A DNA stretch of 64,000 nucleotides from Opitutaceae bacterium EW11. Lineage in GTDB: Bacteria > Verrucomicrobiota > Verrucomicrobiia > Opitutales > Opitutaceae. The DNA lies in assembly GCA_003054665.1 (NCBI GenBank), contig QAYY01000001.1, positions 919,501-983,500 on the forward strand, given 5' to 3'. Of this stretch, positions 1 to 64,000 are shown one piece after another (position 1 is the stretch's first letter; each line of letters opens with the position of its first letter). A model generated the notes under the pieces. That model was not told the origin of the DNA. It saw nothing but the letters and a program-made list of their open reading frames with translations, and made no database searches. The translations under genes were made by a program, and so were the position numbers.

Positions 1-2251
1 CGGCTTCGAGGTACCAATCGATATCCACCACACCGGCGGTCCGCTCCATCACGGCGCGAACCTCTTTGGCGAGGCCGATCCGCTGCTCCGGCGTCGGCGC
101 GTAGATTTCCGCGACGAGCGTCTGCAGCACGGGCGGTCCCGGCGGAACCTCGGCCACGGCGACAGCGGCACCGTAGCGCTTGGCGATCTCCGCCAGGCGC
201 GGGCGAACGCGCTTGGCGATCGCGTGGCTCTGGTCGGAGCGCTCGCCCTTGCCGACGAGGTTCACCTGGATATCCGCGACGTTCGGGCCACGGCGCATGA
301 AGTAGTGGCGGACGAGTCCGTTGAAATTGAACGGCGACGCCGTCCCCGCGTAGATCTGGAAGTCGCGCACCTCCGGCTCGCGCTGAATCGCGGCCGCCAT
401 CTCCTGCGCGATGCGGGTCGTCTGCTCCAGCGTCGTACCCTCGTCGGTGTTCAGGATGATCTGGAACTCCGATTTGTTGTCGAAAGGCAGCATCTTCACC
501 TTCACGGCGCCGACGCCCACCAGCGCCACGGCGGCGAGCAGCAGCACGACGATCGTGACGAGAAAGCCCCAGCGCCAGCCGGCGTGATCGAGCAGCGGAT
601 CCATCACCCGGTGGTAGAGGCGCGTCGACCAGTCCTTCGGCGCGTGGTCGTGTTCGAAGGCCAGGGCGGAGCGTTCCGCCTCGGGCAGTTTCTCCTCGCA
701 GACAAAGCGGCGGCGAAGGACACGGATCGCGGCCCAGGGAGTGACGGTGAAAGCGATGAAGAGCGAAAACAGCATCGCCGCGGTGGAGCCGATCGGGATC
801 GGCCGCATGTACGGCCCCATCAGGCCGCCGACGAACGCCATCGGCAGGATGGCCGCAATCACCGCCCAGGTCGCGAGAATCGTCGGATTGCCCACCTCGT
901 CGACCGCATCGAGCGCGACCTGCGAGAGCGACTTCTTCCGCGACTCCGGCAGGCGCACGTGGCGGACGATGTTCTCCACCACCACGATCGCGTCGTCCAC
1001 CAGGATGCCGATGGAAAAGATCAGCGCGAAGAGCGTGATGCGGTTGAGCGTGTATCCGTACAGGTAAAACACGAGGAGCGTGAGCGCCAGGGTCGACGGG
1101 ATCGCGAGCAGCACGACCAGCGACTCGCGCCAGCCGAGGAAGACCAGGATGAGCAGCGCGACGCCGAAAACGGCGATGCCCATGTGGAGCAGGAGTTCGT
1201 TGCTCTTCTCGGCCGCGGTGTGGCCGTAGTCGCGGGTGACCGCGACGTCGACGTCGGCCGGCAGCAGCGTGCCGCGGAGCGTCTGCACCTTGGCGAGGAC
1301 GGAGTTCACCACGTCGACGGCGTTCGCACCCGGGCGCTTCGCCACGCTGAGCGTCACGGCGGCCTCGAGCGGCCCGCCCTCCGCTGAAGCGCCGTGGCCG
1401 TGCAGCACGTAGTTCGCGGGCTCCTCCGCGGCATCGACGACGCGGGCGACGTCCCGCAGGTAAACCGGACGGTCCTGAAACACGCCGACCACCACCGAGC
1501 CCACGTCTGCGGCGTCGCGAAGGAAGGAGCCGACATCGAGCAACACCTCGCGATTGGCGAAGGGACGCGAACCGGCCTGCGCCTGGCGATTGGCCTGCTG
1601 CAGGGCCGGGACCAGCTGCGTCGCGGAGAGACCGCGGCTTGCCAGCGCGGCCGGATCGAGCTGCACGCGCACCGCGCGGCGCACGCCGCCGATCAGCGTC
1701 GTCTCGGCGACCTGCGGGATCGACTTCACCGCGTCGTCCACCTGGGCGCCGAGGCGGCGGAGCGTGAGATGATCCTGCGTCCTGCTGTGCAGGGTGAGCG
1801 CGAGGATCGGCACGTCGTCGATCGTGCGCGGTTTCACCAGCGGCATGCCGACGCCCGTCGGAATGCGGTCGAAATTAGTCGCGAGCTTCTGGTTGAGGCG
1901 CACGAGCGCGGCCTCGATGTCCGTACCCACCTTGAAGCGCACGATCACCAGGGACGATCCGGGGGTCGACGTGGAGTAGAGGTATTCCACGCCGGAGATC
2001 TCCCAGAGAAGCTTCTCCATCGGGCGCGTGACCCGGTTCTCCACCTCGGCCGCGCCGGCCCCCGGCATGCCGACGATCACGTCGACCATCGGGACCTTGA
2101 TCTGTGGCTCCTCCTCGCGCGGCAGCATCAACACGGCGAATACGCCGAGGAGGATCGAGGCGATGACCGCGATCGGGGTGAGCTTCGAATCGATGAAGAA
2201 AGCCGCAAGCCGCCCCGCGAAGCCGTAGCGCTTCTCCGTTTCGCCGCTCAT
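1..2251 (-). CDS. RND efflux permease, C-terminal part beyond window
   Basis: Inner-membrane pump of the AcrB/HAE1-like RND superfamily, which uses the proton gradient to drive substrate out through an adaptor and an outer-membrane channel. An uninterrupted reverse-strand frame runs from ATG at 2251 to the left edge (750 codons; full members are about 1,030-1,050 residues). After a cytoplasmic start ([20 protein letters not shown]) comes TM1, then the periplasmic porter region. Near residues 410-425 is the RND TM4 signature DDAIVVVEN, whose acidic pair carries protons. The ATG overlaps the adaptor stop by four bases (ATGA), so the two are translationally coupled. The last visible residues are in the second porter half, and the final membrane segments are missing. 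Substrate cannot be read from sequence: the ArsR regulator hints at metal, thiol or oxidant stress, but the permease looks more like a drug/solvent pump than a CusA-type metal pump. Confidence 0.9.
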
Positions 2252-3261
2252 GGCTGCACCTCCAGCGGCTGGCCGTCGCGCAGGGTCGCCGGCGGCGAGA
2301 GCACCACCTTCTCGCCCGCGTCGAGGCCGGAGAGAATCTGGACCGAGTCGCCCGCGCGGGCGCCGGTCTTCACCAGCCGGAGGCGGGCCTTGCCGTCCGT
2401 CACCGCAAACACGCGCTCCATCTGGCCGAACAAGCTGACCGCCGAAGCCGGAGCGACGAGCGTGCGCCCTTCTCCGGCCGGCCAGAGAGCGCGAACGAAC
2501 TGGCCGGAGCGGAGTGCCGCATCGGCCGGAAGATCGATTTTCGCGAGGCGCGTGCGGGTCTGCGGATCCGCCGCGGGCGAATACTCCGCCACGGAGCCCT
2601 TCACCACCTTGGCCCCGGATTCGACGAAGACGGCGTCGCCGGGCGCGAGCGCGGGCAGCGATTCCGGCACCTGCACCTCGGCGCGAAGCCTGTCCTCGCC
2701 CTCGATGGAAAAGAGCGGCGTGCCCGGAGCGGCGAGATCGCCGGCGTTGACGAACTTGCGGACGACGACGCCGGAAAACGGCGCCTTCACGTCCGTGTAT
2801 CCAAGCATCGACTTCGCCTCTAGCAGCCCTGCCTCGGCGATGCGGCGGCGCTCGTCGAGCGAGTGCACGGTGTCCGCGGTCGAGGCCCCCTTCGCCTCGA
2901 ACGCAGCCTCGCGGTCGTAATCGCGCTGCGCCTGGCTGAGCGCGGCCTGAGCCTGGTCGACCCGGGCGGCGATTTCCGCGGCGGAGAGTTTCACCAGAAG
3001 ATCGCCGGCCTGGACGCGCTGCCCGACGGCGAAGTCGGCCGACGCGACCGACGCGAGCAGTTTGGCCGCAACCGTGGCGCGGGCCTGCGGGACGACCGTG
3101 CCGGAGACGACCTGCGTGAGCGGCGTGCCGGACTGCTCGACGGCGGCCGCGCGCACCGCCACGCGGGGCAGATCGGCATCCGGCGCGATGCCGCCGTGAC
3201 GACCGCAACCGGCCAGAACGAGGGCGGCGAGAACCAGGATGGAGAGCGAGGGCTTGGTCAT
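2248..3261 (-). CDS. RND efflux periplasmic adaptor, HlyD/MFP lipoprotein
   Basis: Membrane fusion protein joining the inner-membrane pump to the TolC-like channel. 337 residues, normal for the family. The N-terminus is a lipoprotein signal ([16 protein letters not shown]) with the lipobox Cys near residue 19, so it is probably anchored to a periplasmic membrane face. A biotinyl-lipoyl-like half ([24 protein letters not shown]) is followed by a coiled-coil hairpin (about residues 95-145), the second lipoyl half and a beta-barrel ([20 protein letters not shown]). It sits 16 bp after the channel gene and overlaps the permease start by four bases. Confidence 0.9.
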
Positions 3262-3277
3262 GGGACGAAACGGAGGT

Positions 3278-4600
3278 TTAGGGAAAAACGGGAAGGCCCG
3301 CGGCGCGGCGGAGTTCGGCGACGGCGACGCGCTCGGAGGCGAGATTGGCGGAGCGGCGCATGCGCGCCTCGGCGAGCCGGGTTTCCACCCCGATCAGCTC
3401 GGCGGAAAGCAGCGATCCGGCGGAAAAGCGCTCTCGGCTGAGCCGTGCGCTCTCCTCGGCCTGCGCGACCTCCTGCCGGGAGACGTCGAGCTGCGCGCGG
3501 ACGAGTTCGTACTTGAGCCGCGCCTGCTCGAGTTCGAGCGCGAGGCCGAGCTGGAGCTTGCGAAGACTCTCCCGCGCCACGGCGACCTCGGCCTCCGCGC
3601 TGCGGATGCGGCTTCGCGTCTCGCGACCGTCGAAGACCGGCATTTCAGCGGAAACGCCCGCGGTCCAGCTGTCGCCGCTGCCGTTGCGCCGCCAGCCCTG
3701 ATCCGTCTGGACGTTGGCAAAGGCTCCGACGCTCGGGAGCCGGGCTCCGCGGGCCGCGCGGGCCAAACGTTCCGCGGTCTCCACCCGCCGCTGCATCGCG
3801 GCGTATTCCGGGCGTTGGGTCGGTTGAAGAGATTCCGGCGCGACCAGGCGGTCCGAGGTCTTGTCGCTGGCCGCGAGCGCGACCAGCGCGTCCGGCTTCA
3901 GTCCGAGCAGGAAGGCGAACTGGCGTTCCGCCAGGCGCTGCTGGTGCCGGGCGGCGAGGAGTTGCTGGTTCGTGCGCGAGCGCTGCACCTCGAGGTTGAG
4001 CCGCTCGGAGCGGAGCAACTGGCCGGCCTGTTCGCGGAGGACGCCGATGCGCAGATTCTCGTCGTAGCTCGCGAGCGCCGACTCGAGCGCCGCGACCGCA
4101 TCGGCGGCCTGACGAATGCCGAAATAGGCGCGGGCCACCTCGACCACCAGATCGCTGAGCACGGCATCGCGGGAAAGCGACGCGGCCTGCGCCGAGGCGG
4201 CGGCAGCGGCCTTTCCGGCGGTGATGCGCCCTCCGGTGTAGAGAGCGTAGCGCGCGTAGAGCCCGGCGGTGAACGAGTCGATTTGGCCGGGCGAGTTGAA
4301 GTCGATGGAGTTGTCGAACGTTCCCTGACTCAGGATCGCCCCGAACGCCTGCATCGGATTGTTCGTCTGGTAATAAGTGGCCCGCAGGTCCACCCGCGGC
4401 AGACCCGCGGAACCGGCCTCCTCCTGGGCCGCGCGGGCCGCCGAGACCCGGGCTTGCGCGATGAGCGCGTCGGGGTTGGCCGCCCGTGCCTGCGCCACGG
4501 CGGCTTCGAGCGTCCAGGCTCCGCCGATCGGCTGTTCCTGGGCGGAGAGAAGCGCCGGACCGGCGAACGAGACCAGAAGGAGGGCGAGTATGCGGTTCAT
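3278..4600 (-). CDS. TolC-family outer-membrane efflux channel
   Basis: Outer-membrane exit duct for the tripartite pump. The ATG at 4600 gives a clear signal peptide (MNRILALLLVSFAGPALLSA) and 440 residues, normal for TolC/OprM-type proteins; the frame stays open upstream but encodes no plausible protein there. Two repeats of the OEP domain are visible: an N-terminal ANPDALIAQARVSAARAAQEEAG helix typical of the family, then long amphipathic helices rich in Ala, Arg and Glu separated by strand segments (RVDLRATYYQT, VGAFANVQTDQGW). There is no lipobox Cys, so it is TolC-like and not an acylated OprM-like channel. Confidence 0.88.
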   Translation of the reverse strand: MNRILALLLVSFAGPALLSAQEQPIGGAWTLEAAVAQARAANPDALIAQARVSAARAAQEEAGSAGLPRVDLRATYYQTNNPMQAFGAILSQGTFDNSIDFNSPGQIDSFTAGLYARYALYTGGRITAGKAAAAASAQAASLSRDAVLSDLVVEVARAYFGIRQAADAVAALESALASYDENLRIGVLREQAGQLLRSERLNLEVQRSRTNQQLLAARHQQRLAERQFAFLLGLKPDALVALAASDKTSDRLVAPESLQPTQRPEYAAMQRRVETAERLARAARGARLPSVGAFANVQTDQGWRRNGSGDSWTAGVSAEMPVFDGRETRSRIRSAEAEVAVARESLRKLQLGLALELEQARLKYELVRAQLDVSRQEVAQAEESARLSRERFSAGSLLSAELIGVETRLAEARMRRSANLASERVAVAELRRAAGLPVFP

Positions 4601-4647
4601 GGATGCGGCAAAGCGGGGCTTGAAGGGAGGGGCCGACGGACGGCGTT

Positions 4648-4833
4648 TCAGCCGGAGGAGCGTCCGGTGAGGGCGAAGAGCAGCCCGATCGAGGCGCCGT
4701 AGAGCGCACCGCGCCACCAGGTCGACGTGAGCGGGCAGGTGCCGGAGGAGCATTGCCCGAAATAGCCGACCAGGGCGCCGAGCGCCGCGCCCAGCAGGAT
4801 GCTTCCGGCGAACTTGAGAACCGCCGGGCTCAT
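4648..4833 (-). CDS. Small membrane protein, DUF6132-like
   Basis: 61 residues with two predicted membrane segments (about residues 7-26 and 41-56) and a CSSGTCPLTSTWW loop between them. This Cys-x4-Cys loop with a following Thr/Trp pattern is the look of DUF6132 proteins, found beside DUF2892 proteins, ArsR regulators and sulfur- or metal-related genes. Function unknown; the paired Cys could bind a metal or undergo thiol chemistry (inference). The start overlaps the stop of the DUF2892 gene by four bases and the channel gene follows 47 bp later, so all five genes read as one operon. Confidence 0.75.
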   Translation of the reverse strand: MSPAVLKFAGSILLGAALGALVGYFGQCSSGTCPLTSTWWRGALYGASIGLLFALTGRSSG

Positions 4834-5087
4834 CGGGCGGCGTGCTCCCTGGCGCTCGGCGATGCCGGCTCGTCGGCGCAACCGCAGCCACAGCCGCCCG
4901 CTTTCACCCAGCCGAGCTTGCGCGCCAGGATCTCCGGCAGGCAGAAACCGGTGAAGGCGGACTGGATGAGGTTGAGCCCGACAAAACAGGTGAGGAGCAG
5001 CCACCAGGGGCTGACAAAGTGGGCCAAAGCCACACTGATGAGGACCATCGTACCGGCCAGAACACGGATGAACGTATCGGATTTCAT
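4830..5087 (-). CDS. DUF2892 (YgaP-type) membrane protein with Cys-rich tail
   Basis: 85 residues. The first 60 match the DUF2892 membrane domain, which in E. coli YgaP is fused to a rhodanese: an N-terminal RVLAGTMVLISVAL helix, then WWLLLTCFVGLNLIQSAFTGFCLPEILARKLGW with the family's FTGFCP-like turn. Downstream is a short tail, KAGGCGCGCADEP, with three Cys separated by single Gly residues, which looks made for metal or persulfide binding. It is the first gene of the reverse-strand operon and faces the ArsR gene. The rhodanese half of YgaP is absent. Confidence 0.85.
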   Translation of the reverse strand: MKSDTFIRVLAGTMVLISVALAHFVSPWWLLLTCFVGLNLIQSAFTGFCLPEILARKLGWVKAGGCGCGCADEPASPSAREHAAR

Positions 5088-5101
5088 AGTTGGGTGCCTA
5101 A

Positions 5102-5130
5102 TTGACTATATGCGCAATGACGCATGTAGT
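5102..5130 (+). promoter_or_regulatory. ArsR promoter with overlapping operator
   Basis: On the plus strand TTGACT (5102-5107) and TGTAGT (5125-5130) are separated by exactly 17 bp, a good sigma-70-type promoter for the ArsR gene. The spacer holds an imperfect inverted repeat, ATATGCG (5108-5114) and CGCATGT (5121-5127) around a 6-bp centre, the layout of many ArsR-family operators. A minus-strand TATAGT (5110-5105) overlaps the same site and could serve as the -10 of the efflux operon, although no good -35 stands at the right distance. One dimer bound here could block both directions. Confidence 0.6.
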
Positions 5131-5165
5131 TGCCCCACTGTCAAGCCCCTGTTTTCCTTCTGCCC

Positions 5166-5498
5166 GTGCGAAAAAAGACCCGCGCCCTTTCCGATGAAGC
5201 GCTGAGCCTCGTGGCCCGCCGCTTCGCCATCCTGTCCGAACCGATGCGCCTGCGGCTGCTGCACTCGCTGGTCAACGGGGAGAAGTCGGTGAACACCCTC
5301 GTGGAGTCCACCGGCGGAACCCAGGCCAACGTCTCGCGCCATCTGCAGACTCTGGCCGACGCCGGTCTGGTGAAGCGCAGAAAAGAAGGGCTCCAGGTCT
5401 TCTATTCCGTCGCGGATCCGAGCATCTTCGATCTCTGCGAGCTCGTCTGCGGCAGCCTGGAAAAGCAACTCGCGCAACGCGCGAGCATCTTCGGTTGA
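5166..5498 (+). CDS. ArsR/SmtB-family winged-helix repressor
   Basis: Small helix-turn-helix repressor, probably controlling the divergent efflux operon. The GTG at 5166 gives 110 residues (MRKKTRALSDEALSLVARRF). A TTG at 5130 is also in frame but would overlap the promoter -10, so it is rejected. The recognition helix region is TGGTQANVSRHLQTLADAGL (about residues 46-65), followed by the wing VKRRKEGLQVFYSV. There is no ELCVCDL-type arsenic site in the alpha3 helix. The only Cys pair is in the C-terminal helix, Cys91 and Cys95 (LCELVCG), seen in many ArsR proteins linked to sulfur or redox sensing. The ligand is unknown. Confidence 0.85.
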   Translation: MRKKTRALSDEALSLVARRFAILSEPMRLRLLHSLVNGEKSVNTLVESTGGTQANVSRHLQTLADAGLVKRRKEGLQVFYSVADPSIFDLCELVCGSLEKQLAQRASIFG

Positions 5499-5719
5499 GG
5501 TCGAGCCGGGCCGCGTCGCGGCTCGGAAGGCGCTGGAAGGCGTTTCCTTCAATCCGGGAGAGAAACCGCGTTGGCGAACGGGCGCCAGCAATCCGGGGAA
5601 TCATAAGGTCCCATGAAGGGCTCCTCCGAAAAAGGAGGGTGAATCGGCGGTCTTTACACGGCGGTCCGCCCTCGGTCAGCAGAGGCGCAACGGCGGTGGA
5701 TCGTTTCGGGCCCATCCCA

Positions 5720-5780
5720 CCGGCATCGGATTCCGATGCAGAGGCGCGGACGGCGCCGCGCCCTCCAACGTGGATTCGGG
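5720..5780 (+). repeat. Palindrome-centred dispersed repeat, copy 1
   Basis: About 60 bp that match 61217-61276 without gaps at roughly 80% identity. The left part is a perfect inverted repeat, GCATCGGA-T-TCCGATGC (8-bp arms, 1-nt centre); the right part includes the shared core CCGCGCCCTCCA. Both copies are intergenic. It is not a family I can name. Confidence 0.75.
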
Positions 5781-5904
5781 CCGGATCGTCAGCGCGCCAT
5801 CGCGGGTGCGAGATCGATGGCACGAGGCGAGGGATTGCTGGAAGGCGCGCCGCCGAGCCCGCCTGAACGGTGATGGGCGCCTGAATACAACGAACGGAGG
5901 AGGA

Positions 5905-6018
5905 ATGAAGCCGCTCGCTGCGATGTCGCCCGGCTTCGTCAAGCGAGTTGCTGCCGCTCGACGATCATCCCGAAGCGTTTCGGGCCGCGCACGTCCTGAG
6001 CCGGGAGCAGGCGGCTAA
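5905..6018 (+). CDS. Possible 37-residue small ORF
   Basis: ATG at 5905 preceded by GGAGGAGGA, one of the very few Shine-Dalgarno-like sequences in this window, though the spacing is short. The product would be a basic peptide (MKPLAAMSPGFVKRVAAARR then Arg/Ser/Gly-rich) with no recognisable domain. It could be a leader peptide, a real small protein or chance. Confidence 0.2.
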   Translation: MKPLAAMSPGFVKRVAAARRSSRSVSGRARPEPGAGG

Positions 6019-6094
6019 AAAAACAGCACGACCGAGCAAGCGTAGCTTTTTCCCCCACAAAGCCGCCGATCGCACCTGAGTACCGTCGTTCGAT

Positions 6095-6110
6095 TCTGTG
6101 AATACACAGA
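6095..6110. promoter_or_regulatory. Perfect 16-bp inverted repeat upstream of hybrid kinase
   Basis: TCTGTG-AATA-CACAGA, perfect arms in a locally A/T-rich stretch about 110 bp before the kinase GTG. Plausible regulator-binding site; the binding protein is unknown. Confidence 0.35.
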
Positions 6111-6217
6111 TTTTGCATTGAGCGGTCGCAGTTCCGCCGGCATCGTCCCACCGGATTCCGGAGAAAGAGGAGATCTCCGCGTCCAAGCCCCGCAACTATG
6201 CCCCGCACGTCCAGCGT

Positions 6218-9200
6218 GTGTCTGTTTCGCGGTTCCGCGCGTTTGGCGGAAGCCGCATCCACGAAAAACCTTCACTGCAGAGCCTCGTGCGTTTCGACGC
6301 CGTGGTGACCGAGACGAATCGAGCTTCCGGCCGGGCCCGTCCGCGCACCGTCGCCCTCATCGCGTTCCTGATCGCGACGGCGACGGCGGGGATCGTCGTC
6401 TGGCAATCCGAGGTGCGCAGGGTGCAGATCGAGCGCTCTCGATTGCAGCTGCGGGTCGTCGAGCGCGGGCATTTCCTCGAGGCGAGTCTCGAGCGGGCCC
6501 TGTCCGCCGCGCAGACGCTCGCCGTCTTGGTGGAGCACGCCGACGGCGCGATCCCGGATTTCAACGACGCGGCCAAACGCATTCTCGCGGATCACCCCGG
6601 CGCATCCGCCCTCGGACTCGCTCCCGGCGGAGTGATCACCCACGTCTACCCGCGAGCCGGAAACGAAGCCGCGATCGGATTCGATCTCTTTCACGATCCG
6701 ACCCAATCGAAGGAGGCGCTCCTCGCCCGCGATTCCGATACGTTGCGCCTCGCCGGACCGCTCCGACTGGTTCAGGGCGGGATGGGCGCGGTCGGCCGGG
6801 TGGCGGTGCGGGTCCCGGGCCCTGACGGGCAAAGGAATTTCTGGGGGCTGGCCTACGTCATCATCCGGTTCCCCGACGTCCTCGAACACGTTTTCGGCGA
6901 GTCTTTCCGCGCGCAGGGGTTCGGCTACCGACTCACTCGGCTTTCGGCAAACGGCAGCGAGCAGGAACTCCTCGGCGCGTCAGGCCCCGACTCGCTGCCG
7001 GAGCCCGTTCTCCACCGCGTCAACGTGCCCAATGGGCGCTGGCTCCTCGCCGTGGCTCCGGCAAACGGCTGGGGCGATCCCGCGGGTCTGGCGGTGAAAC
7101 TGGGGCTCGGGCTCCTTTTCAGCACGCTGGTGGCGCTGATCGCCCGGCTTGTCGCCCAGCTCCGCGCGCGGCAGGCCAATCTCGAGGCCCTGGTCGCGCA
7201 GCGCACCGCGGAGCTCGAGGCCAGCCATTCCGATCTCGAGCAGGCACAGGCGGTCGCCCACACAGGCAGCTGGGTGGCCGAGGAACCGGGTCCGGACGGC
7301 GAACCCGCGCACATGGCGTGGTCGACGGAGGCGTACCGGATTTTCGGCCTCACGCCGGGGGCGCCGGTTTCGTTCAACACGTTCGTTTCCTCCGCGCATC
7401 CCGAGGACAGAGGCCGCCTGGAGGGCCAACTCGCAAGGGCGCGCCAGGAGCCGACGCTCGACATCGAATTCCGCATCGTCTCCGGATCCTCGATACGCCA
7501 CGTCCGTTGCCGCGCCCAACGCGAAACCGGGCCCGACGGCGCCGTCGTCCGTATTCTCGGCACGCTGCAGGACGTGACCGAATCGCGGATCGCCCAGACA
7601 CGACTCCGAGAAAGCGAGGAGCGCCTGTCGCTCGCGATGGAGGGAAGCAGCGACGGGCACTGGGACGTGCAGCTCCCCGCGGGAACGACCTACCTCAGTC
7701 CGCGCTGCTGCGAAATCCTCGGCTACCAGCCCGACGAGCTCTCCCACGTCGCGCCTTTCTGGCGCCAACTCGTGCATCCGGAAGACGTCGGCCGCTCCGA
7801 GCAGGCGCTCCGGGAGTACATCGCCGGCGACGCGCAGCAATTCGACGTCGAGCAGCGCCTGCGCACCGCCGACGGGGGCTGGAAATGGATCCACGCCCGC
7901 GGCAAGGCGGTCTCGCGGGACGCCTCGGGCCGGCCGACTCGAATGGCGGGCACGTTCACCGACGTCAGCGAACAGCGGGCCATCCAGGAGGCGCTGCGCG
8001 AAAGCGAGAGCCGCTACCGCACCCTGATCGAAAGCGCCCCGGTCGCCGTGCTCGTGAACCGCGCGGACCGCGTCGTGCTGACCAACCGATCCTGTCTGGA
8101 TCTCTTCGGGGCGGATCGGCCCGAGGAGCTGCTCGGGCGCAGCGTGTTCGAGCTGTTCGATCCCGCGGATCACGATCGGATTCGCGCGCGCGTCGCCACC
8201 ATGCGGGAGACGGGCCAGCCGGCTCCGGTCGTCGAGGAGCGGATACGCCGGCTCGACGGGACGCTCGTCGAAGTGGCGGTGAGCGCCGCGCCGTTCGTCT
8301 ACCAGGGCGTGAAGGCGATTCACGTCGTGCTCACCGACCTCAGCGCGCGAAAGCGGAGCGAGGCGGCGCTGAAGGCCAGCGAGGGGCGTTTCCAACGGTT
8401 GTTGCACGGCGTGTCCACCATCGCGGTCCAGGGTTACCGGGCCGACGGCACGATCCACTACTGGAATCGCGCGAGCGAACTTCTCTACGGATACACCGCC
8501 GCGGAGGCGGTGGGCAAAAACCTGCTCGAGCTCATCATTCCGCCGGATTTGCGGGAAAAGTCCGCGCAAACGATCCGGCAGATGGTGGAGACCCGGCATC
8601 CCGCGCCCGCCGAGGAACTCTCGCTTGTCCGCCGCGGCGGGGCCCGCGTCGACGTGTTTTCGAGTCATGCGGTGATCGATGTCCCCGGCCAGGATCCGGA
8701 GCTGTTCTGCATCGACGTGGACCTCACCCAGCGAAAACGGACGGAGCAGGCCCTGCGGCAGAGCGAGGAAATGTTCTCCAGGATGTTCCAGGGATCGCCC
8801 GCCATGATGGCGTTGAGCACCATCGAGGATGGCACGCTCCTGGAAGTGAACGAACGTTTCCTCCAGAATTCGGGTTTCACCCGGGAGGAGATCCTCGGAC
8901 GCACTTCCATCGAGGCCGGCTGGGTGAAAGAGGATCAGCGCCGGGTCCTGGCGGACCGCATCAAGACCGAAGGCCGGATCAAGGATGCCGACGCCGTCAT
9001 GTACCGGAAAGACGGCCAGCCCATTCACGTCCTCTACTCCGGCGAACTCGTTTCCATCGGCGGTCGCCCGCTCCTCCTCTCGTCCTGGGTCGACGTGACG
9101 GATCGTCGACGCGTGGAGGAACAGCTCCGGCTGCAGGGCAGCGCCCTGGAGGCGGCGGCCAACGCCATCGTCATCACCGACAGCGAGGGGCGGATGACCT

Positions 9201-10645
9201 GGGCCAACGCGGCCTTCACCCGCACCACCGGGTACACGCTCGATGAAACGCGAGGCACGCCGCTGGGCGAGATCGTGCACACCGCTCAGAATCCTCCCGG
9301 GCTCATCGATCGGATGTGGCGGACGATCCGCTCAGGCCAGGTCTGGAACGGCGAAGTCGCGAGCCGGCGGAAGGACGGCACGCTCTACACCGAGGAAATC
9401 ACCGTCACTCCGGTGCGAAACCAGGACGGCGCAATCGTCCGCTACATCGCGGTCAAACAGGACGTCACGCAGCGCAGGATCCTCGAGGAGAAATTCCGCC
9501 AGGCGCAGAAGATGGAGGCGGTCGGTCAGCTCGCCGGCGGCATCGCGCACGACTTCAACAACATCATGGCAGGCGTCCTGATGTACCTCTCGATGCTCCA
9601 GGACAGCGAGAATCTCGACGACGAGACGCGCACGGCCCTGCGCGACCTCACCCGCGAGGTTCAGCGCGGCGCCGGACTGACGCGGCAGCTCCTCGCCTTC
9701 AGCCGCCAGCAGGCGATGGTCCCGGTGCAGGTCGAGCTAAACGACGTCCTCGCCGGATTGCTGAAGATGCTCCGCCGTCTGCTCGGCGAGCACATCCTCA
9801 TCGCGCTGAACCCCGCGGCGGGCCTCCCTCGGGTGGAGGCGGACATCGGCATGTTGGAGCAGGTGGTGATCAACCTCGCCGTCAACGCCCGCGACGCCAT
9901 GCCCCGCGGCGGCAATCTCACGCTCGGCACGGACGCGGTCCACGTCGAGAACGGGGTGCTCGCGCCCCACCCCGACGCCCGGCCGGGCGACTTCGTTCGT
10001 CTCAGCGTCACGGATACCGGCTCGGGCATGGATTCCCAGACGGTGCAGCGCATCTTCGAACCCTTTTTCACCACCAAACCGGCGGGCAAGGGCACCGGCC
10101 TGGGCCTCGCCACCGTCTATGGGATCGTCAAGCAACACCAAGGATGGGTTGAGGTGGAGAGCGCGGTCGGTCATGGTACGACGTTCTTCGTTTACCTTCC
10201 GGTTTCGACTAAAGCCATGGATCCACAACAGCCCCCCTCCGCCGCGCCCCGTCCCCGGGCCGGAAACGAAATCGTCATGGTCGTGGAGGACGAGCCCAGC
10301 GTGCGGGCGGTGGCCGCGCTGAGCCTCCGCCGTGTGGGCTACACCGTGCTCGAGGCCGCCTCCGGACCCGAGGCGCTCAAACTCTGGACCGAACACGAGG
10401 GCTCCCCCGAGATATTGGTGACCGACATGGTGATGCCCGGCGGCATGACAGGACGCGAACTCGCGACCGAACTCCGGCGGCTGAAGCCGTCGCTCGCCAT
10501 CATCATTTGCACCGGCTACAGTCAGGCGATGGCCGACCATCCATTGGAGCCGGAGGACAAAATCACGCTTCTGCCCAAGCCCTTCGACGCGAGCACGCTG
10601 GCTCAGGCCGTTCGGCGCGGCCTGGACGAACGCACCGGCAGGTAA
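6218..10645 (+). CDS. CHASE/multi-PAS hybrid sensor histidine kinase
   Basis: 1475 residues from GTG at 6218; a GTG at 6305 (MTETNRASGRARPRTVALIA) is an equally good start and lies just before TM1 (about residues 44-62). Next come a periplasmic CHASE-type sensor (HPGASALGLAPGGVITHVYP) and TM2 (about 288-312). A short coiled coil leads to about six PAS/PAC domains up to residue 1095, several ending in the typical GTFTDVSEQR/VVLTDLSARK linker. The kinase core has its phospho-accepting His1111 in GIAHDFNN, then an HATPase with GTGLGLATVYGIVKQH. The C-terminal receiver carries phospho-acceptor Asp1403 in VTDMVMPGG. The HDFNN-type His box followed by a receiver is the family often called hybrid PAS kinases. 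No output partner or operon neighbour is visible; the signal is unknown. Confidence 0.93.
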   Translation: MSVSRFRAFGGSRIHEKPSLQSLVRFDAVVTETNRASGRARPRTVALIAFLIATATAGIVVWQSEVRRVQIERSRLQLRVVERGHFLEASLERALSAAQTLAVLVEHADGAIPDFNDAAKRILADHPGASALGLAPGGVITHVYPRAGNEAAIGFDLFHDPTQSKEALLARDSDTLRLAGPLRLVQGGMGAVGRVAVRVPGPDGQRNFWGLAYVIIRFPDVLEHVFGESFRAQGFGYRLTRLSANGSEQELLGASGPDSLPEPVLHRVNVPNGRWLLAVAPANGWGDPAGLAVKLGLGLLFSTLVALIARLVAQLRARQANLEALVAQRTAELEASHSDLEQAQAVAHTGSWVAEEPGPDGEPAHMAWSTEAYRIFGLTPGAPVSFNTFVSSAHPEDRGRLEGQLARARQEPTLDIEFRIVSGSSIRHVRCRAQRETGPDGAVVRILGTLQDVTESRIAQTRLRESEERLSLAMEGSSDGHWDVQLPAGTTYLSPRCCEILGYQPDELSHVAPFWRQLVHPEDVGRSEQALREYIAGDAQQFDVEQRLRTADGGWKWIHARGKAVSRDASGRPTRMAGTFTDVSEQRAIQEALRESESRYRTLIESAPVAVLVNRADRVVLTNRSCLDLFGADRPEELLGRSVFELFDPADHDRIRARVATMRETGQPAPVVEERIRRLDGTLVEVAVSAAPFVYQGVKAIHVVLTDLSARKRSEAALKASEGRFQRLLHGVSTIAVQGYRADGTIHYWNRASELLYGYTAAEAVGKNLLELIIPPDLREKSAQTIRQMVETRHPAPAEELSLVRRGGARVDVFSSHAVIDVPGQDPELFCIDVDLTQRKRTEQALRQSEEMFSRMFQGSPAMMALSTIEDGTLLEVNERFLQNSGFTREEILGRTSIEAGWVKEDQRRVLADRIKTEGRIKDADAVMYRKDGQPIHVLYSGELVSIGGRPLLLSSWVDVTDRRRVEEQLRLQGSALEAAANAIVITDSEGRMTWANAAFTRTTGYTLDETRGTPLGEIVHTAQNPPGLIDRMWRTIRSGQVWNGEVASRRKDGTLYTEEITVTPVRNQDGAIVRYIAVKQDVTQRRILEEKFRQAQKMEAVGQLAGGIAHDFNNIMAGVLMYLSMLQDSENLDDETRTALRDLTREVQRGAGLTRQLLAFSRQQAMVPVQVELNDVLAGLLKMLRRLLGEHILIALNPAAGLPRVEADIGMLEQVVINLAVNARDAMPRGGNLTLGTDAVHVENGVLAPHPDARPGDFVRLSVTDTGSGMDSQTVQRIFEPFFTTKPAGKGTGLGLATVYGIVKQHQGWVEVESAVGHGTTFFVYLPVSTKAMDPQQPPSAAPRPRAGNEIVMVVEDEPSVRAVAALSLRRVGYTVLEAASGPEALKLWTEHEGSPEILVTDMVMPGGMTGRELATELRRLKPSLAIIICTGYSQAMADHPLEPEDKITLLPKPFDASTLAQAVRRGLDERTGR

Positions 10646-10717
10646 CTGCCGACGCGAGACTCGGCGCGCGACAACCTGTATTCGACTCCTGGCGACCGGC
10701 GTCCGCGACCCGCGCCG

Positions 10718-11689
10718 TCACGACGAGCCGATCACCGCCCCCGCCGCGAGCACCAGGGCGCCGCCGACGATCACCTGCACGACCGACCGGAAGAACGGCG
10801 TCTCCATGTAGCGGGTACGCACCCAGGCGATCACGATCAACTCCACCGCGACGACCACGCCGGCAAGCGCGGTCGCGGTGAGAAAAGCGTTGGGCCAGCT
10901 GCTCGGAATCAGGTACGGCAGCGTGTGACCCAGCCCGCCCGCCGCCGTCATCAAGCCGCAGATCAGGCCGCGGAGCGTGGGTGAGCCGCGGCCGGAGATC
11001 TTGCCGTCGTCGGCCATGGCCTCGGAAATGCCCATGCTGATGCCGGCGCCGAGCGAGGCGGCGAGGCCGACGAGGAAGGTGTCCTTGTTGTTGTGCGTGG
11101 CGAACGCGGCGGCGAAGAGCGGCGCAAGCGTGGAAACAGAGCCGTCGATCAAGCCCGTCAGTCCCGGCTGCACGTACTGCAGGACGAACAGCCGGTGCTG
11201 CACCAGTTTCTCCTCGTTCTTCTCCTGGTCGCCGAGATGTTCGTCCTCCAGTTCGGCGGCCTTCTTTTCGTGCCCCTGCTCGACCTCGGCGAGGTGGGTG
11301 TACAGCTCGCGCACGGAAACGTCGGTCGCTTGCTCGGCGGCACGGAGGTAGAACTTCGCCGCCTCGAGCTCCATCACCGCGACTTCCTGCCGCATGCGGT
11401 CGAGCGAAAGCCGTTTGGTCAGCCAGATCGGCTTCCGGCGAAGAAACCCGCGGACATGCTCGCGCCGGATCGCCGGCAGGTGTTCGCCGAAGCGGTCGCG
11501 GTAAAGCCGGTACAAGTTCTCACGGTGCTGGCGCTCCTCCGCCGCCATGTCTTCGAACAGGTGCGTGGAAGCGGGAAAGTTCTCCCGGCACTGTTCCGCG
11601 AACATCTGGTAGATGCGGGAATCCTCTTCTTCGCTCGAGATGGCGAGCGCGAGCACTTCGCGTTCCGTGAGTTCGTTCAGCGTCGGCAT
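10718..11689 (-). CDS. mbfA: Membrane-bound ferritin, MbfA type (ferritin-like + VIT1)
   Basis: 323 residues in two parts. Residues 1-165 are a ferritin-like di-iron helical bundle with the Glu and ExxH ligands in [39 protein letters not shown] and [17 protein letters not shown]. Residues 170-323 are a CCC1/VIT1-type membrane domain ([20 protein letters not shown], then [17 protein letters not shown]) with about five membrane helices. In Agrobacterium and Bradyrhizobium such proteins export iron or protect from iron and peroxide stress. The gene is convergent with the upstream kinase and stands alone. No Irr-like box was recognised in its 127-bp upstream region. Confidence 0.88.
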
Positions 11690-11816
11690 GGCATGATCGC
11701 GGCGCCTCGACCGGGAGGCGCCGCTGGCCAGAGGCTATCGTGCAACGCCGAACAAGCAAGCGACCGGGCTATTGCCCCGAGCCGGCAGGCAGGTGGACGC
11801 CAGCATGGAGACTCGG

Positions 11817-13025
11817 CTATCCCGCGCTACCGTCCGTCCGCTCGCGCTGAAGCAGGGTCTTCTTGCGCTCGACGCCCCAGCGGTAGCCGCTCAGCGCTCC
11901 GCCGATGCGGACGGCGCGGTGGCACGGGACGAGCACCGCGAGCCGATTGCTGGCGCAGGCGCTCGCGACGGCGCGCACCGCCGACGGCGCGCCAATCGCG
12001 GCGGCGATTTCCGAATACGTGGCGGTTTCGCCCGCCGGGATTCGGCGCAGAGCCTCCCACACCCGCTGCTGGAATACGGTTCCGCGAACGTCCAGCGGAA
12101 GCTGGAATTTCCCGCCCGGACGCTCGACTTCCTTCACGACCGCACGGAGCCAGTCCGAAAGTCCGGCGGCGCCCGCTTGCAGCAGCGCACGAGGAAACTC
12201 CTCCCGCAGTTGGGCCTCGAGCGAGTGCGGTGTGTCGCCCAGGAAGACGGCGCAAATGCCGCGCTCCGTGGCCGCGACAAGCACGTAGCCGAGCGAGCAG
12301 GGCGCCGTCGCGTATCGAACGGCAAGACCGGCTCCGCCGTCGCGAAACTGAGTCGGGGTCATTCCCAGCGCCTTGTCCGAAGCATCGTAGAACCGGCTGC
12401 TCGACTGGAAACCTGCGTCGTAGATGGCCTGCGTCACGGTCGAACTGCGCCGCAACTCTTCCTTCATCCGCTCGGCGCGCGTCCGGGCAAAAAACTGCCC
12501 GGGCGTGACCCCGACCACCCGCTTGAAAAGCCGATGAAAGTGGAACCGGCTCAGCCCGGCCGCCCGTGCGAGCTCGACCGGGTTGGGCGGCGTCTCCGCC
12601 GCTTCGATACGACGGCAGGCCTCGGCCATCCGGGCCGCGTCGAGATCCGCCGGGGAGACGCCGTTCGGCTGGCAGCGCTTGCAGGCACGGAACCCAGCAG
12701 CCTCGGCCGCGGCGCAGTTTTCGTGAAAGCGAACGTTTTCGCGCCGGGGCTGACGCGACGCGCAACTCGGCCGGCAGTAGACACCGGTCGAGGAAACGGA
12801 ATAGACGAACCGACCGTCGGCGCGGGCATCACGGCCGGTCACGGCCTCCCAGCGAGCATCGTCGGTGGCGTACGACCCGGGAGCGGCAGACCCAGGGACC
12901 TCGGATCCCCGACCGGCGCGCTTCTCGGTCGCCCTCGGAACGCCGGCCGTCCCGGCGTTGGACGCCGCTGGCGCGGTGGATCGGTCGGTGAGCTTGCGTG
13001 GCATGGAGAGTAGCAGTGTGTGCAT
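11817..13025 (-). CDS. ada: Ada: methylated-DNA methyltransferase and AraC-type activator
   Basis: Adaptive response protein that repairs alkylated DNA and switches on repair genes. Domains in order: a metal-binding AdaA domain with four Cys (VYCRPSC ... FRACKRCQP), in which the first Cys accepts phosphotriester methyl groups; an AraC helix-turn-helix (ELARAAGLSRFHFHRLFKRVVGVTPGQF); and an MGMT domain with active-site VLVPCHRAV (Cys about 368). The ATG at 13025 (MHTLLLSMPRK) or 13004 (MPRKLTDRS) is likely; a longer reading frame would run through a dispersed repeat at 13086-13130 and is rejected. The first 70 residues are low-complexity Ala/Ser/Thr. It is a single gene with no alkA or alkB neighbour. 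Confidence 0.92.
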   Translation of the reverse strand: MHTLLLSMPRKLTDRSTAPAASNAGTAGVPRATEKRAGRGSEVPGSAAPGSYATDDARWEAVTGRDARADGRFVYSVSSTGVYCRPSCASRQPRRENVRFHENCAAAEAAGFRACKRCQPNGVSPADLDAARMAEACRRIEAAETPPNPVELARAAGLSRFHFHRLFKRVVGVTPGQFFARTRAERMKEELRRSSTVTQAIYDAGFQSSSRFYDASDKALGMTPTQFRDGGAGLAVRYATAPCSLGYVLVAATERGICAVFLGDTPHSLEAQLREEFPRALLQAGAAGLSDWLRAVVKEVERPGGKFQLPLDVRGTVFQQRVWEALRRIPAGETATYSEIAAAIGAPSAVRAVASACASNRLAVLVPCHRAVRIGGALSGYRWGVERKKTLLQRERTDGSAG

Positions 13026-13085
13026 GCCCCACTCTATCGCCAGCGGCGAAAGAACGCTTCCCGAGCGTTGCGGTGTAATTCGTGG

Positions 13086-13130
13086 CCGCGCTGCCGCGCG
13101 GAGAAATTGGTAGTTGGAAGTTGGTAGTTG
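13086..13130 (+). repeat. Hairpin-heptad repeat element, locus 1
   Basis: A 6-bp GC stem, CCGCGC (13086-13091) with GCGCGG (13096-13101), followed one base later by four 7-bp units GAAATTG, GTAGTTG, GAAGTTG, GTAGTTG (13103-13130) and a closing GTG. Same design as the elements at 39303, 40969 and 41103. It lies between ada and the carboxylesterase; the rest of 13131-13325 shows no gene. Confidence 0.85.
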
Positions 13131-13325
13131 GTGCAGCCGTAGGGCCGCCGCTTGCGGCGCGCTGCCGAGAGACATCGCCCGGCGCCGGACACCGCACTCC
13201 AGGTCTCCTTCGCGCGTTTCGTTTCTGCGCGGGACAAATCCGGTTGTGTCTCGCGAAGGCGCGAAGTCCGCGAAGGATCCCGCCCGTCAAGCGCCACGGG
13301 AGAGGCGCCTCTCGCGGCGGACGTG

Positions 13326-14993
13326 TCACGTTCCCGGGTTCTCGTAGGGCACGGGCGAGAACAGCTTTCGCGGTTCGCTGCGGGGGTCTTCGACCACCTT
13401 GCTGGTCGCATTGAACGCCATTGTCGCGCGGCGCTGCAGGTCGTAGGCCGGCCAGTGCGGGATCTTCGGCGTATTCGGATTCCCGTAGTAGGCGAAGGCG
13501 ATGTAGGCGTCGCTCATCTGGTCGGCCAGGCGCTGGGCCTCCTCGCCTTTTCCCGTCAGCCGCGAGGCGACGCGGATGTTGTCGAAGATGAGCGGCAGGT
13601 CCACGCCGTGCCCGGCCTTCCACTTGCCGTCGTCCTCCGGCGAGGGCCACTCGAGCTGATACGAAAACGTCGGGGCGGCGCCCGCCGGCTGCGCCGCGCG
13701 GCGTTCGATCTCCACCACGGCGGGCCTCCAGTCGCGGGAGTCCGTGGTTGCGGCGAAAAACACGTCGCTGGCTTTGAATTCCGGATACAGCTTCCGGTAC
13801 GTCGCGATCACCCCGGCCCGGTCGAGTTTCCCCATCTTGTCGGAGAATCTCTCGAGGGCCGCGGGAAGCGTCTCCCAGGTGAGTTCGAACGTCTCCGGGT
13901 GAGTGCTGCCGATCAGCACGCGGGCTTCGTCGAGATTCGTGCCCACCATCATCGGCACGCCCGCCGAGAGACCCGGCGCGTCGGGATCGAACGGATGGCG
14001 CGGGAGCGTCCGGCCGTCGACGACCGGGCCGAAAAACCCGGCGGCCCGGCTGGCCTTGATCAGTTGATCCATCGGCACGGTCTTCAATTCCTGAATACGA
14101 TCGGGGGCGATGCCGAGCGCATCCAGCACCGCGCGGGCGCGTTGCGTCGCGGTTTCGGGCCGGGAGGCGGTCACGGTCTCGCCGCTCGAGGTCGCGACGC
14201 GGTGGAACAGCCCTTTCGCCGCCGGCATGGCCATCAGCGTCGCGCACTTTGCCCCTCCGCCGGACTCGCCGAAGATGAGCACGCGCTTGGGGTCGCCGCC
14301 AAACTCCTCGATGTTGTCCCGCACCCACTGCAGCGCGAGCACGAGGTCGAGTTGGCCGACGTTCCCGGAATCCGCGAACTCCGGTCCACCCAGCTCGGCG
14401 AGGTAGAGATACCCGAAGGCGTTGAGCCGGTGGTTGACCGTCACGACGACCACGTCGCCGCGTTTGCAGAGGCGGACGCCGTCGTAGACCGGAGCGTTGA
14501 CCGAGAGCGACTCGTAGCCGCCGCCGTGGAAATACACCATCACCGGGCGCTTGCCTCCGTCGCGGAGCCCGCCCGTCCAGACGTTGAGCGTCAGGCAGTC
14601 CTCGCTGATCCGCTCGTTGATGCCCGTCATCCACCCCAGCACTCCGCTCGTGTTGGCCGCCGCCTGGGGCGAGCGCAGGCCGAAACTGACGCTCTCCCGC
14701 ACGCCCACCCACGGCTCCGGCGGAACCGGGGCCATGAACCGGCGAGCCGAGGTGTCGGCACCGTACGGAATGCCTTTGAAAACGTTGATCTCGTCCTCGA
14801 CGTATCCGCTGATCTTGCCGGTCCGCGTGGTGGCGATCGGGACGACACGTCGCACGACGGAGTCGAATTTGCCGGCCCGGGCGAGCGAGGACGCCACGAG
14901 ACCACCCACCCCCAGCGCCATGCCGCGGAGAAGGGTGCGACGGGAGAGGCGGAGGGACGAGGAAGCGGAGCCGTTCGAGGGAGAGTCGGACAT
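13326..14993 (-). CDS. Type B carboxylesterase/lipase with Tat signal
   Basis: 555-residue alpha/beta-hydrolase of the carboxylesterase type B family; hydrolyses carboxylic esters, natural substrate unknown. The N-terminus has a twin-arginine signal, RLSRRTLLRGMALGVGGLVA, pointing to export of the folded enzyme. Family landmarks are VFKGIPYG, EDCLTLNVWTG, the oxyanion loop VYFHGGGY and the nucleophile elbow FGESGGG (Ser about 243). The acid and His should lie in the C-terminal half but are not obvious by eye. It reads toward ada; 152 bp separate its start from the decayed gene on the other strand. Confidence 0.9.
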   Translation of the reverse strand: MSDSPSNGSASSSLRLSRRTLLRGMALGVGGLVASSLARAGKFDSVVRRVVPIATTRTGKISGYVEDEINVFKGIPYGADTSARRFMAPVPPEPWVGVRESVSFGLRSPQAAANTSGVLGWMTGINERISEDCLTLNVWTGGLRDGGKRPVMVYFHGGGYESLSVNAPVYDGVRLCKRGDVVVVTVNHRLNAFGYLYLAELGGPEFADSGNVGQLDLVLALQWVRDNIEEFGGDPKRVLIFGESGGGAKCATLMAMPAAKGLFHRVATSSGETVTASRPETATQRARAVLDALGIAPDRIQELKTVPMDQLIKASRAAGFFGPVVDGRTLPRHPFDPDAPGLSAGVPMMVGTNLDEARVLIGSTHPETFELTWETLPAALERFSDKMGKLDRAGVIATYRKLYPEFKASDVFFAATTDSRDWRPAVVEIERRAAQPAGAAPTFSYQLEWPSPEDDGKWKAGHGVDLPLIFDNIRVASRLTGKGEEAQRLADQMSDAYIAFAYYGNPNTPKIPHWPAYDLQRRATMAFNATSKVVEDPRSEPRKLFSPVPYENPGT

Positions 14994-15145
14994 CGGTGAA
15001 ACGGATTGAAAAACAGCCTTCGCGCCGGAGGCAACGAGAGGCTGCTGAAGCGAGACGCTCTCCGCCGCGAATTGTTGCTCGAATCGTCAGGCGCCTCCCC
15101 CGCGCCGGGCGCTGGCGTGAAGGGGGAAAGCCGATACGCTGCGCG

Positions 15146-15756
15146 ATGCAAACATCCCGCTCCGCCGTTCGTCTCAAGCGAAGTCCGGCCCCGCATCCCA
15201 CCTTGCGGCGTCGTGAACTCAACCGCACGACGCTGGCACGCCAGGACCTGCTGGCGGGGGCGAAGAGAACCACGGACGCCGAGATCGAAAGGCTCGTGGG
15301 GTTGCAGGCCCAGGCGCCGCAGACTCCGTATATCGGACTCTGGTCGCGCCTGGCGGACTTCGATTCCGGTCTCGCCACGTTTGCCGACGAAAGCGGGGCC
15401 GAGCTGTTCGACGTGCCTGAAGCTCCGCGACCGCCCGCGACGACTCCGGCGCCGCCGCGTTTCTGCCGGAGTACGACAACCTGCTTCTAGGGCATGCAGA
15501 TCGGACGCGTGTGCTCGCCGACGAAGACAAGCCGCGCATTTTTCAGCCGGCGCTTATTCACGCCCCACTTCTGATCGACGGGCTCGTCGGCGGCCGTTGG
15601 AAGGTCGAAACGTCAACCCGGAAGGCCGAGTTGCACGTGACGTGTTTCTGCAAACGCCGTCCCGAGGACCGAAAAGCCGTGGAGGCCGAAGCCAGCGCAC
15701 TCCTGCATTTCCTTGCCCCGAAGACCCAGACCCGACGGATCCGTGTCACCGCTTAG
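15146..15756 (+). pseudogene. Decayed winged-helix (HTH_42/AlkZ-like) protein gene
   Basis: Remains of the winged helix DNA-binding family (COG3214-like), normally about 360-390 residues. The start is intact: RRELNRTTLARQDLLAG, then IERLVGLQAQAPQTPYIGLWSRLADF. It then jumps directly to the C-terminal part ADESGAELFDVPEAPRP, so roughly 150 middle residues are missing. At about 15461-15463 one base is lost: the plus-one frame continues perfectly as LPEYDNLLLGHADRTR and DEDKPRIFQPALIHAPLLID to a stop at 15756, whereas the original frame stops at 15490. Internal deletion plus frameshift make this a broken gene. Intact relatives of the AlkZ branch remove DNA crosslinks; which branch this was cannot be told. 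Confidence 0.8.
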
Positions 15757-15940
15757 CAGGGAACCGGGAGGCTGCGTGGCCTCAGTTCGGATAGCTCGTG
15801 AACTACGGCCGTCGGCGGCGCGTTCCGGCTACCGTTGATCGCGCGCTTTGTTGTGGCCCGACGACCTTCGCGAAGCAGGGCGTCGGGCGAAAATGAAGCG
15901 TAAGCTGTTTACCTCCAACATCAGGAACAGTCTTTAAAGA

Positions 15941-15992
15941 TGAGACTGAGTCGCATTCGCTTGACAGTCTCAGCCCATGAGACGAAGTCTCA
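15941..15992. promoter_or_regulatory. TGAGAC operator cluster / likely Fur box
   Basis: Two perfect inverted repeats stand at the start of the siderophore receptor gene: TGAGACTG (15941-15948) with CAGTCTCA (15965-15972), and TGAGAC-GAA-GTCTCA (15978-15992), which overlaps the first ATG. The first half-site is also part of a 7-1-7 repeat TGAGACT-G-AGTCGCA (6 of 7 paired), the geometry of Fur boxes; 15942-15960 agrees with the 19-bp E. coli Fur consensus at 11 positions by my count. The receptor next door makes Fur control the simplest reading. Confidence 0.55.
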
Positions 15993-18118
15993 ATAGCATG
16001 CCACGCCTCCTTTCACCGAAGACTGTCGCTGCCGGCACGTTGATGTCGGCTCTTTCCCTGACCGGATTGGACGCCACGCGCGCCGCCGCCGAAACCGACC
16101 TTGCCGAGGTCGGCGGCGAGGTCGTTTCGCTCGACCGTTTCGAGGTCGAGGGTCGGTCGGACCAGCCCTATGGCGCCTCGCTGGCCGCGAGCGCACAGAA
16201 GGGGTCGGTCGCGCTCATCGACACGCCGCAAAGCGTCCAGGTGATTCCGGAAGCGCTGATCGAGGATCAGGGAGCCCGCACCCTGGCAGACGCGCTGCGC
16301 AACGTCGCGGGGGTCATGCCGGGCGGGTATTACGAAAACTGGGATTACTACCGGATTCGCGGCTTCGACGCGGCGTTTGCGACGTTCGTCGACGGGCTCC
16401 GCGGCGGCAACGGAATGAGCGACGAACTCTTCGCGCTGGAGCAGGTGGAGATTCTCAAAGGTCCGGCTTCGTCGCTCTTCGGCCAGGGCCCGCTCGGCGG
16501 GCTCGTCAACCTGGTGAGCAAGCGGCCCCGGGCAAAACCCTTCCTGGAGCTCGGATACACCGCGGGCTCGGAGGCGTTCTCGGAGGTCACCATCGACGCC
16601 AACCGCCCGCTCCTGTCCGGCGAGCGCCTGCTGGGACGGTTCACCGCCGTCTTCCGCAACAAGAACTCGTTCGTGGACCAAGCCGACAGCCAGCGCCTCC
16701 ATCTCGCCCCTTCGCTCTCCTGGCGTATTTCCGACAGCACTACCATCACCGTGCTGGGCAAGCTGAGCGAGTACGACATCACGCACGCCATGCCGCTGCC
16801 GGCGAAGGGGACCGTGCTCCCGAACCCCAACGGGCCCATCCCGCTCAACCGGTTTGTCGGCGAACCCGGGACAAGCCGCGGCGAGGAGTCCTCGCGGGCG
16901 TTCGGCTACGAGCTGGCGCATCGCTTCAGCGACGTCCTCACGCTGCGGCAGAATCTCCGCTACGATCATTACGAGCAGAGATGGACGTTGATGTTTTACC
17001 CCGGCTATCTCGGCGACGACGGACGCACCCTCTATCGGTATCCGTACAACTACTGGCAGACGTGGCACGACTTCGCGGTCGACACGCGACTCGAGGCCGA
17101 CGTGCGGGCCGGGGGTCTGCGGCATCAGGTCGCGGCCGGCATCGATGTTTTCCGCAAGGATCTCTCGGGCCTCGGGCAGACGATCGATCTGTCCGACCTC
17201 TCCGCATACGTTCCGCTCGATCTCTACGCCCCCGCCTACGGCGCCGCGCCCCTGCCGGAGCTTCAGCCGCCGTATTCGGTCGCGGAAGACGGACGGACGG
17301 CCGGTTTCTATCTGCACGACCACGTCACGCTGCCGGCAAACGTCACCGCGACGGTCGGCGGGCGCTACGACTTTACCAAGCAGGACGGCGTCAAGCAGGA
17401 GGCCTTCACGCCCCGCGCGGGCGTGACCTGGCGATTCCGCCCCGACGCGTCCCTTTACGCAACCTACAGCGAGTCCTTCGACCCGCAGGGCACCAGGATG
17501 ACCACGGCTTCCGGCACACCCGTCGATCCCGAACGCGGACGAAACTGGGAGGCCGGGCTCAAAACGACCGCCGCGGACGGACGCCTCACGGCGACGGCCG
17601 CCGTCTATCAGCTCACGCGTCAGAACGTCGCCACCGCCGATCCGCTGCATCCCGGGAGCTACACCCTGGCCGGCGAACAACGCAGCCGCGGCTTCGAATT
17701 CGACGGCCGGTTCGCCGTCACGCCCTCTTGGGATCTCGTCCTGGCGTACGCCTACACCGACGCCGTGATCACGGCCGACAACACCCTGCCTGTGGGCGAC
17801 CGCACCCAGAACGTCCCGCGCCATTCGGGCAGCGTCTGGTCGAACTACACATTCCGTCGCGGAGCCTTGGAGGGCTTCGGCGTCGGCATCGGCGCCCGCT
17901 GCTACAGCGACCAGGCCGGCGATCTGCCGAACACGTTTACGCTCCCGGCCTACGCGCTCGCCGAGCTGGCCCTCTCCTACGCCGCCGGGCCCGTGCGGGT
18001 GCAGGTCAACGTGACCAACCTGTTCGATCGGACGTATTACGCCGGCGCCTACAACGCGCTCTACGTTCTCCCTGGGCAGCCGCGCACGATCCGCGCCGGT
18101 GTCACCTGGAGTTTCTGA
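15977..18118 (+). CDS. TonB-dependent siderophore receptor
   Basis: Outer-membrane gated channel that imports ferric siderophores using TonB energy. 713 residues from ATG 15977; ATG 15998 (MPRLLSPKTVAAGTLMSALS) is an alternative that frees the operator from the coding region. After the signal peptide (cleavage near ATRAAAE) a TonB-box-like stretch, SLDRFEVEG, leads to the plug: IDTPQSVQVIPEALIEDQGA, YRIRGFD, VEILKGPASSLFG and GGLVNLVSKRP, all siderophore-receptor plug motifs. The barrel follows, ending in LPGQPRTIRAGVTWSF with the usual terminal Phe. The PepSY-TM gene starts 14 bp downstream, so they form an operon, probably repressed by iron through the operator at 15941-15992. Confidence 0.93.
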   Translation: MRRSLNSMPRLLSPKTVAAGTLMSALSLTGLDATRAAAETDLAEVGGEVVSLDRFEVEGRSDQPYGASLAASAQKGSVALIDTPQSVQVIPEALIEDQGARTLADALRNVAGVMPGGYYENWDYYRIRGFDAAFATFVDGLRGGNGMSDELFALEQVEILKGPASSLFGQGPLGGLVNLVSKRPRAKPFLELGYTAGSEAFSEVTIDANRPLLSGERLLGRFTAVFRNKNSFVDQADSQRLHLAPSLSWRISDSTTITVLGKLSEYDITHAMPLPAKGTVLPNPNGPIPLNRFVGEPGTSRGEESSRAFGYELAHRFSDVLTLRQNLRYDHYEQRWTLMFYPGYLGDDGRTLYRYPYNYWQTWHDFAVDTRLEADVRAGGLRHQVAAGIDVFRKDLSGLGQTIDLSDLSAYVPLDLYAPAYGAAPLPELQPPYSVAEDGRTAGFYLHDHVTLPANVTATVGGRYDFTKQDGVKQEAFTPRAGVTWRFRPDASLYATYSESFDPQGTRMTTASGTPVDPERGRNWEAGLKTTAADGRLTATAAVYQLTRQNVATADPLHPGSYTLAGEQRSRGFEFDGRFAVTPSWDLVLAYAYTDAVITADNTLPVGDRTQNVPRHSGSVWSNYTFRRGALEGFGVGIGARCYSDQAGDLPNTFTLPAYALAELALSYAAGPVRVQVNVTNLFDRTYYAGAYNALYVLPGQPRTIRAGVTWSF

Positions 18119-18132
18119 GCCTCGCCCCGACG

Positions 18133-19278
18133 ATGCGCCGCGCTTTCTGGATGCTGCACTCCTGGCTGGGCCTCGCCGCCGGCGTCGGCCTACTCGTCAT
18201 CGGACTGACCGGAAGCCTCCTGATGTTCCGCCACGAGCTGGACGTCTGGCTCCAGCCGGAACTGGTGCGGGCCGTCCCGAGCGCCGCCGGGCGCCTCCCG
18301 GCGGACGAACTCCTCCGCGCCGCCGAACGGCAGCTGCCGGGCTACGAAGTGACGGGCTGGCTGATCGACGAGGAAAGGCCCGCCGCCGCCGATCTGCTCT
18401 ACGTCATCCGGCACGGCACGAGCCGGTGGCTGCTGGCCACGCTCGATCCCTACTCGGGAAGACTGCTGGCCACGCCGCGCACGCCGAAACAGACCGTCAG
18501 CGGCTGGCTGCTGGAGCTGCACTACACGTTCTTAGGCGGGCACACGGGCACCTGCATCGCGGGTGTGCTCGGCGCGGCGCTCTGCCTCCTCGGAGTCTCG
18601 GGGCTTTGGATCTACCGGGAGTTCTGGAAATGTGCTTTCACGCTGCGCTGGGGGCGCGGCGCCCGGATTCTCTTCTCCGACCTGCACAAGGCGGTGGGCA
18701 TTCTCTCCGTCGCGTTCAACCTCGCGCTCGGCTTCACCGGCGCGTATTGGAATCTTACGCACATTTTCGGGCACTGGATGGAGGGCGGGGCGGACGAGCC
18801 GGTCGTCGCCGGCCGTCTGTACTCGCCCGCGTTTTCCCTCGCACGAGCCCTGGCCGACGCTCCGGGACAGCTGCCCGGCTTCCGTTCCCGCTACGTCTCG
18901 CTACCGACCGTCCCGGGCGGTGCGGTCACTCTCTGGGGCGCGGTGGAACCGCGCGGGCTTCTGCGGGGGCCGTATGGCAGCACCGTTTCGTACGATGCCG
19001 CCACCGGCGCGTTCACCGCGGTGCAGGATCTGCGCGCGGCCTCCTGGTGGCGCCAGGTCGTGGACGCCTTCACGCCGCTCCATTTCGGCGCCTTCGGGGG
19101 CATGGCGGTGAGGCTCCTCTGGTCGGCCGGCGGGCTCGCGCCGGGCATCCTCGCCGTGAGCGGTTTCTTCATCTGGCGTTCACGACGTCGGCGGTCGCGA
19201 CCGCCGGCCCGCGCGCCTCAGCCCCGGCTCTCGTCTCCGGCGGGAATCGGGTCCCATCCGCGGTCGGAATCCCCGTAG
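18133..19278 (+). CDS. PepSY-associated TM protein (PiuB-type)
   Basis: 381-residue inner-membrane protein of the PepSY_TM family, commonly cotranscribed with siderophore receptors and thought to act in reduction or release of iron from siderophores (family knowledge, mechanism not settled). Visible parts: TM1 with HSWLGLAAGVGLLVIGLTGSL, a PepSY-like periplasmic domain (YEVTGWLIDEE), then ELHYTFLGG with TM helices (GVLGAALCLLGVSGLWIYREFW), DLHKAVGILSVAFNLALGFTG, and a last helix WSAGGLAPGILAVSGFFIW. Conserved His residues in the TM parts could bind haem. The final 61 bp overlap the 3' end of the KefC-type gene on the other strand. Confidence 0.88.
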   Translation: MRRAFWMLHSWLGLAAGVGLLVIGLTGSLLMFRHELDVWLQPELVRAVPSAAGRLPADELLRAAERQLPGYEVTGWLIDEERPAAADLLYVIRHGTSRWLLATLDPYSGRLLATPRTPKQTVSGWLLELHYTFLGGHTGTCIAGVLGAALCLLGVSGLWIYREFWKCAFTLRWGRGARILFSDLHKAVGILSVAFNLALGFTGAYWNLTHIFGHWMEGGADEPVVAGRLYSPAFSLARALADAPGQLPGFRSRYVSLPTVPGGAVTLWGAVEPRGLLRGPYGSTVSYDAATGAFTAVQDLRAASWWRQVVDAFTPLHFGAFGGMAVRLLWSAGGLAPGILAVSGFFIWRSRRRRSRPPARAPQPRLSSPAGIGSHPRSESP

Positions 19279-21080
19279 GTGCGGGCGGCGTCGGTTTCGA
19301 GCATCGACTCGAACGCCTCGATGTCCTGCCGAAGCTTGGTGAAATACGCGCCGTCGTCTTCCCACAGCTTGGCCAGCTCGCGCAGGCTCGCCTCGTCGTG
19401 GCGTTTGAACGCGAGCGCGGCTCGATGCGACTGATGCGCCGGCATGCCGAGCGCGGTGAGGACGTCGGCCCCGAGATCGAGCGAACTCCCGAGCGTTTCC
19501 CGGTAGAACGACATCACGCCACGGCTCTGGAACTCGTACGCGTGCACCCGGCCCGCGGCGCGGGCGTAGATTTTCAGATGCGGAAAGTGCTTCTGGACCA
19601 GCTCGGCGAGCTCCACCGCCTTCTCCTCGTTGTCGATCGCGATGACGAAGATCTTCGCCTTGGCCGCACCGGCGGCGTGGAGGAGCTCGAGACGCGTCGC
19701 GTCTCCGTAAAACACCTTCATCCCGAGACGGCGCATGACGTCGACGTGCTGCGCGTCGAGGTCGAGCACCGTCGACCCGACGTGGTTCGCGCGGAGCAGC
19801 CGCCCCACGACATGACCGAACCGCCCGAAGCCCGCGATGATGACGGGGTTGTCCTCGCTGTGCACCTCGTCCTGCGGGCGCTGCTCGCCGCGAACCCGGG
19901 CGAACCGCGGCTGGACCCAGCGCTCGTTGACGAGGAAGAGCAGCGGCGTCAGCGCCATCGACAGGGCCACCACGGCGACGAGCGGATCGGCCACGCTCGT
20001 CGGAAGCACCTGGTGGTTCACCGCGAAGGACAGCAGCACGAAGGCAAACTCTCCGCCCTGCGCGAGGCTGAAGGAGAACAGGACCGCGTCCGGCGCCGGC
20101 AGCCGAAACAGGCGACCGAGCAGGAGCAGCACGGCGAACTTCACCACGACCAGCGCCACGACAAGCCCGGCGATGAGCCCGGGCTGCGAACGGAATAGTC
20201 CGAAGTCGATCGCCGCTCCGACGCTGATGAAAAACAGCCCGAGCAAGAGGCCCTTGAACGGCTCGATGTCGGCCTCCAGCTCGTGCCGGTATTCGCTGTT
20301 GGCCAGGACCACCCCGGCGACAAACGCGCCCAGGGCGGCGGAGAGCCCGACGAGCTGCATGAGCAGGGAGACGCCCACGACCAGCAGCAGCGCCGCCGCG
20401 GTGAAGAGCTCCCGGAGTTCGGTCTTCGCGATCAGGCGGAAAACGGGATTCAGCAGATAGCGGCCCGCGGCCACCACCGCGCACACCGCCCCGATCACCA
20501 GCAACGCGTGCAGCCAGCCGGGCTGCGCCGCCTGGGTCTCGCTCGGCGCGGCCACCGCGGTCTGCGCCAGGAACGGAAGCAGGGCGAGGACCGGAATGAC
20601 GGAGAGATCCTGAAACAGGAGGACGGCAAACGACGCGCTGCCTCCCGGCGTGGCGAGCTTGCCCCGTTCCTGGAGCGACTGCAGCGCGAACGCGGTGGAC
20701 GACATCGCCAGGATCAACCCGATCGCGAGCGGCATCCGCGAACCCAGGCCCGCGATCAAGCCGATCGCCATCACGGCCAGCGCGGTGCCCGCGACCTGCA
20801 GTCCGCCGAGCCCGAAGAGATGGCCGCGCATGCGCCAGAGCACGGAAGGCTGCAGTTCGAGGCCGACGAGAAACAACATCATCACCACGCCGAATTCGGC
20901 GAAATGCATCACGTCGCCGGAGCGCTGGCCGACGAGGCCCAACACGTGCGGGCCGATCACCACGCCCGCGAGCAGGTAACCGAGGACAGATCCCATCCCG
21001 AGTCGCTTGGCGATCGGCACGGAGACGACCGCCGCCGCCAGGTAGACGAAGGCATGAAACAGCATCGAGTCGGTGTGCAT
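19218..21080 (-). CDS. KefB/KefC-type cation:proton antiporter with RCK domain
   Basis: Monovalent cation:proton antiporter-2 family, 620 residues, close to E. coli KefC. Residues 1-385 form the Na+/H+ exchanger membrane domain (about 12 helices), including LGYLLAGVVIGPHVLGL, FLVGLELQPSVLW and LLFQDLSVIPVLALLPF. Then comes a TrkA-N/RCK nucleotide-binding domain with VIIAGFGRFGHVVGRLLRA and the acidic VLDLDAQHVD. The C-terminal 120 residues are a regulatory tail. The upstream gene encodes a KefF/KefG-like flavoprotein, 7 bp away, which is the standard partner. The pair should release potassium and acidify the cell during electrophile stress. Confidence 0.9.
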   Translation of the reverse strand: MHTDSMLFHAFVYLAAAVVSVPIAKRLGMGSVLGYLLAGVVIGPHVLGLVGQRSGDVMHFAEFGVVMMLFLVGLELQPSVLWRMRGHLFGLGGLQVAGTALAVMAIGLIAGLGSRMPLAIGLILAMSSTAFALQSLQERGKLATPGGSASFAVLLFQDLSVIPVLALLPFLAQTAVAAPSETQAAQPGWLHALLVIGAVCAVVAAGRYLLNPVFRLIAKTELRELFTAAALLLVVGVSLLMQLVGLSAALGAFVAGVVLANSEYRHELEADIEPFKGLLLGLFFISVGAAIDFGLFRSQPGLIAGLVVALVVVKFAVLLLLGRLFRLPAPDAVLFSFSLAQGGEFAFVLLSFAVNHQVLPTSVADPLVAVVALSMALTPLLFLVNERWVQPRFARVRGEQRPQDEVHSEDNPVIIAGFGRFGHVVGRLLRANHVGSTVLDLDAQHVDVMRRLGMKVFYGDATRLELLHAAGAAKAKIFVIAIDNEEKAVELAELVQKHFPHLKIYARAAGRVHAYEFQSRGVMSFYRETLGSSLDLGADVLTALGMPAHQSHRAALAFKRHDEASLRELAKLWEDDGAYFTKLRQDIEAFESMLETDAARTYGDSDRGWDPIPAGDESRG

Positions 21081-21087
21081 GGTGAAG

Positions 21088-21696
21088 TCAGAGCCCGAGG
21101 GCCGTCAGATCCGCGTTGAGCCGGTCGAAGGAGCCCGCCGTTTCGGTGGTCACCCGGCCGTCGCGAAGCCCCGCCAGCACTCTCGCGTAGTCGTCGGCCG
21201 CGCGTTCCACCTCGGCCGTATGCGTCATCCGAATCGCCCCGTGCACGACAAAAGGCGGAAGGTAAACCATGCCGCACAGGCGCGCCGTCTGTTCGAACGG
21301 CGTGAGCAGTTCGCGCATCGTGAAATAGTTGTGCCCGGTGCGCGCGTAGGCCTCCTCCGAGCCGCCGGTGGTGATCGCGTTGAGGAGCGCTTTGCCGCGG
21401 AGGCGGGTGCCGTTGCGGCCATAGGCGAACCCGTACTCCAGCACCAGGTCCTGCCACTCCTTGAGCAGCGCGGGACTGCTGTACCAATAAAACGGATGCT
21501 GGAACACGATGACGTCGTGCTCGAGCAGGCGCGCCTGCTCGCTCCGCACGTCGATCTGGAAATCCGGATACTCCTGATAGAGGTCGAGCGTCGTGACGCC
21601 GGGCACCGACTGCGCCGCGGCGAAAAGCCGGCGGTTGACGCGGGATTTCTGAACGGCCGGATGGGCGAAGAGAACGAGGACGCGTTGGGATTGCAC
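21088..21696 (-). CDS. KefF/KefG-like NAD(P)H oxidoreductase, antiporter subunit
   Basis: 202 residues from GTG 21696 (MQSQRVLVLFAHPAVQKSRVN), a flavodoxin-like fold. It matches quinone reductase/Kef ancillary proteins: the N-terminal flavin-binding VLFAHPAVQKSRVNRRL, IVFQHPFYWYSSPALLKEWQD and LLNAITTGGSEEAY. In E. coli such subunits are needed for full KefB/KefC activity and reduce quinones. The antiporter gene follows after 7 bp. The start codon is chosen because upstream codons have no similarity; no Shine-Dalgarno is visible. Confidence 0.85.
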   Translation of the reverse strand: MQSQRVLVLFAHPAVQKSRVNRRLFAAAQSVPGVTTLDLYQEYPDFQIDVRSEQARLLEHDVIVFQHPFYWYSSPALLKEWQDLVLEYGFAYGRNGTRLRGKALLNAITTGGSEEAYARTGHNYFTMRELLTPFEQTARLCGMVYLPPFVVHGAIRMTHTAEVERAADDYARVLAGLRDGRVTTETAGSFDRLNADLTALGL

Positions 21697-21894
21697 GAGG
21701 AGAGAGGAGCGGCGTGGCCGCAGGATGTCGCACTCGGCCGGGACTTCAACGAACCGCGAACTTTCGTAGGTGCGGCGGGATCGCGACGCAAGCGAGCGCC
21801 GGAAAACATCCGCCGCCGCGTTATCCGCTCGGCTCGCTTGACGCCGTCCGTCATCCGATGGACAGAGCTGCCCGCCACCGCCCGCTGCGCGCCC

Positions 21895-22611
21895 ATGAAA
21901 GCCACCCTGCTCCATTCCCCGGAAAACGGAACCGACTATCATCTCTTCACCCACGCTCCGGGAGGACGCGACGCGCCGCTGCTCCTCGTGCTCGACGGCG
22001 ACGATCAGTTTGCCGCGGCTTGCGAGGCGCTGGATGGCCTGCGCGCCGAGAAGGCCCTCGAGGCGGTGACGCTCGTGGGCGTCGGCTACGGCGGAAGTTA
22101 TCGCTCCCCCGCCAACCGCCGCGTGCGGGACTACACGCATTCCCAGCCGGCGGACGAGCCGATGGAGGCCGGCGGCGCGGAGACGTTCCTGGCCTTCCTC
22201 GAAAACACGCTGCTCCCGCACCTCTCCGAACGTTTTGTCTTCCCGATGGACAGCGTCGGGCTCGGCGGACACTCGCTCGGCTCTCTTCTCGGCCTGTACG
22301 CACTCGCCCAGCCCCGCACGCTCTTCTCGCGGTTTCTGGTCAGCAGCCCCTCGATCTGGTGGGACAATCGCTCGATCCTCCGCGATATCTCGGCCGCCGG
22401 CCGGGCGGAAATCACTCCGCGCAAGGCGTTTTTAAGTATCGGCGAGGAGGATACTCCTTCGATGCTGGGCGACCTGGAGCTGCTGGAGCACCAGCTCCAG
22501 AGAGAGCCTGTCGCGGGCCTGTACCACGTCGTCCGCCGTTTTCCCGGAAAGGACCACTACAACGTCCTCACCCAGGCCTACGCCGAAGGGCTCCGCTGGT
22601 TGTACGCCTGA
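21895..22611 (+). CDS. Alpha/beta-hydrolase, putative esterase (COG2819-like)
   Basis: 238 residues. The fold and motifs fit the esterase-D/IroE/Fes-like group: strand PLLLVLDGDDQF, EAVTLVGVGYGG, nucleophile elbow GLGGHSLGSLLGLYAL and a late FPGKDHYNVL that provides the His. There is no signal peptide, so the enzyme is cytoplasmic. Relatives include siderophore esterases, but the siderophore genes here are 2.6 kb away and on another transcript, so that link is weak. It is divergent from the Kef pair; 198 bp lie between the two starts. Confidence 0.8.
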   Translation: MKATLLHSPENGTDYHLFTHAPGGRDAPLLLVLDGDDQFAAACEALDGLRAEKALEAVTLVGVGYGGSYRSPANRRVRDYTHSQPADEPMEAGGAETFLAFLENTLLPHLSERFVFPMDSVGLGGHSLGSLLGLYALAQPRTLFSRFLVSSPSIWWDNRSILRDISAAGRAEITPRKAFLSIGEEDTPSMLGDLELLEHQLQREPVAGLYHVVRRFPGKDHYNVLTQAYAEGLRWLYA

Positions 22612-22772
22612 GAGCCCCGACCGGACCGCGCGACGGGACCGAACGCAGATCGGAGGTGGCGTCCGGCACGTTTCCGGCTACGGTGGCCCGCTCCTCCGGC
22701 GAACACGGGCTCGCCGGAGAACCCGGTGCGAAATGCAGTCGCGCCGGCAAATCGATCCTCCCGGTTTTCTCC

Positions 22773-24908
22773 ATGAACCTGCCCTCCCGCACGCTCCTGT
22801 TTTGCGCGATGACTTCCGGCCTTTTTGCCGCCGCATTGCCGCCCCCGCCCGAGTCCCCGAAACGGCCCGTGACGGACGAATATCACGGAGTCAAAGTCGT
22901 CGACGACTACCGCTGGCTCGAGAAAAGCCCGTCGGATCCGGAGGTCCGCCGCTGGATCGACGCGCAAAACACCCGGACCCGCGCGTACATCGATGCCCTG
23001 CCCAACAAGGCCTCGGTAACCACGCGCCTCTCCGAGTTGATCCGCTCGACCTCGGTCAGCTACGCCCTCCAGGTGAAGCGCGGCGGGAAACTTTTCGCCC
23101 TCAAGACCGACCCGAAATTCCAACAGCCCACGCTGGTGACGCTCGCGTCGCCCGACGACCCCGCCTCCGAAAAGACGCTCGTCGACCCCAACCAGATGGA
23201 CGCGAAGGGCTCGATCGCGATCGACTGGTTTGTCGTGTCGCTCGACGGCAAGCGAGTCGGCGTGTCGCTCTCCTCCGGCGGAAGCGAAGACGGCGATCTC
23301 TACCTCTACGACGTCGAGTCGGCGAAGGAGATCGGCGAGGTCGTCCCCCACGTGCAGAACGGAACCGCGGGAGGCAGCATCGCCTTCACGCCCGACAGCG
23401 CCGGCTTCTGGTACACGCGTTATCCCCGGGGCAACGAACGCCCGCCGGAGGATGCCGGCTTTTACCAGCAGGTCTGGTTTCACACCCTCGGCACGGCCGC
23501 GGACAAGGACACCTACGAACTCGGGAAGGACCTCCCGAAGATCGCCGAAATCCAGCTCCACACGAAAGAGGACGGCCGATGGCTGCTCGCCGAGGTGAAA
23601 AACGGAGACGGCGGCGACGTGGAATACTTTCTCCGCTCCACCGCGCCCGACGGAAAGTGGATCCCCGTCACCACCTTTGACGACAAGGTGTACCTCGCCG
23701 AATTCGGAGAGGACGACGCGCTCTATCTCGTCTCCCGAAAAGGCGCGCTTCGCGGCCGGATCCTGCGTCTGGATCTGCACGGCACGCCTGCGCTGAAACA
23801 GGCCGAGGAGCTGGTGCCCGAATCCGACGGCGCGGTGGAGGGCCTTCTCGTCACCGCCTCGCGCCTCTATGTGGACGACCTTCTCGGCGGGCCCTCGCGG
23901 GTGCGGGTCTACGATCTCGGCGGAAAGCGCCTCGCCGACCTGCCGATCCCGCCCGTTTCCTCCGTGCGCGGCCTGGTCCGCTTGGAGGGCGACGACATCG
24001 TTTTCGAGACGGTCACGTTCATCAACCCGCCGGCGTGGTTCCGCTACGACGCCCATGCGGCGAAGGCGACCAAGACCGCCCTGGCGGTCACCTCGCTGGC
24101 CGACTACTCCGACTGCGAGGTGCTGCGGGAATTCGCCGTCTCGAAGGACGGCACGAAGATCCCCCTCAACATCATCCGGAAGCGGGGCACGCGCCTCGAC
24201 GGCCGCAACCCGACGCTCCTGTATGCGTACGGCGGTTACGGCATCAGCCAGAAGCCCGCGTTTTCGGCGCACCGCCGCCTCTGGCTCGACCACGGCGGCG
24301 TCTGGGTCGTCGCCAACCTTCGGGGCGGGAGCGAATACGGCGACGACTGGCACCTGCAGGGCAACCTCTTGAAGAAGCAGAACGTGTTCGACGACTTTTA
24401 CGCCTGCGGAATATGGCTGGTGGACCACGACTACACCTCGCCGGAGAAACTCGCGATCATGGGCGGAAGCAACGGCGGACTCCTGATGGGAGCGACGCTC
24501 ACGCAACACCCCGAGATGTGCCGCGCCGTCGCTTCGCTCGTGGGCGTCTACGACATGCTCCGCGTCGAACTCACCTCCAACGGCGCGTTCAACGTGACCG
24601 AATACGGCACGGTGAAGGATCCCGCGCAGTTCCGCGCGCTCCACGCGTATTCGCCCTACCACCACGTCGTCGACGGCGTGAAATATCCGTCCATCCTGCT
24701 CACCACCGGAGCCAACGATCCGCGCGTGGAGCCCTGGAACTCCCGGAAATTCGCCGCGCGGCTCCAGGCCGCGAGCGCCTCGGGAAATCCGATTCTGCTC
24801 CGCACGAGTTTCTCGGCCGGACACGGCATGGGTTCCGCGCTCGACGAGATCATTGCGGAGCGCTCGGACGTCTTCGCTTTTCTCCTGCACGAAGTCGGCG
24901 CGCCCTGA
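22773..24908 (+). CDS. Prolyl oligopeptidase family S9A peptidase, exported
   Basis: 711 residues with a signal peptide (MNLPSRTLLFCAMTSGLFAAA), normal for prolyl endopeptidase. It cleaves after Pro in short peptides. The N-terminal S9 beta-propeller starts with VKVVDDYRWLE, the family hallmark, and runs to about residue 430. The catalytic domain has Ser566 in MGGSNGGLLMG, Asp649 in TGANDPRVEPW and His684 in FSAGHGMG, plus YAYGGYGI and ANLRGGSEYGDDWH. The catalytic triad is complete. It probably acts in the periplasm on imported peptides. A perfect hairpin follows 12 bp after the stop. Confidence 0.93.
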   Translation: MNLPSRTLLFCAMTSGLFAAALPPPPESPKRPVTDEYHGVKVVDDYRWLEKSPSDPEVRRWIDAQNTRTRAYIDALPNKASVTTRLSELIRSTSVSYALQVKRGGKLFALKTDPKFQQPTLVTLASPDDPASEKTLVDPNQMDAKGSIAIDWFVVSLDGKRVGVSLSSGGSEDGDLYLYDVESAKEIGEVVPHVQNGTAGGSIAFTPDSAGFWYTRYPRGNERPPEDAGFYQQVWFHTLGTAADKDTYELGKDLPKIAEIQLHTKEDGRWLLAEVKNGDGGDVEYFLRSTAPDGKWIPVTTFDDKVYLAEFGEDDALYLVSRKGALRGRILRLDLHGTPALKQAEELVPESDGAVEGLLVTASRLYVDDLLGGPSRVRVYDLGGKRLADLPIPPVSSVRGLVRLEGDDIVFETVTFINPPAWFRYDAHAAKATKTALAVTSLADYSDCEVLREFAVSKDGTKIPLNIIRKRGTRLDGRNPTLLYAYGGYGISQKPAFSAHRRLWLDHGGVWVVANLRGGSEYGDDWHLQGNLLKKQNVFDDFYACGIWLVDHDYTSPEKLAIMGGSNGGLLMGATLTQHPEMCRAVASLVGVYDMLRVELTSNGAFNVTEYGTVKDPAQFRALHAYSPYHHVVDGVKYPSILLTTGANDPRVEPWNSRKFAARLQAASASGNPILLRTSFSAGHGMGSALDEIIAERSDVFAFLLHEVGAP

Positions 24909-24920
24909 ACGTCGTCGATC

Positions 24921-24946
24921 GGAAGCGGTGCGATGGCGCCGCTTCC
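24921..24946 (+). terminator. Hairpin after prolyl oligopeptidase gene
   Basis: Perfect 8-bp stem GGAAGCGG/CCGCTTCC with a 10-nt loop, 12 bp after the stop codon. No T-tract, so a terminator or mRNA-end stabiliser. The rest of 24909-25196 shows nothing else. Confidence 0.45.
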
Positions 24947-25196
24947 CCTGCGCGCCCCGCAAATGCGGTGCGGCGCAAAATCTCCGCACGGCGCCGTGCG
25001 TGACCTAACGAAAACCCGTGGGCTTACAATCCGCACCGCGCCTGGCGGCGGAGATTAGGTTCGTTTCCGGATGACAAAGGTGCCACGGTGCCGTTTCCGC
25101 AAAACGGCTCCGGGACCGCCTCCAGCGCGGCCATCAGTCCACGCAGCTCGACGCGGGAAACACGCTCCACGCGCGTTTCGTTCGTTCCCCTCGACC

Positions 25197-26684
25197 TTGA
25201 ACATCCTCCTACTCTACCCGGAGTTCCCGAACACGTTCTGGAGCTTCAAGCACGCGCTGAAATTCATCCGGAAGCGGGCCTCTCTCCCGCCGCTGGGCTT
25301 GTTGACCGTCGCAGCGATGCTGCCGCGGGACTGGAAAAAGAAGCTGGTGGACCTGAACGTCCGCGCGCTCGACGAACGCACCCTGGCGTGGGCGGACATC
25401 GTCTGCGTCAGCGCGATGATCGCGCAACGGGACTCCGTGCGGTCGCTGATCGCCCGATGCCGCGCCGCGGGAAAACGCATCGTCGCCGGCGGGCCGCTCT
25501 TCACCAACGAACACGCGCAGTTTCCGGAGGTGGATCATTTCGTCCTCAACGAGGCCGAGCTCACGCTGCCCGAGTTTCTCCGCGATTTTGCCGAGGGGAA
25601 GGCGCGCCGGCTTTATGCCGCAACGGAGTTTGCCGACGTCCGCACCACTCCGACGCCGCTCTGGGAGCTGGCGGAACTCAAGCGTTACGGCTCGATGAGC
25701 CTGCAGTTTTCGAGAGGCTGCCCGTTCGACTGCGAGTTCTGCGACGTGACCGCGAAGTTCGGGCATCGTCCGCGGACGAAATCGCCCGCGCAGGTCACGG
25801 CGGAGCTCGACGAACTCTACCGGCTCGGATGGCGCGGCCAGGTTTTCTTCGTCGACGACAATCTCATCGGCAAGAAGCACGAGTTGAAACACGAACTCCT
25901 TCCGGCCCTTCTCGCCTGGCAGCACAAGCGCCGGCGCGGGCTGCCCTTCTATACCGAAGCCTCCATCAACTTGGCCGACGATCCCGACTTGATGAAGGCG
26001 ATGACCGACGCGGGCTTCGACTCGGTGTTCATCGGGATCGAGACACCCAGCGAATCGAGTCTGGCGGAGTGCAACAAACGCCAGAATCAGGGCCGCGATC
26101 TCGTCGCCGACGTGAAACGCATCCAGCGCGCCGGTCTCCAGGTGCAGGGCGGCTTCATCGTCGGATTCGACAGCGACGCCCCGACGATCTTTCAGCGCCA
26201 GATCGAGTTCATCCAAAAGAGCGGGATCGTCACCGCAATGGTCGGCCTCCTCAACGCGCTCCCCGGCACGAAGCTCCACGCCCGGCTCGAGCGCGAAGGC
26301 CGGCTCGTCGGGGATAGCACCGGCAACAACGTCGATGGGACGCTCAACTTCCACCCGCGGATGCCGCGCCAGGAGTTGATCGATGGATACAAGCGGATCC
26401 TCCAGGGCATCTATTCCCCGAAACCGTATTACCACCGGATCCGGACCTTTCTCCGCGAATACCGCGCGCCAAAGATGACCATTCCGATCGGCTGGGTCCA
26501 CGTGCACGCCCTCGTGCGGTCGTGCGTGCAACTCGGAGTGCTTGGCCGCGAGCGTATCCACTACTGGCGGCTGCTGCTGTGGACGCTGCTTCATCGCCCG
26601 AGGCTGATGCCCCTCGCCGTCACGCTCGCGATCTACGGCCAACACTTCCGAAAGTGCTGCGCCGGGATGGCCTTCCCGCGCTAG
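25197..26684 (+). CDS. B12-binding radical SAM protein (DUF4070)
   Basis: 495 residues if it starts at TTG 25197 (MNILLLYPEFPNTFWSFKHA), which is where the family begins; the 42 codons back to ATG 25071 are basic, Pro-rich and unlike the family. Residues 1-140 are a cobalamin-binding Rossmann-type domain without the full DxHxxG motif. The radical SAM domain binds 4Fe-4S through Cys175, Cys179 and Cys182 (GCPFDCEFCD), with GFDSVFIGIETP and GGFIVGFDSD later. The C-terminus carries the DUF4070 region. Relatives include hopanoid or lipid methylases and enzymes of unknown substrate. It stands alone, convergent with the cupin gene; no hopanoid gene is nearby. Confidence 0.87.
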   Translation: MNILLLYPEFPNTFWSFKHALKFIRKRASLPPLGLLTVAAMLPRDWKKKLVDLNVRALDERTLAWADIVCVSAMIAQRDSVRSLIARCRAAGKRIVAGGPLFTNEHAQFPEVDHFVLNEAELTLPEFLRDFAEGKARRLYAATEFADVRTTPTPLWELAELKRYGSMSLQFSRGCPFDCEFCDVTAKFGHRPRTKSPAQVTAELDELYRLGWRGQVFFVDDNLIGKKHELKHELLPALLAWQHKRRRGLPFYTEASINLADDPDLMKAMTDAGFDSVFIGIETPSESSLAECNKRQNQGRDLVADVKRIQRAGLQVQGGFIVGFDSDAPTIFQRQIEFIQKSGIVTAMVGLLNALPGTKLHARLEREGRLVGDSTGNNVDGTLNFHPRMPRQELIDGYKRILQGIYSPKPYYHRIRTFLREYRAPKMTIPIGWVHVHALVRSCVQLGVLGRERIHYWRLLLWTLLHRPRLMPLAVTLAIYGQHFRKCCAGMAFPR

Positions 26685-26710
26685 AGCGCCCGATTTCGCG
26701 TCTTCAACAC

Positions 26711-26742
26711 GCTTGCGGGTGGGGCGGCGCGTCCCTGCGACG
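26711..26742 (+). repeat. REP-like repeat, family A copy
   Basis: 32 bp matching 31312-31343 with a single difference (GGGGCGG for GGGTCGG); core GGCGCGTCCCTGCGACG. It lies between two convergent genes. Further copies: 31312, 31427 (diverged, opposite direction), 54150 and 58738. Confidence 0.8.
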
Positions 26743-26768
26743 CCGGTTCCGCTCCGCCCGCGCTCCTC

Positions 26769-27605
26769 TCAGTGCGCCTTCGGTGTCGAAGCCGTCACGA
26801 AGCGGAGCGCGTAATAGGTCGCCGGCGAGCCCTCTGCGGCTCGGAGGCCGTGCAGGCTGTTGCTGGCGAAAAAGGCGACGGAGCCGGGGCCGATCCGGCG
26901 GGTCGCGCCGTCCACCGTCACCTCAACCTCGCCCTCGTTCACGATCAGCAGCTCCTCGTCGGGATGCCGATGCGCGGCGTGCGCGGCCACTCCGGCGGGA
27001 ACCGTCGTCACATGCCCCTCGATGCTGGCGAGGGTCGCCGTGGGCGAATGGAAGAGCTCACGGCGTTCTCCTGTTTTGCGGGGAATGACGGGAAGCTGCT
27101 CCCAATCGAGCACGCAGGAACCCAGGATGTCCGCGGGCCCGCCCGTCGCGGCGTTCGGAACTCCCGTCGCCGCCGTCCGAAAGTTGAATACGAGATACGT
27201 CGCGGGCGATTCCCCCACGTTCTGCAGGTTGTGAAGATCGTTCGAGGCGTAGAAAACCACCGAGCCGGAGCCAACCCGCTGGTGTTTGCCGTTGATCGAG
27301 ACATCGACGGTCCCCTGCTTCACGACGATGAGTTCCTCCTGGGCGTGACGGTGCGGTTCGTGCGAAGCCCGACCGGCAGCAAGGGTCGTAATGTGGCACT
27401 CGAGCCCCCGGAGCGTCGCGGTGGACCGATCGACCACGTCGCGCCGCTCGCCCGCCGGAGTGCGCACGACCGCCAGATCGTTCCACGCCCAGACGGTCGA
27501 GTCGAGCGCGGTGGCGCCGCCAGCCGCCCCTTCCCCGGCGACCGCCGCGGTGCATACGGTCAAAAGCGAGAGCGGAAACGCCGAGAAAAAACGCAGAGGG
27601 TGCAT
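26769..27605 (-). CDS. Exported double-cupin protein
   Basis: 278 residues with a signal peptide (MHPLRFFSAFPLSLLTVCTAAVAG). Two cupin domains of similar sequence are visible. The first has SHEPHRHAQEELIVVKQGTV and GSGSVVFYASNDLHNLQN; the second has AAHAAHRHPDEELLIVNEGE and GPGSVAFFASNSLHGLRA. Each keeps the H-x-H-x(4)-E and later His metal ligands, so each half can hold a metal. Function is not known; it may be a small-molecule oxygenase, isomerase or binding protein. The alpha/beta-hydrolase gene ends 43 bp upstream on the same strand and could be cotranscribed. Confidence 0.8.
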   Translation of the reverse strand: MHPLRFFSAFPLSLLTVCTAAVAGEGAAGGATALDSTVWAWNDLAVVRTPAGERRDVVDRSTATLRGLECHITTLAAGRASHEPHRHAQEELIVVKQGTVDVSINGKHQRVGSGSVVFYASNDLHNLQNVGESPATYLVFNFRTAATGVPNAATGGPADILGSCVLDWEQLPVIPRKTGERRELFHSPTATLASIEGHVTTVPAGVAAHAAHRHPDEELLIVNEGEVEVTVDGATRRIGPGSVAFFASNSLHGLRAAEGSPATYYALRFVTASTPKAH

Positions 27606-27648
27606 GGCGAGTGGAGTCGGGAGGCAGGGGAGGCAGATCGACGCGGCT

Positions 27649-28389
27649 CTACGGCTGAATCCGCACGCCGCCGGAAATGGACCAATCGTTGTGCCCGCAC
27701 GGCATCTCTCGATAGGTCGCGCGGGGAAGGGCAGCGGCGAGTTGGCGGGCATGCCTCACCGGAATGACCTCGTCCGAGGCGGCTCCGAAGATCTCGATCC
27801 TGCCGGCGTAGTGCGAAAGAGCGGCGGCGTTATCCCAGCGATCGCGCATCAAAAGGCCCACCGGCAGCCACCGCAGGTGCTCTTTGGCCACCGAGAGAAG
27901 GTTGTCGAACGGCACGATGAGCACGGCGCGGTCGGGCGGATCCGTCAGGGAGCAGAGATACGAGGCCGGGCCGGAGCCGAGCGACTCGCCGATCACGCCG
28001 ACCGGCACGCCGGGGAAACCGCGGCGGAGCGCGGCGTAGGCCTCGAGCGCGGCGGCGTTGATGGATTTCATCGAGGGCGAGCCCTCGCGGTCTCCATATC
28101 CCGGATACTCGAGGACGTAGACCGAATCCTCCGGCGGCAGGCAGGCGCGGACGTATCCGCGGTTTGCGGCCTGGCCTGCGTTGCCGTGGCACATCAGCCA
28201 GATAAAGCGCGGATGTTCGACGGTCGACGCAACGCCCAGCTGCCGGCCGTCGATCCGCCACGGCTGCAGGAAGGACGAAACGGGACCGTGGCTCGGAAAA
28301 TACAGAAACGTGCCTTCCAGCATGGCAAAACAGGGGCGGGGCAGCCCAAGCAGGGCGAGAATAGCCAGAAATCGGAAAAACGCGGCCAT
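27649..28389 (-). CDS. Alpha/beta-hydrolase, membrane-anchored or exported
   Basis: 246 residues. The N-terminal 22 residues (MAAFFRFLAILALLGLPRPCFA) form a signal or anchor. The core carries WLMCHGNAG, YVLEYPGYGDREGSPS and the nucleophile elbow GVIGESLGSGPA, then FGAASDEVIPVRHA (acid) and MPCGHNDW (His): a complete triad of the BEM46/ABHD-13-like hydrolase type. Substrate unknown. Confidence 0.83.
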   Translation of the reverse strand: MAAFFRFLAILALLGLPRPCFAMLEGTFLYFPSHGPVSSFLQPWRIDGRQLGVASTVEHPRFIWLMCHGNAGQAANRGYVRACLPPEDSVYVLEYPGYGDREGSPSMKSINAAALEAYAALRRGFPGVPVGVIGESLGSGPASYLCSLTDPPDRAVLIVPFDNLLSVAKEHLRWLPVGLLMRDRWDNAAALSHYAGRIEIFGAASDEVIPVRHARQLAAALPRATYREMPCGHNDWSISGGVRIQP

Positions 28390-28441
28390 CGACGGGAAAC
28401 CATGAGCGCGCCGGGGATCGTCGGTCCAGCCGCAACTCGAT

Positions 28442-28936
28442 TCACGGACGGGTGCGGGCCACTCCGTTTTCCCGCCCGTGAAAGGCGTCGGGCATCCGGA
28501 GAACCGTCCGGCCGTTCACATCGCGCCGCACGGAAAAGCGGGCTTGGGAGCGCGGGAACGCACGTCTCGTCAGCTTTCCGCAGAATCTGAGCGCGCTGGC
28601 CGGAAACCGCATCTCGGCCACCACGGCGTCGCGCTCGCAGAAGACGATCAGATCCTCGCCCTCGCTCGCCGCAGGGCCCGTGGCAACGCGGCTGTGCCAC
28701 GGGAAACCCAGCACCTGCTCCATCTGGGCCGCAGTCGTGTGCGGCTCGAAGATGGCCACGCGGTCCCAGGGGAAAGGCGCCGCGGCCGCCAGATCGACCA
28801 CGCCCAGACCGTTTCGCGCCTGGACTTCGATCGAGAGAATCACGTCCCGCACACCGACCTGCTTGCGAGCGCAGGCGGCCAGCAATCCGAACACCAGACA
28901 CGCCACCGGAAGCCACGCCCTCACGCCGACGCTCAC
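28442..28936 (-). CDS. Hypothetical lipoprotein
   Basis: 164 residues from GTG 28936 (MSVGVRAWLPVACLVFGLL); GTG 28924 is an alternative. The lipobox LLAAC is at about residues 20-24, so the mature protein is probably lipid-anchored. The rest (VGVRDVILSIEVQARNGLGV and PFPWDRVAIFEPHTTAAQME) has mixed strand/helix character and no family I recognise. It ends 52 bp before the alpha/beta-hydrolase gene on the same strand, so they may share a transcript. Confidence 0.6.
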   Translation of the reverse strand: MSVGVRAWLPVACLVFGLLAACARKQVGVRDVILSIEVQARNGLGVVDLAAAAPFPWDRVAIFEPHTTAAQMEQVLGFPWHSRVATGPAASEGEDLIVFCERDAVVAEMRFPASALRFCGKLTRRAFPRSQARFSVRRDVNGRTVLRMPDAFHGRENGVARTRP

Positions 28937-29312
28937 GCCCGTATCCAACGACCCAGGACGACAACACGGCTGCGTCGGGAGACGCCCCACCGCTTCTGCG
29001 CCTGCCTGGTTTTGCTTCGGTTCTGATCGGCCTCGCCGCCCGTTCACGGAAACAAAAACTACAAAAGGCAGGCGGCAGCACAAGGAGTTTAGACGCCCAG
29101 GCCCCCCGTAACATACCCTATATCAGCGGTTCGTGAGTCTTGGCGCCATCGGAGCCCCCCCTGTACACCGTTCGTTTCACCAAGCTGACGGAGCCGGCGA
29201 CCGTTTCGGCGGGGGGCGAGCAAGCGAGGGCGTTTTTGTTCTTTGGCGAAGCCGGGCGTGAAACCGCATCCGGACTCATGCGTTGAGGGAAGCAACACCC
29301 ACTTCTCGCACC
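28937..29312. other. Intergenic, divergent promoters
   Basis: 376 bp between a lipoprotein gene and a divergent exported-protein gene. Around 29095-29130 it becomes A/T-richer (ACATACCCTATATCAGCGG), a likely promoter area. No gene or repeat was recognised. Confidence 0.4.
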
Positions 29313-29855
29313 ATGAAAACCCAACGTTCGTTCCGCCTCGTCGCCCTTCCCTTCCTTGCGCTCGCCGCCGCCCTGGCGCTCCCGGCTTCCGCCCAAGCAC
29401 GCGGACACAGCACGCACATCGCCGGCAGTCACGGCGGCAGTTATTCCCGCCAGGTCGACCGAGGACCGGGCTCCGTCCAGAAGTCGGCGAGCTACACCAA
29501 CGCCGCCGGACAGACGACCACGCACAACGCCTCTCGCACGGTCGACGCGAACGGCGCGGTGACCGCGAACAGCTCGACGACCTATCCGGACGGGCGCACC
29601 TCCAGCCGAAGCTTGGTAAGTCAGCCGACGGATACCGGCCGCGTCACGACCGGCACCCAGACCCATCGAGACGGGAAGACGTCCACGCTTCAATCGACGA
29701 CCACCCGTACCGACGACGGCTTCACTCGTGAGACCGTGACCACCGGACCCAACGGCGGAACCAAGACGAAGGATGTGGACGTCTCTCACGCCGGCGACAC
29801 AACGACCCACACCGTCACCACCACGCGCACTCCGCCGCCCGCGCCCGCTCCCTGA
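29313..29855 (+). CDS. Exported Thr/Ser-rich protein of unknown function
   Basis: 180 residues with a signal peptide ending near ASAQARG. The mature part is almost free of hydrophobics and is made of short imperfect repeats of Thr, Ser, Asp and Gly: SYTNAAGQTTTHNASRTVDA, SSTTYPDGRTSS, TTTRTDDGFTRE and TTHTVTTTRT, ending in PPPAPAP. The spacing of about 24-30 residues and the repeated T-x-T-x-x-D-G pattern suggest a strand-rich extracellular stalk or fibre (inference). Similar proteins are common in soil and water bacteria, with no assigned role. Confidence 0.7.
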   Translation: MKTQRSFRLVALPFLALAAALALPASAQARGHSTHIAGSHGGSYSRQVDRGPGSVQKSASYTNAAGQTTTHNASRTVDANGAVTANSSTTYPDGRTSSRSLVSQPTDTGRVTTGTQTHRDGKTSTLQSTTTRTDDGFTRETVTTGPNGGTKTKDVDVSHAGDTTTHTVTTTRTPPPAPAP

Positions 29856-29933
29856 TGTCGGCGTGACCCGCGCTGCCGACTCGCCATCCCGCTTCGCACC
29901 TCCAACCTCAAGCGCCGCGATCCCTCGCCCCGT

Positions 29934-30566
29934 TTGAAACCGGACTTCGATCATGAGCCGCCTGATCCGCCTTCCGCCGCGGAGTCGCCTGCCGGCTCTC
30001 CGTATCCGGGCGATCCCTACGCCGAGATCGCCGAACGAGCGCGCGAGGGAGACCTCGCGGCGATGGATCAGCTCGTGGTGCGCCACCACGCAGCCGTCGC
30101 GCGGCTGCTCTGGCGTTTCGCCCGGACCAAGCCCGAACTCGACGACCTGGTGCAGGACACGTTTCTCCGCATGGTTCGCGGACTGCCCGGGTGGCGCGCC
30201 GAACAGCCTTTCGCGCACTGGCTGCTCCGCATCGCCACCAATATCGGCCGCGACCACTTTCGGCGGGAAGCCGTGCGAAAACGCTGGGCCGCGGAGCCGG
30301 TGCCCAGGGAGGACGACGACGCTCCGCTGCCCGAGGCGGTCGATCCGGCGCCCGACCCCGCCGCGCGCGCGGCGGCAAACGAGATCAAGGCGCTCCTCAC
30401 AAAACTCCCGCCCGACGACCGAACGATTCTCACGCTTTTCCATCTTGAAGGCTGGGGTCTCGCCCAGATTGCCGCGCAATTCGGCTGGACCGTCACTGCA
30501 ACCAAACTCCGCGCCTGGCGCGCGCGCCGCCAACTTCGCGCGCTCCTCTCCCAATCCCCGTCATGA
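29934..30566 (+). CDS. ECF-type RNA polymerase sigma factor
   Basis: 210 residues from TTG 29934; no ATG or GTG gives the full family length. Region 2 shows MDQLVVRHHAAVARLLWRFA, PELDDLVQDTFLRMVRGL and WLLRIATNIGRDHFRRE, the RNA polymerase core-binding and -10 segments. Region 4 is LPPDDRTILTLFHLEGWGLA followed by QIAAQFGWTVTATKLRAWRA, the -35 helix-turn-helix. An acidic linker separates the two. The stop overlaps the next start by four bases (ATGA), so translation is coupled to a membrane protein that is very likely its anti-sigma factor. Confidence 0.9.
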   Translation: MKPDFDHEPPDPPSAAESPAGSPYPGDPYAEIAERAREGDLAAMDQLVVRHHAAVARLLWRFARTKPELDDLVQDTFLRMVRGLPGWRAEQPFAHWLLRIATNIGRDHFRREAVRKRWAAEPVPREDDDAPLPEAVDPAPDPAARAAANEIKALLTKLPPDDRTILTLFHLEGWGLAQIAAQFGWTVTATKLRAWRARRQLRALLSQSPS

Positions 30567-30865
30567 CATCTCCGCGCAACACTCCAGAAGATGACTGGCT
30601 CAAGCGCCTCGAGCTCGCCCGCCGCGATCAGGCGCCCGAGGTCGATCTGCCCGCGCTCCTCCGCGCCGTGCGCCGTGAACCGCTGCCGCGGCGGCAGGGT
30701 TGGCTCGACGAATTCGTCGCCCTCTTCAATCCGCGTCGCGCCATCCCGGCGTGCGCGGTCGCAGCCTGCCTCTTCGCCCTCACCGCCACCTGGCTGGCGT
30801 ACGATTGGTGGGAGGCGCTGCCCTGGGCTGCCCAGTGGGAGCTGACCACCGGAGGTGAATCGTGA
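30563..30865 (+). CDS. Putative anti-sigma factor, single-pass
   Basis: 100 residues: a charged cytoplasmic part (1-60, with DDWLKRLELARRDQAPEVDL), one membrane helix (about 61-80, IPACAVAACLFALTATWLA) and a short outside tail. The size, topology and position right after the sigma gene are those of an anti-sigma factor, but no zinc HxxxCxxC motif is present. Overlap with both neighbours (ATGA and GTGA) supports a three-gene operon. Confidence 0.65.
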   Translation: MTSPRNTPEDDWLKRLELARRDQAPEVDLPALLRAVRREPLPRRQGWLDEFVALFNPRRAIPACAVAACLFALTATWLAYDWWEALPWAAQWELTTGGES

Positions 30866-31287
30866 GCGCGTTTCAATGGAGAGGTTGGCTCGTCGCGCTG
30901 GCCATTTTCATCCTCGGCACCGCGGTGGGGGCCACCGTGATGGCGAGTTTCGGCATCCGCGCTTTTCGCCGCGCCATGCAGGCACCGGAAGCGCGCATCG
31001 GGTTCGCCGATCGCGCTGCGGCGCGCATGGGCGCCGACCTGAAGACCCATCTCAACCTCACGCCCGAGGAGGCGGAGCAAGTTCAGGCGCTGCTCAACGA
31101 GTCCGCCCGGAACATGCGCGCGCTTCGCGTCCGCATGGCCGCCCAGGCCGCCGCCGAGCTCCGCGCCTCCACCGCCCGGATCGCCGCCTCCCTGCCGCCG
31201 GAGAAACGGCCGGAGTTCTATCGCCTGATCGCGAAACGGTATCATCGGCTTGGCCTGCCCGCGCCTACGCCGGAAGCAGCGCCATAG
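30862..31287 (+). CDS. Periplasmic heavy-metal-sensor-like protein (CpxP/DUF3106-like)
   Basis: 141 residues from a GTG that overlaps the preceding stop (GTGA). One N-terminal membrane helix (GWLVALAIFILGTAVGATVM) is followed by a long helical domain: LKTHLNLTPEEAEQVQALLNE and LPPEKRPEFYRLIAKRYHRL. Such L-x-L-T-x-x-Q helices occur in CpxP/Spy, CnrX and related periplasmic sensors. With the sigma and anti-sigma genes this makes a CnrYXH-like cassette; which signal it senses is unknown. Confidence 0.7.
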   Translation: MSAFQWRGWLVALAIFILGTAVGATVMASFGIRAFRRAMQAPEARIGFADRAAARMGADLKTHLNLTPEEAEQVQALLNESARNMRALRVRMAAQAAAELRASTARIAASLPPEKRPEFYRLIAKRYHRLGLPAPTPEAAP

Positions 31288-31311
31288 CGTTCGGGGCGCA
31301 GAGGCGGAGTC

Positions 31312-31457
31312 GCTTGCGGGTGGGTCGGCGCGTCCCTGCGACGACGCCCTCGCTCTGCCCGCGTTTCGCCTCCGCTTTCCTCCGACGATTCTCCCGCTAA
31401 GCCCGCGCAAAACTCAGATCCCACGTCTCGCGCGCCACAGGGACGTGTCGCGCCACC
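31312..31457. repeat. Inverted pair of REP-like repeats (REPIN-like)
   Basis: The first arm, 31312-31345, is identical over 34 bp to the reverse complement of 54150-54183. The second arm, 31427-31457, is 31 bp identical to 58738-58768. The arms face each other across 81 bp; their stems are alike around CGTCCCTG and the G-GGTGG motif but differ in detail. They lie between the convergent CpxP-like and hexokinase genes. Confidence 0.85.
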
Positions 31458-31539
31458 TGCCAGCGCAGAACGCGCGAGCGGGCCGGCCAGATACCGGCGA
31501 GGAAACGGACCGACCGGCGTGCCGAGACGCCCGTAGAAC

Positions 31540-32841
31540 TCAGCCTTTCGCCACCCGCGCGGCGATGGCCGCTCCGATGCCGGAGCCGTCCTTGGCCAGA
31601 CGCGTTGCGACGGGATGCTCCGCCTTCGGCAGCATGCCTTCCAGCGTGCGCTGCAGTTCGGCCGCGTAACCCGGCATTTTTTCGTAGAGCGAGCCGTCGA
31701 TCGCGACGCCGTGCACGGCCTGCAGCTTCGGATCGGTGTGGCGCACGATGCCCACGAACGAAGCGGAGGCGAGACGCGCCGAACGGTCCGCAAGGAGGCG
31801 CATGACCGCCTGCACCGCACGGCGCTGCTCCGCGTCGAGCCCGGTCATCTGAAGTTTCTCACGGGCGATGCGGTCGATTGCGGCGTGGTCGCCGTGGTCG
31901 AGGAGGATTTGGTCGAGCACCGCGCCGCTGACCACGTTGGTTTCGTGGAGACGCGGCGATTTCGGGAGAAAACCCTTTTCCGTCCACTCGACCAGCACGA
32001 GGCGCAGGATCTCGCCGAGGTATTTGCCCGAAACCATTTTTTCCAGGCGCTGGCCGCCGGGATTGACGCTTGTGCGGTCGAGCTGGGCGTCGAACCGCGT
32101 CTGGGCCACGCCGTCGAAATTGCCCGACTCGATGTTCACGATCATCGGGGCGCCGGTCAGCGGGTGTTTCGGCTCGAGATAGCAGGCGTTATGGCCCGTG
32201 CCGCAGATCGCGCCGATGTCCACGCCACCGGCATCGTACGCCGCCGCGATCAGCGTGCCGACGGTGTCGTTGAGAATGACTCGGGGCTCGACGCGGGTGA
32301 GGCCGTTGCGCTTGAGCGCGGTCACGAGCAGATTCCCGACGTCCTGGCCGACGACGCCCTGCGTCTGAATCTCCTTGGTCCAATGCAGCAGGCTCGCCCG
32401 CATGACCGCGGTTTGCTCGCACGGGAACGAAAAGGTGAAGCCGAGCGGGAGCGAGCCGTCGTCCGGAGCGATCTTCGCCAGGCGGCGCGCAATCGCGTCG
32501 AACAGCTCCGCGCCCTGGGCCGAAGCGCCGATCAGGTTGTAGCCGGCCTTCGCGTCCACCAGAGGGAAACGGTCCACGGCGGCGATAGTCGCCCCGCGCG
32601 AGCCGTCGAGCCGCGCCGCCATCACGCGCAGGTTGGTGCCGCCGAAGTCGATCGCGAGCACGTCTCCCTTCTCGTCTCCGGTGGGAAGCCCGAGGAACGA
32701 CGGCAGCATCTTCAGGCTGGAGGACTGCCCTCGAAGCCCGGCCGCCATGGCCCGCTCAAAGTCCAGCGCGATGACATCGAGCTGCGACAAATCGAGCGAG
32801 AGCTCCGCTCGCAGTTGTTCCAGGGAGGACGACAGAGTCAT
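31540..32841 (-). CDS. Hexokinase, eukaryotic type
   Basis: 433 residues from ATG 32841 (MTLSSSLEQLRAELSLDLSQ), phosphorylating hexoses with ATP. Both halves of the eukaryote-type hexokinase fold are visible. The N-terminal ATP-binding loop is LAIDFGGTNLRVMAARL; then come the sugar-binding LGFTFSFPCEQT and HWTKEIQTQGVVGQDVGNLL, and NDTVGTLIAAAY with its catalytic Asp. The C-terminal half has GAICGTGHNACYLEP, VNIESGNFDG and VHGVAIDGSLYEKMPGY. It is not a ROK or Glk-type kinase. It is divergent from the GH105/GH26 operon, in line with use of sugars released by those enzymes. Confidence 0.9.
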   Translation of the reverse strand: MTLSSSLEQLRAELSLDLSQLDVIALDFERAMAAGLRGQSSSLKMLPSFLGLPTGDEKGDVLAIDFGGTNLRVMAARLDGSRGATIAAVDRFPLVDAKAGYNLIGASAQGAELFDAIARRLAKIAPDDGSLPLGFTFSFPCEQTAVMRASLLHWTKEIQTQGVVGQDVGNLLVTALKRNGLTRVEPRVILNDTVGTLIAAAYDAGGVDIGAICGTGHNACYLEPKHPLTGAPMIVNIESGNFDGVAQTRFDAQLDRTSVNPGGQRLEKMVSGKYLGEILRLVLVEWTEKGFLPKSPRLHETNVVSGAVLDQILLDHGDHAAIDRIAREKLQMTGLDAEQRRAVQAVMRLLADRSARLASASFVGIVRHTDPKLQAVHGVAIDGSLYEKMPGYAAELQRTLEGMLPKAEHPVATRLAKDGSGIGAAIAARVAKG

Positions 32842-33155
32842 AAGGAGAGGTAGACCAGCTTCGGAAGAGCCGGACCGGGGTCCGGAAGCCGAAACGGCGA
32901 GACCTAATGGCGACCCCGGCAAAGACAAGCGAATGGGCAAGAATCGGGCGACGGGAGTAGCCCCGATGATTGAGGGTATCGGCCCGGTTAACACGGCTGC
33001 GCTCCGCCTGCGGTCCTTCGGACTGGACGATTTCTCCCGCGCGTGGTTTTCACAACGTGCGGTTGATGCGCGGCACCGCCCGCGTACCTGTTCGAGCCGC
33101 GAAGCCACCGGTGCTTCGCTTCCCCTCCCCCAACGATCCCAGCCTCAGGAGTGTC
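32842..33155. other. Divergent intergenic region with perfect inverted repeat
   Basis: 314 bp between hexokinase and GH105 starts. At 32870-32885 there is a perfect 16-bp inverted repeat, CCGGACC-GG-GGTCCGG, 29 bp upstream of the hexokinase ATG, which could be an operator. Nothing else was recognised. Confidence 0.4.
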
Positions 33156-34256
33156 ATGATTCGTCTCCGCGCCCTCACGCTCGCGTTTCCCCTTCTCGTT
33201 CTCTCGGCCGGTCTTCTCCGCGCCGAAACCGCCCGCTTCGAATTCGGCTCGTGGGCGCCGGGAACCTCGCCGCAGGAAGTCGGCAAGCGGATCGCCGAAC
33301 GTTTCCTCGCCACGCCCCGGCTCGATTGGGGCGCAAAAAGCCGCTTCATCGTCTACCCGGAAGTCTGCGCGTGGTATGGAGCGCTCACCTACGCGAAGCT
33401 CGCCGGCGACACCGATCTCTCGAAGCGGCTGGTGGAGCGTTTCGAGCCGATCTTCCTCCCGGAAAACGCCTGGATGGTGCCGCCGATCACGCACGTCGAC
33501 AACTGCGTCTTCGGCGCCGTGCCCCTCGAGATCTACCAGCAGACCGGCCAATACCGGTACCGCCAGCTCGGGCTGACGCTCGCCGACGGGCAGTGGGACA
33601 ACCCCACGCCCGAGGGCCTGACGAGGCAGACGCGGTTCTGGATCGACGACATGTTCATGATCACCGCCGTGCAGGTACAGGCGTATCGGGCAACTGGCGA
33701 CACCCGCTATCTCGACCGCGCCGCGAAGGAGATGGTCGTTTACCTCGAGAAACTGCAGAGGCCCAACGGCCTGTTTTTCCACGCACCCGACGTGCCCTTC
33801 TTCTGGGGCCGCGGCAACGGCTGGATGGCCGCGGGCATGTCCGAACTGCTCCGCTCGCTGCCGGAAGGCCATCCGCAGCGCTCCGCCATCCTCGCGGGAT
33901 ACCGGAAGATGATGGCCACCCTGCTCGCGACGCAGGCGGAGGACGGCATGTGGCGGCAGCTCGTGGACAAGCCGGAGTCCTGGCCCGAAACCTCGTGCAC
34001 CGGCATGTTCGCCTTCGCCTTCATCACCGGGGTGAAAAACGGCTGGCTCGACGGCGCGACGTACGGCCCCGCCGCACGCAAGGCCTGGCTCCAGCTCATC
34101 ACCTACATCGACGCCAACAGCGACGTTCGCGAAGTCTGCGTCGGCACCAACAAGCGCAACGACTACCAGTTTTACCTCGACCGCCCGCGCAAGACCGGCG
34201 ATCTCCACGGGCAGGCTCCCGTGCTCTGGTGCGCAAGCGCGCTTCTCCGCCCGTGA
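33156..34256 (+). CDS. GH105 unsaturated glucuronyl/rhamnogalacturonyl hydrolase, exported
   Basis: 366 residues; the ATG at 33156 has a rare good ribosome site (CAGGAG, 6 bp away) and a signal peptide (MIRLRALTLAFPLLVLSAGLL). (Alpha/alpha)6-barrel with THVDNCVFGAVPLEIYQQTG, RQTRFWIDDMFMITAVQVQA (the catalytic Asp is in WIDD) and RGNGWMAAGMSELL, all of the GH88/GH105 group, which removes the 4,5-unsaturated uronic acid left by pectin and other polysaccharide lyases. Its stop overlaps the GTG of the GH26 gene by four bases, so the two are cotranslated. The expected substrate is pectin-type rhamnogalacturonan or a uronate-bearing side chain. Confidence 0.85.
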   Translation: MIRLRALTLAFPLLVLSAGLLRAETARFEFGSWAPGTSPQEVGKRIAERFLATPRLDWGAKSRFIVYPEVCAWYGALTYAKLAGDTDLSKRLVERFEPIFLPENAWMVPPITHVDNCVFGAVPLEIYQQTGQYRYRQLGLTLADGQWDNPTPEGLTRQTRFWIDDMFMITAVQVQAYRATGDTRYLDRAAKEMVVYLEKLQRPNGLFFHAPDVPFFWGRGNGWMAAGMSELLRSLPEGHPQRSAILAGYRKMMATLLATQAEDGMWRQLVDKPESWPETSCTGMFAFAFITGVKNGWLDGATYGPAARKAWLQLITYIDANSDVREVCVGTNKRNDYQFYLDRPRKTGDLHGQAPVLWCASALLRP

Positions 34257-35404
34257 GCGTTTTGCTCAGCTCCGGCTCGGTCGTGGCCGGCGCCAGGACT
34301 TCCCGGGGCGCGCGGTGGCGGATCGTCCGCGGGCTCTCGTTTTCGTTCACCGCGTGGATCCTCCTCACCTCGTTCGCCGGCGCAAAACCGCCGGAACCGG
34401 TGACCCCCGGCACGATTCGGGAAGCCCGCGCGCTTCTCCAGTACCTTGATGCCGTCTCCGGCCGCTACATCCTCTCCGGTCAGCAGGAGGACGCGGCGGT
34501 CCCCGATTGGAGCAAGGACGGCAACGTCGATTTCGACTTCATCGAAAAAACGACCGGCAAGCTCCCGGTGACACGCGGCTTCGACTACGTCTGGTTTACG
34601 CTCAAACCCGAGAAGACCGGGCCGCGCACCGTCGGTCGCCGCGCAGTCGCGTGGGCCCGGCGGGGCGGCGTCGTTCAACTCTGCGTGCACTGGGCCGCGG
34701 ATCTCGGTTCGCCCGCAGGGCAGCCGGACTTCTACACGCCCTCGGAAACGCGGAAAGGCACGACGTTCGATATCGCCCAGGTGACGGTCGAAGGCACGCC
34801 GGAGAACAAGGAATTCCTCGCCAAACTGGCGCGGTTCGCGCCGGACCTGCAGTATCTTCGCGACCAGCACGTGCCGGTGATCTGGCGTCCATTCCATGAG
34901 GCAGGCGGGACCTGGTTTTGGTGGAGCGCCAAAGGCCCGGAGCCGTTCAAAAAAGCGTGGCGCTACCTGTACGAGCGCATGACCCGGGACTACGGGCTCA
35001 CGAACCTGCTGTGGTGTTTCAATCCCGTCGAGCAGGAGGGCGTGATCGAAGCGTGGTATCCAGGAAACGACGTCGTGGACATCGTCAGCTCCGACTTCTA
35101 TCCCGCGGCCGGCCATCCGACCTTCGGACCCGTGTACCAACATTTCCGCGCCTTCACCGGCAATCGAAAGGTCGTGCTCATGAGCGAAAACGGCGCCATC
35201 CCCGACCCCGATCTGCTCGCAGCCGAAGGCGCAGGCTGGGCGTCTTTCTGCACCTGGACGGCGGGCTTCATTTCTGACGGAAAAGCCAACACACCCGAGT
35301 TCATCAAAACGGTGTACGCCCACCCGCGAGTGCTGACGCTCGACGAGGTGCCCGACATCTATCGCTGGAAGCCGGGTCGTCCTCTGAAAAAAGGACGACA
35401 ATGA
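34253..35404 (+). CDS. GH26 beta-mannanase-like enzyme
   Basis: 383 residues from GTG 34253. A hydrophobic stretch at about 30-45 (FTAWILLTSFAGA) is a signal peptide or anchor that starts late, so an internal start is possible. It cuts beta-1,4-mannosyl (or related) links with retention. The general acid/base is Glu216 in WRPFHEAGG and the nucleophile is Glu312 in LMSENGAIP. TRGFDYVWFTL, GVVQLCVHWAADL and SDFYPAAGHP also fit the family. It is translationally coupled to GH105; the pair could act on a glucomannan or pectin-type glycan (inference). Confidence 0.87.
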   Translation: MSVLLSSGSVVAGARTSRGARWRIVRGLSFSFTAWILLTSFAGAKPPEPVTPGTIREARALLQYLDAVSGRYILSGQQEDAAVPDWSKDGNVDFDFIEKTTGKLPVTRGFDYVWFTLKPEKTGPRTVGRRAVAWARRGGVVQLCVHWAADLGSPAGQPDFYTPSETRKGTTFDIAQVTVEGTPENKEFLAKLARFAPDLQYLRDQHVPVIWRPFHEAGGTWFWWSAKGPEPFKKAWRYLYERMTRDYGLTNLLWCFNPVEQEGVIEAWYPGNDVVDIVSSDFYPAAGHPTFGPVYQHFRAFTGNRKVVLMSENGAIPDPDLLAAEGAGWASFCTWTAGFISDGKANTPEFIKTVYAHPRVLTLDEVPDIYRWKPGRPLKKGRQ

Positions 35405-35692
35405 TCAGGGCACGGCGCCAGCGCGACCGCTCCACGCCAACGGTCGGCGAACTCTCCGGAGTGAGAACCGCTGGGTCCGATCTTACCCACCGGCGCCTCG
35501 TGGGGTGCCTGGCGCCGCGCCCGCTCCGTCGGGGGAAAAACGCCCAGACGCTCGTGAAAACGACCGAATGGAGAATGTCCTAACGTCTGAAAACAAGGTT
35601 GTTGAGCAACGTTTTTACACCCGTCTGAGGTCCGCCCGAGGTATGGCTGGTTGCTCTTAAGTGCCCCCTGCGGAAGCCGATAGTTAGGCCTA
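35405..35692. other. Intergenic region before kinase
   Basis: 288 bp. A short hairpin GTTG-TTGAG-CAAC followed by GTTTTT at about 35604-35620 may be a weak terminator for the glycan genes. No other feature seen. Confidence 0.3.
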
Positions 35693-38600
35693 GTGCTGCT
35701 TTCCTTTTCCCCGCCGCCGGAACTCCGTCGTGTAGCCACAGGCGTTTTCGCCCGGCTCGTGTTCGTCGCGCTCTGCGGTTTCGCGCTGCCGGGAATGGCG
35801 TTCTCCGCGGAGGAGACGCCCTCGCCTCCGCCGTCGGCCGCGCTCGGCCTGCCGCTGATGCGGACCTATCCGTTTGCCGAGATCGGCGACATTTCTCCCG
35901 GGGTCCAGATGAGCCTCGACTCGCTCGGGCGGCTCGTGCTCGCGCAGGAGCACGCGTATTTGGTGTTCGACGACAAAAACTGGACCGACCAGTACCTCGA
36001 CCGACAAAACGGGGCGAGCCTCTCCGCGGTCCTGCTCGCCCCGGACGGCACGACCTACTACGGCGGCACGAGCTCGTGGGGGACAATTGAATACACCGAT
36101 CGCGGCGAGGTGGTGCCGCACCCGATCCCCTCCGCCGCCGCCCCACCCTGGACCGACGGAAGCCAGTTCTCCCGGCTGATCGCCGATTCGACCGGCGTGT
36201 ATTTCGCCAACGATCTCGGCGCGGTGCATTACGACAAGACGACGGGACGGCAGCAGTATTTCCAGCTGCCCGAGCTGCTCTGCCTGTTCTCGCTCGACGG
36301 CACGACCTACGTCAGCGCGGGCAACCGCGGCACGCTTCGCTTCGACCTCACGACCAACACGCTCCGCCCGGTGAACGAGGGAACCAACGCCCCTCCGTTC
36401 GACGCCGCGGTGCCGTGGAGGGACGGGGAGGTGCTCGGCCGCAGTCTCTGGGGCTCGTTCCTTCTGTTCGACGGCAAGGAATTCAAACCGTGGCCGTGCG
36501 AGATCGAGCCAGCCCTCTGGTCGGGCGTCTCCCGGCTTGTCCGGCTGCCCGGGCAGCGTCTGGCCGTGCTGGTGAAAACGCACGGAATCTACCTCCTCGA
36601 CCACAACGGACGCTCCCTCCTCACGCTCGAAGGCGGAGAGTTCGCGAGCGCCACCGACATCTGCGCCGGCGAGCTCGGCGTCCTGTGGGTCGCAAGCGGC
36701 TCGGGAATCACGAAGGTCCTCTACGACGCGCCGCTCCAGGTCTTCGATCACCGGCTGGGGCTTTCGCTCAACTGGCCGTCGATCGTGATGGACCACGGGC
36801 GCACCCTCGTGCTTTCGGGCGGCACGCTCTACCAGCCGTTGCCGGGGGAGCACTCGGAGCCGACGCGTTTTCGTCCGATCGAAACCAAGCTTCCCAGTGG
36901 CGTCTGGTCCGCCGCCTCGAGCGATCACGGCCTTCTGCTCGGAAACTCGCAAGGCGCCTTCCACCGCGACAACGGCGGACGGATCACGCACGTGCTCGAC
37001 TCCTTCAACCCGCAGCGACTGATCGCGCTGGCGCCCGACACTTGCCTCGCGGTCGGTTCGGAAAAGATCGCCGTGCTGAAGTGGAACGGAGCCACGTGGG
37101 CCGTGGCTGCAGGGCCGAGCCCGGGAATCGGCTTCGCCTCGACCGTGCTGGCTCGGCCCAACGGCAGCACCTGGCTCGAGCTCGGCGTCGGCCGCGTGGG
37201 CCGCGTGCTCTGGCGCGACGGCAAGCTGACCGCGCGCGTCTTCGATTCGTTTCCGTGGAAACACCCGGTCTGGGTCGGCCTCGGGGCGATCGGCTCCGTG
37301 GTGGTGATCACGAACAATCCGACGGAGCACGTCTATTTCGATGAAGCCACCGATCAGTTTGTCGACCGCCCGGATCTGGACCGCCTGCTCGCGATGGGCC
37401 CGTACCGCTCCGTGCGACCGTACCAAACTCCCAACGGCACCATCTGGATGCCGCATGCGCGCGGCGTCTTCCGCCTGATTCCCTCCGCTTCCGGCTACGT
37501 CGTCGACGTCGGGGATCTCGATATCATCCGCGAAACGTATCCGGGACTTCAGATCGCCGGCGACGATACCTGGGTGGCGGGCTTCCGCTTCCTTTCGCGC
37601 ATCGTCCCGAAGGAAAACTACGATTCGGTGCGCCGGCCCAAGCCGCTGCTCATGTCCGTGACCGACTCGCGCTCGCGCCGGCAGCTCTTCCGTGCACTCG
37701 AACCGAACCCCGGCGCGCTGCAGAATATTCCGTATTCGAGCAACAGCCTCAGCTTCCAGTTCTTCTCGGGCACGTTCGCCCGCATCCGGTCCGGGGACTA
37801 TCAGTTCAAGCTCGATCGGGACGCCGAATGGTCGGTGCCGCTGCGCGATTCGAAGATCGCCCTCCCCGGCGTCCGCGAGGGCGCGCACCAGTTGACGGTG
37901 CGGCTCGTGGACAGCACCGGACAGATCGGCGAGCAGACTATCCTGCGCTTCAGCATCGCTCCGCCGCTTTACCGCACGTGGTACGCCTACCTGCTCTACA
38001 TCGCTTCGTCCGTCGGGCTGCTGGCGACGGGCGGCTGGTGGCTCCTCCGTCGCGCAAAACAGCGGAACGCCGATCTCGAGTCGCTCGTGCAGATCCGCAC
38101 CGCGGAACTCCAGGTGGCCGCCGAAGAAGCCCGCCAGGCCGCTAAGGCGAAGAGCCAGTTCCTCGCGAACATGTCGCACGAGATCCGAACGCCGATGAAC
38201 GGCGTGATCGGCATGTCCAACCTGCTCGTCGACACGCCCCTCAACGAGCAGCAGCGGGAGTACACGGAGATCATCCGCCGGAGCAGCGAGTCGCTCCTCA
38301 CGATCATCAACGACATCCTCGACATCTCGAAACTCGAGGCCGGCAAACTCGCGCTCGACTCGACGGATTTCGACCTCCGCGCGGCAGTAGGCGAATCGGT
38401 CGCCATCCTGGCGAATCACGCCGCCACGAAACACCTGAAGATCGACCTGGCCGTTTCGCCCGACGTGCCGTCCGCGCTCCGCGGCGATCCCGGCCGGATC
38501 CGGCAGGTGCTTCTCAATCTCATCGGCAACGCGGTGAAGTTCACGGAAAAGGGCGGCATTTCCGTCCGCGTGCTCGCCGAGCATCTGTCCCCTCCGCAAG

Positions 38601-39295
38601 AGGGCAGGATCGCGCACCTCCGTATCGAGGTGGAAGATACCGGCATCGGCATCCCGGCCGAGGCCGCCGCTCGGCTCTTCCAGGTCTTCAGCCAGGCCGA
38701 CGCCTCGACCACCCGGCGCTTCGGCGGCACCGGCCTCGGCCTCGCCATCTCCCGCCAGATCGTGGAACTGATGGGCGGCAAGATCGGCATGGTCCCGAAG
38801 GAAGGCCACGGGTCGGTCTTCTGGTTCACGCTTTCCCTGCCCGTCGCCGCGACGCCGAACCGTACGCGTCATCCGCTCGCCCAGGCGAAACCCGAGGGCC
38901 AGCGCGAATTGCTCAAGGGCCTGCGCGTGCTCGTCGCCGAGGACAACGCGGTGAATCAGCGCCTGGTCGAAGCCCAGCTCAGCCGGATCGGGTGCAAACT
39001 CCGTTGCGTCGGCAACGGTCTCCAGGCCATCGACGCCCTGCGCGAGGGCGAATACGACGTCGTGCTGATGGACTGCCAGATGCCCGAACTGGACGGCTAC
39101 GAGGCCACCCGCCGCATCCGTGAGTCCGGCCGGACGCAGATTCCAATCATCGCCATGACCGCCCACGCCATGATCGGCGACCGCGAGAAGTGTCTGGAGG
39201 CCGGGATGGACGACTACCTCGCAAAGCCCGTGCGGCTTCCCGATCTCGAAGCCGCCCTCATCCGCGCCGCCGAGAGATCTCTGGCGAAAGAGTGA
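35693..39295 (+). CDS. Propeller-type hybrid histidine kinase (HTCS-like, no HTH)
   Basis: 1200 residues from GTG 35693, with an N-terminal hydrophobic signal. About 700 periplasmic residues form beta-propeller blades (weakly repeated, e.g. [20 protein letters not shown] and [14 protein letters not shown]-like strands). A Y_Y_Y domain follows ([32 protein letters not shown]), then one membrane helix (about 763-783). The kinase has phospho-His829 in [11 protein letters not shown] and an HATPase with [17 protein letters not shown]. The receiver has Asp1127 in [11 protein letters not shown]. The layout is like the hybrid two-component regulators of glycan loci, but it lacks the C-terminal AraC helix-turn-helix that makes those one-protein regulators. 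It stands 288 bp after GH26 and may sense its products. Confidence 0.9.
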
Positions 39296-39302
39296 GCGGA
39301 GG

Positions 39303-39369
39303 CCACGGCTCCGCGGTGGAGAAGTTGGGAATTCGAAGTTGGAAGTTGGTGTTTTGTAGTTGGTAGTCG
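39303..39369 (+). repeat. Hairpin-heptad repeat element, locus 2
   Basis: Begins 7 bp after the kinase stop with an imperfect GC stem (CCACGG with CGGTGG, 39303-39319), then seven 7-bp units, 39321-39369: GAAGTTG, GGAATTC, GAAGTTG, GAAGTTG, GTGTTTT, GTAGTTG, GTAGTCG, then GTG. The middle unit is degenerate but keeps the 7-bp phase. Confidence 0.85.
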
Positions 39370-39522
39370 GTGACGCCCCCTCTCACCACAAGGAGCGCAC
39401 CACACCATCCCTGGAGTGCGGGGCCCTGGCACCGCCTTCGACGGCGTGCCCCGGCTCGCCGCCTCCGATCCCCTCTCACGCTGCGCCTTGCGTCCGTCAG
39501 CGGTCGGGCTCAACCCTGAGGC

Positions 39523-40353
39523 ATGCGCGCCGCCTCGACCACTCGCCATCCGTACGCCGCTCCGCCGGCGGCGTTGCGCGCACACGTCGACCGGATCTGG
39601 TCGTGGCAGAGCACAGCCGACGCGTCCTTGCCTACCCTTCTGCCCGGTACGGGCGCCGAACTCGTCGTCTCGCTCGGAGCTCCGCTTGCGATGGAAGAAG
39701 GAGGGCGGACAACACACCTCCCGGATGTGTTTGTCTTCTGCCTCCGCAGCGGTTTCTGCGCGCTCCGGGCCACGGGTTCGGTCGACCTGATCTCGGTGCG
39801 ATTTCGGGGAAACGGCCTTCGCCATTTCAGTGCCTGGACGATGGCCGACCTCGCCGACCGGCTCACCCCGGGCTCCGTCCTTTTTGGCGCAATCGCCGAC
39901 GACCTCGTTCCGCAACTGCGCACGTTGCCTTCGTTCGAACGGCGAGCCGAGGCACTGGCGAAGTTTCTCGAAGGGCGTCTCGCACGTTTTCTCCGCGACG
40001 ATGCCCGGGAGGACCGCCTCGCCCAGGCCCTCTACTACGGCGAGCCCACCCTGCCGGTGCGTCATCTCGCCTCTGAGCTGGGCACCAGCGTCCGCCAACT
40101 TGAGCGATCGCTCCTCCGAACGAGCGGACTTTCTCCCAAACGCTACCGCCGCATCGCACGGCTTCACCTCACGATGCGCGACCTGCATCTGCGCGGAACC
40201 GCGGACTACCTCGACGCCGCGCTCGCGCGTGGCTTCCACGACCAGGCCCACTTCATTCACGAGTGCCGCGATCTGATCGGGCGAACGCCCCGCCAGATTC
40301 TCACGCCGGCTCAGTTGAAGTCGCATTTCTACAATACGAGTCTCCGAGCGTGA
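39523..40353 (+). CDS. AraC-family transcriptional regulator (DUF6597 N-domain)
   Basis: 276 residues. The N-terminal part (HPYAAPPAALRAHVDRIWSW, LPGTGAELVVSLG and VRFRGNGLRHF) is the DUF6597-type ligand domain seen in many small AraC regulators. The C-terminal part has two helix-turn-helix units: VRHLASELGTSVRQLERSLL and DYLDAALARGFHDQAHFIHE, then FRDLIG-like RDLIGRTPRQI. It sits between the hybrid kinase and the ABM-DUF1805 gene; the latter starts 26 bp after its stop and is probably in the same operon and under its control. Confidence 0.85.
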   Translation: MRAASTTRHPYAAPPAALRAHVDRIWSWQSTADASLPTLLPGTGAELVVSLGAPLAMEEGGRTTHLPDVFVFCLRSGFCALRATGSVDLISVRFRGNGLRHFSAWTMADLADRLTPGSVLFGAIADDLVPQLRTLPSFERRAEALAKFLEGRLARFLRDDAREDRLAQALYYGEPTLPVRHLASELGTSVRQLERSLLRTSGLSPKRYRRIARLHLTMRDLHLRGTADYLDAALARGFHDQAHFIHECRDLIGRTPRQILTPAQLKSHFYNTSLRA

Positions 40354-40379
40354 GATACCCTGGTGCGTCACTCACGCAC

Positions 40380-40964
40380 ATGGCATCCATCATCGCGAAA
40401 CTCACCGCCCGCCCGGGCAAGTCAGCCGCCCTCGAAGCCATTCTTCGGGAGCTTGTCGCCGCCACGGCCAAGGAGCCGGGAGCCGTCGTCTACGACCTGC
40501 TCCGACCCGAAGGACAGGAGAACGTGTTTGTCGTCACGGAGCGGTACGCCTCGGCGGCCGCCCGCGAGAGCCACCTCGCGTCCGAGCATCTCAAAACCGC
40601 TCTGGCGAAAATCGGCGATTGCCTCGCCGGCGCGCCCGATATCCAGCTCCTCGAGCCGCTCACCGGCATCCGCCACGAATCTCGGACGGAAAACGGCAAA
40701 CCCGTCCACGTCGCAGTGCTGCCGATCGGGCCCGTCAATCTGGTCTACGCCCAAACGCCGAACGGCCTTCTGGCCTGCGGTGCGCTGGATCCCGCCGCGC
40801 TCGAGCGTTTCGGCATCGCCGCCGCGCGTGTGAAACCGGCAGGCGCTTCGGTCGCGAACTATCAGGACCTGCTCGCCGGAAGCGTTCGCGAGGCCAACGC
40901 CCCCGCGCAAGCCCGCGGTATCCGCGTTGGCATGACGGGAGAGGAAGCGCTGAAGCGGCTGTAG
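40380..40964 (+). CDS. ABM antibiotic/quinol monooxygenase fused to DUF1805 (YunC-like)
   Basis: 194 residues in two domains. Residues 1-95 are an ABM ferredoxin-like fold (ASIIAKLTARPGKSAALEAI, ATAKEPGAVVYDLLRP, NVFVVTERYASAAARESHLA), as in YgiN-type quinol monooxygenases, normally a stand-alone protein of about 100 residues. Residues 105-194 (KPVHVAVLPIGPVNLVYAQT, GLLACGALDPAALERFGIAA and a final RGIRVGMTGEEALKRL) have the shape of DUF1805/YunC, a small protein of unknown role. The frame is open without a break and the linker is about 15 residues, so it reads as a true fusion. Tandem with the AraC gene. Confidence 0.75.
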   Translation: MASIIAKLTARPGKSAALEAILRELVAATAKEPGAVVYDLLRPEGQENVFVVTERYASAAARESHLASEHLKTALAKIGDCLAGAPDIQLLEPLTGIRHESRTENGKPVHVAVLPIGPVNLVYAQTPNGLLACGALDPAALERFGIAAARVKPAGASVANYQDLLAGSVREANAPAQARGIRVGMTGEEALKRL

Positions 40965-40968
40965 CGGG

Positions 40969-41042
40969 CCGCGCCTGCGGCGCGGGGAAGTTGGAAGTTC
41001 GAAGTTGGTAGTTAGTAGTTGGTAGTTAGTAGTTGGTAGTTG
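40969..41042 (+). repeat. Hairpin-heptad repeat element, locus 3
   Basis: Begins 4 bp after the ABM gene stop: perfect stem CCGCGCC-TGC-GGCGCGG (40969-40985), one G, then eight exact 7-bp units (40987-41042): GAAGTTG, GAAGTTC, GAAGTTG, GTAGTTA, GTAGTTG, GTAGTTA, GTAGTTG, GTAGTTG, closed by GTG. Confidence 0.9.
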
Positions 41043-41102
41043 GTGACCGCACGGAAGATCCCGTGACACCACTCGCATCGCACTGCGGCGTTTGCTGGAC
41101 AC

Positions 41103-41153
41103 CAATTTCCAACTTCCAACTTCCAACTTCTCCGCGCCCCGTCCGGGGCGCGG
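41103..41153 (-). repeat. Hairpin-heptad repeat element, locus 4
   Basis: Reverse orientation, facing locus 3. Read on the minus strand: perfect 9-bp stem CCGCGCCCC/GGGGCGCGG (loop GGAC) at 41153-41132, beginning 3 bp after the metalloprotease stop codon, then four units: GAAGTTG three times and GAAATTG (41130-41103), closed by GTG. Confidence 0.9.
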
Positions 41154-41156
41154 TCA

Positions 41157-43166
41157 TCACCAATAAATCCCGATCGTCACGGGCAGGTGGCCCACCTTCG
41201 TGGCGTTGGCGGCCCAGACTTCGACGTAATAGTTGCCCGCCGACGTCGGTGTGCCGGAAAGGAAGCCGGTCTTTTTGTCGAAGGAAACGCCGGGAGGCAG
41301 CGCACCGGTCACGGCGTACTGGTACACGCCGCCTGTCGCCGCGATCTGGTACGAGAACGGCACGCCCACGTTGCCGTTCGCCCGGTTCGAACTGGTGATC
41401 GAGGGCGTGGGGTCCTGCGCCGGCGGCGGAGGCGGGGGCTGCGGCCCCGAGACCGGAATCGTTCCCGTCAGCGTGTAGGCGCCGAGGCTGCCGTAGTTGC
41501 TGTAGCCGTCGGTCAGCGGATTCCCGTGTCCGACTCCCTGCACGACGGTGTAGTACGTTCCCGCGGCGAGGCTGATCGAGAGCGAGGCGTTGAAGGTCTG
41601 GTCGGGGCTCGACTGCATCACCACGTTTCCAGCGGAGTCGAAAACCTGGAGCTGGACGTCGAGGTTCGGCCGGACAGGCGCGGGGTTCGCCGTCAGCGTC
41701 AACGTTCCGCCTCCGGTGGTGAACCGAAACCAGTCCGCACGTCCTGTCTGGGCGATGACACCCGCTTGATTCAGCGCGCCGCCGGACACGCTCGTGGCGC
41801 TCGCGGCATTCCCGCCCACGCCGTCGGACACGAAACCAAATCCGTTGGTCGTGTTGCCGATGATCGCAACGTCGTCCTCGTGGTTGTTGGCGTTGGCGTA
41901 CTCTCCCTTGCTCCACTGGGTGATCGCGACGCCGTACGCGGCGCCCATGATCGGCGCCCAGCTGGTCGCGCCAGAACCCTGGCCGCGATAGTATTCTTCC
42001 GCCGGAGACGTCCGCCCGTCGTGCGAGAGACCAAAGGTGTGGCCGGCTTCGTGGGAGATCGCCTCCGCCACGCCTTCCACGCTCTGGTTGAAGACCCAGG
42101 CGGGAATCGTGCTGGAAAAGATGCGCGTCCCCGCCTGGGCGAAACTGTTGACGTACGCCACGCCGCCGGACCCCGGCGATGCGGTGTCGGTCGGCGTGAC
42201 GATCACGCGGATACGCCGACCGACGGGCGCGTTATTGTAGCGCGAGACGTCGGTCGTCACGTCGATGTTGAACGGCGCGTAGTCCTCCTTCACGCGCTTC
42301 CACACCTGCGCGATTTCGTCGGAGGTGAGTGGGGAGGCCTGCGCGGCAATCGTCGCTCCTTTGGCCCAGGCCGGATCGGAGACGACTTCGCCGTCGAAAT
42401 CCATGTACAACACCGCCGTCGCCGCAGGCCGGCTGCTCAAAACGGGCACCGCCGCGCTGGAGGTCGAGGCAGCGGGCTGCGCCGCCGGGGCCTGCTGCGT
42501 TCTCCCATCGCCCGGCATCGGAAAACATACCACGTCGGAAAGCCGCTTCTCGCTCAGCACGAGCCGGCCGTCCGCACCGGGAGCGAGTTCGTAGGCAAGG
42601 TTGTCGTCGGGCAGCTGCACGAGCGCAGCCAAGTCCAGCCCGTTGGTGCCGAGGGTGAAAGAGCCTCTCTGTCCGCCGGTGAGTTCTCCGCCCGCGCGAA
42701 TCCAGCCGGTGCTGTCGGGTTGCACAAGATTGACGCGCCCGCGGACGGAATCGCCTCCGAGCAACGGCAGCGTGACCTCCTGTCCGGCCTTCAAATCTTC
42801 GATGGCTGCCACCGATAATCCGTCGATCACGGCCCTGCGTCCGCGCCTCGCCTCCTCCGGGGCCGCCGGATCCGTCGCGACCCTCGTATCCAGCTTCGTG
42901 CCCTGCGTCACCGCGGGTGGTTTCCAGAGTGCCGGGGCCTTCGCGGACGACCCGCCTTCGCCGGCGCTCGCCCCCGGCGAAGGAGCGGCGGTGGCCGTTT
43001 CCGCTGCAGCTGAGCGAGCCGTCGGTGCACCGGGTGCCGAAGAGGGAGCGGCCGTGCCGGAGCCATGCGGTTGCGCCTGGGCGCGCCACGCGAGCAGGCC
43101 TCCGAGAGAACCGAGGATCATCAACGCGGCGGCCGCCCGCAGCTTCGTGTTTCGTACAATCGACAT
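41157..43166 (-). CDS. Exported metzincin zinc protease with putative Ig domain
   Basis: 669 residues with a signal peptide (AAALMILGSLGGLLAWRAQA). Residues 30-100 are a low-complexity Ala/Pro/Ser stretch; a prodomain-like part follows. The catalytic zinc site is HEAGHTFGLSH (His372, His376 and His382, Glu373 as base), the extended metzincin motif, with a later IMGAAYG that could be the Met-turn. About 170 residues of jelly-roll (pre-peptidase C-terminal-like: ADWFRFTTGGGTLTLTANPA) follow, then a Pro spacer and an Ig-like putative-Ig domain (GALPPGVSFDKKTGFLSGTP). It is probably secreted; no PEP-CTERM tail. Confidence 0.87.
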   Translation of the reverse strand: MSIVRNTKLRAAAALMILGSLGGLLAWRAQAQPHGSGTAAPSSAPGAPTARSAAAETATAAPSPGASAGEGGSSAKAPALWKPPAVTQGTKLDTRVATDPAAPEEARRGRRAVIDGLSVAAIEDLKAGQEVTLPLLGGDSVRGRVNLVQPDSTGWIRAGGELTGGQRGSFTLGTNGLDLAALVQLPDDNLAYELAPGADGRLVLSEKRLSDVVCFPMPGDGRTQQAPAAQPAASTSSAAVPVLSSRPAATAVLYMDFDGEVVSDPAWAKGATIAAQASPLTSDEIAQVWKRVKEDYAPFNIDVTTDVSRYNNAPVGRRIRVIVTPTDTASPGSGGVAYVNSFAQAGTRIFSSTIPAWVFNQSVEGVAEAISHEAGHTFGLSHDGRTSPAEEYYRGQGSGATSWAPIMGAAYGVAITQWSKGEYANANNHEDDVAIIGNTTNGFGFVSDGVGGNAASATSVSGGALNQAGVIAQTGRADWFRFTTGGGTLTLTANPAPVRPNLDVQLQVFDSAGNVVMQSSPDQTFNASLSISLAAGTYYTVVQGVGHGNPLTDGYSNYGSLGAYTLTGTIPVSGPQPPPPPPAQDPTPSITSSNRANGNVGVPFSYQIAATGGVYQYAVTGALPPGVSFDKKTGFLSGTPTSAGNYYVEVWAANATKVGHLPVTIGIYW

Positions 43167-43561
43167 CGCGATAGTGGGTTTGAATTGTGGGATTCGTCGG
43201 TGGAGCGGCAGACCCGGCGCGGAAACAAGCCTGTCGCAGAAAACTAACTACCGCTGTCTGCCCGCGAGGTGAGCGCGCAAACGCAGTCGGCCTGCCGCCG
43301 AACGCGCCACCGGATTTCATCGGCCGTAGCGAACGGCAGGGGAAGGGCTCCACGCGGCAGCGGGTATGGGAAAAAACGCCAGGCATGGCACAGCACGCCC
43401 GCGGCGCGCGGACCGGACAGAACGCCCCATGGGTTGTTCCTGAAATGCCGCAGTACACACCGGGGAATTTCCGCGCAGCGTCCATCGGGCCGGGCGCGGG
43501 CGCGCTCCCTGCGACGCGGGGCGCAAATCCGCCGCTCGCGCCGGCCGGAAGGTTGCGCTCC
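43167..43561. other. Intergenic region, no gene recognised
   Basis: 395 bp between two same-strand genes. Around 43496-43517 a fragment (TCCCTGCGACG preceded by GCGCGC) resembles the end of the REP-like repeat and may be a worn copy. Otherwise nothing supported. Confidence 0.4.
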
Positions 43562-44338
43562 TCAGCCGCTCCGGCCGTTGAGATACTGGCTGTAGAGGAG
43601 ACGCAGTATCAGAATTGCCACGACGCCCAAGAACACCGGCCGGACAAAGCGGGCGCCCCGCGTGACCGCCAAATGCGCGCCGATCCGCGAGCCGACAAGC
43701 TGCCCCGCGCCCATCACGAGACCCGCTTTGTAGTGGACCGAACCGGCGAGCAGGAAAAGCGCGAGCGAGCCGAGGTTGCTTGTCGCGTTCATCACTTTCG
43801 TCGTGGCGGTCGCCTTGAGGAAATTGAAACCCATCACGGCGATCAGCAGCACGGTCCAGAAGGAGCCCGTACCAGGCCCCAGAAACCCGTCGTAGAAGCC
43901 GAGTGCCAATCCCGCGGGAATGAAGAAGCCGGCGATGGAAAGCCGGGGCGGATGATCCCCGTGGCCGGCGGTCGGACGCGCCGCGGTGTAGACGAAAAGC
44001 AGGACGAGCAGCCAGGGAATCACCCGCTGCAGCACCGCGGCGTCGAGCTTCTGCACCGCGAGCGCGCCGAAAACCGAGCCGACGAGCGTGAAAAGGATGC
44101 CGAGGCCGCAGGTCCGCACGTCCACCAAGCCCGCCCTTGAATAATGCCAGGCGGCGCTCGTGCTTCCGAAGCTAGCCTGCAGTTTGTTCGTGCCGAGGGC
44201 GATCTGCGGAGGGAGGCCGAGGTTGAGAAGTACAGGGACGGTGATCAGCCCCCCGCCGCCCGCGATGGCGTCGACGCCGCCGGCGATCAGCGCGACGGCG
44301 AACAAAGCCGGATACATCCACCACTCGGCGAGGAGCAT
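43562..44338 (-). CDS. TSUP-family sulfite/organosulfur exporter-like permease
   Basis: 258 residues from ATG 44338 (MLLAEWWMYPALFAVALIAG), about eight membrane helices. TauE/SafE family: GGVDAIAGGGGLITVPVLLN with GTNKLQASFGSTSAAWHY, and the mirrored second half GFYDGFLGPGTGSFWTVLLI with TTKVMNATSNLGSLALF. It is close to YfcA-type permeases, which move small organic or sulfur anions out of the cell; the substrate is not shown. It is a lone gene. Confidence 0.87.
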   Translation of the reverse strand: MLLAEWWMYPALFAVALIAGGVDAIAGGGGLITVPVLLNLGLPPQIALGTNKLQASFGSTSAAWHYSRAGLVDVRTCGLGILFTLVGSVFGALAVQKLDAAVLQRVIPWLLVLLFVYTAARPTAGHGDHPPRLSIAGFFIPAGLALGFYDGFLGPGTGSFWTVLLIAVMGFNFLKATATTKVMNATSNLGSLALFLLAGSVHYKAGLVMGAGQLVGSRIGAHLAVTRGARFVRPVFLGVVAILILRLLYSQYLNGRSG

Positions 44339-44482
44339 GCGGCACCTTGCGCAGGCGGGCGGGAGGCGTCCAGACAACTGCGCGTGCGCCTCGAATTCCG
44401 GGAAATCGGTGTAACTTGTCCGAATCCGGTGTGTTCATCCGTCATACAGGAGACCGCAGCTCACGACCCAATCGCCTTTGCC

Positions 44483-44731
44483 ATGCCCACCACCGCCACC
44501 CGTCTTCCCAACCACTCCACAATCTCCGAATGGCTCCGCGGGGGAGCCTTTGTTTGCGGTGAGCGGGCGGCCGCGCCTGAGACCGAGCTGCGCGAGCAAC
44601 TTCGCGCCTTGCACGACTCCATGATCGAGCGCTCCTTCGTGCTCGATCGCCGCGGCCACGCCGACGCGTCCGACGAACTCAACCGGTTCGCCGAAGAACT
44701 CCGCCAGCTGCTCGATGGCGTCGAGAGCTGA
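44483..44731 (+). CDS. Small conserved-looking protein, unknown function
   Basis: 82 residues: MPTTATRLPNHSTISEWLRG, a CGERAAAPETELREQLRALHD helix and a second helix ELNRFAEELRQLLDGVES. Highly charged, soluble, two or three helices. It ends 49 bp before the probable start of the BNR gene; if that gene started at 44715 the two would overlap by 17 bp. No domain is recognised; coding is supported by good codon bias. Confidence 0.5.
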   Translation: MPTTATRLPNHSTISEWLRGGAFVCGERAAAPETELREQLRALHDSMIERSFVLDRRGHADASDELNRFAEELRQLLDGVES

Positions 44732-44780
44732 CGTCGAAACCGCTCTGGCCCTGCCGAAGAAAGCGGACCAACGTCGGCGA

Positions 44781-46172
44781 ATGGTCTCGCCTCGGATCCG
44801 CGCCACCTCCGCACGCCTCGCCCTGTTTCGCCCGCTCGCTGCCATTCTCATTTCGGTGGGATTCCTCGCGCCCGTGCGGGGCGGAGAGCCGGCGGACCTG
44901 GCCTTGGCCAGTCCCGCTCCACAGGTCCTGCCGATCGGACCGGGTTTCGCGGGCAGCTCGGTCAACGTCGTCGCGGGGCTTCAAAACACGCTATTCACCG
45001 ACGGCGACATGCAGTTCGCGGCGTTCTACGCGCCCGACGGAGTTGTCGTGCTCGCACGGAGACGCTTGGCGGACACAGCCTGGGAAACCGTTCGCACGCG
45101 GTTCACAGGCAACGTCGCGGACGCGCACCACACGATCGCCATCGCGGTCGACGGCGCCGGTTTTCTCCACGTTGCCTGGAGCCACCATGGCAATCCCCTC
45201 AATTACGCTCGCGGCGTCGCACCCCGCTCGCTCCAACTCGGCGAAAAGCGTTCGATGACCGGAAGCCACGAGGATCGCGTGACGTATCCGCAATTCGTAC
45301 GAATGCCCGCTGGCGATCTGCTGTTTTTCTACCGGGACGGCCGCTCGGGACAGGGCAATCTCGTCCTCAACCGCTACATCGTCGCCACTGAGAAGTGGAC
45401 GCAGGTGCACCCAAACCTGATCGACGGCGAAGGTCGGCGCAGCGCCTACCCGACCGTGATGGCCGATCGCGACGGAGTGCTGCACCTGGCGTGGAACTGG
45501 CGCGACACGCCCGACGTGGCGACGAACCACGACTTGGCCTATGCCCAATCGTCCGACGGCGGGGCGACCTGGAAATCCATCGCCGGAGCGCCGCTCGCAA
45601 TTCCGCTCACCGCGGAAAACGCCGACTACGCGCTGCGCATCCCCACGAACCGCTCGCTCATGAATCCCCCTGCCATCACGGCTGACGCGGAGGGTCGCCC
45701 GTGCCTGGCCGATTACTGGTGCCCCGAAGGCTCCGACGTTCCGCAGTACCACGTCGTCCGCCACGACGGAAAACGTTGGAATGTGCTCCAGGTGACGCAC
45801 CGCACAACGCCGTTCGTCCTCGCAGGCACAGCAACGAAACGCCCTCCGCTCTCGCGATCGGTTCTGCTCTCGCAGAAGAGTGAAGGCGGCCGCACGTCGC
45901 TCGTGCTGGTTTACCGCGACGACGAACAGCGCGAGCGCATCGTCGCCGCTTCGTGTTCCGATATCGCCGCCCGGAAGCCGGTCTGGAGTTTCTGCCTGTT
46001 GAGTGAAGAACCGGTCGGCGCGTGGGAGCCGTCGCTCGATCCCGAGCAGTCGCTCCGGATGGGACATCTATCGATGCTCATTCAGCGCGTGGAGCAGCGA
46101 GACGGTGACGATCGCGCCGCCGCAGCCGTCCCCCCGACACCGGTGTCGGTGCTCACCTGGGCCGTGCGTTGA
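44781..46172 (+). CDS. BNR_4-repeat secreted protein
   Basis: 463 residues from ATG 44781 (MVSPRIRATSARLALFRPLA), with a membrane/signal segment ISVGFLAPVRGG. Beta-propeller of the BNR_4 family: DAHHTIAIAVDGAGFLHVAW, SHHGNPLNYARG, RSAYPTVMADRDGVLHLAWN, and DLAYAQSSDGGATWKS, a classical Asp-box. Members include carbohydrate lyases and hydrolases, but the active site cannot be assigned here. It lies in a run of glycan-related genes. Confidence 0.72.
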   Translation: MVSPRIRATSARLALFRPLAAILISVGFLAPVRGGEPADLALASPAPQVLPIGPGFAGSSVNVVAGLQNTLFTDGDMQFAAFYAPDGVVVLARRRLADTAWETVRTRFTGNVADAHHTIAIAVDGAGFLHVAWSHHGNPLNYARGVAPRSLQLGEKRSMTGSHEDRVTYPQFVRMPAGDLLFFYRDGRSGQGNLVLNRYIVATEKWTQVHPNLIDGEGRRSAYPTVMADRDGVLHLAWNWRDTPDVATNHDLAYAQSSDGGATWKSIAGAPLAIPLTAENADYALRIPTNRSLMNPPAITADAEGRPCLADYWCPEGSDVPQYHVVRHDGKRWNVLQVTHRTTPFVLAGTATKRPPLSRSVLLSQKSEGGRTSLVLVYRDDEQRERIVAASCSDIAARKPVWSFCLLSEEPVGAWEPSLDPEQSLRMGHLSMLIQRVEQRDGDDRAAAAVPPTPVSVLTWAVR

Positions 46173-46200
46173 ACACACCGCCGCGCGCAGCGAGGTCCGC

Positions 46201-46659
46201 CTACTGCGTCATGCTCTGCGGCGGGAGCACGAACACATCGTGCTTCACCGTCGGCCACTCTTTGCCGTGCGGGTATTTCGACAGGATCGCATGGATCTTG
46301 CCGTCGAGTTTTCCCTGCAGGTTGCGCACGACGCTCGGGTCGAGCGTGAGGCGCAGATCGCCCGCCTGCTTTTGCAGCACCTCCGTGTGAGCCACGGCGT
46401 AGATGCCGAGCGCATCCTGCGCGAAAATCTTCACGTCCTCCGCGGTCGGGATATAGCCGAAGCCGACCTTCACCTCGTATTTTCCAGGAACGACGTCCTC
46501 GTAGTGGACGACGACCTGATACTGCGATGTTTCCGCCGGGCCGTTGCCGATCTTGTAGGCATCGAGGATGCCCATGAACGGCTGGACCAAGGGCCCTGAA
46601 TTCAAGCAGCCGAAAAGCGCGGCGCAGAGAAGGAACGGGAGGAATCGGAAATATTTCAT
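46201..46659 (-). CDS. Hypothetical lipoprotein
   Basis: 152 residues from ATG 46659 with a lipoprotein signal, MKYFRFLPFLLCAALFGCLN (lipobox LFGC). The mature part has VQPFMGILDAYKIGNGPAET and then a compact strand/helix domain (YQVVVHYEDVVPGKYEVKVG) with no family I recognise. It is convergent with the BNR_4 gene, with only 28 bp between their stops. Confidence 0.65.
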   Translation of the reverse strand: MKYFRFLPFLLCAALFGCLNSGPLVQPFMGILDAYKIGNGPAETSQYQVVVHYEDVVPGKYEVKVGFGYIPTAEDVKIFAQDALGIYAVAHTEVLQKQAGDLRLTLDPSVVRNLQGKLDGKIHAILSKYPHGKEWPTVKHDVFVLPPQSMTQ

Positions 46660-47076
46660 GGGGAGAGGCCTCGGTGTGAAATCTACCGGGAAACGGGGGA
46701 GTTGCCACCCCTGAAAACAGCGGATGCCGGACAAAGTGCCCAACGGCGGCTGTTTTCCGGCGTGGCCTCCCGGGGCTCCGCGGCAGCCGTGAGAAACCGA
46801 TGAACGAGGCGCGCCCGCCCGCCTGAATCACCGCCAAGTACCTCAAGCCGTTTGCCTCAGGAGCGGGCGAATCGCTCCGCTTTCCGCCGGCGGTGAGCCA
46901 TGCTCACACTGTACGAAATCCCGCGGTTGGACCTGCACGTGCCCGCAGCAGAGTGTGCGCCCACTCCCCCATCCATCCGCTTCCGCGGCTCCGCCGCCTT
47001 GCTGCTGGCAACCCGTGAAGCGTCTGAACGCCGCGAACCCCTGGCCCGGGTTTCCGGCATCCAGTCTCCCGCTCGC
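46660..47076. other. Divergent intergenic region
   Basis: 417 bp between the lipoprotein gene and the (alpha/alpha)6 enzyme gene. The frame of the latter is open back to 46900 but those 59 codons have no signal sequence or family similarity. No repeat or promoter could be supported. Confidence 0.4.
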
Positions 47077-49233
47077 ATGACGTCTTCGTTGGTTCTCCGT
47101 TCACTCTTTGTCCGCGCCCTTTTTGCGCCGGCGCTTTTCGTTTCGGCAACAGCCATTGGCGCGCCGATCGATCGCCACGCCGTGGTCGCCCGCCACAACG
47201 TGCATGTCACGTCCGTCGATCCCGAAGCCGCTCTCACCGTCGGCAACGGCGACTTCGCCTTCACCGTCGACGCCACCGGTCTCCAGACCTTCGAGAAGCG
47301 TTATTACGACGAGGGCATTCCTCTCGAGACGCTCTGCACGCTGCCCTGGGCCTGGCATTCTTTTCCGAATACAGCGGGGCTGAAACTCGAGGACGCGATG
47401 AAGGCGTACGACTTTCACGGGCGGTCCGTGAACTACGCCGCGCTGCAGCACAGCCCGGCGGGCGCCTATTTCCGCGAGAACCCGCATCCGCTCGCGCTCG
47501 GCCAGATCTCCCTTCTCTACAAGGGGCAGCCGGTGAAGCCGGAGGAGATCGGCGAGATCGATCAAACGCTCGATCTCTGGACGGGCAGCATCCGCACGAC
47601 CTTCACCCTCGCGGGCCAGCCGGTGCTGGTCGAAACCGCGGCCGATCCCCGCCAAAGCGCGGTGGCGGTTCGCGTCCGCTCGTCGCTTGTCGAGGCCGGC
47701 GCGATCCAGGTCCGCTTCCGCTTCCCGTATTCCTACGACTTCGCGGTGCGCAACAAGCCGCCGTTCGACTGGAAACACGACGACCGGCATCAGACCGCGT
47801 TGACCAAGCGCGACGCGCATTTCGTCCAGCTCGCGCGCACCGTCGACGCCTCCCGCTACACGGTAAACGTCGCCTGGCTCGGCACTGCCGTCTTCGAGCA
47901 GGCCGCGCCGCACGAATTCCGGATGAATTCCGAAGGCGGCGACGCGCTGACCTTCACCTGCGCCTTTTCCGCCGACCCTCTTCCGCAAGAACCGGCGTCG
48001 TTCTCCACCGTGATGGAGGCGAGCGCCAGGGGCTGGGCGGATTTCTGGACGAAGGGCGCGATGATCGATCTCTCCGGCAGCACCGATCCGCGCGCCGCCG
48101 AGTTGGAGCGGCGGGTGGTCCTGTCGCTCTACCTCACGCGAGTGAACTACGCCGGCGCGTTTCCTCCGGGCGAAACCGGACTGACGCAGCTCAGCTGGTA
48201 CGGAAAACACAACTCGGAGATGTATTTCTGGCACGCCGCGCACTTCTACCAGTGGGGCCACCCGGAGCTGCTGGAGAAAGGACTCGAGTGGTACCGGAGC
48301 ATCCTGCCGCAGGCGAAGGCCGACGCGGCCGAGCAGGGCTTCGAAGGCGCGCGCTGGCCGAAGATGGCCGGCATCGATGGCCGTCCGAGTCCCGGCACGA
48401 TCAACCCGTTCATCATCTGGAATCAGCCGAATCCGATCTACCTCTGCGAGCTGGTCTACCGGGCGCATCCCGACCGCGCCACGCTCGAGCGGTACCAGGA
48501 CGTCGTCTTCGAGTCGGCGAAGTTCCTCGCCTCGTTCGCCTATCTCGACGCCAAGACCCAGCGCTACGTGCTCGGTCCCCCGATCCGCAACGTCAGCGAA
48601 TCGAGCAAGGAGAACCACACGCAGAACCCGACCTTCGAGCTCGCCTACTGGCACTACGGACTCCAGGTCGCCCAGGCCTGGCGCAAGCGCCTCGGCCTCG
48701 CTCCCGAACCGCTCTGGAACGATATCCTGGCCAAACTCGCCCCTCTTCCCACGCAGGACGGCAAGTACGTCGAGATCGAGACCTCGCCCGACCTGTATTC
48801 ACATCCCGGCGACCTGCCGACCTCGATGATGATGGTGCTCGGCTACCTGCCCCTGACGGACAAGGTCGACCTCGAGACCGCCCGCCGCACGTTTCACGAA
48901 CTCAACAAGCGCAGCCCGCAGGGAACCGAGCGCTGGGTCAGCTGGGCTCTCGGTCAGGGCGCCCTGACGGCCGCGCGGCTGAACGAGCCGGCCACCGCCG
49001 TGGCCATCGTGACCAACCCGTCGAAGCAGGCCCGTTTCATGAAGAGCGGTCACGTGCGCCGGCCGAAGGAGCCCAACGGCTGCGTCACCTACCTTCCCGT
49101 CAACAGCTCGCTCCTCACCGCGGTCGGCCTGATGGCCGGCGGCTGGGACGGCGCGCCCAAGGTGAACGCCCCCGGCTTCCCGCAGGACGGCACCTGGACG
49201 GTGCGCGCCGAGGGCTTCAACCCGATGCCATGA
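47077..49233 (+). CDS. Exported (alpha/alpha)6-barrel glycoside hydrolase, GH65/GH95-like
   Basis: 718 residues from ATG 47077 with a signal peptide (RSLFVRALFAPALFVSATA). An N-terminal beta-sandwich (VDPEAALTVGNGDFAFTVDA, typical of GH65/GH95 entry domains) is followed by a six-hairpin catalytic barrel: LELS-like LTQLSWYGKHNSEMYFWHAA, MAGIDGRPSPGTINPFIIWN and NVSESSKENHTQNPTFELAY, which probably carries a catalytic acid. The exact family and substrate cannot be fixed by eye. It is convergent with a LacI gene and close to a TonB receptor, so it probably belongs to the same sugar-use locus. Confidence 0.65.
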   Translation: MTSSLVLRSLFVRALFAPALFVSATAIGAPIDRHAVVARHNVHVTSVDPEAALTVGNGDFAFTVDATGLQTFEKRYYDEGIPLETLCTLPWAWHSFPNTAGLKLEDAMKAYDFHGRSVNYAALQHSPAGAYFRENPHPLALGQISLLYKGQPVKPEEIGEIDQTLDLWTGSIRTTFTLAGQPVLVETAADPRQSAVAVRVRSSLVEAGAIQVRFRFPYSYDFAVRNKPPFDWKHDDRHQTALTKRDAHFVQLARTVDASRYTVNVAWLGTAVFEQAAPHEFRMNSEGGDALTFTCAFSADPLPQEPASFSTVMEASARGWADFWTKGAMIDLSGSTDPRAAELERRVVLSLYLTRVNYAGAFPPGETGLTQLSWYGKHNSEMYFWHAAHFYQWGHPELLEKGLEWYRSILPQAKADAAEQGFEGARWPKMAGIDGRPSPGTINPFIIWNQPNPIYLCELVYRAHPDRATLERYQDVVFESAKFLASFAYLDAKTQRYVLGPPIRNVSESSKENHTQNPTFELAYWHYGLQVAQAWRKRLGLAPEPLWNDILAKLAPLPTQDGKYVEIETSPDLYSHPGDLPTSMMMVLGYLPLTDKVDLETARRTFHELNKRSPQGTERWVSWALGQGALTAARLNEPATAVAIVTNPSKQARFMKSGHVRRPKEPNGCVTYLPVNSSLLTAVGLMAGGWDGAPKVNAPGFPQDGTWTVRAEGFNPMP

Positions 49234-49265
49234 GCCGGCCCGCCTTCACCGTCCCTGCCTTTTGG

Positions 49266-49289
49266 CTCCGCCGGACGCCTCCGGCGGAG
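49266..49289. terminator. Bidirectional terminator hairpin
   Basis: Perfect 9-bp stem CTCCGCCGG/CCGGCGGAG with a 6-nt loop, between the convergent stops of the glycosidase (49233) and the LacI gene (49292). Pyrimidines flank the left arm; no long T-tract. Confidence 0.5.
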
Positions 49290-49291
49290 GT

Positions 49292-50371
49292 TCATGCGCC
49301 GCGGATCGTCGGTCCGTCGACCCAGCGCGCCACGATCGTCGTGAGCGAAGGGTGATCCGGAATCCCGAACTGATTGCGATGCAGCTCACCCACCACGATC
49401 TCGGTCGCGCGAGCGCCCACCCACTCCGGCTGCTGGTCCAGCCCGGCGCAGGGCTCGGGATGCTCGGCGAGGTTGAGGCAGAAGAAGCCGTGTGTATCCG
49501 GAATCTTCGCACCGCACTCGCGCATCCAGTCGCGGGCGCGGACGTCGTGGCCGAGCACCACGTCGGGCCGATGCCGGCGGAACCAGGCGTTGAAGCTGGC
49601 GCGATCGATCGTGTCGCTGACCAGCGGAGGAACGGTTTCGAGCCCCGGGGCGTGCCGCTGGAAGGCCAGGAACGCCGCCTCCCACCGGCGCTGCAGCCGC
49701 TGGTCCTGGTGGCTCTTGAGAAAGAGACCCGGCCGGCGGTAACCGCGGGCGTGCAATCGCTCCAGGGCGCTGGTCATCGAGCGATGGTGGTCCGAGCAGA
49801 TCGAGTGCAGCGCAGGGTTCTCGATCAGGTAGTCGGTGTAGACGCCGGCGTAGTTGCGCCAGTTCAGACGGGAGAAATCCGGCGGATCCCACGCGGGAAG
49901 AATCAGCACGCCGCGGATGCCCCGGCTCTGCAGGATCGCGTCGAGGCGCGGGATCTTCACGCCGCGGGGGCCGACGAGGAACGTCTCCAGGCCGAAGCCA
50001 AGCTCCTTCGCGCGGTTGGTCGCGCCTTCGAGGATGGCTCGGAAAAACGCGCTCGCCGCGGGCGGCCGCTCCGGCTCGTCCAGGGCGACGGCGGCGAGCA
50101 TGCCCCGGAAAAGGCTCCGGCGGTTTTTTCGCATCTCCGACATCACCGCGCTGGCGAGCGGGTTCGGCCGGTACGCGAGCGCGTCGGCCGCTTTTTGGAT
50201 GCGCAGGCGCGTCTCCACACGGACGCGCGGCAAGTCGCGCAGCGCCTCGGACACGGTCGTAGGCGAAACCTTCAGCAACTTGGCGAGGTAACGCACCGTG
50301 GGGACGGCGCCTTTCGGCGGGCGCTTCTCGGAGGCGACGTTACGGCGGCTGTTTTGGGAGGGCGCTGCCAT
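49292..50371 (-). CDS. LacI-family transcriptional regulator
   Basis: 359 residues from ATG 50371 (MAAPSQNSRRNVASEKRPPK), a long N-terminal tail for the family. The helix-turn-helix with hinge is TVRYLAKLLKVSPTTVSEAL and VETRLRIQKAADALAYRPNP. The periplasmic-binding-like ligand domain runs from FRGMLAAVALDEPERP to the end and includes GVLILPAWDPPDFSRLN and HARGYRRPGLFLKSHQDQRL; the ligand is unknown. It is divergent from the large TonB receptor, whose promoter it probably controls together with the glycan genes nearby. Confidence 0.9.
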   Translation of the reverse strand: MAAPSQNSRRNVASEKRPPKGAVPTVRYLAKLLKVSPTTVSEALRDLPRVRVETRLRIQKAADALAYRPNPLASAVMSEMRKNRRSLFRGMLAAVALDEPERPPAASAFFRAILEGATNRAKELGFGLETFLVGPRGVKIPRLDAILQSRGIRGVLILPAWDPPDFSRLNWRNYAGVYTDYLIENPALHSICSDHHRSMTSALERLHARGYRRPGLFLKSHQDQRLQRRWEAAFLAFQRHAPGLETVPPLVSDTIDRASFNAWFRRHRPDVVLGHDVRARDWMRECGAKIPDTHGFFCLNLAEHPEPCAGLDQQPEWVGARATEIVVGELHRNQFGIPDHPSLTTIVARWVDGPTIRGA

Positions 50372-50481
50372 CGGAATCCACCGTGCAAAACCGGGCGCGG
50401 TTGCGCAATCGACAACTGGCGGGCCCCGTCGCCCACCGAGCGGGCACGCACCTTTTTCGTTAACCCAAACACCGTCTGACG
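50372..50481. promoter_or_regulatory. Divergent LacI/TonB promoter region with palindrome
   Basis: 110 bp between the two starts. A perfect 8-bp palindrome TTGCGCAA with a central CG stands at 50401-50408, the type of half-site symmetry LacI-family proteins favour. It is 74 bp before the receptor ATG and 30 bp before the LacI ATG, so it could act in autoregulation and in receptor control. Confidence 0.4.
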
Positions 50482-53400
50482 ATGAACCCAAACAACTCCC
50501 CTAGTCGGCAGCTGAGGATGAGGTCCCTGCTGCTCCTCGGCTCGCTCGCCCTGTGCGTCGGCTCCGCCCGCGCGCAGCAGGCGCCCGCCAAATCCGCTGC
50601 TCCCGCGCCCGCGGCCCCGACCGGAACGACGGCCGATTCCCGCACGCTGGAAGACACCATCGAGCTGTCTCCCTTCGTGACCACGACCGAGAAGGACCGC
50701 GGCTATTTCGCGGCGAACTCGATGGCAGGCACGCGCCTGAACACGAAGGTCGAGGACCTCGCCGCCTCGATCTCGATCGTGACCAAACAGCAGCTGCTGG
50801 ATACGGCCGCGGTCGATATCAACGACGTGTTCCTCTACGAGGGGAACACCGAAGGCACGTATCAATATACCGACTTCCAGATCGAGAACAGCGGCGCGGC
50901 GGGCGACATCGTCGTCGACCGCACCGGCACGAACCCCGCCGGCGCCAACCGCGTCCGCGGACTCGGCCAGGCCAACCTCTCGATCGGCGGCTTCGAGGTG
51001 ACGGGCGGCCTTCCGATCGACACCTACAACGTCGACGCGGTCGAAATCAGCCGCGGTCCGAACTCCAATCTCTTCGGCCTCGGCAACGCCGCCGGCACCG
51101 TCAACCTCCTCCCCGGCCAGGCAAGCATGGCGCGCCGCAGCGCTCGCACCAAAGTCCAGGCCGACGACTTCGGCGGTCTGCGGGCCGAGGGCTCCTACCA
51201 GATCCCGATCAAGCAGGACGTGCTCGGCATCGCGCTCTACGCGGTGAACGACCAGCTCGGTTTCAAACGCAAGCCCGCCTACGAGCGCACCACGCGCTTC
51301 ACCGGCGCGGTGACGTTCCGCCCCTTCCGCAAAACCACGATCCGCGCCTGGGCCGAGACCTACGACAACCGCAACTCCCGGCCCAACTCGATCACGCCGC
51401 GCGACCTGGTCTCGCAGTGGGTCTCGGCCGGCAAGCCGACGTGGGATCCCACCACCGGCACGTTGAAAAAGGCTGACGGCACCACGCTGCGCTCCAACTG
51501 GGGCTCCCGTGAGTCGCTCTTCGTCCCGAACGGAGGCGTCGATCTCTACTCCGACAGCTTCGTCACCCGCATCAACCAGTTCATCGATCAGGGGCAGGTC
51601 ACGTACTACACGCCTGGATTCCGTCCGGCGAACATCGCCTCGAGTTCGAGCACGATCCCGGGCCCGATCAGCCCCAGCATCGCGAACAGCCAATACAACT
51701 ACAATCTGGTCAGCGGCTGGCAGACCGACGTGCCGAAGCAGATTCTCTGGCGCGCGTCCGGCGTGAGCGACAAGTCGCTCTACGACTACGACAACGTCAA
51801 CTTCGCCGCGCCGAACTACGCGGACACCGAGGCGACGACCAAGCAGATCACGATCGACCAGCAGGTCTTCCAGACCGCGGAGCACTCGCTCAACGTCCAG
51901 GCGGCCTACTTCTCCCAGAACGTCGACGGCTGGTCGCACAACTTCATCGGCGACTCGGGCGGCATCGCCGCGGCCATGATGGTCGACATCAACGAGAAGC
52001 TCCTCGACGGCACGCCCAACCCGTACTTCCTGCGGCCCTTCATGGCCGGCGCCGAGCCGCAGATCAAACGGACGATCGACAACGCGGATACGTACCGCTT
52101 CCAGGGCGCGTACAAATGGGATCTCTCCGGCCGTTCCAACTGGCTCCGCTGGATCGGCGTGCAGAACCTCGTCGGTTACGCCGAGCGCCGCGAACGCATC
52201 TCCGGCACCCTCGGCTACCGGAGCTACATCATGCCGGGTCACACCTGGTACACCGACACCCTCGCCGACGGCTCCATCCGCACCAAGGTCGGCAACTCGT
52301 ACCGCATGACCTACCGGTATTATCTCGGCGACAACGTCGGCTCCAACGTCGACTACGCCCCGATGCGCCCGGCCTCCACCACCGGCAATTTCAACCTGCG
52401 CTGGTACGACGGCAAAGCCCAGCAGTGGGTGAACGAGGACGTGTCCGTCGAGGAACTCTTCGACTCCAATCGCCTGAAGCGCGAAGTCCGCCACACGCTC
52501 GGAGCGATCTGGCAGGGCAACATGCTGGACGACCGGATCGTCCCGACCTACGGCTTCCGCCGCGATCGCGTCCTCGAGTACGAGGGCCCGTCCCGCACCT
52601 GGTACGACAACGGCTACCCGAACACCGAGCCGCTGTGGAAGTTCAAGGATCCGAGTTACGAATACTCGAAGAGCTACAACTCCGGCGACACCACCACCGC
52701 CGGCATCGTGGTCAAGCCGCTGAAGTGGCTGAACCTGTACTACAACCAATCCGACAGCTTCCGTCCCGCGGGCCTGGCCTATGACGTGAAGGGCGGCATG
52801 CTTCCGAACCCCGAGGGCAAGGGCAAAGACTACGGCTTCGCGATTCGCCTGATGGACGGAAAGCTCCAGCTGAAGTTCAACCAGTACGAGACGACCGAAA
52901 TCAACGCCCGCACCGGCGGCAGCTCGAGCACGATGACGTCGCGCCTGCAGCGCATCGATTTCGACATCGACCGCAGCGACGGCCGCCTGCCCGACGCCAC
53001 CGACCGCTGGCACCTGGAAGCCAGCGCCTACCGCTGGATCCTTGCCGCTCACCATGTCTCGGACCGCACGCAACTCGCGCCCGACCAGGTCGAGGCCTAC
53101 CGCAAGGAAGCCTGGGACAAGTACATCGTTCCCGCCGGCCTGCCGTGGTCGTACCGCCAGTGGTTCATGGACGGCCCGAAACGCGTCTTCGCCGACACGA
53201 ACACGGCCACTGCGCGGGGCAAGGAGATCGAGATCAACTACAACCCCGACAACTACCTCGCCCTCAAGGCGACGATCACGCAGCAGAAAGCCTACGATTC
53301 CGGTATCTCGATCGCGAATACCGAATGGATGAACGAGCGCCTGGCGTTCTGGCAGGCGATCAAGATCCCCGACAACCTGGAGCGCTACGACGCGGTGACC

Positions 53401-53967
53401 AACACGTGGACGAAGAGCCCCGTCGCCGGAAAATCGTGGTGGTCCACCTGGGATTCCGACTCGGGCACCGGCTCCGACGTGACGCCCGAGCGCTGGTTCC
53501 AGCAGAACGTCGAGGCCAACATGGCCCTGATCAACGCCCGCGCCGGACAGAAGAAGCCGCAGACGCGCGAGTGGCATTTCACCACCGTCGGCAGCTACCG
53601 CCTCGCCGGACTCGGCTTCGAGAACTTCCTCAAGAACATGACCGTCGGCGGTTCGGTGCGTTGGGAAGACCGCGGTGCCATCGGCTACCTTGCCGACACC
53701 ACGATCCTCAATCGCACCGGCCAGTATTACCGCTACGACGCGAGCAAGCCGGTCTACGACAGCGATCACTGGCAGGCCGATCTGATGACGAACTACCGGT
53801 TCAAGTTCTGGGATAACAGGGTGAACTGCCTCGTGCAGCTCAACGTCCGGAACGTGTTCGAGAACGGCGGCCTCCGTGTTGTCGGCGTCAATCCCGACGG
53901 CACCGCGCGCGACTTCCGCATCCTCGATCCGCGCCGGTTCATCGTCTCCGCGACGTTCGAATTCTGA
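50482..53967 (+). CDS. Large TonB-dependent receptor
   Basis: 1161 residues, very long for a TonB receptor but usual for the Opitutaceae group. Signal peptide (MRSLLLLGSLALCVGSARAQ) and an Ala/Pro stretch, then a TonB-box-like TIELSPFVTTTEKDRGYFAA and SMAGTRLNTKVEDLAASISI. Plug motifs: FLYEGNTEGT, VRGLGQANLSIGGFEVTGGL and VEISRGPNSNLFGLGNAAGT. A 22-strand barrel follows and ends in RILDPRRFIVSATFEF with terminal Phe. It probably imports a glycan or oligosaccharide under LacI control (inference from neighbours). Confidence 0.92.
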   Translation: MNPNNSPSRQLRMRSLLLLGSLALCVGSARAQQAPAKSAAPAPAAPTGTTADSRTLEDTIELSPFVTTTEKDRGYFAANSMAGTRLNTKVEDLAASISIVTKQQLLDTAAVDINDVFLYEGNTEGTYQYTDFQIENSGAAGDIVVDRTGTNPAGANRVRGLGQANLSIGGFEVTGGLPIDTYNVDAVEISRGPNSNLFGLGNAAGTVNLLPGQASMARRSARTKVQADDFGGLRAEGSYQIPIKQDVLGIALYAVNDQLGFKRKPAYERTTRFTGAVTFRPFRKTTIRAWAETYDNRNSRPNSITPRDLVSQWVSAGKPTWDPTTGTLKKADGTTLRSNWGSRESLFVPNGGVDLYSDSFVTRINQFIDQGQVTYYTPGFRPANIASSSSTIPGPISPSIANSQYNYNLVSGWQTDVPKQILWRASGVSDKSLYDYDNVNFAAPNYADTEATTKQITIDQQVFQTAEHSLNVQAAYFSQNVDGWSHNFIGDSGGIAAAMMVDINEKLLDGTPNPYFLRPFMAGAEPQIKRTIDNADTYRFQGAYKWDLSGRSNWLRWIGVQNLVGYAERRERISGTLGYRSYIMPGHTWYTDTLADGSIRTKVGNSYRMTYRYYLGDNVGSNVDYAPMRPASTTGNFNLRWYDGKAQQWVNEDVSVEELFDSNRLKREVRHTLGAIWQGNMLDDRIVPTYGFRRDRVLEYEGPSRTWYDNGYPNTEPLWKFKDPSYEYSKSYNSGDTTTAGIVVKPLKWLNLYYNQSDSFRPAGLAYDVKGGMLPNPEGKGKDYGFAIRLMDGKLQLKFNQYETTEINARTGGSSSTMTSRLQRIDFDIDRSDGRLPDATDRWHLEASAYRWILAAHHVSDRTQLAPDQVEAYRKEAWDKYIVPAGLPWSYRQWFMDGPKRVFADTNTATARGKEIEINYNPDNYLALKATITQQKAYDSGISIANTEWMNERLAFWQAIKIPDNLERYDAVTNTWTKSPVAGKSWWSTWDSDSGTGSDVTPERWFQQNVEANMALINARAGQKKPQTREWHFTTVGSYRLAGLGFENFLKNMTVGGSVRWEDRGAIGYLADTTILNRTGQYYRYDASKPVYDSDHWQADLMTNYRFKFWDNRVNCLVQLNVRNVFENGGLRVVGVNPDGTARDFRILDPRRFIVSATFEF

Positions 53968-54013
53968 AGCATGCTGGGTAGGCCTGCTTCAAGGTTAGAG
54001 GTCCTAGACAGTC

Positions 54014-54039
54014 CCCCGCGTCCGGCAACGGACGCGGGG
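54014..54039 (+). terminator. Strong hairpin after TonB receptor
   Basis: Perfect 10-bp stem CCCCGCGTCC/GGACGCGGGG with loop GGCAAC, 46 bp past the stop. No T-tract. A weaker TGAAGCA/TGCTTCA pair lies nearer the stop. The remainder of 53968-54341 holds one REP-like repeat. Confidence 0.6.
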
Positions 54040-54149
54040 TGAATGGGACCGATCGCGCGCCACCCGGCAGCCAGCCTGCGGGTGGCGCGAATCGTTTCCA
54101 GCGGGCACGCAAAGCCGCGCGCGGACCTTCGACGCAGACTGGCCGGGAG

Positions 54150-54183
54150 GTCGTCGCAGGGACGCGCCGACCCACCCGCAAGC
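54150..54183 (-). repeat. REP-like repeat, family A copy
   Basis: 34 bp identical, in reverse orientation, to 31312-31345; core CGCAGGGACGCGCCGACCC on the plus strand. Confidence 0.85.
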
Positions 54184-54341
54184 ATGCAGGCTCGAGGGAG
54201 ACGGAGTGCGTGGCTCGGCGCCCCGGAAAACCGCCCGCCCGATTGCGAATTCGCGACTCTATCGTACTACGATGGGATGCTCGCGAATCTCGACCTCCCC
54301 TCGGCCGTCTCGTCTGGGTTTCCTGCGGGGAGGCGCGTTTT

Positions 54342-55529
54342 ATGAACTCCTCCGCGCCGCGCCCGGCGACGCTCTGCGCCCATGGCGGCCAACGGCATGA
54401 GGCGCGGAAAGGGAACCAGCCGCTCCAGCCCGCGATCGCGCAGACTGCGGTCTTCGAGCTCGGCACGGCAGCCGACGCCGAAGCGATCTTCTCCCACGCT
54501 CGCGACGGCTATGCCTATTCGCGTTTCGGCAATCCGTCGGTCGATGCGCTCGCCACCCTCCTCGCCGAACTCGAGGGCGGCGCGGGCGCACTCGTCACCA
54601 GTTCCGGCAATGCCGCCACCCTCTGCGCCATCACCACGGCGCTCGACGGTCGCACCGGTCCGCTGGTGACCCATCCGGACATTTACGGCGGCAGCTTCGA
54701 ACTGCTCCGCATTCTTTCCTCCGTTTACCGCGTCGCGGTGGAATTCGCCGATCCGTCGCGCGAGGAAACCTGGCTCGCCGCCGTGTCCCGGGCCGGAGCC
54801 GTGCTCGTCGAAACGCCATCGAACCCGCTCATGCGGCTGATCGACATCGAGCGCACGGCGCAGACGGCCCGCATCGCGGGTGCGCCCGTCATCGTCGACA
54901 ACACCGTCGCGACGCCGATGAACCAGCAGCCTCTCTCCCGGGGCGCGGACTGGGTCGTTCACTCCAGCACGAAATACCTCAACGGCCACGCGGACATGAT
55001 CGGCGGTTGTCTCGTTTCCCGGGAGCCGCTCACTTCGCGCCATCGGGCGATCCACAAGAATCTCGGCGGCACCGTGAATGCCCTGGACGCCTGGCTGGTG
55101 CATCGCGGGCTCCGCACGTTTCCCCTGCGCATGGAGGCGCACAATCGCAACGGCACGGCGATCGCGGAATGGCTTCAACAGCGGCGAGAGATCGCCCGCG
55201 TATTCTACCCAGGACTACCTTCGCACCCGCAGGCCGACCTCTTCCGGCGTCAGATGAGCCACGGCGGCGGACTGCTGTCGTTCGAACTCAAAGGCGGCGA
55301 GCCGGCCGCGCTGCGTTTCATCGACCGGCTGCGGCTGATCGTGCACGCCGTCAGCCTCGGAGGAACGGAAACCCTCGCGACGCGCCCGTCGAAAACAAGC
55401 CACCGGGGAATGACGCCCGAAGCGCGCCAGCAGGCCGGTATCGGAGACGGACTCATCCGCCTCGCGCTCGGCATCGAGGCGGTGGAGGACGTGATCGACG
55501 ACCTCGAGCAGGCGATCTCCGAAACGTAA
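54342..55529 (+). CDS. Cys/Met metabolism PLP-dependent lyase/synthase
   Basis: 395 residues from ATG 54342. Trans-sulfuration family (cystathionine gamma-synthase, gamma-lyase, O-acyl-homoserine sulfhydrylase): QPLQPAIAQTAVFELG, YAYSRFGNPSVDALATLLAE (phosphate contact), HPDIYGGSFELLRI and the PLP Lys211 in HSSTKYLNGHADMIGG. The C-terminal VSLGGTETLATRPSKTSHRG is usual for these enzymes. Sub-type cannot be fixed by eye; no met gene neighbours. Lone gene, 13-kb distance from any other amino-acid gene seen here. Confidence 0.9.
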   Translation: MNSSAPRPATLCAHGGQRHEARKGNQPLQPAIAQTAVFELGTAADAEAIFSHARDGYAYSRFGNPSVDALATLLAELEGGAGALVTSSGNAATLCAITTALDGRTGPLVTHPDIYGGSFELLRILSSVYRVAVEFADPSREETWLAAVSRAGAVLVETPSNPLMRLIDIERTAQTARIAGAPVIVDNTVATPMNQQPLSRGADWVVHSSTKYLNGHADMIGGCLVSREPLTSRHRAIHKNLGGTVNALDAWLVHRGLRTFPLRMEAHNRNGTAIAEWLQQRREIARVFYPGLPSHPQADLFRRQMSHGGGLLSFELKGGEPAALRFIDRLRLIVHAVSLGGTETLATRPSKTSHRGMTPEARQQAGIGDGLIRLALGIEAVEDVIDDLEQAISET

Positions 55530-55536
55530 CCCCCGC

Positions 55537-55968
55537 TCACTTCGCCGGACCGCGGGGGTATTTGTCGTACTTCGGCAGCGTCGGATCGAGCGGATCCCAC
55601 GGCTGAACGTCGCACGTCCAGATTTCCGCCTGCGCCTTGAACCAGCTCGGGTCGTCGAGGCTGGACGCCGGGACGCCAAGTCCCGTCGAGCCGGGGCTCT
55701 CGCCACCCGTGACGCGGGAACCGCACTCCGGGCAAAACCCGCGCCGATGGGTTCCCCACCCTTCGCTCTGCGTCACGTGATGGCGCAACGTGCCTTTCGT
55801 GATCTTGAACTTGCCCGCCGGGATGTAAACGACCGGCGTGTACGGTCCGCCGGAGAGCCTCTGGCAGTCGCGGCAGTGGCATTTCAGCATATGGATCTCG
55901 GAGGGAGCAGCAGTGCATTCGTAGCGAATTGCACCGCAGAGGCAGCCGCCAGTGAACGGAGATATCAT
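55537..55968 (-). CDS. GFA-family (CENP-V/GFA) zinc protein
   Basis: 143 residues. Family of glutathione-dependent formaldehyde-activating enzymes, though most members have unproven activity. The Cys pattern is complete: [22 protein letters not shown] and FCPECGSRV, giving seven Cys for two zinc sites. No signal peptide, cytosolic. Convergent with the PLP gene (7 bp between stops), divergent from the DUF1348 gene. Confidence 0.9.
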
Positions 55969-56075
55969 GGGAGGATAACGTCAGCACATCGGTTCAACTC
56001 GACCGCCGGTACAGGCAGGTGCCCGGTGGACGGCGCGGCGCAACTGCACTCAGTAAGCGCCGCACACACACCACC

Positions 56076-56555
56076 ATGAACCCAAATGGAAACCCGCGTC
56101 CACCCTTGCCTCCGTTCGACCGCGAGTCCGCCGAGAAAAAGGTTCGGCTCGCAGAAGACGCCTGGAACAGCCGCGATCCCGAACGCGTGGCGCTGGCCTA
56201 CACCGTCGACAGCGCCTGGAGAAACCGCGCCGAATTCCTCGCCGGGCGACCGTCCATCGTGGAGTTCCTTCGGCGAAAATGGACGCGCGAGCTCGAATAC
56301 CGGCTGATCAAGGAACTCTGGGCGTTCACCGAAAACCGCATCGCCGTGCGGTTCGCGTACGAGTGGCGCGACGACGGCGGAAACTGGTTTCGCTCGTATG
56401 GAAACGAGAACTGGGAATTCGACGCGGAAGGCCACATGGCCCGACGGGTCGCCAGCATCAACGATCTGCCCATCTCCGCCACCGAACGAAAGTATCACTG
56501 GCCCCTCGGCCGGAGGCCCGACGACCATCCCGGGTTGTCGGACCTCGGTTTCTAG
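56076..56555 (+). CDS. DUF1348, NTF2-like protein
   Basis: 159 residues. NTF2/SnoaL-like fold with the DUF1348 look: [60 protein letters not shown] and [11 protein letters not shown]. It is a small cytosolic protein; function unknown, some relatives are induced by stress. The OsmC gene follows after 34 bp and may be in the same operon. Confidence 0.88.
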
Positions 56556-56589
56556 AGGCTGTCTCCGCTCTGCTGATACGCTCACACCC

Positions 56590-57057
56590 ATGAAACGTCA
56601 CACCTACACCGCTGCGACGGTATGGACCGGCAACGACGGCACCGGCACCCAGACCTACAAGAGCTACCGTCGCGATCACACGCTGTCTGCGCCCGGCCGG
56701 CCGGAACTCCTCGCGTCGAGCGACCCGGCGTTCCGCGGCGACCCGGCGCGCTACAACCCCGAGATCCTTCTCGTGGCGAGCCTCTCCTCGTGCCACATGC
56801 TCTGGTACCTGCACCTCTGCTCGGCCAACGGAATCGTCGTCCAAGCCTACCGCGACGATCCGGTCGGCGAAATGGAGGAGGCCGACAACGGCTCCGGAAA
56901 ATTCGTGCGCGTCGTGCTCCATCCCACCGTCACGATCCAACCGGGAGGCGATGTCGCTCGCGCCAAGGCGCTGCACGAGGAAGCCCACCGCTATTGCTTC
57001 ATCGCCAATTCGGTGAACTTCCCCGTCGAAACGGAACCCACCGTCGCCACCGCCTAG
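56590..57057 (+). CDS. OsmC-family peroxiredoxin-like protein
   Basis: 155 residues. OsmC/Ohr fold that reduces organic hydroperoxides. The peroxidatic Cys68 is in LLVASLSSCHMLWYLHLC and the resolving-type Cys136 in HRYCFIANSVN; a third Cys (77) is two turns after the first. The N-terminal KSYRRDHTLSAPGRPELLAS is family-like. Together with the GFA, DUF1348 and CMD genes it makes a set of small stress/detoxification proteins. Confidence 0.9.
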   Translation: MKRHTYTAATVWTGNDGTGTQTYKSYRRDHTLSAPGRPELLASSDPAFRGDPARYNPEILLVASLSSCHMLWYLHLCSANGIVVQAYRDDPVGEMEEADNGSGKFVRVVLHPTVTIQPGGDVARAKALHEEAHRYCFIANSVNFPVETEPTVATA

Positions 57058-57192
57058 GCGGACCGAACAGCCGCACCCGAGGGCAGTGTGAAAACCCGCG
57101 GGCGCGTTCGTCTTCCGGACGGCGCGTTCGCGGGCGCCCCGGGCCATTGCCCGCGCCCGGTGAGTCCCGACGGGATTCCGTCTCGGCGGGCG

Positions 57193-57219
57193 TGTCACAA
57201 AACGCGCACCTGGTTCGTC
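57193..57219 (+). promoter_or_regulatory. ECF41-type promoter
   Basis: TGTCACA (57193-57199), exactly 16 bp, then CGTC (57216-57219): the published ECF41 promoter consensus without mismatch. The -10 end places transcription start near 57226, ahead of the decarboxylase gene, and the ECF41 sigma gene stands downstream. Confidence 0.75.
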
Positions 57220-57256
57220 TCGTTGGGTTGTGATGAATACGATCGAAAGCGAAACG

Positions 57257-57712
57257 ATGACCACGAACCAACCTCGGCTGAACTACCGCACGGCATCTCC
57301 CGTCGTGATGCCGGCCATGCTCGGCCTCCAACAGGCCGTGAACAACAGCGGCCTCGAAAAAAGCCTCCTGGAGCTGGTGAAGCTCCGCACCTCCCTGATC
57401 AATCGCTGCGCGTTCTGCATCGACATGCACTTCCGCGAAGCCAAGGCCGACGGCGAGACCGAACAACGCCTGCTGCTCCTCAGCGCCTGGGAGGAAGTCG
57501 ACCTCTACACGCCTCGCGAGCGCGCCGCGCTTCGCTGGACCGACGCCCTCACGCGCCTCTCGCAAGACGGTGTGTCGGACGAGACCTTCGAAGCCGCGCA
57601 CGCGGAATTCTCGGACGCCGAACTCGCCGCACTAACCCTCGCGATCGTCGCCATCAACGGCTGGAACCGCTTCAGCGTCGGCTTCCGCGTGCCGCCGGGA
57701 TTCCGCGGCTGA
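57257..57712 (+). CDS. Carboxymuconolactone decarboxylase/AhpD-like protein (ECF41 target)
   Basis: 151 residues from ATG 57257 (MTTNQPRLNYRTASPVVMPA). ATG 57233 is in frame but would leave only a ~7-nt leader from the expected transcription start, so 57257 is preferred. AhpD/CMD fold with active-site LINRCAFCIDMHFREAKADG (Cys51, Cys54 and His58), a CxxC thiol-peroxidase-like centre. ECF41 sigma genes nearly always have a CMD-, oxidoreductase- or epimerase-like neighbour (COE), and this is the CMD case. It is transcribed toward the sigma gene, with a strong hairpin between. Confidence 0.88.
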   Translation: MTTNQPRLNYRTASPVVMPAMLGLQQAVNNSGLEKSLLELVKLRTSLINRCAFCIDMHFREAKADGETEQRLLLLSAWEEVDLYTPRERAALRWTDALTRLSQDGVSDETFEAAHAEFSDAELAALTLAIVAINGWNRFSVGFRVPPGFRG

Positions 57713-57719
57713 TCTTCCC

Positions 57720-57746
57720 TGCCGGCGGTCGCACGATCCGCCGGCA
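57720..57746. terminator. Perfect hairpin between CMD and ECF41 genes
   Basis: 9-bp stem TGCCGGCGG/CCGCCGGCA with a 9-nt loop, 8 bp past the CMD stop and 15 bp before the sigma ATG. It may end or attenuate the transcript so that the sigma factor is made less than its target. Confidence 0.5.
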
Positions 57747-57760
57747 TCCTCTTCCCCGCC

Positions 57761-58663
57761 ATGGACTCCGTCTTTTCGGAAAACCGCTCCCTGCTCTTCG
57801 GAATTGCCTACCGCATGCTCGGCCGAGTGGCCGATGCCGAGGATGTCGTTCAGGAAACCTTCTTGCGCTGGCAACGTCAGGACCCGGCGAAAATCGTCTC
57901 CCCGAAAGCCTGGCTCATCTCGGCCGTCACCCGGCTGAGCATCGACCAGCTTCGCTCCGCGCGCCGCCAGCGCGAAGAGTACGTCGGCGTGTGGTTGCCG
58001 GAGCCGATCGTCGGCGCGGATACGGTGACGCCGGCCGACACCGCCGCGCTCGCGGATTCCCTCGGCATGGCCTTCATGACGATGCTGGAAACACTCTCGC
58101 CAGTGGAGCGCGCCGTCTTTCTCCTGCGCGAAGTGTTCGACTACGAGTTCGCCGAGATCGCGCGGATCGTCGGGAAAACCGAGGTCAACTGCCGCAAGAT
58201 TGTCGGCCGCGCCAAAGAGCGGCTCGGCGGACGCGACGCACCCAGCTCCGCCCGTGCCTCCGCCGCAGAACCGATCGTGAAGCGTTTTCTCAGCGCCTGC
58301 TCGACGGGAAATGTCTCGGAGCTTCTGGCGGTACTGACCGACGACGTCGTCCTCTACACCGACGGCGGAGCCCGCGTGCGCGCCGCCCGACGGCCGATTC
58401 GCACCGCCGACCGCGTCTCTCGTTTCTTCGCCGGCATCCGCCACCGCTCGATGCTTGGCGCGGAGATTCAGTTCATTCGGGTCAACGGCGAGTTCGGAGT
58501 TCTCATCCGGAGCCCGAGCGGGCGCACGACGGTCACGGCCTTCGCCTTCGACGGAGACCGCATCAAGGAAATCTACAGCGTCAGCAATCCCGAGAAACTG
58601 CGGGACCTTCCGCCGCCGCGCGCGAAGCCGCCGGCCATGGGCACCGACGCCGGCCGCAACTAA
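57761..58663 (+). CDS. ECF41-group sigma factor with SnoaL-like C-terminal domain
   Basis: 300 residues. Region 2: FGIAYRMLGRVADAEDVVQE and TFLRWQRQDPAKIVSPKAWL; region 4: LSPVERAVFLLREVFDYEFA and EIARIVGKTEVNCRKIVGRA. Residues 185-300 are the SnoaL/NTF2-like extension that in ECF41 replaces a separate anti-sigma factor (AAEPIVKRFLSACSTGNVSE, DVVLYTDGGA and a final FAFDGDRIKEIYSVSNPEKL). The NPDKL-type motif near the end, required for control in studied members, reads NPEKL here. There is no anti-sigma gene. The likely target is the CMD gene upstream, through the promoter at 57193. Confidence 0.92.
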   Translation: MDSVFSENRSLLFGIAYRMLGRVADAEDVVQETFLRWQRQDPAKIVSPKAWLISAVTRLSIDQLRSARRQREEYVGVWLPEPIVGADTVTPADTAALADSLGMAFMTMLETLSPVERAVFLLREVFDYEFAEIARIVGKTEVNCRKIVGRAKERLGGRDAPSSARASAAEPIVKRFLSACSTGNVSELLAVLTDDVVLYTDGGARVRAARRPIRTADRVSRFFAGIRHRSMLGAEIQFIRVNGEFGVLIRSPSGRTTVTAFAFDGDRIKEIYSVSNPEKLRDLPPPRAKPPAMGTDAGRN

Positions 58664-58737
58664 GACGTGTATCCGCCCCGCCCGCACGGCTCACCGCCGA
58701 CGGGTGATAGGCGACGCGCCAGCGCAGATCCGGACCC

Positions 58738-58776
58738 CTCGCGCGCCACAGGGACGTGTCGCGCCACCCGCAAGCG
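58738..58776 (-). repeat. REP-like repeat, family B copy
   Basis: 31 bp (58738-58768) identical to 31427-31457; core CACAGGGACGTGTCGCGCC; then CCGCAAGCG, as in family A. The rest of 58664-59025 has no gene. Confidence 0.85.
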
Positions 58777-59025
58777 TGTTTTTCGGAGACAAGCGGCCGG
58801 CGTGGAATGCCACTCGCTGGCGTGCAACCGCTGCGACGCTTCCCGGTCGGTGCAGCGCAACACACGCGAGAGCGGAGAAATGGGAGGGGAACGTCATTCA
58901 GCGGTCGGGAGAATCCCCGGAGCCGTGGCGGAATTCACCGCGCGGCCGCCGTACCGTCGCCGCATCCGAACTACGGATACCCGAACCGCCGGCGAAGGAC
59001 GTGTGCAGCGCACTTTCCACCTGCC

Positions 59026-59664
59026 ATGAAACGTCTCTCCGCCCACCTCGTCCTGCTTACCGCGCTTCTCGCGCTCTCCGGCATCGTCCCCGAAGCCCAC
59101 GCTCAGCTTGTCGATTTCGACGATCTTCCTCCCGCCCCGGGCGACTGGATTCCATCCGACTACCACGGGATGCACTGGTACAACTTCCAATATCTCACCG
59201 GCAACACGCTCCCGGGCTCGGGCTACGAGGTCGGGACAATCTCGCCCGGCAACGTCGCCTACAACGGTTTTGGTCAACCCGCGGTTTTCTGGGACGACGC
59301 ACCGTTCGATTTGACGAGCCTTTTCCTCACGGCCGCCTGGAACGACGATCTGTCGGTCACGCTCCTGGGCTTCAGCCGCGGCGAACTGGCCTATGATCGT
59401 TCGCTCACCGTCAGCACGGACAAACCCACCTTCGTGTTTCTCGACTGGTACAACGTCGACGTGGTCTACCTCGCCACGTCGGGAGGCATTCCCAACCCGG
59501 ATTCGATCGGCGTCGGAACCCACGTCGCGATCGACAATATGCTTTTCAACCGCAACTACCCGGTGCCCGAGCCCGCCACCTGGGGCACCGCGGGAGCAGT
59601 TCTGCTCGGCATGCTCTCGCTGAGTCGCTTCCGCCTGGGTTCCCGCAAATCGGGTATAACCTGA
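59026..59664 (+). CDS. PEP-CTERM exported protein
   Basis: 212 residues. Signal peptide (MKRLSAHLVLLTALLALSGI, cleaved near AHA). The C-terminus has the PEP-CTERM sorting signal YPVPEPATWGTAGAVLLGML followed by basic SRFRLGSRK. Between them lies a strand-rich domain (QLVDFDDLPPAPGDWIPSDY, YEVGTISPGNVAYNGFG, LSVTLLGFSRGELAYD) of the kind seen in many such proteins. An exosortase should anchor or release it at the cell surface. No exosortase gene is visible here. Confidence 0.87.
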   Translation: MKRLSAHLVLLTALLALSGIVPEAHAQLVDFDDLPPAPGDWIPSDYHGMHWYNFQYLTGNTLPGSGYEVGTISPGNVAYNGFGQPAVFWDDAPFDLTSLFLTAAWNDDLSVTLLGFSRGELAYDRSLTVSTDKPTFVFLDWYNVDVVYLATSGGIPNPDSIGVGTHVAIDNMLFNRNYPVPEPATWGTAGAVLLGMLSLSRFRLGSRKSGIT

Positions 59665-59932
59665 GAGGCTAAACCGGTCCGTCGGCGCGCGTCTCTTCGC
59701 CGTGAGCCACGGATATCCACGAAACCGCTACCGCTTTGACGTCCGCGCAGACTCCCAACCGTTGAATGACTTTCCCCTTCGCACGACGCTGAGCCGGACC
59801 CAAAACACGCTTTAGGCACACCCAGATCCGTGGGCAGGATTTTCAGGGGAAGCCGCAGACAGACATCAGTGTTTCCCTGAATACGCCCGCCTGTACACGC
59901 AAGCTGACGGCGGAAAGAGTCACTCCGTCATC

Positions 59933-61030
59933 ATGAACACCTCGTCATGGCTTTGGGGGAGTCGCTTAACCGCCTTGGGCTTCAGCGTAGGCCTGGGCCT
60001 GACACCGCTCACTACAAGAGCGCAGTTGTCGTTCGACCTGATTCACGATCCGTCGATGAACGCGCAGGCGTTGGCCGGATTTCAAATGGCCGCCAACCGG
60101 TGGTCGTCCGTGCTCCAGGATCACGTCACCGTCACGATCAACATCGGTTTCTCGTCTCTCGGTGCCGGAATTCTGGGCCAAACCGGATCGACCGGCGGCT
60201 GGGTTGATTACAGCTCGTTCAAACTGGCGCTCGCCTATGACGCCACGTCGAAACTCGACGTTTCCGCCGTGACGTCGCTGCAGCCCGGCTCGTCGTTCAG
60301 CATGCTGATCAACCGCACCGCGGACAATCCGAACGGCCCGGGAAGCGCCGTGCCGTATCTCGACAATGACGGCAGCGACAACAACTCCTACGTCCGCATG
60401 ACGATCGCAAACGCTCGAGCGCTCGGACTGTACTCTTCATCGGGCGGGGCGAGCGATGGCACAATCCGGTTCAACTCGGACTTCGCGTTCGACTTCGATC
60501 CGACCGACGGCATCGACGCCGACAAGATCGACTTCGTCGGCGTGGCCACGCACGAGATCGGACACGCACTCGGCTTCATCAGCGGCGTCGACACGCTCAC
60601 CTACAACAGCCCTCCGTTCGGTGGGCCCTATCCCTCCGACGCTTTCGTCTATGTTTCCCCGCTCGACTTCTTCCGCTACTCGGTCGACAGCCGTGCGCAG
60701 GGCAAAGGCGTGATCGATTACACCGCCGACACCCGCATGAAATACTTCTCCGTCGATGGCGGAAACACCGGCTTGGCGCTCTTCTCGACCGGCGAATCGG
60801 GCGACGGATGGCAGGCCAGCCACTGGATCGACAACTGGGGCTACGGCATCATGGATCCCGCCGCTGCCTACGGTGAACTGCTCTCGCTTTCCAAGACGGA
60901 TGTCGCGGCGTTCGACGCCATCGGCTGGGACACGGTCCGCGCCGTGCCCGAGCCGTCCACCTACGGACTGATCGGCGCCGGGATGCTGGGCCTCGCAATG
61001 ATCCTCCGGCGGCGTCGCGTCCGCCGCTGA
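59933..61030 (+). CDS. PEP-CTERM metalloprotease (NF038122-like)
   Basis: 365 residues. Signal peptide (LTALGFSVGLGLTPLTTRAQ). The metzincin zinc site is THEIGHALGFISG, with His207, Glu208 and His211 visible and GIMDPAA as a candidate Met-turn. Typical of the NF038122 PEP-CTERM peptidase group: FQMAANRWSSVLQDHVTVTI near the start. The tail is VPEPSTYGLIGAGMLGLAMI followed by RRRR, a complete PEP-CTERM signal. Both PEP-CTERM genes are tandem; a strong terminator follows. Confidence 0.88.
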   Translation: MNTSSWLWGSRLTALGFSVGLGLTPLTTRAQLSFDLIHDPSMNAQALAGFQMAANRWSSVLQDHVTVTINIGFSSLGAGILGQTGSTGGWVDYSSFKLALAYDATSKLDVSAVTSLQPGSSFSMLINRTADNPNGPGSAVPYLDNDGSDNNSYVRMTIANARALGLYSSSGGASDGTIRFNSDFAFDFDPTDGIDADKIDFVGVATHEIGHALGFISGVDTLTYNSPPFGGPYPSDAFVYVSPLDFFRYSVDSRAQGKGVIDYTADTRMKYFSVDGGNTGLALFSTGESGDGWQASHWIDNWGYGIMDPAAAYGELLSLSKTDVAAFDAIGWDTVRAVPEPSTYGLIGAGMLGLAMILRRRRVRR

Positions 61031-61050
61031 TCCCTCCAAGAATTCTTCGA

Positions 61051-61084
61051 GCGCCCAGCCAAGATCGGCTGGGCGCTTTTTTTT
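61051..61084 (+). terminator. Intrinsic terminator after PEP-CTERM protease gene
   Basis: Perfect 10-bp stem GCGCCCAGCC/GGCTGGGCGC with 6-nt loop AAGATC, then eight T (61077-61084). The best terminator in the window. Confidence 0.93.
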
Positions 61085-61216
61085 GCCTCCAGGCGCCAGA
61101 ACCGTCGACGGTTCAGCCGAACCTCGTCGACGCCGGCCCTCCTGTCGGAGTGGGCGAGGTTCTCGGAGCGCCGGCCGCCGGCGCCCCCAGGAAAGACGCT
61201 TCGACGCCTATCTCAT

Positions 61217-61276
61217 CGGCATCGGATTCCGATGCCGAGCCACGGACAGCACCGCGCCCTCCACGGTGGGTCCGAG
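61217..61276 (+). repeat. Palindrome-centred dispersed repeat, copy 2
   Basis: Second copy of the element at 5720-5780, same orientation; perfect GCATCGGA-T-TCCGATGC and shared CCGCGCCCTCCA. It stands about 130 bp before the GH2 gene. The rest of 61085-61401 has no recognisable gene. Confidence 0.75.
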
Positions 61277-61401
61277 AGGTCTATCAAGTCCGATGGTGAT
61301 ACATCCCGCATTCCGCCTTCTCGCTCAGCGCCCGAAATCGAACGGTCTGCGTGTGTCGCGTTTTCCCCGACGGGGTTTTTGTGCTCCTTTTGCTCCACCG
61401 C

Positions 61402-63792
61402 ATGACGAGCCCCGCCGCTGCCCCTCGCGCCGTGTTCACCCGGATCCGTTTCTCCCTGCTCGCCGCCGCAGTGGCATCGGCCACAGCGTTTGCCGCGCCG
61501 GTCAAGAATCCTCGCTTCGTCGAGCCGTTTGACGCCGCTTGGCGCTTTTTCGGCGAAGAGGCGCCCGGGGCGCAGTCTCCAGACTTCAACGACACTGCCT
61601 GGACCGCCCTCGACGTACCCCACGATTGGTCAATCTCCGGCGAATTCCGCGAGGACGCCCCGGCCGGAAAAGCCGGCGCTTTTCTGCCCACCGGCATCGG
61701 GTGGTATCGAAAAACCTTCGAACTCCCCGGGGCGGCCCGAGACCGGCGTGTCTACGTGGAATTCGACGGCGTGATGGCCAACAGCGACGTGTGGATCAAC
61801 GGCCACCTCCTCGGGCATCGGCCCAACGGGTATGTGAGTTTCCGCTACGACCTCACGCCGCACCTGCGTCCTGGACCGGGCGCGCAAAACGTCCTCGCCG
61901 TTCGCGCCGACAATCATCTCCAGCCCGCCTCGCGCTGGTACGCCGGCGCCGGGATCTACCGGCACGTCCGCCTGGTAGCGGTCTCGCTGGTGCACGTGGA
62001 GCCGGATTCGCTCTTCGTTTTCACGCCTGAAATCGGCGAAACATCCGCCACGGTTCGCGTGAAGGCCCGCGCCCTGAATCGCTCGGCGGATGCCGCCGTC
62101 GTGACGCCCCGAATCGAACTTCTCCGAGCCGACGGTTCGGTCGCCGCTTCGCTCGACGCGCCGGAGTTGAATCTGCCCGCGGGCGCCGCCGGGGAAATCG
62201 ACGCGACGCTTACCCTGCCCGATCCGCAACGCTGGGACATCGGCAGCCCGAATCTCTACCGTGCCCAGCTCGACCTCGTCTCCGCGGGGAAATCTCTCGA
62301 CCGCGACTCCGCCAGCTTAGGTGTGCGGGAATGCCGGTTCGACGCCGCCACCGGCTTCTGGCTCAACGGCCGCAATCTCAAGATCAAGGGCGTGTGCCTC
62401 CACCAGGATGCCGGCGCGCTGGGCGTGGCCGTGCCGCTCAGCATCTGGGAACGGCGCCTGCACGCATTGCGCGACCTGGGCGTGAATGCGATCCGCACGT
62501 CGCACAATCCCATGGCGCCGGAGTTCCTCGATCTGTGCGACCGGCTCGGCTTCCTCGTGCTCGACGAGTTCTTCGACTGCTGGACGCGCGCCAAGAACCC
62601 GTACGACTATCACCTCCATTTTGACGAGTGGGCCGAGATCGATGCGCGCGACACGATCCGCCGCGACCGCAATCACCCCTGCGTCTTCGCCTACAGTGCC
62701 GGTAACGAAATCCATGATACGAGAGAGCCCGAACTGGCGAAGCGAATACTCGGCAAACTGATCTCGCTCTACCATGCGGAGGATCCGACGCGGCCCGTCA
62801 CGCAGGCGCTTTTCCGGCCCAACGCCACGAACGACTACGAGAACGGCCTCGCGGACCTGCTCGACGTCGTCGGCCAGAACTACCGCGAGGACGAGCTGCT
62901 CGCCGCCCATCGGCAAAACCCGTCGCGCAGGATCCTCGGCACGGAAAACCGGCACGACGCCGAAACCTGGCGCGCACTGCGCGACCATCCGCCCTTCTCC
63001 GGCCAATTCCTCTGGCCGGGCATCGCGTACCTCGGCGAGTCGAGCGGCTGGCCGGGTGTCGGTTTCCCGATCGGGCTTCTCGATCGCACGGGAGCGCCGT
63101 ACCCCCGCGCTTTCGAGCGGCGCAGCTGGTGGTCCGACACCCCCACCGTGTTCGCCGTGCGTCGCACCGGCCGCGACATCGCCCGGCAGACCGATCCCGG
63201 CTACGGCCCCAGCACGCGTTTCCGCCAGGTTCTCTTTCCCGACTGGACGCCGGCCGATCTCTCCTCGCACGAGGAACAGGTCGAGGTCTACAGCAACGCG
63301 CCGCAGGTGGAGCTTTTTCTCAACGGGAAATCGCTCGGTTCGCGCCGCCTCAATCCCGGCGCCGCGCCCCGATTCTGGCGCGTCCCGTTCGCGCCCGGCG
63401 TTCTGGAGGCCGTGGCCCGCGACGGCGGAGCCGAAGTCGCGCGACACACGCTCCGGACGGCGGGAGCGGCGGCACGACTCGTCTGTTCGTCAGGACCGCA
63501 GGAGCTCGCGCGGCCGCAGGATGGCATGGTTGTCGTTCGTATTGCGGTAGCCGATACGAATGGCACGGTGGTGCCGTCCGCCGTTCTTCCCGTGACCTTT
63601 TCGGTGGAAGGCCCCGCGCGGATCGTCGCGGTGGACAACGGCGACAACGCCTCCCACGAACCATTCGCCGCCACGCGCCGCACGACTTACCGGGGCCGCT
63701 GTGTCGCGTTCGTGCGCCTCACGGGACCGGGAGCGGCCACCGTGCGCGCCGAGGCGCCCGGAGTGGAGCCGTTCGAGCTACGGCTCGAGTGA
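61402..63792 (+). CDS. GH2 beta-galactosidase/glycosidase, exported
   Basis: 796 residues from ATG 61402 with a signal peptide (RIRFSLLAAAVASATAFA). GH2 order: jelly-roll sugar-binding (DVPHDWSISGEF, VYVEFDGVMANSDVWINGHL), Ig-like, TIM barrel, DUF4982 (VEVYSNAPQVELFLNGKSLG) and a final invasin/Big-like domain (VAVDNGDNASHEPF). The acid/base is Glu436 in AGNEIHD and the nucleophile Glu515 in LGTENRHD. Members with DUF4982 act on beta-galactosides and related beta-glycosides; the substrate is not shown. Probably periplasmic. Confidence 0.9.
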   Translation: MTSPAAAPRAVFTRIRFSLLAAAVASATAFAAPVKNPRFVEPFDAAWRFFGEEAPGAQSPDFNDTAWTALDVPHDWSISGEFREDAPAGKAGAFLPTGIGWYRKTFELPGAARDRRVYVEFDGVMANSDVWINGHLLGHRPNGYVSFRYDLTPHLRPGPGAQNVLAVRADNHLQPASRWYAGAGIYRHVRLVAVSLVHVEPDSLFVFTPEIGETSATVRVKARALNRSADAAVVTPRIELLRADGSVAASLDAPELNLPAGAAGEIDATLTLPDPQRWDIGSPNLYRAQLDLVSAGKSLDRDSASLGVRECRFDAATGFWLNGRNLKIKGVCLHQDAGALGVAVPLSIWERRLHALRDLGVNAIRTSHNPMAPEFLDLCDRLGFLVLDEFFDCWTRAKNPYDYHLHFDEWAEIDARDTIRRDRNHPCVFAYSAGNEIHDTREPELAKRILGKLISLYHAEDPTRPVTQALFRPNATNDYENGLADLLDVVGQNYREDELLAAHRQNPSRRILGTENRHDAETWRALRDHPPFSGQFLWPGIAYLGESSGWPGVGFPIGLLDRTGAPYPRAFERRSWWSDTPTVFAVRRTGRDIARQTDPGYGPSTRFRQVLFPDWTPADLSSHEEQVEVYSNAPQVELFLNGKSLGSRRLNPGAAPRFWRVPFAPGVLEAVARDGGAEVARHTLRTAGAAARLVCSSGPQELARPQDGMVVVRIAVADTNGTVVPSAVLPVTFSVEGPARIVAVDNGDNASHEPFAATRRTTYRGRCVAFVRLTGPGAATVRAEAPGVEPFELRLE

Positions 63793-63864
63793 GCGGCGGG
63801 TAGGCGCCGACGACGGAAGTCCGTTCCGCAGTCCCGGTTCGCCAAGCGGCGTCGGCCCGCACTC

Positions 63865-64000
63865 TCAGCTGGAGCCTGCGCCGACGGGGGCCGATTGCGA
63901 CGGCTCCGAGGCGATGGCCTTCGCCGCCGTACTCGGCGGTTGCGACGCCATTTCCGCCCGGCGGCGATCGATCCGTTCGGTGTCGTCGACGGGAATCACC
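63865..64000 (-). CDS. C-terminal tail of an unidentified protein, cut by window end
   Basis: A frame enters from the right edge on the minus strand and stops at 63865: VIPVDDTERIDRRRAEMASQ, then an Ala/Ser/Pro-rich end. 44 visible residues, too few to name a family. Open frame and composition support coding; it is convergent with the GH2 gene. Confidence 0.4.
   Translation of the reverse strand, partial: VIPVDDTERIDRRRAEMASQPPSTAAKAIASEPSQSAPVGAGSS

Follow-up and report, generated by a model that had tools for sequence, protein, structure and literature searches.

Short-unit arrays in an Opitutaceae genome are probably the ends of very small mobile elements that carry the rRNA intervening-sequence protein

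The window, by which we mean the whole 64,000-nucleotide stretch of the genome of Opitutaceae bacterium EW11 that was analysed, holds four copies of a composite repeat in which a GC-rich stem-loop is followed by an array of short units of the GAAGTTG or GTAGTTG kind. Two of the copies face each other in an ORF-less element (40969..41153, no strand assigned) that spans the whole interval between two stop codons, those of a gene with ABM and DUF1805 domains on its left (40263-40964, + strand) and of a reprolysin-like gene with an Ig-type domain on its right (41157-43166, − strand). From left to right the element consists of a GC stem-loop of 7 bp (40969..40985, + strand), an array of eight units G[AT]AGTT[GAC] (40987..41042, + strand), a spacer (41043..41102), an array of four units (41103..41130, − strand) and a GC stem-loop of 9 bp (41132..41153, − strand). 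Its ends are terminal inverted repeats that by prediction can pair into a stem, and the full interval is predicted to fold as one long stem via both arrays (z -8.25). The other two copies, both on the + strand, are solo ends: one (39303..39369) joins a weak stem to seven units just after a hybrid histidine kinase gene (35693-39295), and the other (13086..13130) has a 6-bp stem (13086-13101) and four units. No partner array occurs within 350 bp of either.

A sequence-only reading of this DNA had listed these four copies, and all are present. Its description largely holds: GTG closes all four arrays, the two facing arrays lie 60 bp apart (about 60 in that reading), and three stems begin within 3-7 bp of a stop codon, at 7 bp (39303), 4 bp (40969) and 3 bp (41153, from the stop codon of the − strand gene). 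A single base separates stem and first unit in every copy. The stem lengths that it gave, 5-9 bp, fit 13086, 40969 and 41153, but the stem at 39303-39319 has only 4 bp free of mismatches (7 bp if one is allowed). The units were also said to be exact, which they are not throughout; GGAATTC and GTGTTTT occur in 39321-39369, and GTAGTTA and GAAGTTC in 40987-41042. The arrays stand well clear of chance, with 20 matches to GWAGTTGGWAGTTGG at up to 3 mismatches in the window against 1.72 expected and a maximum of 5 in 100 shuffles.

The window copies belong to a large family. Genome-wide, GWAGTTGGWAGTTGG with up to 2 mismatches has 310 matches, compared with 25 for the reversed pattern, which supplies the further copies that the sequence-only reading had proposed as a test. 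We found 77 arrays in the window and 40 other stretches, 35 of them picked around matches with 0 or 1 mismatch; the remaining five (L066-L070), picked irrespective of matches, gave a single array in their combined 100 kb. Arrays with a neighbour within 700 bp are overwhelmingly convergent (26, vs 3 in another order). No partner at threshold was found for 25 of the 77, and eight of these have a decayed partner, always on the inner side and never on the outer. A stem of at least 6 bp, no more than 4 bases upstream of the array, is present in 47/77, with a spacing of exactly one base in 39 of the 47; the same search succeeded at 62 of 2000 random places and in 27 of 770 shuffled upstream stretches. 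No two of the 47 stems have the same sequence, so that another of the tests proposed in the sequence-only reading, stems that vary while still pairing, is borne out, but because they were selected for pairing this diversity is not a full test of covariation. The other 30 arrays have no 6-bp stem.

The enrichment behind stop codons, a further test set by that reading, is also borne out. The outward neighbour is a stop codon for 50 of 71 arrays, with the first unit within 30 bp of it in 34 of the 50, and a start codon for 21 (random intergenic points: 574 and 527, respectively); the genes behind these counts came from a simple script (473 genes, 77% coverage), and six of the 77 arrays lie inside a called gene. 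Moreover, 13 of 26 array pairs sit between convergent genes, compared with 50 of 250 gaps longer than 100 bp. These figures, together with stems that differ yet pair and a strong predicted RNA fold, are what one would bring forward for a 3'-end RNA element, a hairpin and array behind the stop codon that ends transcription or protects the mRNA, acting in both directions between convergent genes, and the sequence-only reading had offered a transcription or mRNA-end function of this kind. Several observations are left unaccounted for by it. An intrinsic terminator should have a U-tract behind its stem, where we find G[AT]AGTTG units; the start-facing arrays and the stemless arrays have no place in such a scheme; at one stretch (L064) each end of the element starts only after a terminator that is already complete, T-run included; elements sit inside the atp operon; and the protein gene carried by related elements, described below, goes unexplained. 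We therefore consider a 3'-end function quite improbable as the explanation of the repeat. Closeness to stop codons is what elements occupying the gaps between genes would show.

The protein gene in question is PF05635, annotated as the four-helix-bundle "23S rRNA intervening-sequence protein" (IVP). All three copies in the genome (3/3) lie between inverted short-unit arrays, each with its own unit. One of the units is GAAGTTG: on contig C45 a pair of arrays 460 bp apart encloses a PF05635 gene, the sole gene-bearing GAAGTTG copy found in this genome. At L074 (G000:C4:216969) the IVP gene occupies the gap between atpA and atpG and is flanked by inverted 8-bp units of the GGCTGAAG type, and at L075 (G000:C3:609093) an apparently broken IVP gene, neighboured by aspartokinase-like and thrC-like genes, lies between inverted 7-bp arrays of the GTCAGAG type (these four neighbour names were assigned from sequence). 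The GGCTGAAG family, like the GAAGTTG family, has many ORF-less inverted pairs in the genome, with 208 matches against 37 in the control and matches also in G001, G002 and G006; among the matches listed we counted by eye 13 neighbours in plus-then-minus order and one in plus-plus order. The gene-bearing element encodes IVP alone.

We consider it likely that there is a class of very small mobile elements carrying IVP, and that the composite repeat forms their ends. A complete element would measure ~400-550 bp and consist of the IVP gene (PF05635/TIGR02436) with an array of short units, mostly of 7 bp, on one side and its inverted counterpart on the other. The window copies would belong to the GAAGTTG family of this class as gene-less or solo-end members: we take 40969-41153 to be an ORF-less element, and 39303-39369 and 13086-13130 to be solo ends. 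None of the window copies has an IVP gene between ends, and insertion in 23S rRNA is not seen here, the copies at 39303 and 40969-41153 adjoining protein genes.

The association of gene and array extends to a related genome. Of 38 genomes (own included), only our own and G005 are rich in GWAGTTG arrays (197 and 110 matches), the next being G004 with 16 matches vs 10 in its control; correspondingly, among 36 genomes (own included), a close relative of the C45 IVP is found only in the same two. The G005 relative has 64% identity, the same neighbours and the same unit, the next protein by E-value having 37% identity. Because the two genomes belong to one family, shared descent may explain part of this link. 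In the 20 stretches taken from G005, all 16 pairs of array neighbours are convergent, and a stem accompanies seven of 38 arrays, 31/38 having no 6-bp stem. The GC hairpin, which stood out in the sequence-only reading, is thus mostly a trait of the lineage of the window and does not define the repeat.

IVP genes are common (220 of the 288 genomes of the phylum have PF05635, often more than once), and inverted repeats accompany them widely. We scored 300 bp on each side of the IVP domain in a named sample from many phyla, made up of the best 80 of 468 loci found via the motif S[IV][PGA][SA]NIAEG and hence not a random draw; with L170 left out for too short a flank, 79 loci were usable. An inverted score of at least 14 was reached by 64 of the 79, at least 16 by 57 and at least 20 by 41, compared with 36, 25 and 10 of 774 when mates were shuffled between loci. 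At score 14, direct repeats within the same locus gave 7/79 and far flanks, 800-1100 bp away, 0/72. Among the loci above threshold are two records of Patescibacteria type and one from Methanophagales that barely exceeds 14 (14.5). Every IVP match in five genomes of the same family was scored as well, and 21 of these 25 genes have inverted repeats at score 14 (far flanks 0/25); thus 15/79 named and 4/25 same-family loci fall below threshold. Loci from the phylum were likewise chosen as the best by E-value, not drawn at random, and an earlier comparison of 33 IVP loci used no threshold. The strongest tandem period is 7 or 14 in 57 of the 79 named loci, and across the class units are mostly of 7 bp, some being of 6, 8 or more. 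A tblastn search with one IVP as query gave no match in phages.

Within one element both ends match as inverted repeats, and units vary between elements. Read on the gene strand, left arrays contain 11.8% C and 32.7% G, and G exceeds C in 81 of the 87 passing loci (of 111 tested; L092, at a contig end, was left out of this comparison and of that between unit and IVP). Being poor in C, each end has little to pair with besides its partner array, and because the units are tandem the pairing is possible in any register; in the predicted fold of a cyanobacterial element, from Trichormus, the arrays do pair (z -2.96). The relatedness of the IVPs is a weak predictor of the unit (Mantel rho 0.205, reached in 0/500 permutations; 101 loci, namely the 87 passing loci just mentioned less L075, plus 15 of the 21 passing same-family loci), which argues against a fixed correspondence between protein and unit. 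A recognition code linking IVP to unit was accordingly set aside, its signal being weak. Units often differ even between IVPs that are 70-77% identical; since the ends of each element nevertheless agree, pairing rather than sequence is favoured as the thing kept, and this suggests that one end of an element is copied from the other. The result is consistent with the view of the sequence-only reading that structure is conserved while sequence changes.

Evidence that such elements move comes from three kinds of comparison. First, three sites on cyanobacterial plasmids are found both with and without an element. At the first, an insert directly behind a stop codon is present on Trichormus variabilis and Scytonema plasmids and missing from three plasmids with 97% identical flanks; the Scytonema copy is shorter by exactly two units, and on a Nostoc plasmid the copy at this site is decayed. 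A candidate 5-bp target-site duplication, GTAAT, is seen here, at one of the three sites; at the second and third, the bases adjoining the junction differ too. In comparison with MITEs, then, inverted ends are present and a candidate duplication is found at one site of three. We also observed that, at the site which the Nostoc C052 element occupies on its plasmid, two further plasmids (L218 and L219) have inserts that lack an ORF and show inverted short units of different types; the L219 insert apparently has GC hairpins as well.

Second, the atpA-atpG gap, compared in 18 of 23 genomes, all having both genes, measures 9-65 bp in 15 of the 18. The three wider gaps are those of our own genome (450 bp), of G006, where 440 bp hold an IVP gene of its own and units of another type, and of G010, where 106 bp hold units of a third type but no gene. 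As a separate observation, G006 has two IVP genes around its atp genes, L238 (G006:C18:354465) and L243 (G006:C18:353119), one of them in the atpA-atpG gap. For the window element, the genes on its two sides were found together in 0 of 23 genomes, so that no empty site was found for it. Third, contigs C8 and C11 each hold an ORF-less copy, the two being alike over ~80 bp inside and unrelated outside, and a sister of 40969-41153 at C4:80795-81000 has in common with it both arrays and, without a change, the 23 bases of spacer that adjoin the right array (read on the − strand). ORF-less copies are thus duplicated within the genome, given sites, often those that follow a stop codon and precede another gene, are occupied by an element in some cases and vacant in others, and the arrays gain or lose length by whole units. 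The suggestion of a mobile non-coding element is therefore supported as to mobility, given the duplicated insides and the filled and empty sites of the gene-bearing kind; "non-coding" describes the window copies correctly, yet the class in which we place them bears a protein gene.

A change by whole units is equally what plain slippage would produce, and heptamer arrays of Xanthomonas and Nostoc have been described without a gene link in the available portion of PMC4692102. One could accordingly suppose that these are slippage-made heptamer repeats kept for their effect on DNA structure, and that IVP genes are near them by chance or have hitchhiked. Such repeats should have neither a preferred order (convergent in 26/29 cases in our own genome and in all 16 of G005) nor matched ends, empty sites and duplicated insides, and we regard this explanation as very improbable.

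Short paired palindromes between genes also recall REP/REPIN sequences moved by a RAYT tyrosine transposase. The stems here are GC palindromes, extragenic, paired and inverted, the genome has two Y1_Tnp matches, and O. terrae is described as rich in GTAG repeats (PMC3733652, as excerpted). The details disagree: GTAG lies within 8 bases of the stem in only 4 of 39 cases, the stems, unlike those of a REP family, all differ (47/47) and are mostly missing in G005, no GWAGTTG array at threshold lies within 1.5 kb of either Y1_Tnp gene, and one of these genes has inverted repeats of its own. A role for RAYT is on these grounds extremely improbable, neither the GTAG tag nor a placement of arrays beside Y1_Tnp genes having been supported. 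The gene just mentioned, for a RAYT-like tyrosine transposase, lies between 29-bp inverted repeats that are 97% identical (L071, 1383-1411 and 2430-2458) and unrelated to the arrays.

What the IVP itself does bears on how the elements of the proposed class may move. A model of the L116 protein (pLDDT 97) is a four-helix bundle like 2gsc, the structure of the X. campestris IVP, and 2rld, and no transposase fold was among the PDB matches listed for it. The protein is under purifying selection in four measurable pairs of seven (dN/dS 0.05-0.17); of the other three, C052/edaphicum gave no value, Trichormus/Scytonema gave 0.92 on very few changes, and own/G005 was saturated (pN/pS 0.35). Separately, 23S rRNA IVP is named in a figure legend on CRISPR-adaptation associations in the accessible part of PMC10910872; as a speculation, heptamer arrays beside IVP genes could be a source of such links.

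Among the lower-ranked fold matches are the Avd chains of diversity-generating retroelements (DGRs; 4dwl, 8ub7 and 8ube, TM ~0.78), a resemblance also given for PF05635 in the available text of PMC10053308, and against the NCBIfam Avd model one plasmid IVP scores 29.8 bits, short of the cut-off of 80. The elements might then be retroelements, their RNA copied by a reverse transcriptase with IVP as an Avd-like cofactor, all the more as the two genes occur together: IVP is carried by 103/115 RT-bearing vs 117/173 RT-less genomes (odds ratio 4.1, p 1.6e-5). However, our own genome has no RVT_1 match, the identity to Avd is ~14-18%, and RVT_1 is absent from 117 of the 220 IVP-bearing genomes of the phylum sample, some of which have up to 16 IVP genes, a count that leaves past, foreign or very divergent reverse transcriptases outside. 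We consider the retroelement explanation unlikely. A reverse transcriptase in the same genome seems unnecessary, which favours copying at the DNA level; movement of the elements by fold-back copying during replication is accordingly the mechanism that we favour, tentatively and with considerable doubt.

In the reading proposed here, the pairing of the ends, as RNA and/or single-stranded DNA, would be under selection and their sequence would not. IVP may bind the arrays and drive copying into new intergenic sites, and may move ORF-less copies in trans. The stem would let an insert be tolerated in operon transcripts, by analogy with rRNA intervening sequences, which RNase III cuts out. The inverted heptamer arrays give IVP genes a testable genomic setting, and the tie between the two may explain orphan heptamer repeats that have been described with no function assigned; it also points to mobile DNA that lacks both a known type of transposase and ends of constant sequence.

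Several known systems share parts of this picture, and a literature search, with partial coverage of subscription journals and preprints, showed, among the papers listed, none that connects IVP genes to inverted heptamer arrays. REP/REPIN sequences with RAYT (PMC3733652 and PMC3116915, in the parts available) are likewise short, extragenic, inverted units of miniature mobile DNA; unlike them, the repeats described here follow no GTAG tag rule, have no common stem sequence and do not lie beside Y1_Tnp genes. DGR Avd is similar in fold to IVP and is set apart by the low identity and by the lack of a reverse transcriptase in our genome. The TAACTGA repeats of Beggiatoaceae (PMC4679880) are, like ours, abundant intergenic tandem heptamers; they are direct, with one indirect repeat, and four-helix proteins, intervening sequences and S23 are unmentioned in the accessible portion of that paper. 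Closer are the G-rich heptamers of Xanthomonas (GGGAATC) and Nostoc (GGGGAYT), whose arrays and length variation resemble those found here (PMC4692102). As excerpted, that study reports 70 close convergent pairs in one Xanthomonas genome and 75 in another, with most arrays on the coding strand and 0-50 bp past a stop codon, gives no link to mobile elements or IVP and leaves the function open.

The closest likeness is to the intervening sequence (IVS) of Coxiella burnetii, which according to the available text of PMC4990558 has 428 nt, an S23p gene, terminal inverted repeats with a 28-bp stem and, ahead of the gene, tandem heptamers whose number varies between strains; it is called selfish there, and what rRNA intervening sequences do is described as still unclear. 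Unlike them, the elements described here are intergenic and lie in operons of protein genes; most of the loci tested have an array on each side, the unit families are numerous, ORF-less copies are abundant and, in this lineage, GC stems are present. By a small margin we lean toward a broader reading, in which these are pan-bacterial minimal mobile elements of ~450 bp (the archaeal record just over threshold being the one exception), with an Avd-like four-helix bundle as their sole protein and with ends that are set not by any constant sequence but by the mutual pairing of freely drifting, C-poor heptamer arrays. In this reading the orphan arrays of heptamers and the paired repeats that lie between genes in many genomes would be non-autonomous copies of such elements, and rRNA intervening sequences would be their best-known special case.
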